From NCBI GenBank assembly GCA_026400555.1, contig JAPLOW010000141.1, positions 33,356 to 88,758 of the forward strand: DNA of 55,403 nt, read 5' to 3'. How positions within the stretch are numbered: position 1 is the stretch's first letter; every line of letters starts with the position of its first letter. Below the pieces are notes generated by a model that was not told the origin of the DNA, made no database searches, and saw only the letters and a list, made by a program, of their open reading frames with translations. This stretch comes from Hyphomicrobiales bacterium (lineage in GTDB: Bacteria; Pseudomonadota; Alphaproteobacteria; Rhizobiales; Beijerinckiaceae). This document shows positions 1 to 55,403 of this stretch, piece by piece. The position numbers were made by a program, and so were the translations under genes.

Positions 1-198
1 TGGGGTGAAACCATTGCCGCAGTCATCGTCCGGCGGCACGGGGCGGATGTCTCGGAGGAGGAGATTGTCGCCTTTTGCAAGGATCAACTCGCGGCCTTCA
101 AGGTGCCGCGTCAGGTGATTTACGTCGATGCCCTGCCCAGAAACACGGCGGGCAAGATCCTCAAGCGCGAATTGCGCTCGCTGGTGGCAGGGAACTGA
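1..198 (+). CDS. acyl-CoA synthetase / AMP-dependent ligase, C-terminal end (partial)
   Basis: Frame 1 is open from the window edge to TGA at 196-198, giving the last 65 residues of an ANL-superfamily adenylating enzyme. The tail holds the family's A10 motif, PRNTAGKILKRELR, whose lysine (PxxxxGKxxK) is the catalytic lysine for adenylation. 'FKVPRQV' just before it is also typical of acyl-CoA synthetases. The family activates a carboxylic acid to acyl-AMP and then usually to the CoA thioester in the cytoplasm. It lies 6 bp upstream of the FAD oxidase gene on the same strand and so is probably part of the same operon. The substrate-determining N-terminal domain lies outside the window, so specificity cannot be called. 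Confidence 0.85.
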   Translation, partial: WGETIAAVIVRRHGADVSEEEIVAFCKDQLAAFKVPRQVIYVDALPRNTAGKILKRELRSLVAGN

Positions 199-204
199 GC
201 GGTC

Positions 205-1860
205 ATGATCGTCCAGCCATCCAGCCTGCGGGACCGAACGACATCAAGCAGGATGGTGGCTGCGGATGATGTCGAAGCGTCTCTCCGGCGCATGCTTGGG
301 GATGATGCCGTGCGGTCCGATGAGGCCGAACGCGACTATTACGCGCACGACATCGCGGGTCGTGGGACGATCCCACCGTCGATCATCGCGACCCCGCGCA
401 ACATTGCTGATGCCTGCGAAATCGTCAGGCTGACGGTTCAGGCTGGCCGTGCGATTGTGCCGCGGGGCGGCGGCATGTCGTATACTGGAGGCTATCAGGC
501 GGCAGAGGACGGCGCGGTCCTGCTCGACATGCGGGCGCTCGACCGGATCGATGAGATTGCCGAAAAGGATGGCTACGTCATCATCGAGGCCGGCTGCACC
601 TGGGCGGCGCTCTACGACGCGCTGGCCGAGCGCGGTTTGCGGACCCCCTTCTTTGGACCGCTGTCAGGCGTTGCGGCGACCGTCGGGGGGGCATTGTCGC
701 AGAACGCCGCGTTCTTTGGGTCCGGGCAGCATGGTGTATCTGCTGACAGCGTTCTCGGGCTTGAGATCATTCTGGCCAATGGCAGCCTGCTGCGGACAGG
801 TTCGTGGGCCGCGAAGGATCACGCGCCCTTCCAGCGCGCTTATGGACCTGATCTGACCGGCCTTTTCCTCGGCGATTGCGGCGCGTTCGGCGTGAAGGCC
901 CGTGTGGCCTTGAAAATCCAGCCGATCCCGCGCACCGAGTTCGCCTCGTTCGCATTCCCCGACGGCGCTGCTCTGGTGGGCGCGCAGGTTGCAATGGCCG
1001 GTCTACCGGGCCTCGCCGAGTGCTTCGGCTTCGATCCGGTCGCAAACGAGAACCTGATGCGAGGCGGCTTCAGCTTCCGCGAAAAGGCTGAGGCCCTGAG
1101 CGACATCGCCCAGGCGACCGGCGGGATCCGTGGCCTTCTGGCTGCGGCGGGAGTCGGTGCACGCCGCATGGCATTCCTCGACAAGATCGAACATAGCCTG
1201 CACGTCGTGGCCGATGGGCCGGACGGTGCAGCGGCAAGGGAGACGATCGAGAAGGCCCGGGCCATCGTCAAAGCCCATGGCGGCGGCGAAATTCCTGACT
1301 CCATTCCGCGCGCCACCCGCGCCAAGCCCTTTCGTCCGATCAAGGCCTTGCTCGGCCCGGATGGCGAGTTGTGGCTGCCGGTGCATGGCATCGTCCCGCT
1401 GTCCCAGGCGCATGCCGCGCTGGACAGTGTCCATGCGCTGCTCGCCAAAACCAGCGCGGATCGCGAGCGACTTGGCGTACGGGTCAGCATGCTGACGGCG
1501 CTTGTCGGCCACGCCTTCCTGATCGAGCCGCAATTCTTCTGGCGGGACGCGCTGGGACCGTTCCACCAGCGTCACGTCACGCCGGCCCAACGCGAGCGCT
1601 ACGGATCACAGGCCGCAAACACCGAGGCGCGCGCCTTCGTCCACGCACTGCGCGGACGCATGGCCGCAGCGCTGGACGGATCCGGCGGCGCGCATTTCCA
1701 GATCGGCCGATATTACGACTACCGGACAGGCCTTGCGCCGGCTGCCGACGAGGCCCTGCTCGGCGTCAAGGCCGTTTTCGATCCAACATTCCGCATGAAC
1801 CCAGGCGCGCTCGGTCTGGCCGGGCACAAGACTTCCAGCGATCTGCAAAGGAGACCATGA
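205..1860 (+). CDS. FAD-linked oxidase (GlcD / PCMH-type FAD-binding oxidoreductase)
   Basis: This 551-residue protein has a PCMH-type FAD-binding domain over roughly residues 60-240, including the pyrophosphate-binding segment PRGGGMSYTGGY, and a C-terminal oxidase domain ending in the conserved 'FDPTFRMNPG'. That layout fits the GlcD, D-lactate dehydrogenase and vanillyl-alcohol-oxidase group, which oxidise 2-hydroxy acids or alcohols with FAD. The substrate is unknown. The start is uncertain: ATG 205 or ATG 253 (residue 17), and the homology begins only after the second. Its stop overlaps the hyuA start as ATGA, so the two are translationally coupled. Context suggests an oxidation step in the hydantoin/lactam-type cluster. 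Confidence 0.82.
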   Translation: MIVQPSSLRDRTTSSRMVAADDVEASLRRMLGDDAVRSDEAERDYYAHDIAGRGTIPPSIIATPRNIADACEIVRLTVQAGRAIVPRGGGMSYTGGYQAAEDGAVLLDMRALDRIDEIAEKDGYVIIEAGCTWAALYDALAERGLRTPFFGPLSGVAATVGGALSQNAAFFGSGQHGVSADSVLGLEIILANGSLLRTGSWAAKDHAPFQRAYGPDLTGLFLGDCGAFGVKARVALKIQPIPRTEFASFAFPDGAALVGAQVAMAGLPGLAECFGFDPVANENLMRGGFSFREKAEALSDIAQATGGIRGLLAAAGVGARRMAFLDKIEHSLHVVADGPDGAAARETIEKARAIVKAHGGGEIPDSIPRATRAKPFRPIKALLGPDGELWLPVHGIVPLSQAHAALDSVHALLAKTSADRERLGVRVSMLTALVGHAFLIEPQFFWRDALGPFHQRHVTPAQRERYGSQAANTEARAFVHALRGRMAAALDGSGGAHFQIGRYYDYRTGLAPAADEALLGVKAVFDPTFRMNPGALGLAGHKTSSDLQRRP

Positions 1861-3935
1861 TGTCAGCTGCAACAGCAAAGCCATCCTACCGGCTCGGCGT
1901 CGACGTCGGAGGGACATTCACCGACCTGCTCCTGATCGATGAGGGCTCAGGGCAACTCTACAGCGCCAAGGTGCCGTCCACGCCGCAGGATTCGTCGCAG
2001 GGCGTGCTCAACGGCATTCGGAAAATTTGCGCTGACGCCAAGATCGATCCGCGCAGCATCGAACATGTGATGCATGGCACGACCGTTGCCACCAACACCG
2101 TGCTGACCTCGCGCGGCGCTAAGGTTGGCCTCGTCACCACGAAGGGCTACCGCCAGACCTTGCAGATCGCACGCTCCTTCGTGCCTGGCGGCCTCGGCGG
2201 CTGGGTGATCTGGAACAAGCGCCCGCCGCTTGCGCCGCTCGAACTCACCATCGAGGCGAACGAGCGGGTCGGGGCGGCCGGCGAGGTTCTGGACGCGCTC
2301 GACGAGGCCGATCTCAGGCTCAAGCTCACGAAGTTGCGCGACAAGGGCATCGAGGCGCTGACCGTTTCGCTCTTCAACGCCTATGCCAACGGCGTTCACG
2401 AAAAGCGCATCAAGGCCATCGCGGAAGAGATCATGCCCGGCATTCCGGTGTCGACCTCCAGCGAGGTCATCCCGGAGATGTATGAGTATGAACGCACCGA
2501 AACCACGGTGGTGAACTCCTATGTCCGTCCTGTGGTGGCCAAGTACATCGAAAACCTGCACACCGAGCTTGGGCGCTCGATGGGCAACGTCAAGCTGCAT
2601 GTGCTGAGGTCCGATGGCGGCCTCGCCTCGGTCGAGGGCGCGAAGTCGGCGCCGGTCAATCTCCTGATGAGCGGCCCGGCAGGCGGCGTGTCGGGAGCGC
2701 AATGGATTGCGCGGCAGGCGGGTTTCAAGAACCTTCTGACCTTCGACATGGGCGGCACGTCCACCGACGTCGCGCTTATCCAGAATGGCGTCGCCCAGAC
2801 CCGTCGTGAGACCCGGGTGGCTGACGTCACGGTCCGCGCCTCGTCCATCGACGTCCGCACCGTCGGCGCAGGCGGGGGCTCGATCGCCTATGTGCCGGAG
2901 CTGACCAAGGCCCTGCGCGTGGGGCCACAGAGCGCTGGTGCGGCGCCCGGGCCCGCAGCCTATGGCAAGGGGGGCACGGAGCCGACCGTCACCGACGCCA
3001 ACGTCGTGCTCGGCTACCTGCCATCGAGTTCGCGGCTTGGCGGCGACATGAAGCTCGACCTCGAAGAGGCGACGAAGGCCGTCCAGAAGGTCGCGACGGC
3101 TCTCGGCATGCCGCTGAAGACGGCGGCGGAAGGCATCATCAACATCGTCAACGAGAACATGTTCGGTGCGCTGCGGCTTGTGTCGATCGAACAGGGTTAT
3201 GATCCGCGTGACTTCGCGCTGGTCGCCTTCGGTGGGGCAGGGCCGCTTCATGCCAACGCCCTTGGCAAGCTTATGGGCTCATGGCCGGTCATTGTGCCGC
3301 CGGGACCCGGCGTCCTGTGCGCCTATGGCGACGCAACCACACGCCTGCGCGACGAGGCTTCCCGCACCATGGTGCGGCGCTTCGAGACCATGGACGATGC
3401 CGAAGTGCTCGGCGTCCTCGAAGGTCTGGCGGCCGAAGCCCGCAAGACGCTGGAAGCCGAGAACATCACGGCCGCAGACATGACGACGAGCCTCCAGATC
3501 GACGTGCGCTATCACGGACAGGGACTTGGCATTCCGATTTCGACCACGCTTGAGGAATTCAGGAAAACCGGTCTGAAGGGGCTCGGCAAGGCGTTTGATG
3601 ACACCCACACCCACCTCTTCACCTTCGCTCTGGACGCGCCCCATGAACTGGTGACGCTGCGTGCCGTTGTGCAGGGACCCGAGCCGGTGGTGCGTGCCGA
3701 AAGCCTGCCGAAGGGATCGTCTGATCCGTCGGCAGCCCGGGTCGAGACCACGACGGTCTTCGTCGATGGCGCCGACCACCAGGCCGGCGTCTATGACCGC
3801 ACCAAGTTGCTGGCCGGGAATGTCATCCCCGGGCCGGCGATCATCGCCCAGATGGACACAACAACGCTCATCCTTCCTGGACACGCGGGAACAGTCGACA
3901 ACACCGGCTGCATCCTCATCCGTCCATCGCTCTGA
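1857..3935 (+). CDS. hyuA: hydantoinase / oxoprolinase family protein, subunit A
   Basis: This 692-residue protein belongs to the HyuA (N-methylhydantoinase A, acetophenone carboxylase beta, OplAH N-half) family, ATP-dependent enzymes of the actin/Hsp70 fold that open cyclic amides together with HyuB. Visible motifs are DVGGTFTD at residues 16-23, a second phosphate-binding segment FDMGGTSTD near residue 300, and the family block GAGGGS followed by VGPQSAGAAPGPA. Tandem ATGs at 1857 and 1860 follow an AAAGGAGA Shine-Dalgarno and overlap the previous stop by 4 bp. hyuB follows after 17 bp. The family covers N-methylhydantoin, 5-oxoproline, caprolactam and acetophenone substrates, which cannot be told apart by eye. 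Confidence 0.9.
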   Translation: MMSAATAKPSYRLGVDVGGTFTDLLLIDEGSGQLYSAKVPSTPQDSSQGVLNGIRKICADAKIDPRSIEHVMHGTTVATNTVLTSRGAKVGLVTTKGYRQTLQIARSFVPGGLGGWVIWNKRPPLAPLELTIEANERVGAAGEVLDALDEADLRLKLTKLRDKGIEALTVSLFNAYANGVHEKRIKAIAEEIMPGIPVSTSSEVIPEMYEYERTETTVVNSYVRPVVAKYIENLHTELGRSMGNVKLHVLRSDGGLASVEGAKSAPVNLLMSGPAGGVSGAQWIARQAGFKNLLTFDMGGTSTDVALIQNGVAQTRRETRVADVTVRASSIDVRTVGAGGGSIAYVPELTKALRVGPQSAGAAPGPAAYGKGGTEPTVTDANVVLGYLPSSSRLGGDMKLDLEEATKAVQKVATALGMPLKTAAEGIINIVNENMFGALRLVSIEQGYDPRDFALVAFGGAGPLHANALGKLMGSWPVIVPPGPGVLCAYGDATTRLRDEASRTMVRRFETMDDAEVLGVLEGLAAEARKTLEAENITAADMTTSLQIDVRYHGQGLGIPISTTLEEFRKTGLKGLGKAFDDTHTHLFTFALDAPHELVTLRAVVQGPEPVVRAESLPKGSSDPSAARVETTTVFVDGADHQAGVYDRTKLLAGNVIPGPAIIAQMDTTTLILPGHAGTVDNTGCILIRPSL

Positions 3936-3952
3936 TCAGGAGACGAAACGCC

Positions 3953-5845
3953 ATGCCCGCCCGCATCATCCAGACCAACACCACCCCGTTCGCGAAGGTC
4001 GCCGTCGAACCGATCACCCTCGACATCATCGAGAACGCGCTGCGCAATGCCCGCGCGGAGATGGACGCTGTCCTGTTCCGCACAGCCATGTCTCCCGGCA
4101 TTCGGGAGCAGCATGACGCCTTCCCGATGATCGCCAACAACGACGGCAAGATGGTCGTCGGCCAATTTGGTTCCTTCCTGCATGGTTTCATGGACGGCTA
4201 TGACGGCACGATCGAGGAGGGCGACATCTTCCTCACCAACGATCCCTATTCCTGCGGCGGCGCGGTCAGCCACCTGAACGACTGGCTGACCATGATGCCG
4301 ATCTATCGCGATGGACGCCTCGTCGCCTGGGCGGCGATGTTCGGCCACATGACCGACACCGGAGGCAAGGTGCCCGGCTCGCTGCCGACGGATGCCGCGC
4401 AGATCTTCGAGGAGGGCATCCAGATCCCTCCGGTAAAGATCTTCCGCAAGGGCGAGCTCAACACCGAGGTACTGAACCTCCTGTTGCGCAATTGCCGCCT
4501 GCCGCACTGGAACCGATCCGACTTCAACGCCATCATCGCCGCCCTACGGCTTGCGGAGCGCCGCGTGCAGGAGATCAGCGAACGGTTCGGCGTGGAGACG
4601 TTCATTTCGGCGATGGGCGAGATGCTCGACCGCAACCGGATCGCAATGTCGGCGATCATCAAGATGTTCATTCCCGAGAAGAAGGCCTATTTCGAGGACT
4701 ACATCGACGATGACGGGATGGGCATGGGGCCGTATAAGATTGCCTGCTCGCTCTGGCGCGAAGGTGACAAGGCCATCTTCGATTTCGAGGGCACCGACCC
4801 GCAATCGATCGCCTCGGTCAATTTTCTCCTCAATGAGGAGATGTTCAAGATGTTTCTGGGCGCCTTCACGATCAATCTGTTCGACCCCCAGATCCTGTTC
4901 AATGACGGCTTTTACGACCTCGTGGACGTCCGCATCCCGGTTGGCACGATCCTCAAGCCGCAGCGGCCTGCCGCATTGTCCTGCCGGACCCATCTCCTGG
5001 GCCGCATCTTCGATCTGATGGGCGGACTCCTGGGGCAGGGCGCGCCCGATGCGCTCAATGCGGCAGGCTTCTCGGACAGCCCGCACCTGATGTACTCCGG
5101 CTTCAACAGCGCAGGCGAATGGTACCAGCTGTTCCAGATCGGCTTCGGCGGCATTCCGGGCCGCCCCGTCGGCGACGGACCGGACGGCCACTCGCTCTGG
5201 CCGGCCTTCACCAACGTGCCGAACGAGTATCTGGAAAGCTATTTCCCGATGCGCATCAGGGCCTATGAGACCATCGCCGATTCAGGCGGGGCCGGCCTGC
5301 ACCGGGGCGGCAACGGTGTCCACATTGCCTACGAGTTCCTCGAGCCGGGCGACATCTCGATTCATGACGACCGCTGGCTGACCCATCCGTGGGGCGTGAA
5401 CGGCGGCGCTCCTGGCATGCGCTCGACAAAGACGCTGCTCAGGGCTGACGGCACGACCATGAACGTTCCGTCCAAGTGCGACCGCGTGAAGGTAGAACCC
5501 GGCGACATCCTGCACTTCAACACCTGGGGCGGCGGCGGCTGGGGCGATCCGCTCAAGCGCGACGCGGCGCTCGTCGCCAAGGACGTCGAGCGCGGCCTCG
5601 TCACCAGCAAGGGCGCGCGCGCCTATGGCGTCGTGGCCGACGCGGACGGTGTGCTGGACGAGGCAGGCACCACCGCCTTGCGCGCCAGCATGGCGGCCAG
5701 CCGCGGCGAGCTTCCGCTCTTCAACCGTGGCGGAACCATCGAAGAGATCAAGGCCCGCGCCAAGGCCGAGACCGGCTTCGACCCGCCGCAGGCCCCGAAG
5801 TTCAAGGTCTTCCGCAAGAAGACGATGGCGATGGCGGCGGAGTGA
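3953..5845 (+). CDS. hyuB: hydantoinase / oxoprolinase family protein, subunit B
   Basis: This 630-residue HyuB-family protein is the partner subunit of HyuA. It starts MPARIIQT and enters the family domain at 'VAVEPITLDIIENALRNA'. Recognisable family segments include DIFLTNDPYSCGGAVSHLND, with metal-ligand candidates, GHMTDTGGKVPGS, the 'ADSGGAGLHRGGNGV' block and the C-terminal 'TWGGGGWGDP' glycine-rich motif. The length matches stand-alone HyuB rather than fused oxoprolinase. With HyuA it should hydrolyse, or carboxylate then hydrolyse, a cyclic amide using ATP in the cytoplasm. The 17-bp spacing to hyuA contains AGGAG, giving a good ribosome site. Confidence 0.9.
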   Translation: MPARIIQTNTTPFAKVAVEPITLDIIENALRNARAEMDAVLFRTAMSPGIREQHDAFPMIANNDGKMVVGQFGSFLHGFMDGYDGTIEEGDIFLTNDPYSCGGAVSHLNDWLTMMPIYRDGRLVAWAAMFGHMTDTGGKVPGSLPTDAAQIFEEGIQIPPVKIFRKGELNTEVLNLLLRNCRLPHWNRSDFNAIIAALRLAERRVQEISERFGVETFISAMGEMLDRNRIAMSAIIKMFIPEKKAYFEDYIDDDGMGMGPYKIACSLWREGDKAIFDFEGTDPQSIASVNFLLNEEMFKMFLGAFTINLFDPQILFNDGFYDLVDVRIPVGTILKPQRPAALSCRTHLLGRIFDLMGGLLGQGAPDALNAAGFSDSPHLMYSGFNSAGEWYQLFQIGFGGIPGRPVGDGPDGHSLWPAFTNVPNEYLESYFPMRIRAYETIADSGGAGLHRGGNGVHIAYEFLEPGDISIHDDRWLTHPWGVNGGAPGMRSTKTLLRADGTTMNVPSKCDRVKVEPGDILHFNTWGGGGWGDPLKRDAALVAKDVERGLVTSKGARAYGVVADADGVLDEAGTTALRASMAASRGELPLFNRGGTIEEIKARAKAETGFDPPQAPKFKVFRKKTMAMAAE

Positions 5846-5867
5846 CAGAGGCGCGGCTGTCACGGTC

Positions 5868-6908
5868 GTGAGGAATGGAAGCAAGGTCGTCCTGAAACGA
5901 CCTGTCCCGAGGCGGCCCGAGCCCGACGATTTCGAGATCGTCGAGGCGAGGATGCCGGACCCGGAGGACGGCCAGGTTCTGATCCGCCACTCCCACCTGT
6001 CGCTGGACCCTTACATGGGCTCGGCCATCAAGGGGCGGCACATGTCCGGCAAGGTTCTGCCCGGCGACGTGCTGCCGGGCGAGACCATCGGCCATGTCAT
6101 CGCCTCGCGCCATCCCGGTTTCGCAGAAGGCGACCGCGTGATCTCGCGCGGTGGCTGGCAGACGCATTCGCTTGCCGGAGCGCCGGCCGCCGGCGAAGCC
6201 GGCATGGCGGCTGCGCTGTCGTCGGGCGCGCATGTTCTCGACGTGGCGGATGGCGTGCCCGTTTCGGCCTATCTCGGCCTGCTGGGCATGCCGGGGCTGA
6301 CCGCCTATGCCGGGGTGGTCGAGATGCTGGCGCCAAGGCCCGGCGAAACGTTCCTCGTATCGGCCGCTTCCGGGGCCGTCGGCTCCGCGGCAGGACAGAT
6401 TGCCCGCAACATGGGCGCGCGTGTGGTCGGGATCGCCGGCACGCCCGAGAAATGCGCCCACGTGATCGATGTTTTCGGATTCGACGCCTGCGTGAACCGC
6501 AATCTCCCGAACTGGAAAGCGGATCTCCGGGCCGCATGCCCCGCCGGCGTGGACGCCTATTTCGACACGGCAGGCGGCGACATGCTGAGCGCGGCCCTCG
6601 GTTGCCTTGCCATGCGCGCCCGCATCCTGCTCTGCGGCATGATGGAGCAGTACAACAGCGATGAGGTGCTGGCCGGTCCGAATCTGGGTCCGGTGCTGGC
6701 GCGCCGCGCGCGGATCGAGGGGCTGGTCGTCTATGATCACTGGCACAGGATGGAGCGCTGGCGGGCCTTGGCAACGGACTGGCTGCTGACAGGGCGACTG
6801 GCCTTCAAGGAGCATTGCGTTGTTGGCCTGGAGCAGGCCCCGACGGCCTTTGCCAACCTGATGGCCGGCCGCACGTTCGGCAAGACTATCATTCTCATCA
6901 AGGACTGA
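5868..6908 (+). CDS. NADP-dependent MDR-family oxidoreductase (zinc-independent)
   Basis: The product (346 residues from GTG 5868) is a medium-chain dehydrogenase/reductase of the leukotriene-B4 dehydrogenase / YncB (CurA) group. It has the N-terminal 'LSLDPYMGSAIKG' segment and 'LGMPGLTAYAG', then the Rossmann nucleotide-binding segment 'VSAASGAVGSAAGQIA', typical of NADP-dependent zinc-free double-bond reductases. The frame is open upstream without an ATG in a sensible place, so GTG 5868 is chosen because homology starts at RNGSKVVLKRP. It lies 22 bp after hyuB on the same strand, probably in the same operon. It likely reduces an alpha,beta-unsaturated carbonyl; the substrate is unknown. 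Confidence 0.8.
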   Translation: MRNGSKVVLKRPVPRRPEPDDFEIVEARMPDPEDGQVLIRHSHLSLDPYMGSAIKGRHMSGKVLPGDVLPGETIGHVIASRHPGFAEGDRVISRGGWQTHSLAGAPAAGEAGMAAALSSGAHVLDVADGVPVSAYLGLLGMPGLTAYAGVVEMLAPRPGETFLVSAASGAVGSAAGQIARNMGARVVGIAGTPEKCAHVIDVFGFDACVNRNLPNWKADLRAACPAGVDAYFDTAGGDMLSAALGCLAMRARILLCGMMEQYNSDEVLAGPNLGPVLARRARIEGLVVYDHWHRMERWRALATDWLLTGRLAFKEHCVVGLEQAPTAFANLMAGRTFGKTIILIKD

Positions 6909-6967
6909 GGCAGGGCAGCGCCACCGTCTGGCGACGCCTGCCACGACACGGCGCATCCGTACGCTGA

Positions 6968-7027
6968 TTTGTCCAGACAAACGCTTGACAGCGCCGGCGT
7001 GCCGGTTAGCTTGAATATGTCCGGACA
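6968..7027 (+). promoter_or_regulatory. promoter region with two matching palindromic operators
   Basis: Seen: TTTGTC-CA-GACAAA at 6968-6981, and TGTCCGGACA, a perfect 10-bp palindrome, at 7018-7027 inside ATGTCCGGACAAC. Both carry the core TGTCCNGACA, with centres about 48 bp apart. A clear TTGACA (-35) lies at 6985-6990, just after the first palindrome. A weak -10 (TAGCTT at 7007, or TTGAAT at 7011) lies just before the second. Inference: a dimeric repressor, with a half-site style like GntR/FCD regulators, binds both sites and brackets a sigma-70 promoter for the mmgE-transporter operon. No cognate regulator gene is in the window. The rest of the 216-bp gap (6909-7124) shows nothing further. 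Confidence 0.55.
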
Positions 7028-7124
7028 ACTTTGAGGTTCCGGCTGCGCTTTTCGAAGGAGTGCCAAGCGTGGTGGCTGCAGCAACTCTGCCTCGTGCAGG
7101 CGACCGGCGCAGGGTGATGCTGCC

Positions 7125-8498
7125 ATGACCGGAGCGCCGCTTGCCTCCATCCGGTTCGCGCAGCATGCGCTCTCGACGCGCTTCGAGGATCTGACCGCCG
7201 ACGCAATCGGCCAGGCCAAAGTTTTCATTCTTGATACAATCGGTGTCGGCATCGCGGGTTCGACGGCCAGTGGCGCCCGCGAGATTGGGGCCGCGGCGGC
7301 AGGTTGGGGCGCTGGCGACGAAGCCACTCTCTGGGGACGTTCGGAGCGTGCGCCGGCAACAACGGCCGCCATGATCAACGGCTTCCAGATCCATTGTCAG
7401 GAATATGACTGCGTGCATGAGCGTGCGGTGCTGCACCCGCTGGCGACGTTGCTGCCGGGCCTGCTGGCCTATTGTGACCGCGTGGGTGGTGTCTCCGGGC
7501 GCGATCTCATCACCGCGGCCGCCGTGGGCGTCGATGTGTCCGCAGGCCTGGGGATCGCATCGCGTTCCGCCATGCGCTTCTTCCGGCCAGCCACAGCAGG
7601 CGGCTTCGGAACCGTGGCTGGCGTTGGCCGCCTGATGCAGCTTGACGAGACGGCGATGTGTTCCGCCTTCGGCCTGCAATATGCCCAAAGCAGCGGCACG
7701 CTGCAGCCCCATGTCGAGGGCAGCGTCGCCCTGCCTCTGCAGGTTGGCCTGAACAGCCGCGCGGCAGTGCAGGCCTGCGATCTCGCGCGGGCCGGCATCA
7801 TTGGGCCCAGCGACGTGTTCGAGGGACTGTACGGCTATCTGCGTCTGTTCGAGGGTGAATGGGACCTTGCGCCAGTGTTCGCCGGCTTTGGCAGGGACTG
7901 GCGGATCGCCGAACTCAGCCACAAGCCCTATCCCGCCGGCCGTGCCACCCATGCCGGGATCGAAGCCATCCTTCGGCTGCGGGCCGAACGGCCCTTCACG
8001 CTGGACGAACTCGACAGCGTGACAATCGTCGGGCCGCCGGTGACCGCCCGGCTCTGTTCGAGGCCGGACATGCCGGAGCCGACGCAGAACTACGCCCAGC
8101 TCTGCATGTCCTACATCGCTGCGAAGGTTCTGCTGCGCGGGAAGATCGATCTGGCGCACTATCGGGGTGCGGAGCGCACCGATGCCCAGACGCATGAGAT
8201 CGCGGCCAAGGTGCGCATGCTCTCCGACGGAGGCAGCGACCCGAACGCGCTTGTCCCTGTCACCACCACGATCCGGCTGAAGAACGGAGAGGAACTGAGC
8301 TGGAAATGCGAGCAGATGCTCGCCAGCCCGGCGAGGCGGCTGACGCGGGAGCAGCATCTGACAAAGTTCCGCCGTTGCTGGGAGTTTGCGGCGGCGCCGC
8401 TCTCCGATGCGGCGCGCGACCAGTTGATCAGGATGATCGACGATCTCGAGACGGTCCGCGACATCCGCGAGGTCACGCGGCTGTTGGCGCCAGTTTGA
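7125..8498 (+). CDS. MmgE/PrpD family protein
   Basis: This 457-residue protein of the MmgE/PrpD family is full-length for the family. Members include 2-methylcitrate dehydratase, cis-aconitate decarboxylase and many uncharacterised lyases in catabolic operons. The helical N-domain carries 'ILDTIGVGIAGS' and 'NGFQIHCQEYDCVHE', then 'ATAGGFGTVAGVGRLMQLDE'-type segments and 'SHKPYPAGRATHAGIEA' (the conserved K-P-Y/F-P segment), followed by the C-terminal lid domain. It is the first gene after the paired-operator promoter and is followed by a transporter, so it probably acts on the imported compound or a ring-opening product. The reaction (dehydration, decarboxylation or isomerisation) is not predictable here. 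Confidence 0.85.
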   Translation: MTGAPLASIRFAQHALSTRFEDLTADAIGQAKVFILDTIGVGIAGSTASGAREIGAAAAGWGAGDEATLWGRSERAPATTAAMINGFQIHCQEYDCVHERAVLHPLATLLPGLLAYCDRVGGVSGRDLITAAAVGVDVSAGLGIASRSAMRFFRPATAGGFGTVAGVGRLMQLDETAMCSAFGLQYAQSSGTLQPHVEGSVALPLQVGLNSRAAVQACDLARAGIIGPSDVFEGLYGYLRLFEGEWDLAPVFAGFGRDWRIAELSHKPYPAGRATHAGIEAILRLRAERPFTLDELDSVTIVGPPVTARLCSRPDMPEPTQNYAQLCMSYIAAKVLLRGKIDLAHYRGAERTDAQTHEIAAKVRMLSDGGSDPNALVPVTTTIRLKNGEELSWKCEQMLASPARRLTREQHLTKFRRCWEFAAAPLSDAARDQLIRMIDDLETVRDIREVTRLLAPV

Positions 8499-8558
8499 GG
8501 CGTCGAGCGTCGGGAGACACACGGAATGGCGTGACGATCGGACCATCATGAAAAGGAT

Positions 8559-10241
8559 ATGGCGATGAATAAGGCAATGACCCGGCTGACAGCGCTCGCT
8601 GTCGCAGCAATCGCATCCACTTTGACGGCGCAGGCGCAGCAGAGCCAGCTGCTCTATCTGGCGGAAGACGTGCCGGCGGGGCTCAACTACGATGGCCCGT
8701 CGGTTTCGGTGAACACATCCCAGACCGGCTTCATCAACCTGATGGAGCCCTTGATCTACTACCCCTACGCCGGAAGCAATGATGACGGCGTGCGGATGCT
8801 CGACTTCTCGAAATTTGAAGGGCGTCTGGTCGAACGCTGGGAGAATGATCCGGCAACCAAGACCTGGACGCTGCATCTGCGCAGGGGGGTGAAGAGCTGC
8901 TTTGGCAACACTTTCACTGCCGATGACATGATCTACACGCTCTCTCGCGCCAAGTCCGTCAGCGGACAGGCCCCGATCGGCTGGTTCTTGTCCTCCGTCG
9001 CCGCGATCAAGGGCTTTGACCGCAGCGTCTTCACAGGCGGCTCCAAGGAGCTTGGCGACAGCGTCGTCAAGGTTGACGACTACACGGTCCGGATCACGCA
9101 ATCCGATCCGAGCTTCCTGTTCCTGATGGTGCTCACCAATTACGGGATGGCGCCCTTCGACAGCGTCGAACTGAAGAAGCACGCAACCCCTCAGGATCCC
9201 TGGAGCCATATCCACGCCAACACGGTGAACTCGACCGGATTCGGGCCCTATTGCCTCGAGCGGTGGGTGAAGGACGATGAGTTCGTCATGACGGCCAACC
9301 CGAACTACTATCGCGGCAAGCCCGCGATCGACCGCATCGTGATCAAGAAGGTTCCCCAGAGCGCCAACAGGACGCTGACCCTTCGCTCAGGCCAGGCCCA
9401 GCTCACGCAGCGCCTGACATCGCGCGAGTTTGAGAGCCTTCGCAGCGCCAGGGGCGTCAAGGTTGCCGGCGTCTACGGCAACGAGACCCTGTTCCTGAAC
9501 CTCAACTGGAAGACCCCTCCTTTCGACAATGCCAAACTGCGGCAGGCGATCGCTGCGGCCATGCCCTATCGGCAGATTGCGTCGATCGGATACGCCAATC
9601 AGGCCCGCCGCTGGGAAGCCCACTACACGGGGGTCCTGAACGGCTACATCAAGCCTGACGCGCAATTCCCGCAGGACGTCGAACGCGCCAAGGCGCTGCT
9701 CGCCGAGGCCGGATTCCCGGAAGGCAAGGGGCTCGAGAAGTATGCCGACGCGTTCAAGCTGGCGTTCACGGCGGAACGCGAGTCCTATCTCGGCCCGATT
9801 GCAACCACGATCCAGTCCGCACTGAAGGATATCGGCCTCCAGGTTCAGCTTGAACCGATGCCGCAGACGCAGATCGCCGATCGCCGTCTGGTCAAAAAGG
9901 ACCTTCCAATCTCGATCAGCGACACCGAGAAGCCTGTCGGTCCGGACGTTATCTATGCGACCAAGCTGTTTTTCGTCTCGCCCGGCGCGGGCGGCGTCAA
10001 CAACATGGCGAATTACAGCAATGCCGAAGTCGACCGCATGTTCACCCAGGCTCTGATCGAAAGCGATGGCGCCAAGCGCGAACCGCTTGTCCGCGGCATC
10101 CAGCAGATCCTGCAGAGCGAACTGGCCTGGATCCCGCTGGTCGAGACCCGCACACAATGGGCATTCTCGGAGAAGCTGACGGGCATCTCCTGGCATCCGG
10201 ACAACTCGCTGCGGCTGTTTGATCTGAAACTTGCGCCCTGA
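8559..10241 (+). CDS. ABC transporter substrate-binding protein, family 5 (transporter 1)
   Basis: This 560-residue periplasmic solute-binding protein belongs to the DppA/OppA/NikA family. It begins with a Sec signal peptide: charged N-terminus, hydrophobic 'LTALAVAAIAST', and an Ala-Gln-Ala cleavage region near residue 25. The mature protein has family features 'LVERWENDPATKTWTLHLRRGV', 'FTADDMIYTLSRAK' and 'NYYRGKPAIDRIVIK'. Two starts are possible, ATG 8559 and ATG 8565. AAAAGGA lies 4 nt before the first and about 10 nt before the second, so the second has the better spacing. Followed by two permeases and a fused ATPase, it delivers ligand to transporter 1. Confidence 0.9.
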   Translation: MAMNKAMTRLTALAVAAIASTLTAQAQQSQLLYLAEDVPAGLNYDGPSVSVNTSQTGFINLMEPLIYYPYAGSNDDGVRMLDFSKFEGRLVERWENDPATKTWTLHLRRGVKSCFGNTFTADDMIYTLSRAKSVSGQAPIGWFLSSVAAIKGFDRSVFTGGSKELGDSVVKVDDYTVRITQSDPSFLFLMVLTNYGMAPFDSVELKKHATPQDPWSHIHANTVNSTGFGPYCLERWVKDDEFVMTANPNYYRGKPAIDRIVIKKVPQSANRTLTLRSGQAQLTQRLTSREFESLRSARGVKVAGVYGNETLFLNLNWKTPPFDNAKLRQAIAAAMPYRQIASIGYANQARRWEAHYTGVLNGYIKPDAQFPQDVERAKALLAEAGFPEGKGLEKYADAFKLAFTAERESYLGPIATTIQSALKDIGLQVQLEPMPQTQIADRRLVKKDLPISISDTEKPVGPDVIYATKLFFVSPGAGGVNNMANYSNAEVDRMFTQALIESDGAKREPLVRGIQQILQSELAWIPLVETRTQWAFSEKLTGISWHPDNSLRLFDLKLAP

Positions 10242-10251
10242 GACCGGCCGG

Positions 10252-11274
10252 ATGGTGCGCTTCATCACCACGCGGCTGGCGACGACCATCATCCAGCTCG
10301 CCGGTCTGGCGCTGGTGGTGTTCTTCGCCATCCGCGCCCTTCCGGCCGATCCGGTGGCGCGCCTTGTCGGACTGAACGCCTCGCGTGACGCCTATCTGTC
10401 GTCACAGAAGTCACTGGGGCTCGACAGACCGGTACTGGAGCAGCTCGGCGCCTATCTCGGCATCATTCCCGGATCGAGCGGCCTTCTGCAGGGAGACCTC
10501 GGGCGCTCCTGGGTTACCGGCTCGCCAGTGGCCGAAGAGATTGCCCGCGTCCTGCCCATCACGCTGGAGTTGATCACCGTCAGCTTTGTCATCGCCTTCC
10601 TGATTTCGGTCCCGCTGGGCATGCTCTGTGGCCTGAGGCCCGGCGGCGTGGCCGACAGGATCACCTTCGGCTACAGCCTGTTTGCGGGCTCCCAGCCCGA
10701 GTTCTGGTGGGCGCTGCTGTTCATCTTTGTCTTCTTCGCGCAACTCGGCTGGGCGCCGCCGCCGCTGGGGCGGCTGAACCCGATGTCGTCGCCGCCGCCC
10801 TTCGTCACTGGCTTCATCACGATGGACTCGCTGCTTGCCGGAAACATGGCCGCCTTCAAGGATGGGGTCCATCACCTCATGCTGCCGGTCCTGACCAAGG
10901 TGTTCGTCCTCTCGGGACCGATCGTGAAGATGGTGCGGCAGAACATGGTGCGTGCGTTGGCCTCGGATTATGTGCTCTACGCCCGCGGCAGCGGCCTGTG
11001 GCCGGCCCGGATCGCCGCCATTGCGCTAAAGAACGCGCTGGCTCCCGCTCTGACGCTGCTGGGGGTGCTTTACGGCTACATTCTGGGCAGTGCGGTCCTG
11101 ATCGAGACGGTCTTCTCGCTCGGCGGTATCGGCCAGTACGCTGTTCGCTCCGTTCTTGCCTTCGATTACCCGGCCATTCAGGCCGTCGTGCTGGTGATCG
11201 CGGCGATCTCGCTGTTCGTCTACCTTGCCCTTGACGTCGCCCATGCCCTGCTCGATCCGAGGATCGTATCATGA
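10252..11274 (+). CDS. ABC transporter permease, DppB/OppB type (transporter 1)
   Basis: This 340-residue inner-membrane permease has about six hydrophobic segments. It has the family start 'FITTRLATTIIQLAGLALVVFF', 'SLGLDRPVLEQ', and the conserved C-terminal cytoplasmic loop 'KMVRQNMVRALASDYVLYARGSGL' (EAA-like loop that docks on the ATPase), then 'GYILGSAVLIETVFSLGGIGQ'. ATG 10252 is chosen because the TM1 region follows directly; no in-frame ATG lies upstream. It overlaps the next permease by 4 bp (ATGA). It forms the membrane channel with the DppC-like partner. Confidence 0.9.
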   Translation: MVRFITTRLATTIIQLAGLALVVFFAIRALPADPVARLVGLNASRDAYLSSQKSLGLDRPVLEQLGAYLGIIPGSSGLLQGDLGRSWVTGSPVAEEIARVLPITLELITVSFVIAFLISVPLGMLCGLRPGGVADRITFGYSLFAGSQPEFWWALLFIFVFFAQLGWAPPPLGRLNPMSSPPPFVTGFITMDSLLAGNMAAFKDGVHHLMLPVLTKVFVLSGPIVKMVRQNMVRALASDYVLYARGSGLWPARIAAIALKNALAPALTLLGVLYGYILGSAVLIETVFSLGGIGQYAVRSVLAFDYPAIQAVVLVIAAISLFVYLALDVAHALLDPRIVS

Positions 11275-12179
11275 GCGAGGTCGTCGTCCCCCGACTGGCC
11301 GGAGCCGACCGCGCCGTGTCCCGGCCGCGGGCTGACTGGCTGTTCCGCTTCGGCTGCCTGATCGTCATGCTATCGCTTGTGCTGATGGTCATCGGCCCCT
11401 GGATCGCGCCGTATGATGTCGGCCGTCCGACGGATTTCATTCTGGAGCCGCCGCCGGCGCTGCGGGATGTGCCGCGCCTGCTCTGGCTCAGCATCACGAA
11501 TGCCCCGCGCGAGCCGGTCTACTGGTTCGGCACGGATTCAGCCGGCCTCGACATCTTCTCGCGGGTCATCGCCGCGCCGCGGGCGGATGTGGCGATTGCG
11601 CTGGGCGCCAATCTGGTTTCGCTCACTCTGGGCAGTCTGCTCGGGCTGGCGGCTGGCGTCGCCCGTCCCTGGATCGGCGCGCTGATCATGCGGACGTCCG
11701 ATCTTGTGCAGGCCTTTCCCGTGTTCATCACCGGCATGATCCTCGTCACGCTCGCGGGTCGCAGCATTGGCACGATCATTCTGACCCTCGCGCTGCTCTA
11801 CACCCCGATCTATGTCCGCCTGACGCGATCGGAGGTGCTCACGCAGCGCCAGCGTGGCTTCGTCGATGCCGCGCGAGCACTGGGCCGCCGCGAAGCCTGG
11901 ATCGCGTTGACTCATGTGCTGCCAAACGCCATGGCCCCGGCCCTGATCCAGTTCTCCGTGACGATCGGCTTTGCCATTCTGATGACGGCAGGCCTCAGCT
12001 TCGTCGGTGCCGGCGTGCGCCCGCCAACGCCAGAATGGGGGCTGATGATCGCGGCGGGCGCTGACCAGATCGTGCAGGGCGAATGGTGGCCATCCCTGTT
12101 CCCGGGGCTGGCGATCTCGATCACCGTGTTCGGATACGCCGCCTTCGGCAACGGGTTGGAGCGCCGGCATGCAGCCTGA
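11271..12179 (+). CDS. ABC transporter permease, DppC/OppC type (transporter 1)
   Basis: This 302-residue permease of the DppC/OppC group has the characteristic 'WFGTDSAGLDIFSRVIAAPR' after TM1, a LIMRTSDLVQAFPVFI segment, and the EAA loop 'RGFVDAARALGRREAWIALTHVLPNA'. It ends in 'GLSFVGAGVRPPTPEWGLM' and a final TM, as in DppC. It partners the preceding DppB-like permease, shares a 4-bp overlap with it, and overlaps the ATPase gene by 11 bp. This is consistent with tight translational coupling in the transporter-1 operon. Confidence 0.9.
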   Translation: MSEVVVPRLAGADRAVSRPRADWLFRFGCLIVMLSLVLMVIGPWIAPYDVGRPTDFILEPPPALRDVPRLLWLSITNAPREPVYWFGTDSAGLDIFSRVIAAPRADVAIALGANLVSLTLGSLLGLAAGVARPWIGALIMRTSDLVQAFPVFITGMILVTLAGRSIGTIILTLALLYTPIYVRLTRSEVLTQRQRGFVDAARALGRREAWIALTHVLPNAMAPALIQFSVTIGFAILMTAGLSFVGAGVRPPTPEWGLMIAAGADQIVQGEWWPSLFPGLAISITVFGYAAFGNGLERRHAA

Positions 12180-13956
12180 AGCCGCGCCTCCTGCCCTGCT
12201 CTCGGTCCGCGACCTCACCGTTGCCTATGGCGGGCGCACAGCGGTCCAGGCAGTGAACCTCGACATCGCGCCGGGCGAGATCGTGGGGCTGACCGGGGAT
12301 TCCGGCAGCGGAAAGTCCACGTTGGGTCTGGCCCTTCTGGGCCTTGCCCGGCCACCGGGGCGGATTCTGGCTGGCGAAGTTCGTCTGTCTGGCGCCGATC
12401 TGCTCACGCTCTCCGAGCCCCAGCGGCGGTCCTTGCGCGGGCGTGAGGTCGGTCTGATCGTGCAGAACCCGCGCGCGTCCCTCAGTCCGCTTCACATGAT
12501 CGGCGAGCAGATCGGTGCGGTCCTGAAAGCCCATCTGCCCCTCGACGGCGCCGCAGCCGATGCGCGCGCTGTCGATCTCTTGCGCAATCTGGGCCTGAAT
12601 GACCCAGAGAGGCGCGCGAAGGCCTATCCGCACGAGATCTCGGGTGGCATGGCGCAACGCGTCCTCATCGCCATGGCGCTGGGGGCGGGACCGCGCCTTT
12701 TGGTTGCAGATGAGCCGACGAGCGGCCTCGACGTCACCATTCAGGCTCAGTTCCTTGACGAACTGTGGAAGACGGCCCGCGATGTCGGCTCCGCCGTGCT
12801 GCTGATGACCCAGGATCTCGGGATCATCGCCAATTACTGCGACCGCGTTCTCGTCATGCAGGACGGGGCGATCGTGGCCGATGACGTCACGAAGCGCTTT
12901 TTCGCGGCGCCGAGGGATGTCTACAGCAGGACCCTGTTGTCGCTTGAGCGCGTCGCCCCGCCCGTTGCACCCGGCGATGCGGCGATTGTCCTCGAGGCGC
13001 GCGGACTGTCGAAAAGCTTTCGCTTGCGTGACGGGCGCAAGGTGCTCCAGGCGGTGGACCATGCCGACTTCGTGATCGGGCGGGGCGAGACGCTTGGGCT
13101 CGTCGGCGAAAGCGGCTCCGGAAAGACAACCGTCGGCCGTTGCCTGCTGCGCCTGATCGAACCGGACGCCGGCGAGGTGCTCTTTGAGGGGCGCGACATG
13201 GGCCGGGCCACGCCCGCCGAGTTGCGTCGCCTGCGCAAGCGCATCCAGATCGTGTTCCAGGATCCGCTCGATGCGCTCGATCCGCGCTGGACGATCCGTG
13301 ACATCATCAATGAAGCGCTAGAAAGGCCCGACGCGGCACGGGTTTCAGAGCTGCTCGGATTCGTCGGCCTCGACCCGGCGGTCGCGAAGCTGAAGCCGCG
13401 CGCGCTCAGCGCCGGTGCGCAGCAGCGCGTATCCATCGCCCGCGCGATCGCCGCCGAGCCCGCCCTGATCGTTCTGGATGAGCCGACATCGGCGCTGACG
13501 CCGCTGGCGCGCGTCGAGATCGTCAGGCTGCTGCGCGACCTGCAGGCGCGGCTGGGATCATCGTACCTGTTCATCTCCCATGACCTGAGCACGGTGGAGC
13601 ATCTCAGCCACAACGTGGCGGTGATGTATCTTGGTCAGATCGTCGAGATCGGCACGCGCGAGCAGATTTTCCGGTCGCCGCGCCATCCCTATGCCAAGGC
13701 GCTGCTCGCCGCCCATCTCGCGCCCGATCCGTCGCGGCGCCGTGTTGACCGGATCGAGGATGCAAAACTGGCGGGCGAAATCCCGAGTCCGATCGACCTG
13801 CCGCGCGGATGCTACCTGGCCGGGCGCTGCCCTGAAGCCGTCGCGTCCTGCCGCACCCAACTCCAGCCGCTGCGCACGCTGCGCGACGGCCGCCAGATTC
13901 GCTGCACGCCAGTGGCAGAGCGTGACGGCGCAAAGACAGACCCTGTTGCCGCATGA
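12169..13956 (+). CDS. fused DppD-DppF double ATPase of peptide-type ABC transporter 1, one ATP site degenerate
   Basis: This 595-residue protein carries two ABC ATPase domains. The N-half has Walker A GDSGSGKST (43-51), Q-loop Gln99, signature ISGGM (157-161) and Walker B LLVADEP. Its H-loop reads MTQDLG, so the usual switch His is Gln215. The C-half has Walker A GESGSGKTT (313-321), signature LSAGA (413-417) in place of LSGGQ, Walker B LIVLDEP, a D-loop SALT (Thr444 for Asp) and a normal H-loop His471. The C-terminal tail has the Cys-containing oligopeptide/dipeptide C-terminal region (GCYLAGRCP). It powers transporter 1 from the cytoplasm. By known ABC geometry, all three deviations would fall in the composite site built on the N-half Walker A. 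Confidence 0.92.
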   Translation: MQPEAAPPALLSVRDLTVAYGGRTAVQAVNLDIAPGEIVGLTGDSGSGKSTLGLALLGLARPPGRILAGEVRLSGADLLTLSEPQRRSLRGREVGLIVQNPRASLSPLHMIGEQIGAVLKAHLPLDGAAADARAVDLLRNLGLNDPERRAKAYPHEISGGMAQRVLIAMALGAGPRLLVADEPTSGLDVTIQAQFLDELWKTARDVGSAVLLMTQDLGIIANYCDRVLVMQDGAIVADDVTKRFFAAPRDVYSRTLLSLERVAPPVAPGDAAIVLEARGLSKSFRLRDGRKVLQAVDHADFVIGRGETLGLVGESGSGKTTVGRCLLRLIEPDAGEVLFEGRDMGRATPAELRRLRKRIQIVFQDPLDALDPRWTIRDIINEALERPDAARVSELLGFVGLDPAVAKLKPRALSAGAQQRVSIARAIAAEPALIVLDEPTSALTPLARVEIVRLLRDLQARLGSSYLFISHDLSTVEHLSHNVAVMYLGQIVEIGTREQIFRSPRHPYAKALLAAHLAPDPSRRRVDRIEDAKLAGEIPSPIDLPRGCYLAGRCPEAVASCRTQLQPLRTLRDGRQIRCTPVAERDGAKTDPVAA

Positions 13957-13966
13957 GGAGGACGAA

Positions 13967-15514
13967 ATGACGGACCTTAACCGACGCCTTTTGCTGAAGT
14001 CCGCCGCGCTGGCGGCCGGGCTGGACCTGATCAGAATACCCGGTGCCTTCGCACAGGATGGCACCCTCAACATTGCCTTGCCGAACAACCCCTCGACGCT
14101 GGACCCGATCCAGACGTCGAACCACGACGCCATGGCCATCAGCAACGCCATTTTCGAGAATCTGCTCGAGGTCGATCTTGATGGCAACGTCGTGCCGTCG
14201 CTCGCGCACAAGCTTCCCGTCATCAACGACGAGGCGACACGTTTTACCTTCGACCTGCGCGATGACGTCGTTTTCCAGAACGGCGCGAAATTCACGGCCG
14301 AGGATGTCAAGTACAGCTACGAATACATGCTCGATCCCAAGAACCGGTCTGTGCGGCGCACACTCTTCGCGCCGATCAAGGAGATCGTGATCGAAAGCCC
14401 GACGCGGATCGTGTTCAACCTCAGCCAACCCTACCGTCCTTGGCTGCAGTACATGACCAAGTTCATGGGCATTTTCCCGAAGGGCAGCCGCGAGGCGAAG
14501 GGCGACGATGCCTTCAAGCTCGCTCCCGCTGATCTGGGTACCGGCCCCGGCGTCTTTGTCACCTGGCAGCCTGACTCGCATATCGAACTCAAACGGAACC
14601 CGAACTACTGGCGCAAGGGCGTTCCGGCCTGGTCGCGTGTGATGGCCCGCATCGTGCCGGAAGACGCCACGCGGCTGGCCTATCTGATGACCGGGCAGGC
14701 CCATATCATCTCGTCGCCCCCGCCACGTGATTTCGAACGCCTGAAGACAACGCCCGGGATCCAGACCGGCAGCAAGGTCGCCATCGGCGGCATGTGGTTC
14801 ATGCAGACCAATACGAAGCGTGCGCCGTTTGACGACGTGAACTTCCGCAAGGCGGTGTCCTGCGCCATCGACCGCAAGTCGATCGCGAAGGATGTGTTCT
14901 ACGGCCTGCTTGACGCCACCGCCACGCCCGCACCGACCGGCGTCTCGTACTACAACGCCGAGGCGGACAAGGCCGTTGGCTACGACCCCGAGAAGGCGAA
15001 GGCCTTTCTTGCCAAGTCGAAATATGCCGACAAGGCCGAGTTCGAGCTGCTGGTGCCGTCAATCCCGTATCTCTTCGATGCCAAGGACGGCGCGCTGGTC
15101 ATGCAGTCGCAACTCGCCAAGATCGGCATCCAGATGAAGATCACACCGATGGAGCAGCCACAGATCCTGACGCGCGCGATAGCCGGCACGCAGGTCGCCT
15201 GCCTGCTCCCGCTGATGGCGCCGTCCGACCCAACCTTCATCATCCAGATCTGTTTCACCAACAACCAGATCATGTCGAAGTCGTCGGGCTACACCAATCC
15301 CGAACTCGATGCGGCGATCCAGGAGAGCTACAAATACACTGATGCCGCCCGGCTCGATCCGGTCCTGAAGAAGATCCAGGCCATTCTCGTCGAGGATTGC
15401 CCCAACATCTTCCTCGGCTTCGTCGGCGTCGCCAATGCCTGGCGCGCGGAGGTGAAGGGCTTCAAGCCGAACACGGGCCTGACCATGTGGATCCGTGACG
15501 TGTCACTTGGGTGA
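13967..15514 (+). CDS. ABC transporter substrate-binding protein, family 5, Tat-type signal (transporter 2)
   Basis: This 515-residue DppA/OppA-family binding protein starts at ATG 13967, preceded by GAGGAGGACGAA, a strong Shine-Dalgarno. The N-terminus has a twin-arginine motif, NRRLLLKSAALAAG, followed by a short hydrophobic stretch and an 'AFAQ' cleavage region near residue 27, suggesting Tat export, unlike the Sec-type binding protein of transporter 1. The mature domain shows 'STLDPIQTSNHDAMAISNAIFENL', 'FTAEDVKYSYEYMLDPKN' and 'LKRNPNYWRKGVPAWSRV', all typical of the family. It lies 10 bp after the fused ATPase gene and is followed by an intrinsic terminator, then permeases of a second transporter. 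Confidence 0.9.
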   Translation: MTDLNRRLLLKSAALAAGLDLIRIPGAFAQDGTLNIALPNNPSTLDPIQTSNHDAMAISNAIFENLLEVDLDGNVVPSLAHKLPVINDEATRFTFDLRDDVVFQNGAKFTAEDVKYSYEYMLDPKNRSVRRTLFAPIKEIVIESPTRIVFNLSQPYRPWLQYMTKFMGIFPKGSREAKGDDAFKLAPADLGTGPGVFVTWQPDSHIELKRNPNYWRKGVPAWSRVMARIVPEDATRLAYLMTGQAHIISSPPPRDFERLKTTPGIQTGSKVAIGGMWFMQTNTKRAPFDDVNFRKAVSCAIDRKSIAKDVFYGLLDATATPAPTGVSYYNAEADKAVGYDPEKAKAFLAKSKYADKAEFELLVPSIPYLFDAKDGALVMQSQLAKIGIQMKITPMEQPQILTRAIAGTQVACLLPLMAPSDPTFIIQICFTNNQIMSKSSGYTNPELDAAIQESYKYTDAARLDPVLKKIQAILVEDCPNIFLGFVGVANAWRAEVKGFKPNTGLTMWIRDVSLG

Positions 15515-15519
15515 CAAGC

Positions 15520-15569
15520 GGCAGGACGCCGGGTTCATGATCGTGCCTGCGTCCTGCCTCCCTTTTTTT
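15520..15569 (+). terminator. intrinsic terminator / attenuator after the second binding-protein gene
   Basis: GGCAGGACGC at 15520-15529 pairs perfectly with GCGTCCTGCC at 15549-15558 (10-bp stem, 19-nt loop), followed by a run of seven T at 15563-15569. It starts 6 bp after the stop codon of the Tat-type binding protein and lies 70 bp before the first permease of transporter 2. Partial termination would give much more binding protein than membrane complex, a common arrangement. The alternative is full termination with a separate promoter in 15570-15638, but no good sigma-70 promoter is visible there. Confidence 0.7.
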
Positions 15570-15638
15570 GAGGTCTGCTGAGCGCCGGATCGGGCAACAG
15601 CGTCCGGTGGTGCGTAGTACGAGGGCAATAGCACTGGC

Positions 15639-16574
15639 ATGTTCGTCATACTGGGTCGTGTGTTGAGCTCCCTCGGCGTTCTTGTCGCCGTCAGCATCGT
15701 GCTGTTCACGCTTGTGCATGCCATTCCGGTGTCGCCGGCGCGCGTCGTGCTGGGCGGCGACGCATCGGAGGAGGACATCGCGGAATTCGAGCGTGACAAC
15801 GGCCTCGACCGTCCTGTCATCGTGCAATACCTGTCCTGGGCCGGCGGCGTGATGAAAGGAGACCTCGGACGGTCTCTGATCGACAACACCGTGATCGCGG
15901 TCACGATCTCGCAGACGCTGCCCGTGACGCTTGAACTGGTGCTGTGGTCCTTCTGTCTGGCACTCGTTATAGCCGTGCCGCTTGGGGTGCTTTCGGCCTA
16001 CCATGAAGACCGATGGATCGACCATCTGGCGCGCGTGGTCGCCACGCTCGGTGTGTCCATACCAACCTTCTGGCTCGGCCTGATGCTCATCGCCTGGGGA
16101 GCGGTCGGCCTCGGCTGGTTTCCGGCAGGCGGCTATGTGCCGTGGTCCGCCGGCGCCAAGCCGCATCTTCTGTCCATGACGCTGCCTTCGGTGTCGCTCG
16201 GCCTGTACTATGTTGCCATCATCAGCCGCATGACGCGCTCCAGCGTCGGTGACGTGCTGATGGCGGATCACGTCCGCGTCTCCCGCGCCATGGGGCTCTC
16301 GCGCGGGCGGATCCTGATCTATGTGCTGCGCAATGCACTGAGTCCTGTTGTCACGGTGGCGGCCATGTCCTTCGGCTACATGTTCGGCTGGGCCCTGATC
16401 GTCGAGCAGGTGTTCACGATCCCGGGAATGTCGCGTGCTCTTCTGAATGCAATCTTCCGGCGCGATTATCTCGTGATCGTCAATGTGGTTCTCGTGATCA
16501 CGGCCATGTTTCTGGTGGCGAACCTGATTGCCGACCTGCTCTACCGCTGGCTCGACCCGAGGACCGCCCGATGA
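15639..16574 (+). CDS. ABC transporter permease, DppB/OppB type (transporter 2)
   Basis: This 311-residue DppB-like permease has 'LFTLVHAIPVSPARVVLGG', then 'ERDNGLDRPVIVQYLSWAGGVMKGDLGRSL', conserved in the family, multiple TM segments, and the EAA loop 'DVLMADHVRVSRAMGLSRGRILIYVLRNAL'. It ends with 'FRRDYLVIVNVVLVITAMFLVANLIADLLY'. It overlaps the next permease by 4 bp (ATGA). It is clearly diverged from the transporter-1 permease rather than a recent duplicate. Confidence 0.9.
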   Translation: MFVILGRVLSSLGVLVAVSIVLFTLVHAIPVSPARVVLGGDASEEDIAEFERDNGLDRPVIVQYLSWAGGVMKGDLGRSLIDNTVIAVTISQTLPVTLELVLWSFCLALVIAVPLGVLSAYHEDRWIDHLARVVATLGVSIPTFWLGLMLIAWGAVGLGWFPAGGYVPWSAGAKPHLLSMTLPSVSLGLYYVAIISRMTRSSVGDVLMADHVRVSRAMGLSRGRILIYVLRNALSPVVTVAAMSFGYMFGWALIVEQVFTIPGMSRALLNAIFRRDYLVIVNVVLVITAMFLVANLIADLLYRWLDPRTAR

Positions 16575-17488
16575 CACTATCCGCGGTCCCGGCGAGCCTG
16601 AGGCTGCCGCCTTGGCGGGCTCTGCTGCTCCGTCCGGCCGGACTGACAGGCACGATCATCGTCGCTATTGTCACAGTCGCTGCGCTGGCGGCACCGCTGA
16701 TCGCGACCCATGACCCCATTGCGGTCGACCTGTCGCGCAAGCTCCTGCCCCCTGGCGCAACGCATTGGCTCGGCACTGACCAGACCGGCCGCGACATCTT
16801 CAGCCGGATTGTCTGGGGCGCGCGGCCCTCGCTTGCGGTGGGGCTTCTCGCGGTGCTGATCGGCGCGGCCGGCGGCATCATGTTCGGGCTGACGGCCGCA
16901 TTTGCCCGCGGCTGGTGGGAGCAGGTTGCCATGCGGATCATGGACGGGCTGGCGTCGATTCCACTCCTGATCTGGGCGATCGCGATTACCGGCATTGTCG
17001 GCATCGGACCGGTCCGGATCGGGATGTGGACGTTTCCGAATGAGAGCAAGCTGATCCTGCTGATCGGGCTGCTCTACATGCCGCCGCTTGCGCGCGTGAC
17101 CTATGGCAGCGCACTTCTGGAAGTGCGGGCCGACTATGTGCAGGCCCGGCGTCTTCAGGGCGCAGGGGCATCGGCCATCATGCTCGGTGATGTGCTTCCC
17201 AATTGCCTGTCGCCCGTGATCGTGCAGGCGACTCTCCTGATCGCCGTTGGCATCGTCGTCGAGGCCTCCCTCAGCTTCATCGGACTGGGCGTCGAGCCGC
17301 CGTTCCCGAGCTGGGGCGGCATGCTCGCCGATGCGCGTCGCTATATTTTCTCGGGGGAATGGTGGACGTACATCTTTCCGGGTCTGGCCATTTCGCTGAC
17401 CGTGATCGGGTTCAACCTGCTCGGCGACGGCTTGCGTGACATTCTTGACCCGCGCAAGGTCTCCGGCTCCGGACGGATGGTCGTCTGA
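16571..17488 (+). CDS. ABC transporter permease, DppC/OppC type (transporter 2)
   Basis: This 305-residue DppC-like permease has 'HWLGTDQTGRDIFSRIVWGARPSL', 'MRIMDGLASIPLLIWAIAI', the EAA loop 'RADYVQARRLQGAGASAIMLGDVLPNCLSPVIVQ' and the terminal 'EASLSFIGLGVEPPFPSWGGML' block. It forms the transmembrane core with the preceding gene. ATGA overlaps join it to the permease upstream and the DppD-type ATPase downstream (TGATGG at 17486-17491), so the four membrane and ATPase genes of transporter 2 form one coupled unit. Confidence 0.9.
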   Translation: MTLSAVPASLRLPPWRALLLRPAGLTGTIIVAIVTVAALAAPLIATHDPIAVDLSRKLLPPGATHWLGTDQTGRDIFSRIVWGARPSLAVGLLAVLIGAAGGIMFGLTAAFARGWWEQVAMRIMDGLASIPLLIWAIAITGIVGIGPVRIGMWTFPNESKLILLIGLLYMPPLARVTYGSALLEVRADYVQARRLQGAGASAIMLGDVLPNCLSPVIVQATLLIAVGIVVEASLSFIGLGVEPPFPSWGGMLADARRYIFSGEWWTYIFPGLAISLTVIGFNLLGDGLRDILDPRKVSGSGRMVV

Positions 17489-18447
17489 TGGCCCTGCTCG
17501 AGGTCGAGAATCTGGGTATTGGCTTCCCCACTGGCGGGCGCATCGTCGAGGTGGTGCGGGGCGTTTCCTTCAAGATCGAGGCCGGTGAGTCGGTGGGGCT
17601 GGTGGGCGAGAGCGGTTCAGGCAAGAGCCAGACCGCCCTTGCGATCATGCGCCTCTTGCGGGAGCCGGGCCGGATCACCCGGGGCGCCGTTCGCTTTGAC
17701 GGAACGGATCTCACGCAGGCTGACGAGGCCACCATGCGCCGCCTGCGCGGCGGGGCGGTGTCGATCGTCTTTCAGGATGCGCTCTCGGGCCTCAACCCGG
17801 TGTTCCCGGTCGGTGTCCAGCTCATGGATGTCATCGCGGCCCATCGCGACGTCACGCGGGAGCAGGCCCGCGAACGTGCGGTTGCGATGCTGAATCTCGT
17901 CGGCATCCGCAATGCCGAAGAGCGCCTCGGGCATTTTCCACACCAGTTCTCCGGCGGTATGCGCCAGCGGGTGCTCATCGCGATGGCCGTGGCCTGCGAG
18001 CCGAAGCTTCTGATCGCGGACGAGCCGACCACAGCCCTCGACGTAACGGTACAGGCGCAGATCGTGGCCCTGTTGCGTGACCTGCGCGAGCGCCTCGGCC
18101 TGTCGTTGCTCTTCATCACCCACAATCTCGACCTGATGGGCGAAATCTGCAGCCGGGCCGTCGTGCTCTACGGCGGCCTGATGATGGAGGATTCGCCGGT
18201 TGAGACGCTGTTCACGGCGCCGAGCCACCCCTACTCGCGCGCCTTGCTCGATTGCGTGCCACGCCTTGAGGATGAACCCGGCATGCTGCGACCGATCGAG
18301 GGAGCCGCCTTCACCCTTGCGACTGCGGAGGCAGGTTGTCCCTTCGCGCCGCGCTGCGTGCTGGCGGATGCCCGCTGCGGCAGGGAGCATCCGCCCGAAA
18401 CCGGACAGCATCCCCATCGCATAGCCTGCTGGTGGAGCGGATCATGA
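17488..18447 (+). CDS. ABC transporter ATP-binding protein, DppD/OppD type (transporter 2)
   Basis: This 319-residue ATPase has a consensus set of motifs: Walker A GESGSGKSQ, Q-loop IVFQDALS, signature FSGGMRQR, Walker B LLIADEPTTALD and H-loop FITHNL. The C-terminal oligopeptide domain has 'CPFAPRCVLADARCGREHP' plus a later Cys, the four-cysteine pattern found in DppD/OppD that can bind a [4Fe-4S] cluster in some members. It pairs with the DppF-type protein encoded next (4-bp overlap). In contrast to the fused ATPase of transporter 1, no motif is degenerate. Confidence 0.9.
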   Translation: MALLEVENLGIGFPTGGRIVEVVRGVSFKIEAGESVGLVGESGSGKSQTALAIMRLLREPGRITRGAVRFDGTDLTQADEATMRRLRGGAVSIVFQDALSGLNPVFPVGVQLMDVIAAHRDVTREQARERAVAMLNLVGIRNAEERLGHFPHQFSGGMRQRVLIAMAVACEPKLLIADEPTTALDVTVQAQIVALLRDLRERLGLSLLFITHNLDLMGEICSRAVVLYGGLMMEDSPVETLFTAPSHPYSRALLDCVPRLEDEPGMLRPIEGAAFTLATAEAGCPFAPRCVLADARCGREHPPETGQHPHRIACWWSGS

Positions 18448-19262
18448 GCGCGCTTCTGGAGCTCGACGGCGTCAGCAAGACCTACGAGATGGAGAGCCGG
18501 ATCATTCCGCGCCTGCTCGGACGGAGGCGGCCGCTGCTGGCCGTCAACAATGTCAGCCTGACGGCGACGCGCGGCGAGGTGCTCGGCCTTGTGGGCGAAA
18601 GCGGCTGCGGCAAGTCAACATTGGCACGCATCATCCTGAGGCTTGACGCACCAAGCGACGGGCGCATCCTGTTCGACGGCCACGACATCGCACCCATGTC
18701 CCGCGCTGCGCTCAAGCCCTTCAGGCGTCGCATCCAGATGGTGTTTCAGGATGCCAACTCGTCCCTCAATCCGCGCAAATCGGTCGCGCGGCTGATCGGC
18801 GAAGCGCTCGCCGAGATCGCTGTGCCCGAAGCAGACAGGCGTGAGCGCGGCGCGGAACTGCTGAAGCTGGTCGGGCTTGATGGAGCGATGCTCGATCGCT
18901 ATCCGCACGAGCTGTCAGGCGGGCAGCGCCAGCGCATGGCGATCGCGCGTGCCCTCGCGATGGGACCCGAACTGCTGGTCGCCGACGAGCCGGTCTCGTC
19001 GCTGGATGTGTCGCTTCAGGCGCAGATTCTGCGGCTTCTGATGGACCTTCGCAGCCGTCTTGGCCTGACAATGATCTTCATCAGCCACGATCTGGCACTG
19101 GTCCATCATCTGTGTTCTTCTGTCGCGGTGATGTGCGCGGGCAGCATCGTCGAGCAGGGAGAAACGCGCCGGATCCTGCATGACCCCGCGCATGAGTACA
19201 CCCGCAAGCTGCTCGGATCGGTTGTCCGCCGTCGCTATAGCCCCATCGCGCCAGTTTCCTGA
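18444..19262 (+). CDS. ABC transporter ATP-binding protein, DppF/OppF type (transporter 2)
   Basis: This 272-residue ATPase starts at ATG 18444 within the stop of dppD (ATGA). The motifs are consensus: Walker A GESGCGKST, Q-loop MVFQDANSSLNP, signature LSGGQRQR, Walker B LLVADEPVSSLD and H-loop FISHDL. It has a short C-terminal tail without the cysteine cluster, as usual for DppF. With the preceding ATPase it forms the heterodimeric motor of transporter 2. The next gene, the racemase-fold protein, starts 37 bp downstream with its own good ribosome site. Confidence 0.9.
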   Translation: MSALLELDGVSKTYEMESRIIPRLLGRRRPLLAVNNVSLTATRGEVLGLVGESGCGKSTLARIILRLDAPSDGRILFDGHDIAPMSRAALKPFRRRIQMVFQDANSSLNPRKSVARLIGEALAEIAVPEADRRERGAELLKLVGLDGAMLDRYPHELSGGQRQRMAIARALAMGPELLVADEPVSSLDVSLQAQILRLLMDLRSRLGLTMIFISHDLALVHHLCSSVAVMCAGSIVEQGETRRILHDPAHEYTRKLLGSVVRRRYSPIAPVS

Positions 19263-19299
19263 AACCTCAAGAGCCAAAGACATCCAACGGAGGATCATC

Positions 19300-20046
19300 A
19301 TGACAGACGCACTGGGATGGCGCAGGAAGTTCGGCGTGCTTGGGCCATCGACCAACACGATCGTGCAGCCCGATTTCGATACGATGCGCCCGTTCGGCGT
19401 GAGCAATCACTACAGCCGGATCTACACGCCCAACGCCAGTGCCGTCAGCAACGAGAGCTTCCGGGCCGGAGCCGAAACCATTGCCGGCAACGTGCTGGAT
19501 GCCGTACGCAGTGTCATGACCTGCGCCCCGGACTATCTCGTGATGGGCATGTCAGCCGTGACCTTTTTCGACGGCGCGAAAGGCGCGGATGCCTTCATCG
19601 CCAAGGTTGAGAACGAGTCCGGTGTGAAGATCAGCGTCGGCAGCCATGCCTGCACGCAGGCCCTCAACGCCTATGGCGGGGTCAGGCGACTGGCGGTGAT
19701 TTCACCGTACTGGCCCGTGATGAACACGGAAGTCGCGCGCTACTTCGGCGACATGGGCTTCAGCGTGGTCAGGGACATTGCGCTTCAGTGCCGGTCCTGG
19801 ACAGGCATCGCCGAGGTGACCACGGACATCTTGCGGGTCAAACTCAGGGAGCTGGACGGGGACGATGTCGACGCCATTGTTCAGGTCGGGACCAACCTGT
19901 CGATGGTCAGGCTCGCCGCCGCTGCTGAACTGTGGCTCGGAAAGCCTGTGATCGCCATCAACACGGCGACCTACTGGCACGCCCTGCGCGCAAACGGCAT
20001 CACCGACAAGATCGATGGCTTCGGCCGTCTCCTCGCGGAGTTCTAG
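19300..20046 (+). CDS. Asp/Glu racemase-fold protein (maleate isomerase / arylmalonate decarboxylase-like), usual cysteines not found
   Basis: This 248-residue protein follows ACGGAGGATCATC at ATG 19300. It has 'GVLGPSTNTIVQPDF' at residues 13-26 and 'AVISPYWPVMN' at 133-142, matching the Asp/Glu racemase superfamily branch with maleate cis-trans isomerase and arylmalonate decarboxylase, which use one or two cysteines in acid-base chemistry. At the position where the first cysteine is expected the sequence reads VMGMSAVTF (Ser85), and at the second VQVGTNLSM (Gly197-Thr198). The three cysteines present (75, 118, 164) lie elsewhere. It may be a non-canonical isomerase, a lyase, or use Ser/Thr. 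Context suggests epimerising or isomerising a hydantoin-pathway intermediate. Confidence 0.75.
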   Translation: MTDALGWRRKFGVLGPSTNTIVQPDFDTMRPFGVSNHYSRIYTPNASAVSNESFRAGAETIAGNVLDAVRSVMTCAPDYLVMGMSAVTFFDGAKGADAFIAKVENESGVKISVGSHACTQALNAYGGVRRLAVISPYWPVMNTEVARYFGDMGFSVVRDIALQCRSWTGIAEVTTDILRVKLRELDGDDVDAIVQVGTNLSMVRLAAAAELWLGKPVIAINTATYWHALRANGITDKIDGFGRLLAEF

Positions 20047-20174
20047 CCGTTCCGCTCACAGGTACCGGGCACAGGCGGAAAACAGGTCTGGAAGTCCTGC
20101 GCGATGGCTGTCAGAGACGGGGTACGGGGAAGGCCCCATCGCGCCGGCCTCCGTCAGCACACGGGTGGACCATC

Positions 20175-21533
20175 ATGTTATCGCTTCATCTTGAGCAGGC
20201 CCTGATCGGCGGTCGGATCGTGGCCGACGTTGAGGTCACCGCGGATGGCGGCGTGATCGCATCGGTCGCCATCGGGGGACAGCCTGCCCCCGATGCCGTC
20301 CGCATTGCAGGGCTCACGCTGCCCGGCCTGCCGAACCTGCACAGCCACGCCTTCCAGCGCGGCATGGCCGGCCTCAGCGAAACGCGCGGCGCCTCGGACG
20401 ACTCGTTCTGGACCTGGCGCGAGGTGATGTACCGTTTTCTGGACAAGCTCTCGCCAGATGACGTTGCTGCAATCGCCGCCCAGGCCTACGCCGAAATGCT
20501 GGAGACGGGCTTCACCGGCGTGTGCGAGTTCCATTACCTGCACCACGATGTCGATGGTGGCCACTATGCCGACATCGCGGCGATGGCGTCGGCCATAGCG
20601 CAGGCTGCGCATGAGACCGGAATCGGCCTGACGCTGCTGCCGGTTTTCTACCGTTTCGGCGGTTTCGGCGCGGCGGCCCCGAGCCATGGCCAGCGCCGTT
20701 TCATCAATGATCCGGACAGCTTTGCGCGGCTGGTGGAGGGCTCGCGCAAGGCGGTGTCCAGCGTTGCGGGCGCCGTCGTCGGCATCGCGCCTCACTCGCT
20801 GCGGGCCGTTGGTGCGGCGGACCTTGAGCAGGTGCGGCAGCTGGCCGGCGGCGCGCCCATCCACATCCATATCGCCGAGCAGGAGAAGGAGGTCGCCGAC
20901 TGCCTTGCCTGGTCAGGGCAGCGACCGGTGGAATGGCTGCTCGACCATGCCGATGTGGACCGGCAATGGTGCCTTATCCATGCCACCCACCTGACGCCGG
21001 CCGAGCGCGATGCGATCGCGGCCAGCGGCTCGGTGGCCGGGCTTTGCCCGGTGACGGAAGCAAGCCTCGGCGACGGCATCTTCGATGGCGTGGCCTTCCT
21101 TGAAAGCGGCGGTGTCCTGGGGGTTGGAACCGATTCCAACATCCAGATCGGTGCCGCCTCCGAACTGCGCCAGCTCGAGTATTCGCAGCGGCTGCGCGAC
21201 CGGCGTCGGGCGCGGCTGGCGCCGGTCGGCGGCTCGGTGGGCCTGTCGCTCTACCAGGCCACTCTTGATGGCGGGGCCCGCGCCAGCGGCCGTGCTGTCG
21301 GGGCGATTGCGCCCGGATGTGAGGCCGATCTCGTCACGCTCGATCTCGATCATCCGGCGCTCGTGGCGCGCAGCGGGGCCGCGCTGCTCGACAGCGCCGT
21401 CTTTTCGGCCACGGAGATGCCGGTTCGCGAGGTGCGTGTGGGCGGGCGACTCGTCGTCGAGGCGGGCCACCATGTCCATGGCGACGTCATCCGTCAGCGC
21501 TTCCGCTCGGTGATGCGGCGCGTGCTTGGGTGA
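20175..21533 (+). CDS. hutF: formimidoylglutamate deiminase (HutF-type amidohydrolase)
   Basis: This 452-residue amidohydrolase closely follows the HutF pattern: metal site 'NLHSHAFQRGMAGL' (His56, His58), 'VCEFHYLHHD', 'IAPHSLRAV', 'HIHIAEQEKE' (His232, Glu235), 'CLIHATHLT' (His269) and 'GVGTDSNIQI' (Asp320). These numbers fit the catalytic set known for Pseudomonas HutF. HutF hydrolyses N-formimino-L-glutamate to N-formyl-glutamate and ammonia in histidine degradation. ATG 20175 is chosen since homology starts at once; the 128-bp gap from the previous gene shows no signal. No hutH, hutU, hutI or hutG is in the window, so the substrate in this cluster may differ. Its stop abuts the convergent flavoprotein gene. 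Confidence 0.87.
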   Translation: MLSLHLEQALIGGRIVADVEVTADGGVIASVAIGGQPAPDAVRIAGLTLPGLPNLHSHAFQRGMAGLSETRGASDDSFWTWREVMYRFLDKLSPDDVAAIAAQAYAEMLETGFTGVCEFHYLHHDVDGGHYADIAAMASAIAQAAHETGIGLTLLPVFYRFGGFGAAAPSHGQRRFINDPDSFARLVEGSRKAVSSVAGAVVGIAPHSLRAVGAADLEQVRQLAGGAPIHIHIAEQEKEVADCLAWSGQRPVEWLLDHADVDRQWCLIHATHLTPAERDAIAASGSVAGLCPVTEASLGDGIFDGVAFLESGGVLGVGTDSNIQIGAASELRQLEYSQRLRDRRRARLAPVGGSVGLSLYQATLDGGARASGRAVGAIAPGCEADLVTLDLDHPALVARSGAALLDSAVFSATEMPVREVRVGGRLVVEAGHHVHGDVIRQRFRSVMRRVLG

Positions 21534-22202
21534 TCAGAGGAAGGTCGCGATCTCCGGCAGCCTCTTGCGGGTGATGGCCGGGACGGTGGCTCCATCCGCA
21601 GGGTAGCCGACGACCAGCAGGATCAGGGCCTTCTCGTTGTCAGGCCGTCCGCAGATATCGTTCAGGAAGTTCATTGGCGCGGGCGTGTGCGTCAGCGTCG
21701 CCAGTCCTGCCTGATGCAGGGAGGCAATCAGCAGCCCCGTCGCGATGCCGACCGACTCGGGCACATAGTAGTGCTTGATCTTCTTGCCCTTGGCATCGTG
21801 CCCCCAACGCTGGGCGAAGATCACGATCAGCCAAGGCGCGATGTCGAGGAACGGCTTCTGGTCATCGGTGCCGAGATGGGCGAGCGCGCCGAGCCATTCT
21901 TCGCCCGCGCGGCCTGCATAGAAGGCGCGCTCTTCCTCTTCCGCACCCTCGCGGATTCGGGCTTTGATCGCTTGCGTCGAGATGCAGACAAAGGTCCAGG
22001 GTTGTTGGTTCGCCCCCGAGGGGGCCGTACCCGCCGTCATGACAGCCGTCTCGATCAGGTCGCGCGGCACCGGCCTGTCCGAAAAATCGCGCACTGTGCG
22101 CCGGCGCTGCATGAGCGCATGGAAGGCCTCGGCTTTGGCTTGCATGGTGGCGGCGGGAAGCTCGACAAAGGCGAGCGGGATCGTTGCGTGTGGCTTGGGC
22201 AT
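21534..22202 (-). CDS. iodotyrosine deiodinase-like FMN reductase (nitroreductase superfamily)
   Basis: This 222-residue flavoprotein (start ATG at 22202) resembles iodotyrosine deiodinase more than ordinary nitroreductases. Shared segments are [13 protein letters not shown], '[17 protein letters not shown]', '[27 protein letters not shown]' and [10 protein letters not shown]. The substrate-binding triad of the deiodinase (Glu-Tyr-Lys, spaced 4 and 21 residues) is present as Glu91, Tyr95 and Lys116, with the same spacing as human 157-161-182. That family reductively dehalogenates halotyrosines with FMN. In bacteria the physiological role is unclear. It stands alone and convergent to hutF, and is divergent from polA across a 157-bp gap. 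Confidence 0.8.
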
Positions 22203-22359
22203 GATGCAGCACCATAAATATCCGTCAGCGGACCGCAACGCGGCCATCCTCAAAAGGTGTCTTCCCCGGCGGCCCGACGGGCCGGGGATAACACCACAGA
22301 TGCGGGCAGTTCCCCAACTCGCCATGGACCCGCGCAGTCACGCGCTTTATGGTCCGGCT

Positions 22360-25329
22360 ATGACTGACCAGATGCCTGCCATATCGCCTGATGATCACCT
22401 CGTCCTTGTCGACGGCTCAGGCTACATCTTCCGCGCCTACCATGCGCTGCCGCCGCTGACGCGCAAGTCGGACGGCCTGCCGGTGGGCGCTGTTGCAGGC
22501 TTCTGCAACATGCTGTGGCGGCTGCTGCGCGACAAGATCGATGGCGAGAAGGCGACGCATATCGCCGTGATCTTCGATTCCTCGTCGGACACGTTCCGCA
22601 ACCAGATCTACGATCAGTACAAGGCCAACCGCACCGAGCCGCCGGAGGATCTGCGCCCGCAATTCGGGCTGATCCGCGCCGCCACCCGCGCCTTCGACCT
22701 GCCGTCCATTGAGATGCGTGGCTTTGAGGCCGACGATCTCATCGCCACCTATGCCCGTATCGCGGCAGAGGCGGGGGCGAACGTCACCATCATCTCGTCC
22801 GACAAGGACCTGATGCAGCTGATCAATGACCGCGTCACCATGTTCGACACCATGAAGGACAAGCGCATCGACGCGCCCGAGGTGATCGAGAAGTTCGGCG
22901 TGCCGCCGGACAAGGTGGTGGAGGTGCAGTCGCTCTCCGGCGATTCGGTCGACAATGTTCCCGGCGTGCCCGGCATCGGCATCAAGACGGCGGCGCAGCT
23001 GGTGGCCGAGTATGGTGATCTCGAGGGCATTCTCGCTGCCGCGCAGGCGGGCAAGATCACCCAGACCAAGCGGCGTGAATCTCTGATCGAGCATGCGGAG
23101 AAGGCGCGCATCTCGAAAAAGCTGGTCATGCTCGACGCCAATGTGCCGCTGGAAGTACCGATCGGCGACCTGCGCGTCGCCACACCCGACCCGCGCAACC
23201 TGATCGCCTTCCTCAAAGCGATGGAGTTCAACACCGTCACCCGCCGCGTCGCCGAGGCTTATGAGGCGGACGCCAGCGCGATCGATCCTGACCCGGCTTT
23301 CGCCATCAAGGGGGCCGGCGCCGGCTGGGGCGAGGGCGATTCTGCGCCAGACACCGAGAGCGATTCACCGCCCTCGTTGTCCGAGCGCGCGGCGCCGAAG
23401 GCGCAATTGGCCAAGGCTGACCCCGTCGGCACGAGCGCAAGGCGCCATGCCGAGCTCTTGGCCGAAGCGGTGAAGGCGCAGCCATTCCGGCGCGAGGCCT
23501 ATGAGACCGTGCGCACCCCCGCCCGCCTCGCCGAATGGGTCGCCATGGCGCGCGAGGCGGGCGTGGTGGCCATCGATACCGAGACGACCTCTCTGGACGC
23601 CATGGTCGCGGAACTGGTGGGCTTCTCTCTCGCAGTCGGGCCCAATGTCGCCTGCTATGTGCCGCTGCTGCACCGGGGCGGCACGGACCTTTTCGGCTCA
23701 GGGCTGGAGCCTGACCAGATCGGCAGCAATGACGCGCTGACGATCCTGAAGCCGTTGCTCGAAGACCCGTCCGTGCTTAAGGTCGGCCAGAACCTCAAAT
23801 ATGACTGGCTGGTGCTGTCGCGCCACGACATCGCCATTCAGCCCGCCGACGACACGATGCTGATGAGCTACGTGCTCGATGCCGGCATCAACAGCCATGG
23901 CATGGACAAGCTGTCCGAACGGCACCTTGGCCACGCCACCATTCCGTTTTCGGAAGTGGCAGGTTCCGGCAAGTCGCTCGTCACCTTCGACCGCGTCGCC
24001 ATCGACAAGGCCACCACCTATGCGGCGGAAGATGCGGATGTGACGCTGCGGCTCTGGCGCATCTTCAAGGCGCGGCTCGCGGCCAGCGGCCGGCAATCGG
24101 TTTACGAGACGCTGGAACGCCCGCTGGTACCGGTTCTGGCGCGGATGGAACGGCGCGGCGTCGCCATCGACCGGCAGATCCTGTCGCGGCTGTCGGGCGA
24201 TTTCGCCCAGAAGGCAGCGGCGCTCGAAGACGAAATCCAGCAGATCGTCGGCGAGAAATTCAATGTCGGCAGCCCCAAGCAGCTTGGCGACATCCTGTTT
24301 GGCAAGCTCGGCCTGCCTGGCGGCAAGAAGACCGTGACAGGCCAGTGGGCCACCGGTGCCGGCGCGCTCGAGGACCTCGCAGAGCAGGGGCATGTCCTGC
24401 CCGCCCGCATTCTCGACTGGCGCCAGCTGACCAAGCTCAAATCGACCTACACCGATGCGCTGCCGACCTATCTCAACGCGCAGACGGGCCGCATCCACAC
24501 CTCCTTTTCACTGGCCGCCACCACCACCGGGCGGCTCTCCTCCTCCGAGCCGAACCTGCAGAACATCCCGGTGCGCAATGCCGAAGGCCGGCAGATCCGA
24601 ACCGCCTTCATCCCCGAAAAGGGCATGAAGCTGGTCTCTGCGGACTACAGCCAGATCGAGCTGCGCCTGCTGGCGCATATCGCCGATATCCCGCAGCTTC
24701 GGCAGGCCTTTGCCGATGGCATCGACATTCATGCCATGACGGCGTCCGAGATGTTCGGCGTGCCGGTCAAGGATATGCCGGCTGAGGTGCGACGCCGGGC
24801 GAAGGCGATCAATTTCGGCATCATCTACGGCATTTCCGCCTTCGGCCTTGCCAACCAGCTTGGCATCAGCCGTGAGGAGGCCGGGGCCTACATCAGGAAG
24901 TATTTCGAGCGCTTTCCCGGAATCCGCGCCTACATGGACGAGACCAAGGCCTTCGTGCGCGCCAACGGCTTTGTCACCACCATCTTCGGCCGCGTCTGTC
25001 ACTATCCGGATGCGTCGTCCTCGAACCCGCAGATGCGCGCCTTCGTCGAGCGCCAGGCGATCAACGCGCCGATCCAGGGCTCGGCCTCGGATATCATCCG
25101 CCGTGCCATGATCCGCATGGAAGACGCTCTGGAATCGGCGCGCCTCAATGTGCGCATGCTGCTGCAGGTGCATGACGAACTGGTGTTCGAGGTTCCGGAC
25201 AGCGAGGGCGAGCGCGCCCTGCCGATCATCCGGAAGGTGATGGTCGATGCGCCGCTGCCGGCGCTCGCGCTGAAAGTGCCGCTTCAGGTCGATGCCCGCG
25301 CCGCCGGCAACTGGGACGAGGCGCACTGA
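22360..25329 (+). CDS. polA: DNA polymerase I
   Basis: This 989-residue PolA (start ATG 22360; ATG 22324 is an in-frame alternative) has three domains. The 5'-3' exonuclease (about 1-300) carries 'LVDGSGYIFRAYHALPPL' and the helix-hairpin-helix region 'GVPGIGIKTAAQL'. A proofreading 3'-5' exonuclease (about 370-570) has 'VAIDTETTSLD' with the DxE metal pair. The polymerase domain has motif A 'DYSQIELRLLAH', O-helix 'RRRAKAINFGIIYGIS' and motif C 'QVHDELVFE'. The proofreading motifs look intact. It acts in Okazaki-fragment maturation and repair. Its stop lies 4 bp from the convergent alkB stop. Confidence 0.97.
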   Translation: MTDQMPAISPDDHLVLVDGSGYIFRAYHALPPLTRKSDGLPVGAVAGFCNMLWRLLRDKIDGEKATHIAVIFDSSSDTFRNQIYDQYKANRTEPPEDLRPQFGLIRAATRAFDLPSIEMRGFEADDLIATYARIAAEAGANVTIISSDKDLMQLINDRVTMFDTMKDKRIDAPEVIEKFGVPPDKVVEVQSLSGDSVDNVPGVPGIGIKTAAQLVAEYGDLEGILAAAQAGKITQTKRRESLIEHAEKARISKKLVMLDANVPLEVPIGDLRVATPDPRNLIAFLKAMEFNTVTRRVAEAYEADASAIDPDPAFAIKGAGAGWGEGDSAPDTESDSPPSLSERAAPKAQLAKADPVGTSARRHAELLAEAVKAQPFRREAYETVRTPARLAEWVAMAREAGVVAIDTETTSLDAMVAELVGFSLAVGPNVACYVPLLHRGGTDLFGSGLEPDQIGSNDALTILKPLLEDPSVLKVGQNLKYDWLVLSRHDIAIQPADDTMLMSYVLDAGINSHGMDKLSERHLGHATIPFSEVAGSGKSLVTFDRVAIDKATTYAAEDADVTLRLWRIFKARLAASGRQSVYETLERPLVPVLARMERRGVAIDRQILSRLSGDFAQKAAALEDEIQQIVGEKFNVGSPKQLGDILFGKLGLPGGKKTVTGQWATGAGALEDLAEQGHVLPARILDWRQLTKLKSTYTDALPTYLNAQTGRIHTSFSLAATTTGRLSSSEPNLQNIPVRNAEGRQIRTAFIPEKGMKLVSADYSQIELRLLAHIADIPQLRQAFADGIDIHAMTASEMFGVPVKDMPAEVRRRAKAINFGIIYGISAFGLANQLGISREEAGAYIRKYFERFPGIRAYMDETKAFVRANGFVTTIFGRVCHYPDASSSNPQMRAFVERQAINAPIQGSASDIIRRAMIRMEDALESARLNVRMLLQVHDELVFEVPDSEGERALPIIRKVMVDAPLPALALKVPLQVDARAAGNWDEAH

Positions 25330-25333
25330 TTGA

Positions 25334-25954
25334 TCAGGGCCGCGTGACCCGGCGCAGCGTCAGGTTGATCCGCCCGCCCTGTGGCAGCAGCGTGGAGGTG
25401 CCGGGAATGATCCGGTCGATGCCGTGAAAGGCCAGCCTTGCCGGGCCGCCGAAGCTGAGCGCGTCACCCGACTGCAGTTTCACCGATCTGGTCGGCCCGC
25501 CGCGCGTCGTAGCGCCGACGCGGAACACCCCGGTGTCGCCCAGCGAAACCGAGAGCACCGGCGCGTCGAAATCCTGCTCGTCGCGGTCCTGATGGAGACC
25601 CATCTTCGCAGGGCCGTCATAGAAGTTGACGAGGCAGGCCTCGGGCGGATGCGGATAGGCCGCCAGGGATTGCCAGGCGTCCAGCAGCGCCAGCGGCATC
25701 GGAGGCCATGCCGCACCGGTGTCGGGATGGGTCGGCTGATAGCGATAGCCGTTGATGTCCGACACCCAGCCGAGCGCGCCGCAATTGGTCATCTTCACCG
25801 AGAACGGCTGGCCCGTCCGCGGCATGCGCGGCGTGAACAGCGGCGCGGCCTTCGCCACCTCGCGCAGGCTGGCCACCAGCGCCTCCTGTGCCGCGCGCTC
25901 GAACCAGCCGGGATAGTGCACCACGCCAGGCGCGATCTCGATGCGGTTGCTCAT
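25334..25954 (-). CDS. alkB: alpha-ketoglutarate-dependent DNA alkylation repair dioxygenase AlkB
   Basis: This 206-residue AlkB starts at 25954, supported by AGGAG upstream. Iron ligands are His121-x-Asp123 (LHQDRDEQ) and His177 (AFHGIDR). The 2-oxoglutarate-binding arginines are in 'RINLTLRR' (Arg195, Arg201), the RxNxTxR signature. The nucleotide lid and N-terminal 'PRMPRTGQPFSVKMTNCG' match bacterial AlkB. The enzyme oxidatively demethylates 1-methyladenine and 3-methylcytosine in DNA. It stands convergent with polA and about 100 bp upstream of gpmA's end on the same strand. No ada gene or Ada box is visible nearby. Confidence 0.95.
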   Translation of the reverse strand: MSNRIEIAPGVVHYPGWFERAAQEALVASLREVAKAAPLFTPRMPRTGQPFSVKMTNCGALGWVSDINGYRYQPTHPDTGAAWPPMPLALLDAWQSLAAYPHPPEACLVNFYDGPAKMGLHQDRDEQDFDAPVLSVSLGDTGVFRVGATTRGGPTRSVKLQSGDALSFGGPARLAFHGIDRIIPGTSTLLPQGGRINLTLRRVTRP

Positions 25955-26051
25955 GCTCCTATCTCCTCGAAACGAGCAGGTCGCGGGCCGAACGCGGCGC
26001 ACTGCGCCATGGCGATTGCCAGCATGAGCCGGTCAACTGGCGGACGCGGGG

Positions 26052-26672
26052 TCACGCCTTGAGCACGTCCTTGCTCTCCACGCTCGTGTCGGCCTTCAGC
26101 CGGTAGGCGATCGGCTCGCCGGTGTTGAGCTCGACCTTCATGATGCTGTCGGGGTTGAGCCGGTCGAGCACCATGATCAGGGCGCGCAGGCTGTTGCCGT
26201 GGGCCGCCACCAGCACGCGCTGGCCGCCCATCACACGGGGCAGGATGTCGGTGACGAAATAGGGCAGGGCGCGGGCCACCGTGTCCTTCAGCGACTCACC
26301 TCCCGGCGGCGGCACGTCATAGCTGCGCCGCCAGATATGGACCTGCTCCTCGCCATACTTGGCGGCGGTCTCCGCCTTGTTGAGGCCCGAGAGGTCGCCA
26401 TAGTCGCGCTCGTTCAGCGCGATGTTCCGGATCGTCTCCAGCTTCGGCTGGCCGATCTCGTCGAGAATGAGCTGGCAGGTCTTCTGCGCACGGCTGAGTT
26501 CGGAGGTAAACGCCACATCGAAGAACAGGCCTTTCGCCTTCAGGCGCCTGCCGCCGTCCTTCGCCTCCTGTACGCCAAGGGCGGTCAGGTCAGGGTCCTT
26601 CCAGCCGGTGAACAGGTTCTTCAGGTTCCATTCGCTCTGGCCATGGCGGCAGAGCACAAGCAGACGTTCCAT
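26052..26672 (-). CDS. gpmA: 2,3-bisphosphoglycerate-dependent phosphoglycerate mutase
   Basis: This 206-residue dPGM has the catalytic phosphohistidine motif [10 protein letters not shown] (residues 7-16), then '[12 protein letters not shown]', '[15 protein letters not shown]', '[12 protein letters not shown]' and the second catalytic His in '[15 protein letters not shown]'. The short, roughly 206-residue length is typical of alphaproteobacterial GpmA, shorter than the 250-residue enterobacterial form. It interconverts 3- and 2-phosphoglycerate in glycolysis and gluconeogenesis. It is a single gene with a 78-bp gap to the LysR gene upstream on the same strand. Confidence 0.95.
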
Positions 26673-26750
26673 GGGTGTGTCACCTCCGGGCAGGGTGCTT
26701 TCGCCTAGATGAGGCGACAGCCGAAGGCAACCGTCACGTGCCTCCCGCCG

Positions 26751-27638
26751 TCACTCCGCCGCCATGGCCGGCCTCAGGCTGGCGAGGTTGTCGAGGCTCT
26801 GGATGATGTGGTCGGCCAGCGCGGCCACCAGTGGCGACTGCTCGCCGGCAGCCCGCATCAGCCCGATCCGGCAGGTCGGCAGGGGCGGGAATCCGTCCGA
26901 ATGGCCAAGGATGCGCATCCCCGGCCGGACCGCGCTTTCCGGAAGGACCGATACCGCCAGACCCGCCATCACGGCCGCGCCGACGGCGGTTGAATTCCAG
27001 CTTGAGTAGAGCACGCGGTAGGAGCGTCCGCTGCGTTCGAGAGCTTCGGTAGCGCTCTGCCGCCAGTTGCAGGTCGGACGGCCGAGCGCCAGCGGCAGGA
27101 CGGGCTCCTCCTGGACCTTGTGGCGGGCGGATGTCACCCACAGCAGTTGCTCCACGCGCACGATCTCGGCTGGTCCGCGACGGTCGACATGGGTGATGAT
27201 CGCAAGGTCGAGATCACCCGCCTGAACGCAATCGGCAAGATTGGGCGTCGGCTCGCAGACCACCGTCACCTCGGCCTGCGGGTTTGACCGCGAGAAGCGT
27301 GCCAGAATCTCTGGCAGATAGCGGTCGGCATAATCATCGGGCACGCCAAGCCTGACCCGCCCCTTGAGATCGGCATCGGAGAAACTGCCGACACATTCCA
27401 GATTGAGCCGCACGATCCGGCGCGCATAGTCGAGCACCCGCTCGCCGTCCTCGGTCAACTTGGCATGGCGGCCGTCACGCTCGAACAACGAACGCCCGAT
27501 CCGCTCCTCCAGCCGCTTGATCTGCATCGAGACCGCCGACTGGGTCTTGTGCACCACATCGGCCGCTTTCGTGAACGAGCCGGTGTCGACGATCGCCACA
27601 AAGGTCCGCAACTGGTCTGAATCGAGCACATGCGCCAT
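26751..27638 (-). CDS. LysR-family transcriptional regulator
   Basis: This 295-residue regulator starts at ATG 27638. The N-terminal winged helix-turn-helix is 'LDSDQLRTFVAIVDTGSFTKAADVVHKTQSAVSMQIKRLEERIG', followed by a linker helix and the periplasmic-binding-like effector domain ('GRVRLGVPDDYADRYLPEIL'). The HTH resembles the LrhA/HdfR-type subgroup. It is divergent from the DUF1127 gene across 139 bp, the classic arrangement for autoregulation and control of the divergent target. The effector is unknown. Confidence 0.9.
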   Translation of the reverse strand: MAHVLDSDQLRTFVAIVDTGSFTKAADVVHKTQSAVSMQIKRLEERIGRSLFERDGRHAKLTEDGERVLDYARRIVRLNLECVGSFSDADLKGRVRLGVPDDYADRYLPEILARFSRSNPQAEVTVVCEPTPNLADCVQAGDLDLAIITHVDRRGPAEIVRVEQLLWVTSARHKVQEEPVLPLALGRPTCNWRQSATEALERSGRSYRVLYSSWNSTAVGAAVMAGLAVSVLPESAVRPGMRILGHSDGFPPLPTCRIGLMRAAGEQSPLVAALADHIIQSLDNLASLRPAMAAE

Positions 27639-27777
27639 TCGGAAGTCCCCATCACAATGTGTGAAGACACGTATCATATCTATTCGTTTTAATGATTCAA
27701 GTGACAGGCTTAAACGTTGCCGGTGCGTTGCGCTGTGCGTCGCACCCATGCCGGATTGCCCGGCTCAGGAGGTTGCC
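27639..27777 (+). promoter_or_regulatory. divergent promoter region between the LysR gene and the DUF1127 gene
   Basis: This 139-bp gap is clearly more AT-rich than its surroundings at about 27670-27700. It contains the small palindrome CACA-ATG-TGTG at 27653-27663, adjacent to the LysR gene start, and the near-palindromic stretch around ATCATATCTATTCG at 27672-27685. Such sites are plausible LysR binding positions. A CAGGAGG Shine-Dalgarno at about 27766-27772 fixes the DUF1127 start. No promoter hexamers are convincing enough to place. Confidence 0.35.
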
Positions 27778-28113
27778 ATGATCATTCTGTCATCTGTTCT
27801 TCCCTTGGCCTCGTCTGCCCTGCGCCTGGTGCGCGAGGCCGCCGCTGTCGTGGTCGCGCCGGTGGTCAGCCTTGGCCGCGCCCTCCAGCACCGCCGTGAA
27901 ATCACCGCCCTCGCCGAACTTGACGACCATGTGCTGAAAGACATCGGCCTCACCCGCACCGACGTGCACGGCGCCCTGGCCGTGTCGGTCCTGGAAGATC
28001 CGTCCCACGTTCTCAAGGGCATCGCCGGCGCCGGCCACGGCCAAGCTGTCGGCGCGGCGGGTCTTGGGGTTCGCCGGGCCGCAGTGATGGGGTGTTGCCC
28101 GCGCGAGGCGTGA
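27778..28113 (+). CDS. DUF1127 domain-containing protein
   Basis: This 111-residue protein starts at ATG 27778 behind CAGGAGGTTGCC. It has a hydrophobic N-terminal half (about residues 1-35) and the DUF1127 core 'RREITALAELDDHVLKDIGLTRTDV' at about 42-66, the YjiS-like 'L..LDD..L.DIG..R' arginine-rich motif. Small DUF1127 proteins are common in alphaproteobacteria; some affect phosphate and carbon metabolism and small-RNA turnover. The C-terminal 45 residues (Ala/Gly-rich with two adjacent cysteines) are not conserved in any way I recognise. It faces the LysR gene. Confidence 0.8.
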   Translation: MIILSSVLPLASSALRLVREAAAVVVAPVVSLGRALQHRREITALAELDDHVLKDIGLTRTDVHGALAVSVLEDPSHVLKGIAGAGHGQAVGAAGLGVRRAAVMGCCPREA

Positions 28114-28185
28114 GCCCCGCCGCAGGTCTGACATGCAAGAGGCCAGGTCGATGACACGGCCTTCTCGCGAACCCGTCAGGGCGGA

Positions 28186-28947
28186 TTACTTCTTCAGGAA
28201 GGCGTCGAAGATGGTCTGAAGGTTGGCCTGATGCTGGTCCTGCATCTGGCGGCCGGTGCCGAACATGTTTGTCAGCGCCTCAAGACCGGCCTGCATCGGA
28301 TCGGCTTGTCGCGGCTGCTGCTGCGCGCCGCCCATCATGCTGCCGAGCAGCCCTCCCAGCAGGCCGCCCATGCCGCCCTGCTGCGCACCCTGCTGACCTC
28401 TGCCCAGAAGCCCGCCGAGCAACCCGCCCAGCGGGTTGTTGCCCTGCTGGGCGACCATGCCGCCGCCCGCGCCCGGCATCATGCCTTGCGCAAGCTGGCC
28501 GAGCAGGCCGCCGAGGCCCTGATTGCTGGCGCCCTTGAACAGGCCGCCCATGATCATCGAGGCCACCACCGGCAGCATCGCCTTCAGCACGCTCGAGGAG
28601 ACGCCGCTCATCAGCGAGGCCTGCTGGGCCACGGCGCGGCTGACGTCCTTCGAACCGAAGATCTGGCCGAGGACCTGGTTGCCTTCCTGCTGCAGATGGT
28701 CCGGAATCCCGTCATTGTTCGCGTCCTCGAACGCCTGCTGGCTCGCCTGGCCGTTCATCATCATGCCGGCGAGTTGCGAGAACATGTCGGGAGACTGGGT
28801 CTGGTTCTTCAGGCCCATCGAGAAAGCCGGCAGCAGCGCCTCAAGCGCGCTCTGCGTCTGCTGCTGCGACAGGCCGAACTGGTTGGACAGGTTGTTGATC
28901 GCATTGCCGCCCTGTGCGGCCTGCATGATCTCAAAAAGGTTCATCAT
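28186..28947 (-). CDS. DUF937 domain-containing protein, Gly/Gln-rich
   Basis: This 253-residue protein starts with tandem ATGs (28947 and 28944). The N-terminus 'NLFEIMQAAQGGNAINNLSNQFGLSQQQTQSALEALLPAFSMGLKNQ' is the DUF937 fold. The middle has a second repeat-like 'QVLGQIFGSKDVSRAVAQQASLMSGVSSSVLKAMLPVVASMIMG'. Residues of about 150-225 are a low-complexity run of GGLLGGLLG, QQG and MGG units. DUF937 proteins resemble YidB and have no established function. It is a single gene between convergent DUF1127 and the MATE gene. Confidence 0.82.
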   Translation of the reverse strand: MMNLFEIMQAAQGGNAINNLSNQFGLSQQQTQSALEALLPAFSMGLKNQTQSPDMFSQLAGMMMNGQASQQAFEDANNDGIPDHLQQEGNQVLGQIFGSKDVSRAVAQQASLMSGVSSSVLKAMLPVVASMIMGGLFKGASNQGLGGLLGQLAQGMMPGAGGGMVAQQGNNPLGGLLGGLLGRGQQGAQQGGMGGLLGGLLGSMMGGAQQQPRQADPMQAGLEALTNMFGTGRQMQDQHQANLQTIFDAFLKK

Positions 28948-29042
28948 TGACGCTTCCCTCGCTATGAGCGTCCCCCGCTCGACGGCCAGTCATAGGCGAA
29001 GTCGCATATACGCTCAATGACGCGATTGCGGCCTTTGCGTGG

Positions 29043-30452
29043 TCACTTTGCCGGCGCGGCTTCCAGTGCATCGAGGGTGCGGAAGGCGACAATCAGCGCC
29101 GCGACGCCGAACAGCGCCCCGCCGGCGGCCACGCCGTAAAGCGCGCCGTGCACCCCGCCGAAATGCGCCCCCAGCCAGACCAGTGGCAAGGTACCGATGG
29201 TGGCGCGGCCCCAGTTGAAGGCCGTGGAGTAGAGCGGGTAGCCAAGATTGTTGAAGGCCGCATTGGCGACAAAGAGTCCGCCAAGGGTGAGCCACATCGG
29301 TCCGGAGACGACCGTGAACAGCTTGAGCAGCTCTGCCGTCAGGCCGGTCACGTGGAACAGCTCGACGAGCTGGTTCTGGCCCAGCATCAGCAGCAGCCAC
29401 ATCGGCAGCACATAGGCCGCGCAGAAAAGGGTCGCGTCCTTCAGGGTCTGCCGCATGCGGTCAAAGCGTCGTGCGCCCCAGTTCTGGCCGAGGATCGGGC
29501 CGACGGCTCCCGACAGCGCGAACAGCACGCCGAAGGCCAGCGGCACGATGCGGTCGATGATGGCGAAGGCGGCGACAGCCTTGTCGCCGAACTGCGACAT
29601 GGTCGAGGCCACGAAGATGTTTGCGACGGGTGTCGCCAGATTGGTCAGCACGGCCGGAACCGCGATCACCGTCGCCAGCCGCATGTCGCCGGCAAGATGG
29701 CCGATGCGTGGTCTCGCCACAATGTCATGCACCATGACCGCGCCCCAGTAGCCGACGATGACGAAGCTGATGCGGGACACCACGGTGGCCCAGGCGGCGC
29801 CGTCGGTGCCGAGCCCGGCCCAGAAGATCAGCAGCGGATCAAGGCCGGCGGTGACGATGCCGCCCGAAAGGGTCACGTACATCGCCTTTTTCGCGTCCCC
29901 CACAGCCCGCAGCGCGCCGGAAAAGCCCATGCCCAAGGCCATCAGGATGTTGGACGGCATCGCGATCATCAGAAAGCGGAAGGCCGTGTCGTAAGCCTCG
30001 CCGCTTGCGCCGAGCCAGCGCAGGATCGTGGGCGTCGCGGCCAGCATCAGGCCGGCCACCACGACCGAGGTCATGACCATCAGCGCAATCGTCGACCCTG
30101 CGATTTCGCGCGCCCTTTGCCGGTTTCCGGCGCCGATCTCTTTCGATGCCAGCGCACTGACCGCGATCAGAAAGCCGATATTGACCGAGGTGGAGAGAAA
30201 CAGAACCAGGGTGGCGAAGCCGACGCCTGCGGTGGCCGCAGGCCGGCCCAGCCATGAGACGTAGAGCAGCGACAGGAAGTCGACCAGAAAGATCGCCATC
30301 AGCCCGATCGACCCGGTGGCAGTCATGGTGATAACGTGGCGCATGGTCGAACCCGTGACGAAGACCGCCTGCGGGCGCTTCGGTTCGGCCGCTGCCTGCG
30401 CCGGGACCGCGGCGAGCTGGTCAGGCTGATCGTCCGAGGGGCGAAAATTCAC
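29043..30452 (-). CDS. MATE-family multidrug efflux transporter
   Basis: This 469-residue inner-membrane protein has about 12 hydrophobic segments. It has MATE repeats with 'FLVDFLSLLYVSWLGRPAATAGVGFATLVLF' in the first half and 'VVSGPMWLTLGGLFVANAAFNNLG' in the second, plus 'GALRAVGDAKKAMYVTLSGGIV'. The first 35 residues are a polar cytoplasmic extension. The start is GTG 30452, overlapping the antiporter stop as GTGA, so translation is coupled to the CPA2 gene. It exports cationic drugs or metabolites by H+ or Na+ antiport; the substrate is unknown. Confidence 0.9.
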   Translation of the reverse strand: MNFRPSDDQPDQLAAVPAQAAAEPKRPQAVFVTGSTMRHVITMTATGSIGLMAIFLVDFLSLLYVSWLGRPAATAGVGFATLVLFLSTSVNIGFLIAVSALASKEIGAGNRQRAREIAGSTIALMVMTSVVVAGLMLAATPTILRWLGASGEAYDTAFRFLMIAMPSNILMALGMGFSGALRAVGDAKKAMYVTLSGGIVTAGLDPLLIFWAGLGTDGAAWATVVSRISFVIVGYWGAVMVHDIVARPRIGHLAGDMRLATVIAVPAVLTNLATPVANIFVASTMSQFGDKAVAAFAIIDRIVPLAFGVLFALSGAVGPILGQNWGARRFDRMRQTLKDATLFCAAYVLPMWLLLMLGQNQLVELFHVTGLTAELLKLFTVVSGPMWLTLGGLFVANAAFNNLGYPLYSTAFNWGRATIGTLPLVWLGAHFGGVHGALYGVAAGGALFGVAALIVAFRTLDALEAAPAK

Positions 30453-32302
30453 GACGCTGCTCCTGACGACTGCGGTTCGGTCTGGCCGACTGCGGCGCGT
30501 GTCTCTTCGTTGAGCGCCGTGCCGGCCTTCTGCGGTTTGACCAGCGGTTCTGGCAGCAGGGTAATGCCAGTTCCGCGCAAAAGGTCCGTCCGCGCCAGAA
30601 TCCCGTCGGTGGCCTGCGCTTCGAGCCGCTGCAGATCGCGCTTGCGCACATCGGCGACGATGGTCGCGGCCTCATCGGGCGACAGGCCGAGCACCTCGAG
30701 CGTGATCCTCCCGAAATACAGCGCGCTTTCGAAGGTCTCGCGCACGAAGCGGTCGACGCCCACGCCCATCAACTCGATCGCGTGAACACGGTCGTAGGCG
30801 CGCACATGCACCCGCGCCTGCGGGAACTCCTGCTTGACGATCTCGGTGATGCGCTTGGCCGCCTGCCTATCATCGACGCAGACCGCAATCACCTTGGCCT
30901 TGCCGGCACCCGCAGCGCGCAGCACATCAAGCCGCGTGCCGTCGCCATAAAAGATCTTGAAGCCGAAGCGCGCCGCCGACTTGATGCGCTCGACCTCCTT
31001 GTCGATCACGGTCACATCGATCTTCTGCGTCAGCATGGTCTGGGTCACAACCTGTCCGAAGCGCCCGAAGCCGATGATCACAACCGAGCCGCCGGCGCCG
31101 TTGAAGTCTTCGTCCATCGTTTCCGCCGCGACCGGGTTCTTCGCCAGGTGAGCATCGATCATTTTGGCGATAATCGGTCCGATCAGCATGGTGATTGCAG
31201 CCAGCGCGGTGGCGATGGCGGCCTGCTCCTGTGTCAGCAACGACAGCGATCCGGCAAGCGGCAGCAGCACGAAGGCGAATTCGCCGGCCGGCGAAAGCAA
31301 CGCACCGGCGCGTATGGCTTCCGCAGTCGACGAGCAGGATGCCCTCAGGATGCCGGCGGCAACCGCGATCTTGAGCAGCACCAGCGCGGGCGCCGCCAGC
31401 GCCAGCAGCAGCCAGTTGTCCATCACCAGCCTGAGGTCGATCGACATGCCGACGGCCATGAAGAACAGCCCGAGCAGCACGCCGCGGAAGGGCTCGATGT
31501 CGGCTTCAAGCTCATGGCGGAAATTGGATTCAGCCAGCAGCACCCCGGCGAGGAAGGCACCCAGCGCCATCGACAGGCCGACATGCTCCATCAGCACGGC
31601 ACTGCCAAGCACGACCAGCAGGGCTGCAGCGGTCATCACCTCGCGCGCGCCCGATTTCGCCAGCAGGCGGAAGGCCGGGTTCAGCACGTATTTGCCGGCC
31701 ACCACGACCGCCGCGATGGCGGCGACCGCAAGCCCGACTCCAAGTGCGGCCTTTGTCAGGTCGCCACCGGCTCCGGTCGTCGCAGCCAGCGGCAGCAGCG
31801 CGAGGATCGGGGCAATCGCCATGTCCTGAAACAGCAGGATCGAAAAGGTCCGGCGGCCGTAATGTTCGTCCTGGTCGCCGCGCTCCTCGAGCAATTGCAG
31901 GGCGATGGCCGTGGCCGAAAGGCCCATGGCGATACCGACGGCGACGGCGCCCTGCCAGCTCAGCCCCATGGCGAGAGCGATGAGGCCAACCAGCAGCGCC
32001 GTCAGGCCCAACTGCGCCGAGCCTGCGCCGAAGATGTCCTTGCGCATGGCGATCAGCCGTGATGGCTGCAACTCAAGTCCAACGATGAACAGCAGCAGCA
32101 CCACCCCGATCTCGGCGATGCCGCGGATCGAATCGGCATCCGTGATCACCTTGAGCACGGATGGGCCGATCACCACGCCGGCCGCCAGATAGCCCAGCAC
32201 AGCCGACAGCCCGAACCGCCTGAACAGCGGCACGGCCACCACGGCGCCGGCGCAGAAGGTCAGAATCGGCGGCAGAAAACTGGCGTGGGAGGCGTCGGCC
32301 AT
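30449..32302 (-). CDS. monovalent cation:proton antiporter-2 (Kef-type) with RCK domain
   Basis: This 617-residue protein starts at ATG 32302. The N-terminal CPA2 membrane domain (about residues 1-380) has 'GLSAVLGYLAAGVVIGPSVLKVITDAD', 'GVVLLLFIVGLEL' and 'ALGAFLAGVLLAESNFRHELEADIEPFRG', as in KefB/KefC and YbaL. It is followed by a TrkA-N/RCK domain from about residue 400, with the Rossmann motif VVIIGFGRFGQ. Such proteins mediate K+ efflux or Na+/H+ exchange gated by nucleotide or glutathione adducts. No KefF/KefG-type ancillary flavoprotein is next to it; instead the MATE gene is coupled downstream. Confidence 0.9.
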   Translation of the reverse strand: MADASHASFLPPILTFCAGAVVAVPLFRRFGLSAVLGYLAAGVVIGPSVLKVITDADSIRGIAEIGVVLLLFIVGLELQPSRLIAMRKDIFGAGSAQLGLTALLVGLIALAMGLSWQGAVAVGIAMGLSATAIALQLLEERGDQDEHYGRRTFSILLFQDMAIAPILALLPLAATTGAGGDLTKAALGVGLAVAAIAAVVVAGKYVLNPAFRLLAKSGAREVMTAAALLVVLGSAVLMEHVGLSMALGAFLAGVLLAESNFRHELEADIEPFRGVLLGLFFMAVGMSIDLRLVMDNWLLLALAAPALVLLKIAVAAGILRASCSSTAEAIRAGALLSPAGEFAFVLLPLAGSLSLLTQEQAAIATALAAITMLIGPIIAKMIDAHLAKNPVAAETMDEDFNGAGGSVVIIGFGRFGQVVTQTMLTQKIDVTVIDKEVERIKSAARFGFKIFYGDGTRLDVLRAAGAGKAKVIAVCVDDRQAAKRITEIVKQEFPQARVHVRAYDRVHAIELMGVGVDRFVRETFESALYFGRITLEVLGLSPDEAATIVADVRKRDLQRLEAQATDGILARTDLLRGTGITLLPEPLVKPQKAGTALNEETRAAVGQTEPQSSGAAS

Positions 32303-32396
32303 GGGCGGAAAGCTCGCTGGAAGAGGGCAACGCGGCTGACGAAACCACCAGCGCACCGTCCGGAGATAGAACCGTTGGCGACATTCCGCGAGTCTT

Positions 32397-33017
32397 TCAT
32401 CCCGGAATCAGCAATCCCAATTCCGCGATCCGCGCCCGCAGCCCATCGGGCCCGCTGTGGACATGGCCGTGCAGACCCGCGGTGATGGCCCCTTCGACAT
32501 TCTCGCTGCGGTCGTCGGTGAACAGCGTCTCGCCGGGCCGAAAGCCGAGGCGGTCGAGCGCCGCCAGATAGGCCGCAGGGTCCGGCTTCTGCAGTCCGAG
32601 CTCCGCCGAACTGAGAATGCGCGGCCCGAACAGGGGTCTCAACGCCGGGAACAGCATGTCGATCTCCTCGATGATGAGGTGATTGTTGTTGGTCAGGATC
32701 GCGATCTCGGCCTGTCGGGAGATCGAGCGGACCAGCTCCAGCATCGCGGGCCAGGGCGTTAGGCAGGCGGCGCGGTTGGCCAGCCAGTCCGCACGGGAAA
32801 AGGGGACCCCGAGCCGCTGCGCGAAGCCAGCGACATAGGCCTGCGATGTGATCTGGCCAGTATCGGCCAGATTCTCGAAGCCCGAATGCCAGATCCCGGC
32901 GACGATCTCGCTTTCGGCTCTGCCGCTGAGGCGGGCGAGGTCGCAGATGCGTCCTGGCCAGTCATAGGCGCACAGCACGTCATCCATGTCGAACAGAACA
33001 AGGCGGAGGGTTGACAT
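32397..33017 (-). CDS. HAD-superfamily hydrolase
   Basis: This 206-residue HAD phosphatase starts at ATG 33017. Motif I is LFDMDDVLCAYDW with the nucleophile and acid Asp pair, motif II is the Thr/Asn in 'ILTNNN', motif III the Lys in 'LQKPDPAAYL', and motif IV 'LFTDDRSENVEGA'. An alpha-helical cap sits between motifs I and II (subfamily IA-like). The substrate is unpredictable. It is divergent from ispH across an 80-bp gap containing a TTGACA. Confidence 0.88.
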   Translation of the reverse strand: MSTLRLVLFDMDDVLCAYDWPGRICDLARLSGRAESEIVAGIWHSGFENLADTGQITSQAYVAGFAQRLGVPFSRADWLANRAACLTPWPAMLELVRSISRQAEIAILTNNNHLIIEEIDMLFPALRPLFGPRILSSAELGLQKPDPAAYLAALDRLGFRPGETLFTDDRSENVEGAITAGLHGHVHSGPDGLRARIAELGLLIPG

Positions 33018-33097
33018 GCCCCTGTTTCGCTGCGTTGAGGGCCAAACGCAAGCATCCGCATTCTTGACAACGCGCCCTTCGGCCCGAAAGAAGGGGC

Positions 33098-34060
33098 ATG
33101 AGTCCAAAGCCGCCGCTTCGCATCCTGCTCTGTGCCCCGCGCGGCTTCTGCGCGGGCGTGGTCCGCGCCATCGATGCGGTCGAGCAGGCGCTGAAGCTGC
33201 ATGGCGCGCCGGTCTATGTCCGGCACGAGATCGTTCACAACAAATACGTCGTTGACGGTCTCAAGACGAAGGGCGTGATCTTCATCAAGGAGCTCGACCA
33301 GGTCGAAGATACGACGCGGCCCGTGATCTTCTCGGCCCATGGCGTGCCCAAATCCGTGCCGCAGGATGCCGCCAGCCGTCATCTGCACGCCATAGACGCA
33401 ACCTGCCCGTTGGTGACAAAGGTCCATCGCGAGGCGGAAATCCACCACAAGCGCGGACGCCACATCATCATGGTCGGCCACGCCGGCCATCCGGAAGTGG
33501 TCGGGACGATGGGGCAGCTCCCGCCCGGCGCGATCACGCTGGTGGAGACAGTTGCCGATGTCGCGGCGCTTCAGCCGCCTGACCTGGCTGCGCTGGCCTT
33601 CGTGACGCAGACCACGCTCTCGGTGGACGACACCGCCGAGATCGTCGCTGCCCTGCAGGCGCGCTTCCCGGCCATGGTCGCGCCGCACAAGGAGGACATC
33701 TGCTATGCCACCACCAACCGGCAGGAGGCGGTGAAGGCCGTGGCGCCGCGCGTCGACGCGCTGCTGGTTGTCGGCTCGCCCAATTCCTCCAATTCCCAGC
33801 GACTGCGCGAAGTGGGCGAGCGGGCAGGGGCCAGGCTGGCGCGGCTGGTCCTGCGGGCAGAGGACATCGACTGGACAGAGTTTGGCGCGATCGGCTCGCT
33901 GGCGATCACGGCCGGGGCCTCCGCGCCCGAGGTGCTTGTCGAGGAGATCATCGACGCCTTCGCATCCCGCTATGAAGTCGATGTCGAAACCGTTTCGACG
34001 GCGGATGAAGCGGTGTTCTTCCCGTTGCCGCGCGAGTTGCGCCCCTCGACCGTGGCTTGA
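33098..34060 (+). CDS. ispH: 4-hydroxy-3-methylbut-2-enyl diphosphate reductase
   Basis: This 320-residue IspH (LytB) catalyses the last step of the MEP isoprenoid pathway. The three [4Fe-4S] cysteines are Cys18 (APRGFCAGV), Cys103 (DATCPLV) and Cys202 ([11 protein letters not shown]). The substrate-handling motifs IFSAHGVP and 'VGHAGHPEV' are present, and '[16 protein letters not shown]' marks the C-terminal domain. ATG 33098 follows AGAAGGGG. thrB begins 3 bp after its stop and rnhA overlaps thrB, so the three form an operon, an order common in Hyphomicrobiales. Confidence 0.97.
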
Positions 34061-34063
34061 GCC

Positions 34064-35029
34064 GTGGCTGTCTACACCGACGTCTCGGATGACGATCTGG
34101 CGGGCTTCGTCGCGCGCTACGACATCGGCCAGCCGATCGCCTTCAAGGGAATCGCCGAGGGCGTCTCGAACTCCAATTTCTTCCTCCAGACCACAAGCGA
34201 CCGCTACATCCTGACGGTCTACGAGGCGCGCGCCCCGCGCGAGGACCTGCCATTCTTCATCGGACTGATGGACCATCTCGCCGGCCACGGCTTTGCCTGT
34301 CCGCGCCCCGTCCGGATGAAGGACGGCGCGGCGCTGGCCGAGATTGCCGGCAAGCCGGCCGCCCTTGTCAGCTATCTCGACGGCATCTCGGTCAAGAAGC
34401 CGAGCGCCGCCCATTGCGCCGCCGCCGGGCGCGCCCTGGCGCAGTTGCACCGCGCCGGCGAAGGCTTTGCGATGGTACGGCCCAATCCCTTGTCCGTCAG
34501 CGGCTGGCGGCCTCTGGCCGAGGCCAGCGGCGCGCGTGCCGAGCGCATCTCGCCGGGCCTGAGCCGCCGGATTGCGGATGAGGTGGCCGTGCATGAAGCA
34601 AGCTGGCCGAAGGGACTGCCGGCCGGCGTGATCCATGCCGATTTCTTCGCTGACAATGTGTTCTTCATTGGCCCGGCCTGCTCCGGGGTGATCGATTTCT
34701 ATTTCGCCGCCAATGACGCCTATGCCTACGACCTCGCCATCGCCCTCAACGCCTGGTGTTTCGAGCCCGACGCCTCGTTCAACCTGACAAAAGGGCAGGC
34801 GCTTCTCGGCGGCTACGAGGCCGTGCGGCAGCTGGGGGCGGATGAGGTGGCCGCGCTCCCGCAATTGGCGCGGGGCGCCGCGCTGCGCTTCCTGCTCACG
34901 CGCACGCTCGACCTGCTCGATGTCCCGGCCGGCGCGCTGGTCAAGCCGCATGACCCGATCCCCTATGACCGCCGCCTGTCGTTCCATCGCAGGATCGACA
35001 GCGCGACAGAGTATGGGCTGACCAGATGA
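34064..35029 (+). CDS. thrB: homoserine kinase (ThrB2, APH-fold)
   Basis: This 321-residue homoserine kinase is of the aminoglycoside-phosphotransferase-fold type used in alphaproteobacteria, not the GHMP type. It has '[16 protein letters not shown]' for nucleotide binding, '[13 protein letters not shown]' (catalytic Asp of the Brenner-type HxDxxxxN) and 'GVIDFYFA' (metal Asp). It starts at GTG 34064, immediately after the ispH stop. It phosphorylates L-homoserine for threonine synthesis; thrC lies about 11 kb away at 46236-47636. It overlaps rnhA by 4 bp (ATGA). Confidence 0.95.
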
Positions 35030-35505
35030 CGGGCGCGAAGGTGGTGGTGTTCACGGACGGCGCCTGCTCGGGCAATCCCGGTCCGGGCGGCTGGGGCGCG
35101 ATCCTGACCTACAACGGCGTCCACAAGGAGCTTAAGGGCGGGGAGGCGATGACAACCAACAACCGTATGGAGCTGATGGCTGCCATCAGCGCGCTGGAAG
35201 CGATGAAGCGGCCTTGTGCGGTCGAACTGCACACCGACAGCCAATATGTGAAGCAGGGCATCACAAGCTGGATCCAGAACTGGAAGCGCAATGGCTGGCG
35301 CACGGCGGACAAGAAGCCGGTAAAGAACGAGGATCTCTGGCGCAGGCTCGAGGAGGCGCTGGCCCAGCACACGGTCGAGTGGCGCTGGGTCAAGGGCCAC
35401 GCCGGCCATGAGATGAACGAGCGTGCCGATCAGTTGGCCCGCGAGGGCCGCGACAGCCTAGTACTACAGTTGTGTTTACGTCAAAGTTCTGATTCCATGT
35501 TCTGA
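35026..35505 (+). CDS. rnhA: ribonuclease HI with an IS-derived 14-residue C-terminal tail
   Basis: This 159-residue RNase HI has all catalytic residues: Asp11 ([16 protein letters not shown]), Glu49 (NNRMELMA), Asp71 (HTDSQYV), Asp135 (NERADQLA) and the flexible-loop His (KGHAGHEMN). It cleaves RNA in RNA-DNA hybrids. Up to Leu145 the protein is native. The codon CTA of Leu145 is the start of the CTAG flanking an IS701-family element, and the last 14 residues plus stop are read from the IS end. Rejoining across the element gives a 148-residue protein ending DSLGGA. All conserved structure lies before the junction, so activity is probably kept. Confidence 0.93.
35458..35461. repeat. CTAG target-site duplication, left copy
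   Basis: CTAG at 35458-35461 matches CTAG at 36910-36913 on the far side of the element. The sequence fits the YTAR target preference known for the IS701 family. Because CTAG is palindromic it could formally be part of the inverted repeat. Keeping a single copy on excision restores proper stops for both flanking genes, while removing both copies does not, which supports a duplication. Confidence 0.8.
35462..35472 (+). repeat. left terminal inverted repeat of the IS701-family element
   Basis: TACTACAGTTG is the exact reverse complement of CAACTGTAGTA at 36899-36909. It also encodes part of the new tail of RNase HI. Confidence 0.88.
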
Positions 35506-35522
35506 TTGGCGGAGGATGGAGC

Positions 35523-36725
35523 ATGGGAATTGCGGACTGGGCGGGTACGTCGCTGGACTGGATGACGGCGCTTCAGGCGTTCAAGGCGGCGCTTGCGCCG
35601 GTCTTCGGGCGCGCCGAGACGCGGGGGTCTGCCGGCGCATTCATCGACGGGCTGTTGTCTGGCGTCGAGCGCAAGACGGGATGGATGCTTGCAGAGCAGG
35701 CAGGCCTCGCGCGTCCCTACCGGATCCAGTCTCTGCTCGGGCGCAGCGCTTGGGATGCCGATCGGCTTCGCGATCTGGTGCGCGATCGGACGATGGAAGC
35801 CATAGGCGATGCGGATGGCGTGCTCGTCGTCGACGAAACCGGCTTCCTCAAGAAGGGCGTTCATTCGGTCGGTGTCGCGCGCCAGTATTCCGGCACGGCG
35901 GGACGGATCGAGAACTGTCAGGTCGGCGTGTTCCTGGCCTTTGCGGGCCGCTACGGGCAAGCGCTGATCGATCGGCGCCTGTATTTGCCGAGGGTGTGGG
36001 CCGAGGATGCCGGCTGTCGTGAGCGCGCCGGCGTACCCGCGGACGTCGCCTTCGCAACAAAGCCGGTGATCGCCTGCGAGATGATCGCCTCGGCGCTGGA
36101 TGCCGGCGTGGCTTGCTCCTACGTTCTCGCGGATTCGGTCTACGGGTCGGACTGCAGACTGCGCCGAATGCTGGAGGAGCGCGGCCAACCTTATGTTCTG
36201 GCCGTACGTTCCAACCACCATCTGAGATTCCTGGAGGAAGACCGAACCCTCATCCAGACCGATCCCGCCACGATTGCGGATGATCTCGACGAGGCCGACT
36301 GGCGGGCGCTGAGCGCCGGCGAAGGCTCCAAGGGGCCGCGGCTCTACCACTGGGCGCGGGTCTCGCTGGGCTGGGCAAAGGACGAAAAGTTCGAGCGCTG
36401 GCTTCTGATCCGCCGCAGCCTCAGGAACCCTGACGAAATTGCGTATTACTTCGCCTTCGCTCGCGCGGGAACGGACCTGCCCGATCTCGCCGGCGCCGCC
36501 GGCCTGCGCTGGACCATCGAGGAGTGCTTCGTGCGGGCCAAGGATGATCTGGGGCTCGACCATTGCGAGGCACGATCCTGGAGCGCCTGGCACCGGCACA
36601 TGACGCTTGTCATGGCCGCAGCCGCGTTCCTCACCGGGATTGCCGCCGATCAGCGCAGGGCCGCATACACCAAGGCCGACGACGGCAAACGGGACAAAAC
36701 GAGTCCAAGCCGCGCCGCCGCCTGA
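35523..36725 (+). CDS. IS701-family transposase
   Basis: This 400-residue DDE transposase starts at ATG 35523 behind GGCGGAGGATGGAGC. Catalytic candidates are Asp104 (LVVDETGFLKKG), Asp204 (VLADSVYGSD) and Glu333/334 (RWTIEECF). The segment 'SVGVARQYSGTAGRIENCQVGVFL' is highly typical of IS701-family transposases. The frame is intact with no internal stop, and the length is normal for the family (about 400). It cuts and pastes the surrounding element. Confidence 0.93.
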   Translation: MGIADWAGTSLDWMTALQAFKAALAPVFGRAETRGSAGAFIDGLLSGVERKTGWMLAEQAGLARPYRIQSLLGRSAWDADRLRDLVRDRTMEAIGDADGVLVVDETGFLKKGVHSVGVARQYSGTAGRIENCQVGVFLAFAGRYGQALIDRRLYLPRVWAEDAGCRERAGVPADVAFATKPVIACEMIASALDAGVACSYVLADSVYGSDCRLRRMLEERGQPYVLAVRSNHHLRFLEEDRTLIQTDPATIADDLDEADWRALSAGEGSKGPRLYHWARVSLGWAKDEKFERWLLIRRSLRNPDEIAYYFAFARAGTDLPDLAGAAGLRWTIEECFVRAKDDLGLDHCEARSWSAWHRHMTLVMAAAAFLTGIAADQRRAAYTKADDGKRDKTSPSRAAA

Positions 36726-36898
36726 TCACCGCCCTCGCCGGACTGATGTCCACCTCGGAAATTCATCGCCTGATGGCGCGTCTCGTCATGACACCACCTC
36801 TCACCAACACAATGATATGGGCATGGTCCGTATGGCGACGGTATCACCAGCAGCAAGCGGCAAACTGTCATCGAAAACGGCGGTCAACTTTGCAGATG

Positions 36899-36909
36899 CA
36901 ACTGTAGTA
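36899..36909 (-). repeat. right terminal inverted repeat of the IS701-family element
   Basis: CAACTGTAGTA is a perfect match to the left end in inverted orientation. Confidence 0.88.
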
Positions 36910-36913
36910 CTAG
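36910..36913. repeat. CTAG target-site duplication, right copy
   Basis: CTAG repeats the left flank. Its first three bases (CTA) are, on the minus strand, the TAG stop codon of the GGDEF gene, so the duplication preserved that stop exactly. Confidence 0.8.
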
Positions 36914-38334
36914 GAGGCGCGTGAGCGCAGCGAGAGCACAGGCTCGGTCATCGTGCCTGGCTCGTGTCCGCTTACCACCCGGTTGCGGCCATCCTTTTTT
37001 GCCCGGTAAAGTGCCTTGTCGGCGATCTGAAGCGCGACATCAAAAGAGCTCGAAGGCAGCCATTCGGCGACGCCAAGCGAGCAGGTGAGCATGACCGGAC
37101 CGAGCGCACTGGCTAACGGGTTGACGGAGATGCGGACTCGCGCCTGCTCGGCCAGCTCGGTGGCTGGCGCCAGAAGCTCAGGCACCACGCAGATGAACTC
37201 GTCGCCGCCGAGCCGTGCCACGAAGCCGTCATGCTGGTTGGCGACGTCCATCAGAACCGACGCAATTTCGCGGATGGCATTGTCGCCGACGCCGTGGCCG
37301 TAGCGGTCATTGATCAACTTGAAGCTGTCGATGTCCACTGCGATGACGGAGCAGGCGTCGCGTTTTCGGCTCCACTCGTCGGCCGCGGCAAACAGCCCGC
37401 GCCGGTTGAGCGCGCCGGTCAAGGCGTCGGAATGGGCAAGGCCGCGCAGAACGTCGCCCTCACTCTGCTGGCGGCTGATTTCGCTGCGGAGCTGTTCGTG
37501 CTCGCGCTCGAGCACGATGTTTGCGAGCGTCAGCGCGGTGACGTCGGCAATGTGCATCATGGCGCCGTCGAACAGCGGCGTGATCTGGAAGCGCAGATAG
37601 CGGGGCGTGCCTTGGTGCTGGTGGCAGACTTCGACAAGCTCCCTGGACCGCGTGGAGATCACCCTGACCAGCGCTTCCCAGACCGCGCTGTCGTGCAGCA
37701 GCGGCAAGGCCGTGCGCAGCTGCTGACCCTCGATGTTCTCGATCTGGAACATGTCGCAGGCCGCCGGATTGGCCGACAGGACGACCGCGCCGGACAGTTC
37801 GCCATTCGCCTCGCGTGTTGCCCGGAAGGCGATCAGCCCATCGGGGAGGCCGTTGAGGATGGCCTGCAGGAAGTCCTGTTCGAATTCGCGCGGACGGTTG
37901 TAGACGATGAAGGCTACCGCGCCATCGGCCATCCGCACCGGCAGCAGCAGACGCTCCCAGGTGTGGACGAGGTTGGCCTTGATGGCGCGATGGATCGTGA
38001 ACAGCGGCTGCCCTGTCTCGATGCACTGGGCGTAGGCGCGTTCGAAGAAGGCGCGCAGCGGCCCTTCGAAATCGGCAGTGGTCTGGCCGGTGATGTCGAA
38101 CTGCGCGACCGCCGTGATACCGCTGCCATAGTAGCTGTAACGGAAAACACCGTCGCCGACCGGCTCGAGACGCATCAGGAAGGCGGCGAACTGCGGGAGC
38201 TCTGGAACGTCGAAATCCGCCTGCCGGGGCATGTTGCCGTTACGGCAGGCCGCAAGATAGGAACGATAGAGCATCGCGATGTCGGGAGCCTGCGCTCGCT
38301 CGACAATTCCGGTCGCATGAACCTCAAAATACAT
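36910..38334 (-). CDS. PAS-GGDEF diguanylate cyclase
   Basis: This 474-residue cytoplasmic protein starts at ATG 38334 (a TTG at 38346 is the only upstream alternative). The first ~130 residues form a PAS_5-like sensor ('FRYSYYGSGITAVAQFDITGQT'), a second PAS region follows at about 140-250, then a coiled linker 'LEREHEQLRSEISRQQ' and the GGDEF domain with RLGGDEF (375-380). The product should be c-di-GMP. The usual inhibitory RxxD site before the motif reads NQHD, so product feedback is probably absent. Its TAG stop lies within the right CTAG of the IS; before the insertion its end overlapped rnhA by 15 bp. Confidence 0.9.
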   Translation of the reverse strand: MYFEVHATGIVERAQAPDIAMLYRSYLAACRNGNMPRQADFDVPELPQFAAFLMRLEPVGDGVFRYSYYGSGITAVAQFDITGQTTADFEGPLRAFFERAYAQCIETGQPLFTIHRAIKANLVHTWERLLLPVRMADGAVAFIVYNRPREFEQDFLQAILNGLPDGLIAFRATREANGELSGAVVLSANPAACDMFQIENIEGQQLRTALPLLHDSAVWEALVRVISTRSRELVEVCHQHQGTPRYLRFQITPLFDGAMMHIADVTALTLANIVLEREHEQLRSEISRQQSEGDVLRGLAHSDALTGALNRRGLFAAADEWSRKRDACSVIAVDIDSFKLINDRYGHGVGDNAIREIASVLMDVANQHDGFVARLGGDEFICVVPELLAPATELAEQARVRISVNPLASALGPVMLTCSLGVAEWLPSSSFDVALQIADKALYRAKKDGRNRVVSGHEPGTMTEPVLSLRSRAS

Positions 38335-38474
38335 TCCGTGAGTCAATCCTTCGGACCCCTATTACTGGGGGGTCACAATTGGCTCAATTGATAAACAATG
38401 TCTTAAACGAAGCCTTGGAGTCAGCGGAAACTGCACAATTATATGGCAAACAATCGGTCCGCTGGCGCGCCCTG

Positions 38475-38918
38475 TTACAAGATCTTCCGGTACTGGATGA
38501 AGCCGCTCCGGTCGGCCACCTTGCCATAAAGCGCTATCGCGTCGCGGTTGGTTTCATGGGTGAGCCAGTAGACGCGGGAGCAGGCTGAGGCTCGCGCCTT
38601 CGCGTAGACTGCGTCGATCAGCAGCCGGCCGGTCCCGCCGCCACGCCGCGCCGGGTCCACGAACAGATCCTGAAGGTAGCAATAGTCGCCTTCTGTCCAG
38701 CAACTCGGATGCATGATCCAGTTGACCATGCCGATGGCCGCCGGTCCGTCGCAGGCGAGCATGCCGCCCATGTCGGCCCTGCCACCTGTCAGGCGGCTGA
38801 AGGTCAGCCGCGTGACGGGGTCGTGGACGACAGCCTTGTAGAAGGTGAGGTAGCCCTGCCAGAGCGGCTCCCAATGGCGGAAGTCCGTCGCCTCAAGATC
38901 TCTGACAGCCGCCGCCAT
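38475..38918 (-). CDS. GNAT-family N-acetyltransferase
   Basis: This 147-residue acetyltransferase has 'YLQDLFVDPARRGGGTGRLLIDAVYAKARA', containing the acetyl-CoA pyrophosphate loop (R/Q-x-x-G-x-G/A, here RGGGTG), and 'VYWLTHETNRDAIALYGKVADRSGFIQYRK' at the C-terminus, as in diamine-acetyltransferase-like GNATs. The substrate is not predictable. The 140-bp gap between it and the GGDEF gene (38335-38474) is AT-rich, with CAATTGGCTCAATTG at 38376-38390, and probably holds the GGDEF promoter. Confidence 0.88.
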   Translation of the reverse strand: MAAAVRDLEATDFRHWEPLWQGYLTFYKAVVHDPVTRLTFSRLTGGRADMGGMLACDGPAAIGMVNWIMHPSCWTEGDYCYLQDLFVDPARRGGGTGRLLIDAVYAKARASACSRVYWLTHETNRDAIALYGKVADRSGFIQYRKIL

Positions 38919-38943
38919 GGGGCGCTCTCCTGTGTTGCTCGCC

Positions 38944-39438
38944 TCAGGCGCCGGTCAAGGTCGCGAGCAGCGCGTCAGCACCGGAGAGTTCCGCCTTGCC
39001 CGGGCCGTCCTCGACTGCGAGCGAGTCGACCACGCCGTCCCGCACCACCATGGAGAAGCGCTGGAACCGGGTTCCGAGGCCGAAGCCCGACCCGTCCAGG
39101 GTCAGGCCGATCGCCTTCGCGAAGTCGGCGTTGCCGTCCGAGAGGAACTCGATGACGCCGGCTGCGCCGGAATCCTTCGCCCATGCGCTCATCACGAAGA
39201 CATCGTTGACCGCGACGACGGCAATCGCGTCGATGCCCTTGGCCTTGATCTCGTCGGCCCTGGCCAGAAAGCCGGGCAGATGATTGCGGTGGCAGGTGGG
39301 CGTGAACGCGCCGGGGACAGCGAACAACGCAACATTGCGGCCGCCGAACACCTCATCGGTTGTCTTCGCCGCAGGCCCGTCGGCGGTCATGATGCGGAAC
39401 GTGCTCTGGGGCAGCTTGTCGCCAACCTTGATTGTCAT
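38944..39438 (-). CDS. peroxiredoxin, Prx5 / type II (glutaredoxin- or glutathione-dependent)
   Basis: This 164-residue Prx5-family protein starts at ATG 39438. The peroxidatic Cys49 sits in VPGAFTPTCHRNHLPGF, the diagnostic PxxxTxxC motif. Other family segments are 'DAIAVVAVNDVFVMSAWAK' and 'RFSMVVRDGVVDSLAVED'. No second conserved cysteine is seen, consistent with a 1-Cys, GSH/Grx-dependent mechanism. It reduces hydrogen and alkyl peroxides in the cytoplasm. In related genomes a peroxiredoxin of this type often lies just after rnhA; here the IS, a GGDEF gene and a GNAT gene intervene. Confidence 0.93.
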   Translation of the reverse strand: MTIKVGDKLPQSTFRIMTADGPAAKTTDEVFGGRNVALFAVPGAFTPTCHRNHLPGFLARADEIKAKGIDAIAVVAVNDVFVMSAWAKDSGAAGVIEFLSDGNADFAKAIGLTLDGSGFGLGTRFQRFSMVVRDGVVDSLAVEDGPGKAELSGADALLATLTGA

Positions 39439-39520
39439 GGGAAAGGGCTCCGTACGAGAGATGAATGCTGAAGTCGGCATGCCTGAGGCTTCCAACCGGT
39501 TCACAAGCAGGGACTGGCCT

Positions 39521-39560
39521 AAAGCATCGTGCCCGAAAGGGGAAACTGCTTTTGCGTGTT
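39521..39560. repeat. possible degenerate copy of a dispersed rhizobial intergenic repeat
   Basis: AAAGCATCGTGCCCGAAA at 39521-39538, followed by GGGGAAACTGCTTTTGCG, resembles the GCATGATCCCGAAAAGTGG-type short repeat scattered through Hyphomicrobiales intergenic regions. It sits in the 199-bp gap between the peroxiredoxin start and the DsbD-like gene end. This is recognised by eye only; no second copy is in the window. Confidence 0.35.
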
Positions 39561-39637
39561 CCGGCGCTATTCTACGGCGTTCGGCAGGTCCTTCACGCCA
39601 AGTTGAAGGCCAGCGATGCGCGCTCCGGTGGTCATCG

Positions 39638-40489
39638 TCAGGGCTTTGTCGCGACGGCCTCGATCTCGAAGCGGATCTCGCTTGAGATTGGCGCCCCGGT
39701 GATGGTCAGGACAACCGGAACGAGGCCGATCATGTTCTTGGGCCTGTCTTCGATCGGGATGCGCATGCTGATCTTGTCGGCCTCGACCTGCGTCACGACC
39801 GGGGTCCCGAACAGCCAGCCCTCCGGCCCCTCAAGGAACGCATCGTTAATGGCGCCGCCCGGTGGAACGCCAAGCACGACATCCACCGCCTTGCGGCCCT
39901 TCTCGGGAATGAAGGCGGCGGAGATCAGCGCCGGCCGGTCATCGAGCTTGCCGGGCTCCTTGGCACGGGGCGTCTGGGCCCGGAACTGGTCGAGCGTGGC
40001 GGTCTGGCTGGTTTCGGACTGCTCGGGCAGCGACAGGCTGACATCAGCCTTGGCGGGAATGCAGATGTTGTCGCACACCGCATAGTCGAGCTTAAGGGTC
40101 GCTTTCACGGTTTTGGCCATGTCGGCCGCGCGGATGATGGCTGGAAAGATGACGCGGTCCTTGTAGCCGATCGTGGTGACGCCGCCATCCGTGAAGCGCT
40201 TGGGCGACGGCCAGCGGATCGCCACCGATCCAAGATTGTCCGACCCGGACCAGTCGCACACCGGCGGCACGCCGGCATCGCCCGGCACGCGCCAATAGGT
40301 CTTGAAACCGGCCTTCATCCTGATCTCGACGCCGACGCGATAGGCGCCATCCGCACCGCGACCGCCCGCGATGAGGCGGACCTCCGAATGGCTGGCGCTC
40401 GACCAGTTCGAGACAGCCTTGTCCGGCTGCGCCGCAACGGGGAACGCAGACAGGGCGAAGGCAAGCAACAGGACAGCGCGAAAGACCAT
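39638..40489 (-). CDS. periplasmic DsbD N-terminal (alpha)-domain protein, stand-alone
   Basis: This 283-residue exported protein has a Sec signal peptide 'RAVLLLAFALSAFPVAAQ' with cleavage after VAA or AQP near residue 20. The rest matches the DsbD alpha / ScsB N-terminal immunoglobulin-like domain: 'KTYWRVPGDAGVPP', 'SPKRFTDGGVTTIGYKDRVIFP' and 'LKLDYAVCDNICIPA'. The cysteine pair is CDNIC (three residues between), not the longer spacing of E. coli DsbD alpha. The transmembrane beta and thioredoxin gamma domains are absent and no partner for them is in the window. It presumably passes reducing equivalents to a periplasmic target from a separate membrane electron donor. Confidence 0.85.
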   Translation of the reverse strand: MVFRAVLLLAFALSAFPVAAQPDKAVSNWSSASHSEVRLIAGGRGADGAYRVGVEIRMKAGFKTYWRVPGDAGVPPVCDWSGSDNLGSVAIRWPSPKRFTDGGVTTIGYKDRVIFPAIIRAADMAKTVKATLKLDYAVCDNICIPAKADVSLSLPEQSETSQTATLDQFRAQTPRAKEPGKLDDRPALISAAFIPEKGRKAVDVVLGVPPGGAINDAFLEGPEGWLFGTPVVTQVEADKISMRIPIEDRPKNMIGLVPVVLTITGAPISSEIRFEIEAVATKP

Positions 40490-40643
40490 TCCAACGCCTT
40501 ATAATCGTTATTGATGTCGAATGCGAGACGCCAAATAGCGCGGGCCGGCCCTCTTGCTGGAAAGGTGAAAATCCGCCGATTATTCTGCGTCTAAGCCTTC
40601 GAGGCCAGTTTCCTTCCGCCTGTCCTCGTCATAGCATAGACTC

Positions 40644-41255
40644 ATGAAGATCAATGTCGGTGCGAGGTCCAGAGGCCGCAGCTATCTCGACGGCCAGTGT
40701 CTGATCGCCATGCCCGGGATGCGCGATGAGCGCTTCAGGCGGACAGTGGTCTATCTGTGCGCCCATTCCGATGAAGGCGCGATGGGGCTGGTGATCAACC
40801 GCAGCGCTCCCGACATGCAGCTCAGCGAGTTGCTGCTTCAGCTCGGCATCGTCGATCATGCCGATGCCATTCGGCTGCGTCCCGCGGACCAGACTGTGCA
40901 GGTGCTCAAGGGCGGCCCGGTCGAAACGGGTCGAGGCTTCGTCCTGCATTCATCGGATTACTTCGTCGACGCCTCCACGTTGCCGATCGACGATGGCATC
41001 TGCCTCACCCACACGATCGATGTGTTGAAGGCGATCGCCCAAGGGGCCGGTCCGCGTCATGCCTTCCTTGCGCTTGGCTATGCCGGCTGGGGCGCGGGAC
41101 AGCTCGAGACCGAAATCCAGGCCAACGGCTGGCTGCACTGCGACGCCGACTCCGGCCTGCTCTTCGATCTTGCGCTCGACACGAAGTACAACAGGGCGCT
41201 GTCAAAGCTCGGCGTCGATCCGGCCCGCCTGTCCAGCACTGCGGGACATGGCTAG
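40644..41255 (+). CDS. yqgE: YqgE/AlgH family protein
   Basis: This 203-residue UPF0301 protein has the diagnostic N-terminus '[40 protein letters not shown]', then '[19 protein letters not shown]' and '[24 protein letters not shown]'. The family's biochemical role is unsettled; AlgH affects gene expression in Pseudomonas. It is divergent from the DsbD-alpha gene across 154 bp and convergent with the GGDEF-EAL gene, with 17 bp between the stops. Confidence 0.94.
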
Positions 41256-41272
41256 CCGACAGGCCCGATGCT

Positions 41273-44155
41273 CTAGGCGGCCTTTTCGGTGGCGCCGACG
41301 AGCTTGCGGGCCTCCGCGCTCGACATGGCTTCGCCGAAGGCAAAGCCCTGCGCGTACTGGGCGCCGATCTGGAACAATTCGATCGCGTCTGACTCGCTCT
41401 CGACGCCTTCGGCAACCACCTCCATGCCGAGTTCCGCCGCCAGCGTGATGATGGAACGCAGGATGACCGGCTGCTTGCCCTTGGAGAGCTGGCGCACGAA
41501 GCTCTGATCGATCTTGATCGTGTCGAACGGGAACCGCTCAAGATAAGCCAGCGATGAATATCCCGTGCCGAAATCATCGAGCGAAAGCCCGGCTCCAAGT
41601 GCCCTGATCCGGGTCAGCATCTGCGCTGCATATTCCGGGTTCTCCATGACCAGGCTTTCGGTCAGCTCCAGCTTCAGCGTATGCGGCAGCACACGGTTAT
41701 GCCCGAGCGCGACCTTCACGTCGTGCAGCAGGTCGTGCCGCAGCAGCTGCCGGCTGGAGATGTTCACCGAGGCGAAGATCGGCGGTTCGACATCGAGCGC
41801 CGCCTGCCAGGCGGACAGCTCGCGCGCGGTGCGCCCCATCACAAAGGCGCCGAGTTCGACGATGAAGCCGGTCTCCTCGGCGATCGGAATGAAGATGTGC
41901 GGGCTGATGCGCCCTTCGCGCGGATGATCCCAGCGCAGCAGGGCCTCGAAGCCGGCGATCGTCCTGTCCTCAAGCCGGACGATCGGCTGGAAATAGACCT
42001 TCATCTCGCCCTTCTCGATCGCGCGCCGCAGGTCGCTTTCCAGCGCCAGCCGGTCGTTGTGATCGGTCCGCATGTTGGGCCGGAAGACCTCGATGCGGTC
42101 GCCGCCCTGGCGCTTGGCGAAGGCCATGGCGAGTTCGGCGTTCTTGAGGACATCGTCGCGCTTGGTCGTCGCGGCCCCGTCATGGAACGCGATGCCGACC
42201 GACGCGGTGAGGAACACCTCGCGCTCCGCATAGGTGATCGGTGTGTTGATGGCCCGCCGGACGAGTTCGGCCAGTTTGACGACGGCATCCTGCTCGCGCT
42301 CCGACAGGATGATCATCGCGAACTCATCGCCTGCAAGCCTTGCCAGCGTGTCCTGCGGGCGCAGCAGCCGCGCCAGACGGCGCGCAAGGGTGAGCAGGAT
42401 GGAATCGCCGGCCGACATGCCGACCGACTCGTTGACGGCCTTGAAGCGGTCCATGTCGATGGTGAGCACCGTCGGCGGCACGCCCTGCCCGAGCTTCGCC
42501 AGCGCCAGTGCAGCCTCGAGCCGGTCCTGAAAGAGCTGGCGGTTCGGCAGGCTGGTCAGGTTGTCATGCACGGCATCGTGCATCATGCGCTCCTGCGCCA
42601 GCCGCTCATCCGTGACGTCGGTGACCGTGCCGACCACGCGGATGACCTCGCCGTCGCTGCCCATGATCGGGCGCGCCTTGATCTGATGCCAGTGGTAGGG
42701 TCCGCTGGCCGCGCGCAGGCGCACGTCAAGATGGATGCGCCCCCGTCGGTGTTCGATCAGCCCCGCAAGCGTCAGGCGCCATGAGTCGCGGTCCGATGGA
42801 TGCAGGTGGTCGAGCCAGCGCGCCGCCTGGCCTTCGAGCGTGCCGCGCGGGAGACCGAGCGACATTTCCAGCTCCGGCGAGACATGCACCTTGTCCGAGC
42901 TGACATCCCAGTCGAAGACAACATCGCCGGAGCCGGCCAGCGCCAGCGCCTTGCGCTCGGCTTCGGTGATGACACCAGACGCCATGCCGCCGCCCGCGAT
43001 CGCGTGCTGCAGCACGGTGAAGCCGATGAGGATGACCAGCAGGACCAGACCACCGATCAGCGCCGGCGGCACCAGATCGCGCGTCAGTTGTCCGGAAACA
43101 GTGAAGGCCGCCGCCGTGACCCAGACGCTGAGCAGGAACCAGGTCGGGATCAGCATGATTGCACGGTCGTAGCCATGGCTGGCCAGATGCAGCACGAGCA
43201 CGAAGCCGACGGCTGCAACCGCCGCGATCGACATGCGTGCCACGCCGGAGGCAACCGGCGGGTCAAACACCGCAAGTGCGATCAGGCCGGCCAGCCCGAT
43301 CAGCCAGGCGGCGGTGATATGGCCATAGCGCACATGCCAGCGCGCCAGATTGAGGTAGGCGAACAGGAAGACCAGCAAGGTCGCAGCCAGAACCGCCTCC
43401 GCCCCGGCGCGATAGACCCTTTCGGCGGCCGGAGACAGCGGAAAGATGCGCTGGAAAAAGCCGAAATCGAGCCCCGCATAGGCCAGAACAGCCCAGGCGA
43501 GAGCTGCCGAGGCCGGGAAGACCACGGACCCCTTGACCACGAAGGTGATGGTCAGGAACAGCGCCACCAGCCCGGCGATGCCGATGATGATGCCCTTGTA
43601 CAGCGTCAGGCCGTTGAGCTTCTGCCGGTAGGCGTCGGGCTCCCACAGGTAAAGCTGCGGCAGCCGGGTCGATTGCAGTTCGGCCACGAAGGTGACGGTC
43701 GCGCCTGGGTCGAGTGTGATCATGAAGACGTCGGCTTCGGAGCTCTCCTCGCGCTCGGGCCGCACGCCCTGGCTGGCGGTCACCGCCTCGATGCGGGACG
43801 AGCCCAGATCGGGCCAGATCACGCCCGAGCCGATCAGCCGGTGGAAGGGGGCCACGAGGAGCCGGTCGATCTGCTCGTCCGAGTCGTTCTTGAGCGCGAA
43901 CACGATCCAGTCCGGCCGCGATCCGGCTTCACGAGCGCGCACCGCAATGCGGCGTACAATCCCGTCCGCGCCGGCCGCCGTCGAGATCTGGATAACGTCG
44001 CCGTCGGATCGGTTGCGGGTGACGATGTTGGTCAGGTCCAGCGCCGGAACATCCACCGGAACCCGAACGGCCTCGATCGCCGCCGCCGCCTGGGCAAAGG
44101 CCAGCAGCGCGAGCACGCCGTACAGGAGGCGCTTGGCAATGTTCAAAGGGCGCAC
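41273..44155 (-). CDS. 7TM-PAS-GGDEF-EAL membrane protein (bifunctional c-di-GMP enzyme)
   Basis: A signal-like hydrophobic N-terminus is followed by a periplasmic domain to about residue 180, then seven TM helices (about 185-395) resembling 7TM-DISM sensors, a PAS domain (about 410-530), GGDEF (AGDEF at 608-612, with the I-site RPQD five residues before) and EAL (Glu737-Ala-Leu in GFEALLRW, plus LDDFGTGYSSL). Both catalytic domains look competent, so it could make and degrade c-di-GMP, with net direction set by the sensor. No ATG precedes the signal; GTG 44155 is preferred (960 residues), with TTG 44146 or TTG 44239 possible. The gap 44156-44326 shows no clear promoter. Confidence 0.88.
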   Translation of the reverse strand: MRPLNIAKRLLYGVLALLAFAQAAAAIEAVRVPVDVPALDLTNIVTRNRSDGDVIQISTAAGADGIVRRIAVRAREAGSRPDWIVFALKNDSDEQIDRLLVAPFHRLIGSGVIWPDLGSSRIEAVTASQGVRPEREESSEADVFMITLDPGATVTFVAELQSTRLPQLYLWEPDAYRQKLNGLTLYKGIIIGIAGLVALFLTITFVVKGSVVFPASAALAWAVLAYAGLDFGFFQRIFPLSPAAERVYRAGAEAVLAATLLVFLFAYLNLARWHVRYGHITAAWLIGLAGLIALAVFDPPVASGVARMSIAAVAAVGFVLVLHLASHGYDRAIMLIPTWFLLSVWVTAAAFTVSGQLTRDLVPPALIGGLVLLVILIGFTVLQHAIAGGGMASGVITEAERKALALAGSGDVVFDWDVSSDKVHVSPELEMSLGLPRGTLEGQAARWLDHLHPSDRDSWRLTLAGLIEHRRGRIHLDVRLRAASGPYHWHQIKARPIMGSDGEVIRVVGTVTDVTDERLAQERMMHDAVHDNLTSLPNRQLFQDRLEAALALAKLGQGVPPTVLTIDMDRFKAVNESVGMSAGDSILLTLARRLARLLRPQDTLARLAGDEFAMIILSEREQDAVVKLAELVRRAINTPITYAEREVFLTASVGIAFHDGAATTKRDDVLKNAELAMAFAKRQGGDRIEVFRPNMRTDHNDRLALESDLRRAIEKGEMKVYFQPIVRLEDRTIAGFEALLRWDHPREGRISPHIFIPIAEETGFIVELGAFVMGRTARELSAWQAALDVEPPIFASVNISSRQLLRHDLLHDVKVALGHNRVLPHTLKLELTESLVMENPEYAAQMLTRIRALGAGLSLDDFGTGYSSLAYLERFPFDTIKIDQSFVRQLSKGKQPVILRSIITLAAELGMEVVAEGVESESDAIELFQIGAQYAQGFAFGEAMSSAEARKLVGATEKAA

Positions 44156-44326
44156 GGGATACCGAAAACCTGGGACCTTGGACGGACTTATCGTTCTTGA
44201 TCGGATGTCAGTGGTAGCCAGACCTCGTGGCGAGGGCAAGGCAGAGATTGGGGTTGACGGGAGGCCCTCAACCGCAATCTGAGGCCGGTGGCAGGAATGT
44301 GCGCCTCGTTTCCGACGCGGGGCACA

Positions 44327-44914
44327 TTACCGGCGCGGATCGGAGGCCAGAAGCGCATACAGCAGGTGATCCTCCCAGCGTCCGTTGATGCACAGATACT
44401 GGCGGGCGTAGCCCTCACGCTGAAACCCGATCCGCTCCAGGAGAGCGCGCGACCGTCCGTTGGCGGGCACACAGGCGGCCTCGATGCGTCGCAGATGCAG
44501 GTCCTCGAAGGCATGCTTCGCAACGGCCTTGACAGCCCGGGTCATGTAGCCCTGCCCGCCATAGGGCTCGCCAAGCCAGTATCCCATGGTGCAGGCCTGC
44601 GCCACGCCGCGCCGCACAAGGCCAAGCGTGACACCACCGATCAGGGCCTGGTCCTGCGTGCGGAAGATCATGAACGCATAGGCCTCGTCGGCGTCGCTCT
44701 CGGTCGCCGCGCGCTTCACCCGCTGTCTGAACGCCCTCTTGGTCAGGTCCTCATCGCTCCACAGGGGCTCCCATGGCTCGAGAAAGGCCCGGCTCTGCTG
44801 CCGGACCGACGCCCACGCCTCATAGTCATCAAGGATCGGCTGGCGCAGCATCACCCCGTCGCCCTTGATCTGGACGCGGGACGTTGCATCGGAGGTGAAG
44901 CGGAAAAGCGCCAT
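44327..44914 (-). CDS. RimJ/RimL-type GNAT acetyltransferase
   Basis: This 195-residue protein of the ribosomal-protein-alanine acetyltransferase group has 'VMLRQPILDDYEAWASVRQQSRAFLEPWEP', 'MGYWLGEPYGGQGYMTRAVKAVAKHAFEDL' (acetyl-CoA loop GGQGYM) and 'RIEAACVPANGRSRALLERIGFQREGYARQYLCINGRWEDHLLYALL'. This matches RimJ, which acetylates the N-terminus of ribosomal protein S5, although other acceptors are possible. It lies 23 bp downstream of the M16 peptidase gene, and peptidase-RimJ pairs are a common order in related genomes. Confidence 0.9.
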   Translation of the reverse strand: MALFRFTSDATSRVQIKGDGVMLRQPILDDYEAWASVRQQSRAFLEPWEPLWSDEDLTKRAFRQRVKRAATESDADEAYAFMIFRTQDQALIGGVTLGLVRRGVAQACTMGYWLGEPYGGQGYMTRAVKAVAKHAFEDLHLRRIEAACVPANGRSRALLERIGFQREGYARQYLCINGRWEDHLLYALLASDPRR

Positions 44915-44937
44915 GGCGTGACTGTGCTCGATCCGTG

Positions 44938-46224
44938 CTAATGTGCGCCGGAAGCCGTCAGATCTGCAAGCTTGAGCTCCGCGGATTTGATTTTCGGGCC
45001 CACCATGGACAGCGTGGGCGGCGAGGCGAGCACGCTGAGGGCCGCAGCCCTGACCTGATCGGCGCTGACCGCATCAATCCTGGCCGAAATCTCGTGGCGC
45101 GGGATCACCCGCCCGAAGGTGAGAACCTGCCGGGCCAGTTGTTCAAGCCGTCCGCCCGGCGTCTCGAGCGAGCCAAGCAATCCGACCTTCATCTGTGCCC
45201 GCGCCCGCTGGACCTCCTCTTCCGAGGTTGTCTGCCCGGCATCACGCAGGCAATGCATGCAGACCCGGACCAGTTCCGGCACGTCCTTCGGCGCGGCACC
45301 TGCGCCGATCCCGAAGACGCCGGTGTCGGTGAAGGCCCAGTGGAAGGCATCGATGGCGTAGGCCAGCCCGCGTGCCTCGCGCACCTCCTGGAACAGGCGC
45401 GAGGACAGTCCACCGCCCATCACCATGGCAAGGACCTGCAGGGGGTAGTGGCTGCCGTCCGTGAACGGCTCGCCGCGAAAGCCCATGACCAGATGGCTCT
45501 GATCGGTGCGCGCCAGCCGGCGGATCTCGCCGCCGGTATAGCGCGACCGGTGCGACAGCTTCGGGTCGGTCACGATGCCGGGCGGAAGCGGCGCGAAGGC
45601 CCTGCTGACCAGATCCACCAGCCTGCCGTGATCGACAGCGCCGGCCGCGGCGAACACCATCCGCCCGCCGGTATAGTGCTGGGCAAGATAGCGCCGGATC
45701 GCGTCGGCGTCGAAGTTGGCAAGGGTCTCGGGCGTGCCGAGAATGGCCCGTCCAAGCGGCTGGCCATCAAAGACCCGCGCCATGAAAAGGTCGTAGACGA
45801 GGTCATCGGGCGTGTCCTCGACCGCCGCAATCTCCTGCAGGATGACGCCCTTCTCGCGCGCCAACTCATCGTCGGCGAAGCTGGAGTTGAGCAGGATGTC
45901 GGCGAGGATATCGACCGCCAGTGGCAGATCCTCTTCGAGCGAGCGCGCCGTGTAGCAGGTGTACTCGATGCTGGTTGCGGCGTTGATGTCGCCGCCCACC
46001 GCTTCGATCTGCTCGGCGATCTGGCGGGCGCTGCGCGTTGCCGTCCCCTTGAAGGCCATATGTTCCAGAAGATGGGCGAGGCCATGCTGGTTATCGGCCT
46101 CGTCGCGAGAGCCTGCACTGATCCAGACCCCGAGGGTCACGGTCGAGGCATGGTTCATGCGCTCGGAGACGATGCGAAGGCCATTCGGCAGCGTGGTGAT
46201 GGCGACATCCTGGTCGCCCGGCAT
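44938..46224 (-). CDS. M16-family zinc peptidase (processing-peptidase-like)
   Basis: This 428-residue peptidase has the inverted zinc motif HxxEH at His51-Glu54-His55 (GLAHLLEHMAFKG) with the distal Glu131 (ILQEIAAVED). A C-terminal domain carries 'YAIDAFHWAFTDTGVFGIGAG' and 'GRLEQLARQVLTFGR'. It resembles the alphaproteobacterial relative of the mitochondrial processing peptidase beta subunit. ATG 46224 is chosen; a TTG at 46239 overlapping the thrC stop (TTGA) is an alternative that would couple translation. It has no signal peptide, so it is probably cytoplasmic. Confidence 0.92.
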   Translation of the reverse strand: MPGDQDVAITTLPNGLRIVSERMNHASTVTLGVWISAGSRDEADNQHGLAHLLEHMAFKGTATRSARQIAEQIEAVGGDINAATSIEYTCYTARSLEEDLPLAVDILADILLNSSFADDELAREKGVILQEIAAVEDTPDDLVYDLFMARVFDGQPLGRAILGTPETLANFDADAIRRYLAQHYTGGRMVFAAAGAVDHGRLVDLVSRAFAPLPPGIVTDPKLSHRSRYTGGEIRRLARTDQSHLVMGFRGEPFTDGSHYPLQVLAMVMGGGLSSRLFQEVREARGLAYAIDAFHWAFTDTGVFGIGAGAAPKDVPELVRVCMHCLRDAGQTTSEEEVQRARAQMKVGLLGSLETPGGRLEQLARQVLTFGRVIPRHEISARIDAVSADQVRAAALSVLASPPTLSMVGPKIKSAELKLADLTASGAH

Positions 46225-46235
46225 GATCAACGCGT

Positions 46236-47636
46236 TCAAGCTGCGGCCCCTCGTACCGCGCGTGCATGGCCGGCGATGAACCGTTCGACGTCTGCAAGCG
46301 CATTGGGCAGGCGGGCGAAGCGTTCCGTGCGCTCCATCAGGTCGCTCAGATGCGCGGGCAAGGCCGGGGTCACGCCGGATGCTGCCTTGACCGCAACCGG
46401 GAACTTCGCTGGAACGACGACCGGTGTCGCCGGATCGGCTTTCAGGCTGTGCCGCGCCGCCTCGACCCCGATGGCCGTATGCGGATCCAGCAGATAGCCG
46501 GCCTCGCGCCAGACCGTTGCGATTTCGCGGGCCGTGGCCTCTTCGGACACTGCAGCGGCGTCGAACTCGCTCTGGATACGCTCAAGTGCAGGCCCCGCCA
46601 CCTCGAAGCGCCTGGATTGCGCCAGATTGTCCATCATGCGGCGAACGGCGGCGCCGTCACGGCCATGGGCCTCGAACAGCAGTCGCTCGAAGTTCGACGA
46701 TACCTGGATGTCCATCGACGGCGAGGTGGTCGGCGTGACGCCGGTGACGTGGTAGTCGCCCGACCGCAGGGTACGCACGAGGATATCGTTGCGGTTCGTC
46801 GCCACCATGAGGCGCCCGACCGGCAGGCCCATCTGCTTGGCGACCCAGCCCGCCAGCACGTCACCGAAATTGCCGGTGGGAACCGAAAAGCTGATGGGCC
46901 GGGCCGGGCCGCCCAGAGAGGCAGCCGCCGTGAAGTAATACACCACCTGCGCCGCGATCCGTCCCCAGTTGATCGAGTTCACGCCCGACAGGCCGAGTTC
47001 ATCGCGAAAGGTGTGATGGTTGAACATCGCCTTGACCAGCGCCTGGCAGTCATCGAAGTCCCCATCGACGGCGATGGCATGCACATTTTGCGCATCAACC
47101 GTGGTCATCTGCCGCCGCTGCACATCCGAGACGCGGCCATGCGGATACAGGATGAAGATATCGACCTGCTTCAGGCCCTTGAAGGCCTCGACCGCGGCCC
47201 CGCCCGTATCGCCCGACGTCGCCCCGACAATGGTTGCGCGCTGGCCACGCTGGGTCAGCACATGGTCCATCATGCGCCCCAGAAGCTGCATGGCGACGTC
47301 CTTGAAGGCGAGCGTCGGGCCGTGGAACAACTCCTGCACGAACAGGTTGTCGCCGATCTGCACCAGCGGACACACGGCCGGATGGCGGAAGCCGGCATAG
47401 GCCTCGTCGATCATGCCGTTGAGGTCAGCAGGGGCGAACTCGCCATCCGTCAGTGCGCCCATCACCGTCTTGGCCACCGCCGCATAGGGCTGGCCAGCGA
47501 AACCGGTGATCGGCCCTGTCGTCAGGCGGGGATAGCTTTCGGGAAGATAAAGGCCGCCGTCCCGGGCAAGGCCGGCCAGCAGGGCATCGCAGAACGACAG
47601 CTTCGGGGCTTCACCCCGTGACGAGACATGCAGCAC
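46236..47636 (-). CDS. thrC: threonine synthase
   Basis: This 466-residue PLP enzyme converts O-phosphohomoserine to threonine. It starts at GTG 47636 (MLHVSSRGEAP, matching the family start). The PLP lysine is Lys112 in HGPTLAFKDVAMQ, and the phosphate-binding glycine loop is GATSGDTGGAA. The length and 'RDGGLYLPE' N-terminus are those of the long, fold-type II class found in proteobacteria and fungi. It works with thrB (34064-35029). SURF1 lies 34 bp upstream on the same strand, so thrC and the peptidase probably share the downstream end of the oxidase-region transcript. Confidence 0.96.
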   Translation of the reverse strand: MLHVSSRGEAPKLSFCDALLAGLARDGGLYLPESYPRLTTGPITGFAGQPYAAVAKTVMGALTDGEFAPADLNGMIDEAYAGFRHPAVCPLVQIGDNLFVQELFHGPTLAFKDVAMQLLGRMMDHVLTQRGQRATIVGATSGDTGGAAVEAFKGLKQVDIFILYPHGRVSDVQRRQMTTVDAQNVHAIAVDGDFDDCQALVKAMFNHHTFRDELGLSGVNSINWGRIAAQVVYYFTAAASLGGPARPISFSVPTGNFGDVLAGWVAKQMGLPVGRLMVATNRNDILVRTLRSGDYHVTGVTPTTSPSMDIQVSSNFERLLFEAHGRDGAAVRRMMDNLAQSRRFEVAGPALERIQSEFDAAAVSEEATAREIATVWREAGYLLDPHTAIGVEAARHSLKADPATPVVVPAKFPVAVKAASGVTPALPAHLSDLMERTERFARLPNALADVERFIAGHARAVRGAAA

Positions 47637-47670
47637 GGATCGGTCCTGGTAGGCGGCAGCGCTTTGAGTG

Positions 47671-48447
47671 CTATAGGGCGCTTTCTTGGCTCACGCCAGT
47701 CTGCCGGCGCAGGCTGCGGGCGAACACCAGGAACACGCCGAGCAGCGTCGCGGCCAGACCGAACCAGGTGAAGGCATATTGCAGGTGGTTGTTCGGGATG
47801 CGGGCGATCAGGTCGATGAAGTCGACGCCGACCGGAGGTGTCATGGCATCAGTGCCGCGTTCGGCCTCGACCATGAAGGGCGCAGCGGACAGGGTCATCG
47901 CAGCGGCGAGTGAAGCTGGATCACGCATGTGGAAATCACGCCGGGCTACATCGGCAGCAGGGGTGAAGGCGTTGGGCGCTTCCGGCTTGCGCAGGATGCC
48001 GGTCAACTCCGCCCGGCCGGATGGAGGCGGCAGGCCGGCATGGCGCGCCTCGGGCGCAAAGCCGCGGTTGACCAGCACAATTCCGCCGGCATCGAGCCGG
48101 ACCGCCGTCACCAGGTAACGACCAAAGCCGCCGAGCTTGCGTTCACCCGGCTGTGGCTCCGGCATCACCACACGCACCGTCGCGCTGGCCTCCGGCAGCC
48201 ATGTGCCGGCAAGGCGGACCCGCGACAGGTCCGACGCGTCGAGGTCGAGCTTGCCCCACAAAGCCTCGGCCGGCAGCGCCGCCGGCGTCAGTGCCTTCTG
48301 GGCGGAAAGCCGCTCAAGGAAAGCGGTCTTCTCTGCGAGACGCTGCAACTGCCAGGCGCCAAGCGAGCACAGGACCACCATGCCCAGGCCGGCAAAGACG
48401 CACAGCAGGAACAGCGATCGTCGCGGCCCGGGCGTCTGCTCTGTCAC
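47671..48447 (-). CDS. SURF1-family cytochrome oxidase assembly protein
   Basis: This 258-residue SURF1 has two TM segments, at about residues 11-30 ('LFLLCVFAGLGMVVLCSLG', followed by AWQLQRLAEK) and near the C-terminus ('NNHLQYAFTWFGLAATLLGVFLVF'). In between is a periplasmic domain with 'GGIVLVNRGFAPEARHAG', the hallmark SURF1 motif. It helps insert or deliver heme a to subunit I. It overlaps the DUF983 gene by 4 bp and lies just downstream of the aa3 oxidase genes. Confidence 0.93.
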   Translation of the reverse strand: MTEQTPGPRRSLFLLCVFAGLGMVVLCSLGAWQLQRLAEKTAFLERLSAQKALTPAALPAEALWGKLDLDASDLSRVRLAGTWLPEASATVRVVMPEPQPGERKLGGFGRYLVTAVRLDAGGIVLVNRGFAPEARHAGLPPPSGRAELTGILRKPEAPNAFTPAADVARRDFHMRDPASLAAAMTLSAAPFMVEAERGTDAMTPPVGVDFIDLIARIPNNHLQYAFTWFGLAATLLGVFLVFARSLRRQTGVSQESAL

Positions 48448-48800
48448 TTGAAGCGAGCCTCTCCGGCATCGCGGGCATATTGCAGGGCGATGGCGAGGCC
48501 CTTCATCGGCCTGAGCAACCCAAGGCAGGAGATGATCGTCAGCGGCAGCCAGATGACCATATGCACCCAGAAGGGGGGCTCGTAGAGCGTCTCCAGGGCG
48601 AGGACGCCGCCCACGATCCCGAATCCCGCAATGAACATGATGATCACAGCAGGACCATCCGCCGAATCGGCGAAGGCGAAGTCGAGCCCGCAGGCGGCGC
48701 AGTTTGGCTTCAGCTTGAGGAAGCCGTCGAACAGCCTGCCCTCGCCGCAGCGCGGGCAGCGGCAGGCCAGTCCGGCTGAGTAGGGAGAGGGGGCTGTCAT
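48444..48800 (-). CDS. DUF983 family protein
   Basis: This 118-residue protein starts at ATG 48800 (ATG 48824 is possible). Two CxxC pairs, CPRC at 15-18 and CAAC at 34-37, form a zinc-ribbon-like head. Two hydrophobic segments follow ('AVIIMFIAGFGIVGGVLAL' and 'WVHMVIWLPLTIISCLGLL'). DUF983 genes are consistently found between ctaE and SURF1 in alphaproteobacterial oxidase operons, suggesting a part in oxidase assembly, although the function is not established. The intrinsic terminator at 48861-48887 separates it from ctaE, so expression may depend on read-through or a local promoter. Confidence 0.85.
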   Translation of the reverse strand: MTAPSPYSAGLACRCPRCGEGRLFDGFLKLKPNCAACGLDFAFADSADGPAVIIMFIAGFGIVGGVLALETLYEPPFWVHMVIWLPLTIISCLGLLRPMKGLAIALQYARDAGEARFK

Positions 48801-48860
48801 GGCGAAATCCTCAAGCCGTCCCATCAACGCGCGCACAGCGCAGCAAGCGCGATCGGAAAC

Positions 48861-48887
48861 AAAAAAGGGCGGCGTGAGCCGCCCTTT
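48861..48887 (-). terminator. intrinsic terminator downstream of ctaE
   Basis: The perfect 10-bp stem AAAGGGCGGC / GCCGCCCTTT (48864-48873 and 48878-48887) has a 4-nt loop. Read on the minus strand it is followed by six T (48861-48866 complement, overlapping the stem's A-T pairs). It begins 20 bp after the ctaE stop and is the clearest terminator in the window, marking the end of the core oxidase transcript. Confidence 0.88.
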
Positions 48888-48907
48888 GAGCCTTGCGTCG
48901 AGGCTGA

Positions 48908-49768
48908 TCAGTGCGCCCCGGCGTGTGCACCTGCACCCCATACATAGATCGCGGCGAACAGGAAAAGCCAGACCACATCGACGAAGTGCCAGTACCAGGC
49001 CGCAAATTCGAAGCCGAGATGCTGCTTCGGCGTGAAATGGTTGATGTAGGCGCGGTACAGGCAGACGGCGAGGAAGATCGTGCCGATCACGACATGGAAG
49101 CCGTGGAAGCCCGTGGCCATAAAGAAGGTCGAGCCATAGACATGACCCTTGAAGCTGAAGGCGGCGTGCGAATACTCGTAGACTTGGCAGATCGTGAACA
49201 GGACCCCGAGCGCGACGGTCAGCCACAGCGCCTGCTTGAGGCCCTTGCGGTCGTCATGCAACAGCGCATGGTGGGCCCAGGTCACGGTGGTTCCCGATGT
49301 CAGCAGGATCAGCGTGTTGAGCAGCGGCAGGTGCCACGGATCGAAGGTTTCGATGCCCTTCGGCGGCCAGAAGCCGCCCGTGAACTCGGCGCGGGCATAC
49401 TGCGCAGGCTCGGACGCAAACAGCGCGACGTCGAAGTAGGCCCAGAACCAGGCCACGAAGAACATCACCTCCGAGGCGATGAACATGATCATTCCATAGC
49501 GATGATGGATCTGGACCACACGGGTGTGATGACCCTCGTGGGTCGCCTCGCGCGTCACGTCCACCCACCAGGCGAACATGGTGTAGAGCACGCCAAGCAC
49601 GCCAGCCCCCAGAACCAGCGGGCCGATCTTCATCCCGGCGACCGGCAGGCCCTTCATCGTCAGCACCATGCCGCAAGCCATCACGAAAGCGCTCAGCGCC
49701 CCGATCAGCGGCCATGGGCTCGGATCGACGAGGTGGTAGTCGTGGTTCTTGGTCATCCCGCTGGCCAT
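48908..49768 (-). CDS. ctaE: cytochrome c oxidase subunit III
   Basis: This 286-residue seven-helix subunit III starts at ATG 49768 (the GTG-free alternative ATG 49756 gives MTKNHDYHLVDPSPWP). It has 'THEGHHTRVVQIHHRYGMIMFIASEVMFFVAWFWAYFDVALF', with the conserved Glu, 'WAHHALLHDDR', and the C-terminal 'GFHGFHVVIGTIFLAVCLYR' and 'FEFAAWYWHFVDVVWLFLFAAIYVWG'. It stabilises subunit I and its proton uptake in the inner membrane. It is the last gene of the aa3 operon before the terminator. Confidence 0.97.
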   Translation of the reverse strand: MASGMTKNHDYHLVDPSPWPLIGALSAFVMACGMVLTMKGLPVAGMKIGPLVLGAGVLGVLYTMFAWWVDVTREATHEGHHTRVVQIHHRYGMIMFIASEVMFFVAWFWAYFDVALFASEPAQYARAEFTGGFWPPKGIETFDPWHLPLLNTLILLTSGTTVTWAHHALLHDDRKGLKQALWLTVALGVLFTICQVYEYSHAAFSFKGHVYGSTFFMATGFHGFHVVIGTIFLAVCLYRAYINHFTPKQHLGFEFAAWYWHFVDVVWLFLFAAIYVWGAGAHAGAH

Positions 49769-49806
49769 GGTGCCCCCGTTCTGGTCTTGTCTGGTTGTCT
49801 ATAGCG

Positions 49807-50424
49807 TCAGAGCTTCGGCTTGTCCCCGCCCACTTTCGCATCAGCGACGGATCCGCCCGCAGGCTGTCCGTTCTTTGACGGGAAGTAGGTGTAGGACAAG
49901 GTCATCGCGCCGACTCCGCGCATGTCGCGGTTCTTCTCGATGTCCGGATCGATATAGAAGACGACTGGCGCCTCCATGCTCTCACCGGGCTTGAGTGTAT
50001 GCTCGGTGAAGCAGAAGCACTGCATCTTCACGAAATGTGCGCCCGCATGGGACGGTTGGACGTTGAAGGTCGCAATCCCGGTCGTCGCGGCGTCCGAGCG
50101 ATTCGTGATCCTGTAGAACACAGTCTTGGTCTCGCCGATGCGGGCGTTGATCACGTTCTCTTCCGCCTCAAAGCTCCAGCCGAGCCCCGGCGCGACATTG
50201 GCGTCAAAGCGGACCTGGATGACGCGGTCGGAGATCTGCGAGGCGTTCTGCGCGCGGACCATCGGCGTGCCGCCAAACCCGGTCATGCGGCAGAACAGGT
50301 CGTAAAGCGGCACCGAGGCGAAAGCGAGCGCCGTCATCGACACGACCACCGCCCCGCACCAGAGCGCGGTGCGTGTCGCCTTGAGGCGAGCAGTGTCCGA
50401 CTGGGTGCGTTCGGCAGCGTTCAT
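49807..50424 (-). CDS. ctaG: cytochrome c oxidase assembly protein CtaG (Cox11)
   Basis: This 205-residue copper chaperone delivers CuB to subunit I. It has one N-terminal TM ('TALWCGAVVVSMTALAFASVPLYDLFCRMTGFGG', including the conserved Cys after the TM) and a periplasmic immunoglobulin-like domain with the copper motif MQCFCFTEHTL and 'PVVFYIDPDI'. Its ATG overlaps the stop of the upstream 47-codon gene by 4 bp, and it lies 38 bp upstream of ctaE. Confidence 0.96.
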   Translation of the reverse strand: MNAAERTQSDTARLKATRTALWCGAVVVSMTALAFASVPLYDLFCRMTGFGGTPMVRAQNASQISDRVIQVRFDANVAPGLGWSFEAEENVINARIGETKTVFYRITNRSDAATTGIATFNVQPSHAGAHFVKMQCFCFTEHTLKPGESMEAPVVFYIDPDIEKNRDMRGVGAMTLSYTYFPSKNGQPAGGSVADAKVGGDKPKL

Positions 50425-50564
50425 CGGATCGTCTTCACCATCGAGACGGCATAGAAGATCACCACGAGCGCCCCGAGCGCGATCGCGATTGCCATCGAAC
50501 GGCGGCGGCGGACCCGCTCTTCCTCGGGCGACAGCTTTGGCGGAACCGGGAAATTATCCGTCAT
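50421..50564 (-). CDS. small single-TM protein of the cytochrome oxidase operon (CoxF-like)
   Basis: A 47-codon gene (ATG at 50564, stop TGA at 50421-50423) sits between ctaB and ctaG. The product is MTDNFPVPPKLSPEEERVRR, continuing with two more arginines, then one hydrophobic helix ('SMAIAIALGALVVIFYAVSMV') and KTIR. It overlaps ctaG as ATGA and lies 7 bp after the ctaB stop, so it is certainly translated if the operon is. A protein of this size and layout at this position is usual in alphaproteobacterial cta operons (CoxF), with a presumed but unproven role in oxidase assembly. Confidence 0.82.
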   Translation of the reverse strand: MTDNFPVPPKLSPEEERVRRRRSMAIAIALGALVVIFYAVSMVKTIR

Positions 50565-50571
50565 CCCAGCC

Positions 50572-51522
50572 TCACAGCAGCTTCGGCAGGGCCCACATCA
50601 GGCCAAGGCTGTGTTCGGCCAGCAAGGCCGAAAACGCGGCGAACAGGTAAAGGATCGAGAAGCCGAACATCTGCATGCCCGCCTTGTGGCTGGCCTCGGC
50701 GCTATCGGCCTTGAGGATGCGCCAGGCGATCCCAAGCATCCCCGCGCCGCCCAGAAGGACCGTCATCAGATAGGCCAGTCCGCCCATGCCCATCAGGTTC
50801 GGCACGAAGGCGAACAGGACCAGGGCCACGGTGTAGCCCATGATCTGCCGGCGGGTGGAGGCATCGCCGGCGACATTCGGCATCATCGGCACACCGGCAC
50901 GCTCATAGTCCTTGGCCTTGGCCATGGCGAGCGCCCAGAAGTGCGGCGGCGTCCAAAGGAAGATGATGGCGAACAGCACGAAACCGGCCCAGCCGATCTG
51001 GCCGGTCACGACAGCCTCGCCGATCATGGGCGGGAAGGCTCCCGCTGCGCCGCCGATCACGATGTTCTGCGCCGTCCAGCGTTTCAGCCACATCGAATAG
51101 ACGACGGCATAGAAGAAGATCGTGAAGGCCAGAAGCCCGGCCGCAACCCAGTTGGCCACGACGCCAAGCATCAGCACAGATCCGGCCGACAACGCCATGC
51201 CAAAGGCGAAGGCTTCCGATAGCGTGATCCGGCCTGCCGGGATGGGGCGTTTCGCAGTCCGCGACATCAGGGCGTCGATGTCGGCATCATACCACATGTT
51301 GAGCGCGCCTGATGCGCCGGCTCCGACCGCGATCGCCAGCAGCGAGGCGGCGGCGATCACCGGATGGATGGCGCCGGGCGCCACCACCATGCCGACGAGT
51401 GCGGTGAAGATCACCAGCGACATCACCCGGGGCTTGAGCAGCTGGAAATAGTCGCCGACATCCCCGCCGACGCGGTGCGCGGGCAGGGGCTGGTCAGCAA
51501 TCTTGTCGAACGCGGCGGACAT
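50572..51522 (-). CDS. ctaB: protoheme IX farnesyltransferase (heme O synthase)
   Basis: This 316-residue UbiA-family prenyltransferase has about nine TM segments. It has '[22 protein letters not shown]', the first Asp-rich prenyl-diphosphate/Mg motif '[23 protein letters not shown]', and a second region '[29 protein letters not shown]'. It makes heme O from protoheme for conversion to heme A; no ctaA is in the window. ATG 51522 is chosen because the upstream eight residues of the open frame lack homology. The spacer to ctaD (51523-51623) holds two hairpins. Confidence 0.95.
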
Positions 51523-51544
51523 GGCGGCGTGTGCCCTGGGTCGC

Positions 51545-51562
51545 AAGCGCCTTGAGGCGCTT
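51545..51562 (-). other. hairpin in the ctaD-ctaB spacer (smaller)
   Basis: AAGCGCC-TTGA-GGCGCTT is a perfect 7-bp stem with a 4-nt loop, 22 bp upstream of the ctaB start in transcription order. No T-run follows, so it is unlikely to be an efficient terminator. Confidence 0.6.
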
Positions 51563-51574
51563 TGGGTGAACTGA

Positions 51575-51604
51575 GCCGGCCGGATGACGGATCATCCGGC
51601 CGGC
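51575..51604 (-). other. strong hairpin in the ctaD-ctaB spacer
   Basis: GCCGGCCGGATGA at 51575-51587 pairs perfectly with TCATCCGGCCGGC at 51592-51604 (13-bp GC-rich stem, 4-nt loop). It begins 19 bp after the ctaD stop on the transcribed strand and is not followed by a T-run. This suits a 3'-end stabiliser or partial terminator that keeps ctaC-ctaD mRNA above the assembly-factor genes. Confidence 0.7.
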
Positions 51605-51623
51605 GTCAATCAGATAGCCAAAG

Positions 51624-53126
51624 TCAGTGATCCGTGCCGGTGATGCGCGGCAGGGTCTCGAACTGGTGGAAGGGCGGCGGCGAGGGCAGGGTCCACTCCA
51701 GGGTGGTCGCGCCTTCTCCCCACGGATTGTCGGCGGCCTGCTCCTTGCGGACGAAGGCGTAGATGACCGTGCCGAAGAACCAGAACAGGCTCGCGAGGAA
51801 GATGTACGAGCCCATCGACGACCACCAATGCCAGTAGGCGAAGGCATCCGGATAGTCGACATAGTGGCGCGGCATGCCGGCGAGGCCGAGGAAGTGCTGC
51901 GGGAAGAACAGGACGTTCGCGCCGACGAAGGCGACCCAGAAATGGACATGGCCCATCCAGTCCGGGATCACATAGCCGCTCATTTTCGGGAACCAGTAGT
52001 ACCAGGCCGCGAAGATTCCGAACACGGCGCCGAGTGACAGCACATAGTGGAAGTGCGCGACAACGTAATAGGTCGCGTGCAGTGAGCGGTCGACGCCGGC
52101 ATTGGCCAGCACGACGCCGGTGACGCCTCCGACGGTGAACAGGAAGATGAAGCCCACCGCCCAGACCATGGCTGCGGTGAAGCGGATCGAGCCGCCCCAC
52201 ATCGTCGCGATCCAGGAGAAAATCTTCACGCCCGTCGGGACGGCGATGACCATGGTCGCGAACACGAAATAGCGCTGTGTATTGAGCGACAGGCCGACCG
52301 TGTACATGTGGTGCGCCCAGACGATGAAGCCGACGACGCCGATCGCGACCATGGCGTAGGCCATGCCGAGATAGCCGAAAATCGGCTTCTTCGAGAAGGT
52401 CGAGATGATGTGGCTGACGATGCCGAAGGCTGGCAGGATCATGATGTAGACTTCTGGATGCCCGAAGAACCAGAACAGGTGTTGGTACAGGACGGGATCG
52501 CCGCCGCCGGCCGGATCGAAGAAGGTCGTGCCGAAATTGCGATCCGTCAGCAGCATGGTGATCGCGCCCGCCAGAACGGGCAGGGCGAGCAGCAGCAGGA
52601 AGGCGGTGATCAGCATCGACCAGGCGAACAACGGCATCTTGTGCAGGGTCATGCCCGGCGCGCGCATGTTCAGGATGGTGGTGATGAAGTTGATCGCGCC
52701 AAGGATCGATGCGGCGCCGGCCAGATGCAGCGCGAAGATGCCGAAGTCGACGGCCGGGCCCGGATGGCCGGTGGTCGACGAGAACGGCGGGTACACTGTC
52801 CAACCGGTCCCGGCACCGTTGGTGCCGGGCGCGCCCTCGACGAACATCGAGGTGACAAGCAGGCCGAAGGCGGCGACGGTCAGCCAGAACGAAATATTGT
52901 TCATGCGCGGAAAGGCCATGTCCGGCGCGCCGATCATCAGCGGCACGAACCAGTTGCCGAAGCCGCCGATCAGCGCCGGCATGACCATGAAAAAGATCAT
53001 GATCAGGCCATGGCCGGTGACGAACACATTGTAGGACTGCCCGGAGGCGAAATACTGCATGCCCGGCTCTTGCAGTTCGAGCCGCATGGCGATCGACAGG
53101 AAGGTAGCGGCTGAACCGTAGGCCAT
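51624..53126 (-). CDS. ctaD: cytochrome c oxidase subunit I (aa3), N-terminally truncated
   Basis: This 500-residue subunit I has the full catalytic core: heme a ligands His39 (TGHGLIMIF) and His360, heme a3 ligand His358 (VAHFHYVLS), CuB ligands His223, His272 and His273 with Tyr227 (FGHPEVY), D-channel Asp69 ([12 protein letters not shown]), Glu225 and K-channel Lys301. It begins [20 protein letters not shown], so the usual ~40 residues before this, including the STNHKDIG segment and most of TM helix I, are missing. The heme-a-formyl Arg of helix I's end remains (Arg15). AGGGGA precedes ATG 53126 with normal spacing, and the in-frame TAA of ctaC lies 24 nt upstream, so no longer start exists. 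Confidence 0.93.
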
Positions 53127-53150
53127 CGATATGGTCCCCTGTCTTGTCTG

Positions 53151-54041
53151 TTACTGGCCGACGACGGCGGCGACGCGCGTCGGCGCTCCGTCCGTGACAG
53201 CGAATTTCTTCTGCGATTCGGCGAGCCAGGCGGCGTAGCGCTCCTGGCTGACAACACGGATCGCGATCGGCATGTAGGAGTGGTTCTGGCCGCAGATAAA
53301 CGAGCATTGGCCGAAATAAAGCCCTTCCTTCTCCGCCTTGAACCAGGTCTCGTTGAGGCGCCCCGGAATGGCGTCGAGCTTCAGGCCGAAAGCAGGCATC
53401 GCAAACTTGTGGATCACGTCGGCCGCCGTCACCTGCAGGCGCACGATCTTGCCGACCGGCACGACGGCTTCGTTGTCGACGCCGAGCAGGCGCGGCACTT
53501 CTTCGGGCTTGGCCTTGCCGGTGTTCACCAACTCGAGGCGCTGCTTGTCGTCCAGCATCAGCGAGTCAAAGCCGAAGCCGCCGGCGTCCTTCGGATACTC
53601 CCAGGACCAGTACCACTGCTTCCCCGTAACCTTCAGGGTGATGTCGGAAGGAGGAATGACAAGCTGGTCGCGCAGGATGCGGAAGGACGGGATTGCCACC
53701 ACGACGAGGATCAGGACCGGGATGATCGTCCAGGCGACCTCAAGCCCGGCGTGATGGGTCAACTTCGACGGAACCGGGTTCTTCTTCTCGGCAAAGCGCC
53801 AGCAGGCATAGACCAGCAGCGCCAGCACGAACACCGAGATCAGCGTGATCAGGACCAGCAGCCAGTCATGAAACCAGACGATGTCGGCCATCTTCGGAGT
53901 GGCGGGGGCGGGCAGGTTCATCTGCCCGGGCTGGGGCTGTCCGTTCGGAGCGGCCAGCGCCAGGGCTGGCATGAACAGGGCCGAAGCGGCGCCACTCAGG
54001 GCGCTGGCCCGGCTCAAAACGCGGTTCATGGGTCCACGCAT
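53151..54041 (-). CDS. ctaC: cytochrome c oxidase subunit II
   Basis: This 296-residue subunit II starts at ATG 54041, after AAGGAG. It has a signal peptide (to about the ALALAAPN site near residue 30), two TM helices ('FHDWLLVLITLISVFVLALLVYACWRF' and 'GLEVAWTIIPVLILVVVAIPSF'), the aromatic electron-entry segment 'GKQWYWSWEYP', and the CuA site 'GQCSFICGQNHSYMPI' (Cys-x3-Cys-x3-His, Met) with the upstream His in 'VIHKFAMPAFG'. It accepts electrons from cytochrome c. It is the first gene of the operon; its TAA is 24 nt before the ctaD start and in the same frame. Confidence 0.97.
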   Translation of the reverse strand: MRGPMNRVLSRASALSGAASALFMPALALAAPNGQPQPGQMNLPAPATPKMADIVWFHDWLLVLITLISVFVLALLVYACWRFAEKKNPVPSKLTHHAGLEVAWTIIPVLILVVVAIPSFRILRDQLVIPPSDITLKVTGKQWYWSWEYPKDAGGFGFDSLMLDDKQRLELVNTGKAKPEEVPRLLGVDNEAVVPVGKIVRLQVTAADVIHKFAMPAFGLKLDAIPGRLNETWFKAEKEGLYFGQCSFICGQNHSYMPIAIRVVSQERYAAWLAESQKKFAVTDGAPTRVAAVVGQ

Positions 54042-54391
54042 GGTAGTTTTGGCTCCTTGGATCAAACTCGGCGTCCCGCTGGGCTGTCCGCGCCGGAATA
54101 CCAAGCGAGAGTGCCAGCAATTCACTGGCGATATCGGGGGATGCTGTAGATCATTGACCACAAGCACGCTAGCCTTTCAATCACCTCATTGGTCGAACCT
54201 ATGCGACATAGGTGCGCATTCGCGACGGCATCGGCATTCAGCATGCATGCGCTGCATGAAGTTGGTCGGCTTCGCGCATCATTCTTGACAGGACCTTGCG
54301 CGCATGGTGCGAACGGGGCGAACAGATGCGCCGGTTCCGGATGGCAGTCGATTCGGTAGGCTGGCGCGGTGCAAGGCAGGATGGTCATGGC
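54042..54391. promoter_or_regulatory. 350-bp divergent intergenic region between ctaC and the IalB-like gene
   Basis: No gene is visible here. It should hold the oxidase-operon promoter on the minus strand (a TTGAAA is visible on that strand at about 54175-54180, with AATGAT further on, poorly spaced) and the IalB promoter on the plus strand (TTGACA at 54285-54290, without a good -10). A 17-bp interrupted palindrome lies at 54197-54213, and the GCATGC-rich segment 54238-54258 (AGCATGCATGCGCTGCATGAA) is a looser inverted repeat. No riboswitch or RNA gene is recognised. Confidence 0.5.
54197..54213. promoter_or_regulatory. palindrome ACCTATG-CGA-CATAGGT
   Basis: This is a perfect 7-bp inverted repeat with a 3-nt centre, about 155 bp upstream of ctaC and 180 bp upstream of the IalB-like gene. 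The length and symmetry fit a dimeric regulator site, but I do not recognise the factor; it is not a TTGAT-N4-ATCAA FNR/FixK box. No second copy was noticed in the window. Confidence 0.4.
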
Positions 54392-54907
54392 ATGAAGCCG
54401 CTCATCAGAACGCTCGCATGCGCTGCGCTGGCCTTTGCCGCCGGCAGCTTCGCCGGCCTCAGCCCGGCTTCCGCCCAGGGCGTGGTCCGCGCCGCCTATG
54501 GTGACTGGCAGATGCGCTGCGAGACACCGCCGGGCGCGCAGGCGGAGCAGTGTGCCCTCGTGCAGAATGTCGCCGCCGAAGACCGGCCCAACCTCAGCCT
54601 CCTGGTCATCGTGCTGAAGACGGCCGACAAGCGCAGCCGCATCCTGCGTGTCGTGGTGTCGCCGCTCGGGGTGCTCCTGCCGGCCGGCCTCGGTCTCAGG
54701 ATCGACGACAAGGATCAAGGCCGCGCCGGCTTCGTGCGCTGTCTCAACACGGGCTGCATCGCGGAAGTTGTGATGGACGACAATCTGATCAACGCGTTGA
54801 AGGCGGGCCAGAACGCCACCTTCATTGTCTTTCAGACTCCGGAGGAGGGCATCGGGATCCCTGTGTCCCTTGCCGGATTTGGTGACGGGCTGGAGAAACT
54901 GCCGTGA
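54392..54907 (+). CDS. invasion-associated locus B (IalB) family secreted protein
   Basis: This 171-residue protein (ATG 54392) has a Sec signal peptide, 'MKPLIRTLACAALAFAAGS' to 'SPASAQG', with cleavage after SAQ near residue 28. The mature part has 'YGDWQMRCETPPGAQAEQCALVQNV', 'RVVVSPLGVLLPAGLGLRIDD' and 'RCLNTGCIAEVVMDDNLINALKAGQNATFIVFQTPEEGIGIPVSLAGF', all typical of IalB, including conserved cysteines likely to form disulfides. IalB was named in Bartonella, but the family is widespread in non-pathogenic Hyphomicrobiales and its biochemical role is unknown. The lipoprotein gene follows almost without gap. Confidence 0.9.
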   Translation: MKPLIRTLACAALAFAAGSFAGLSPASAQGVVRAAYGDWQMRCETPPGAQAEQCALVQNVAAEDRPNLSLLVIVLKTADKRSRILRVVVSPLGVLLPAGLGLRIDDKDQGRAGFVRCLNTGCIAEVVMDDNLINALKAGQNATFIVFQTPEEGIGIPVSLAGFGDGLEKLP

Positions 54908-54921
54908 AGGGTGGTGTCGTG

Positions 54922-55403
54922 ATGCGTACGGGGGCTTGCATGGGAAAACTGGTGTCTGTCGCTGCCTTGGGCGTGCTTCTGGCGGGCTGCGGCGGTGGGC
55001 TTCTGCCCGGTGGCGGTCTTGAAACCGCCAACACCGCGGGCTCGGGCGGAAGCGCGTTGGGAAACCTGATGCAGTTCGGCACAACCTCGCCGCCGCCGGC
55101 CGCGGTGATCGCGGAAGAGGAGCGTGAGTGCCCGCCGGTGTCGATCACGGCGGGAGGTGCTGCGCTGCGGCTCGGCGCGGCTGACAGCCAGTCGGTGCGG
55201 TCGCAGATCACAGTAACAGACGTTGCGCGCGACTGCACCAACGCGGCTGGTGGCGGCGTCACCGTTCGTGTGGGCGCCGAAGGTCGGGTGCTGGTCGGAC
55301 CCGCGGGCTCGGCCGGGCCGATCAACGCGACGCTGCGCATCGAAGTGAAGCGCGGCGATCAGGTCATCGCAAGCCGCAATGCGCGGGTCGGCGCGACCGT
55401 GCC
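54922..55403 (+). CDS. hypothetical lipoprotein, 3' end outside the window (partial)
   Basis: An open frame runs from 54922 to the window edge. It encodes a lipoprotein signal peptide, with hydrophobic 'LVSVAALGVLLAGC' and the lipobox LLAGC at 54985-54999, then a Gly-rich linker and a domain with 'CPPVSITAGGAALRLG', 'ITVTDVARDCTNAAGGGVTVRVGAEGRVLVGPAGSAGPINATLRIEV'. Possible starts are GTG 54904 (overlapping the ialB stop as GTGA), ATG 54922 and ATG 54940. I do not recognise a named family; the two cysteines around the VT-rich strands suggest a disulfide-stapled beta domain. It is probably co-transcribed with the IalB gene. Confidence 0.7.
   Translation, partial: MRTGACMGKLVSVAALGVLLAGCGGGLLPGGGLETANTAGSGGSALGNLMQFGTTSPPPAAVIAEEERECPPVSITAGGAALRLGAADSQSVRSQITVTDVARDCTNAAGGGVTVRVGAEGRVLVGPAGSAGPINATLRIEVKRGDQVIASRNARVGATV

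Follow-up and report, generated by a model that had tools for sequence, protein, structure and literature searches.

Analysis of the window (the whole stretch of 55,403 nucleotides studied here, from the draft Hyphomicrobiales genome G000) revealed that ctaD, which encodes subunit I of an aa3-type cytochrome c oxidase, lacks an internal, in-frame piece of 123 bp, or 41 codons (codons 8–48), that includes the STNHKDIG segment and most of transmembrane helix I. The gap is probably a local assembly error in a draft made from mixed DNA; the organism itself most likely has an intact ctaD, with the same ATG and a normal helix I. An assembly error is favored because a 119-bp match to the end of a contig from a related draft abuts the junction and continues into an intact helix I, because the same assembly has clean losses in a malic enzyme gene and in the gene for a ScfRs regulator, and because the remnants of ctaD, maeB, and ScfRs show dN/dS values of 0.01–0.04 against the relatives G080 and G081.

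The ctaD gene and the surrounding oxidase operon

The ctaC, ctaD, ctaB, ctaG, and ctaE genes are grouped on the minus strand at positions 48908–54041 of the window, with the following features:

48908..49768, minus strand: ctaE, subunit III
49807..50424, minus strand: ctaG/Cox11 assembly factor
50572..51546, minus strand: ctaB, heme O synthase of the UbiA family (assigned from family and context)
51624..53126, minus strand: ctaD, aa3-type cytochrome c oxidase subunit I, without codons 8–48 of the family form, 500 aa
52987..53105, no strand assigned: perfect match to the outermost 119 bp of contig C232 (G031), directly abutting the junction; putative assembly-graph fork
53105..53106, minus strand: deletion junction GCT/ACC, where G080, G081, and G034 have 123 bp more, G075 126, and G082 120
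53106..53126, minus strand: retained native start, MAYGSAA; 21 bases identical in G081
53127..53150, minus strand: ctaC–ctaD spacer with AGGGGA; one base different from G081
53151..54041, minus strand: ctaC, subunit II, with COX2 and COX2_TM, intact; the start is placed at the ATG before RGPMNRV

The ctaD frame is otherwise open, and its product matched the Pfam COX1 profile (PF00115) with 504.9 bits (cut-off, 34.8) over profile positions 14–436, whereas the match of the relative G034 begins at profile position 1. Across the retained part, the protein is 97% identical to that of G034, for which 7jro, 1m56, and 1ar1 are sequence relatives in the PDB. The initial annotation had reported that most of helix I is absent and that a TAA, the end of ctaC, lies in frame 24 nt upstream of the ctaD ATG; both observations were borne out, the TAA being located at 53151–53153. 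It had also listed the heme and CuB ligands, the Tyr-His pair, the channel residues, and the helix-I Arg as present, and this list held as well: in an alignment of 36 sequences, H39, H223, E225, Y227, H272, H273, T298, K301, H358, H360, D69, N58, N76, and R15 all fall in invariant columns and are all kept in the window ctaD. We take these residues to be the heme a, heme a3, and CuB ligands, the Tyr-His pair, D- and K-channel residues, and the helix-I Arg. A promoter and terminator scan of positions 51450–53250 found none. Relatives of the ctaD protein are also held by 909 plasmid records, which has no bearing on the deletion.

The operon had been described as the only oxidase operon. It is the only ctaD operon in the window, but the search for other terminal oxidases that the initial annotation proposed found cbb3-type genes on contig C201 of G000 (the end of ccoN, and FixO) and the cytochrome bd genes cydAB on contig C133, with an N gap inside cydA. 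The aa3 operon is therefore not the only oxidase of this genome.

Comparison of the ctaD start with related genomes

The ctaD of G034 has the same first seven codons (MAYGSAA), followed by 41 codons that contain the STNHKDIG segment and most of helix I, and then TFLSIAMR. The leader in G081 differs by a single base from that of the window ctaD, and its start and first seven codons, up to and including GCT, are the same. Because of this agreement, the T at the junction was taken as native and the breakpoint was placed at GCT/ACC; for the same reason, the start codon is native, and the missing piece is an internal one whose loss keeps the frame. This overturns the earlier proposal that a deletion had removed the start of ctaD and fused a new start codon in its place. 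The junction is clean and contains no Ns, and no repeats of at least 6 bp span the missing piece in the G034 sequence, so no de Bruijn shortcut is explained by one.

The STN(H/N)KDIG segment was present in 109 of the 109 relatives read, the window being the sole locus without it among 110 loci (L003–L112; these are best hits, not a random sample, and the own-genome matches L001 and L002 were left out). A script identified NHK in 95 of these relatives, while two with NNKDIG and 12 with another motif after helix I were read by eye. STNHKDIG was at least 90% conserved in the 36 sequences. Five further ctaD starts read beyond this set (G080, G081, G031, G082, and G075) all carry the piece, and the junction DNA was matched in 66 of 67 genomes of the genus. 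The nearest relatives found, G080 and G081, showed mostly 87–94% DNA identity per kb along contig C111. The initial annotation had expected about 120–140 extra bases encoding NHKDIG at the junction in the case of an assembly error; the comparison of the ctaC–ctaD junction that it suggested gave 120–126 bp in the relatives compared, that is, in relatives rather than in the genome's own reads.

A 49-residue query covering the missing helix-I piece gave no match elsewhere in G000 (a draft of 262 contigs, 85.33% complete), and helix I encoded at another place in the assembly was accordingly rejected as a candidate; this absence is weak evidence because the genome is only 85% complete. The same query matched strongly in G034, G031, and G011 and weakly in G026 (E 0.1, taken as spurious), where the ctaD contig ends within the gene. 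Partial or cut copies of ctaD occurred in the drafts G005, G026, G031, G032, G035, and G050 (best piece below 80% of the query; 6 of 59 matching genomes, ctaD being the only gene so counted), and a contig of G081 also ends within ctaD.

Contig-end overlap and assembly quality

Contig C232 of G031 starts with the 119 bases that lie directly after the deletion in the ctaD sense; an intact MAYGSAAHAHDDH...NHKDIG...LVG follows them on that contig. Among nine relative contigs or stretches compared, this was the only exact run of at least 60 bases at an end. In the rest of ctaD, G000 and G031 differ by 9.7% (104 differences over 1074 bp), and G034 differs from G000 at 7 positions in the same 119 bases, so about 7–12 differences between G000 and G031 would be expected in a stretch of this length. 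A length of 119 or 120 is a usual k-mer size. The identity suggests that G000 and G031 were assembled from shared or related data and that the junction is a fork in the assembly graph; the source of G000 is probably a metagenome. The fork alone does not tell whether the deleted or the intact path belongs to G000 itself. PMC7111523 ("Accurate and complete genomes from metagenomes") reports local assembly errors in metagenome-assembled genomes, as well as scaffold ends that overlap perfectly over about the largest k-mer size of the assembler.

In the mechanism that we propose, the assembler would meet a fork at the conserved 5' region of ctaD that is common to a related strain, and the ctaC side of G000 would then be joined straight to the sequence after the fork, with 123 bp dropped. 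The junction would in that case presumably not be supported by reads. Several observations run against an assembly error. The loss keeps the frame, as chance would allow in 1 of 3 cases, and has neither Ns nor repeats. K-mers across the junction may truly be in the reads, as the fork could indicate. The count of clean losses without ctaD is not clearly above that of control genome pairs, as set out below, and the small sizing error of the one measurable N gap and two stretches of G000 free of small clean losses, both also described below, point the same way.

In the 330 kb inspected, G000 contained N gaps of 1, 4, 19, 22, 83, and 105 bases; in addition, five short contigs read as Ns throughout. 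The sizes of these gaps are estimates: the 22 Ns inside cydA (L132, G000:C133, 4317–4338) stand where relatives have about 8 bp, a mis-sizing of about 14 bp. An error of this size in the one measurable gap is too small for mis-sized gaps alone to account for 123 bp. A query covering two other N gaps of C111 matched none of seven relatives (0/7).

The joining of two species in one scaffold was rejected, as G080 matches both sides of the junction, with 54 kb aligned at mostly 87–94% identity per kb. G000 was nearer to G034 or G031 than to G080 or G081 in 5 of 194 segments of 119 bp, four of the five lying within ctaD, which is conserved in all.

Clean losses elsewhere in the assembly

To the right of the window on the same contig, at G000:C111:97609 (L122, about 8851), 195 bp are missing, so that the malic enzyme gene maeB has lost its start codon and roughly 39 codons at its 5' end; the rest of the truncated gene is open and conserved, and the G081 form consists of malic and PTA_PTB domains. 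Between positions 1831 and 1832 of G000:C13 (L196), 77 bp are missing relative to both G081 and G075, which causes a frameshift in a ScfRs-type short-chain acyl-CoA regulator. A further loss of about 1259 bp relative to G080 and G081, at G000:C111:97915 (L122, about 9157), takes away almost the whole of a Tad-like gene that encodes a VWA domain. No small clean losses were found at match breaks in stretches of C8 (20 kb) and C3 (18.8 kb) of G000, where gaps within matches are invisible.

A control census of clean losses of 30–400 bp was carried out on C111 and the matching relative contigs. G000 lacked 123 bp relative to G080, G081, and G034 (126 relative to G075), 195 bp relative to G081, and 30 bp relative to G075, while G075 lacked 31 bp relative to G000 at another place. 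Five relative–relative pairs (170 kb aligned) gave two events, a 30-bp loss in G080 and a 353-bp loss in G034. As ctaD had prompted the search, it was left out of the count; the remaining G000 losses (195 and 30 bp on C111, 77 bp on C13) show no clear excess over the two control losses. What may distinguish the G000 losses from the two control losses is that they cut conserved genes. When ORFs of three reference contigs were screened (65, 46, and 50 ORFs; 6, 7, and 9 flagged, including many doubtful ORF calls), only ctaD came up in every one of the three sets; maeB escaped this census and was spotted by manual inspection. The clean junctions elsewhere and the contig-end overlap point to an assembly error, which the initial annotation had offered as one option, but they do not prove it.

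Larger presence–absence differences run both ways, and large losses alone are therefore not diagnostic: G080 is without 1735 bp that G000 has. This stretch of about 1735 bp (window positions 30498–32234) is largely matched in G034 and G011. Another, of 1449 bp at 35460–36910, is absent from G080 and had no listed match in the other relative contigs compared; within it, directly after an ORF that we take to be RNase H-like, lies a 400-aa ORF (35523–36725, plus strand) that by eye is presumably an IS701-type transposase. Positions 1 to about 22000 of the window showed almost no match to the compared contigs of eight relatives and may be an accessory region, although the G080 contig was covered only to base 80000 of 86705, which may account for the missing match.

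Selection on the retained sequences

The retained part of ctaD showed a dN/dS of 0.021 against G080 (8 replacement and 98 silent changes) and 0.011 against G081. The corresponding values for maeB were 0.043 and 0.011, and the two parts of the ScfRs gene gave 0.023 and 0.039 against G081 and 0.065 and 0.101 against G075. None of the three remnants showed decay or relaxed selection. In ctaD, G000 has one amino-acid change of its own, compared with 2 in G080, 4 in G034, 5 in G082, and 11 in G075, whereas neutral drift over the branch would give about 190 replacements (arithmetic from the dN/dS counts). A very recent ctaD pseudogene would give the same dN/dS picture; judged from these sequence counts, an inactive ctaD could be no older than roughly the last 2–5% of the branch to G080.

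These values bear on the alternative of a real and very recent 123-bp deletion, fixed or common in the population, that inactivated the aa3 oxidase and left respiration to the cbb3 and bd oxidases. Such an event is a serious alternative, though clearly the less probable one. The assembly contains the cbb3 (C201) and cydAB (C133) genes that it calls for, the junction is clean and without Ns, a real junction in the reads would give the same contig-end fork at this position, and clean losses of such size do occur between relatives, if seldom. However, the single own amino-acid change in the retained ctaD, set against 2 to 11 in four relatives, and its low dN/dS against G080 would confine the loss of function to that last small part of the branch, and maeB and ScfRs would need equally recent, independent lesions. 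A single error-prone assembly seems more likely than three independent lesions that are all so young.

It is very improbable that the contig is the consensus of a mixed population with both an intact and a deleted allele, of which the assembler gave the latter. The 119 bases that follow the junction are indeed also found on a second contig, where an intact piece precedes them, but the sequence upstream on C232 is of another lineage: the ctaC of G031 is 82.9% identical to that of G000 (17% different) and 95.1% identical to that of G034. C232 by itself consequently shows no intact G000 allele.

Could a subunit without most of helix I work?

At least as improbable is a real deletion after which the aa3 oxidase works although only 18 residues of helix I are left as a stump, to which an unrecognized small membrane protein might add the rest: the kept frame, the catalytic and channel residues, and the strong selection on the rest of ctaD agree with it, but STNHKDIG is highly conserved among the aligned sequences, the missing piece was not found in the (incomplete) assembly, and without helix I the other helices would be expected to have a disturbed topology. 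The best 19-residue mean hydropathy, over segments starting at residues 1–27, was 0.82, as against 2.34 for helix I of G034. AlphaFold2 drew residues 2–19 of the 500-residue form as a helix, in keeping with a stump; with a mean pLDDT of only 68.7 and a pTM of 0.76 for the whole model, this prediction of moderate confidence does not decide function. No subunit I without helix I was named in the open literature searched.

If the ctaD gap is an artefact, the locus illustrates how conserved genes in a gapped draft can lose short, exact pieces with no Ns left in their place, and it is a warning against inferring gene loss from one such genome. If the deletion is real, it would represent a very recent loss of the main oxidase. 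If it is real and the enzyme works, which is far less likely, helix I and STNHKDIG would be dispensable for a heme-copper oxidase, and the idea of their indispensability would be challenged.

Comparison with known systems

The G000 junction resembles the local errors of metagenome-assembled genomes described in PMC7111523 in that a gene is broken in a gapped draft with other clean junctions and in that the junction perfectly overlaps another contig end near a plausible k-mer length. It differs from them in that the overlapping contig belongs to another genome, not to the same bin; read support would be the defining test for such errors. Subunit IIa of B-type oxidases, which according to PMC3128077 supplies the first helix of subunit II as a separate small protein, is a precedent for a first transmembrane helix on a protein of its own; it concerns subunit II, however, and a separate helix-I protein was not found in the incomplete G000 assembly. 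Compared with A-type aa3 subunit I (CtaD/Cox1), the window ctaD lacks the STNHKDIG segment and most of helix I, but it is alike in the catalytic and channel residues checked, all of which are present, and in having ctaC, ctaB, ctaG, and ctaE around it.
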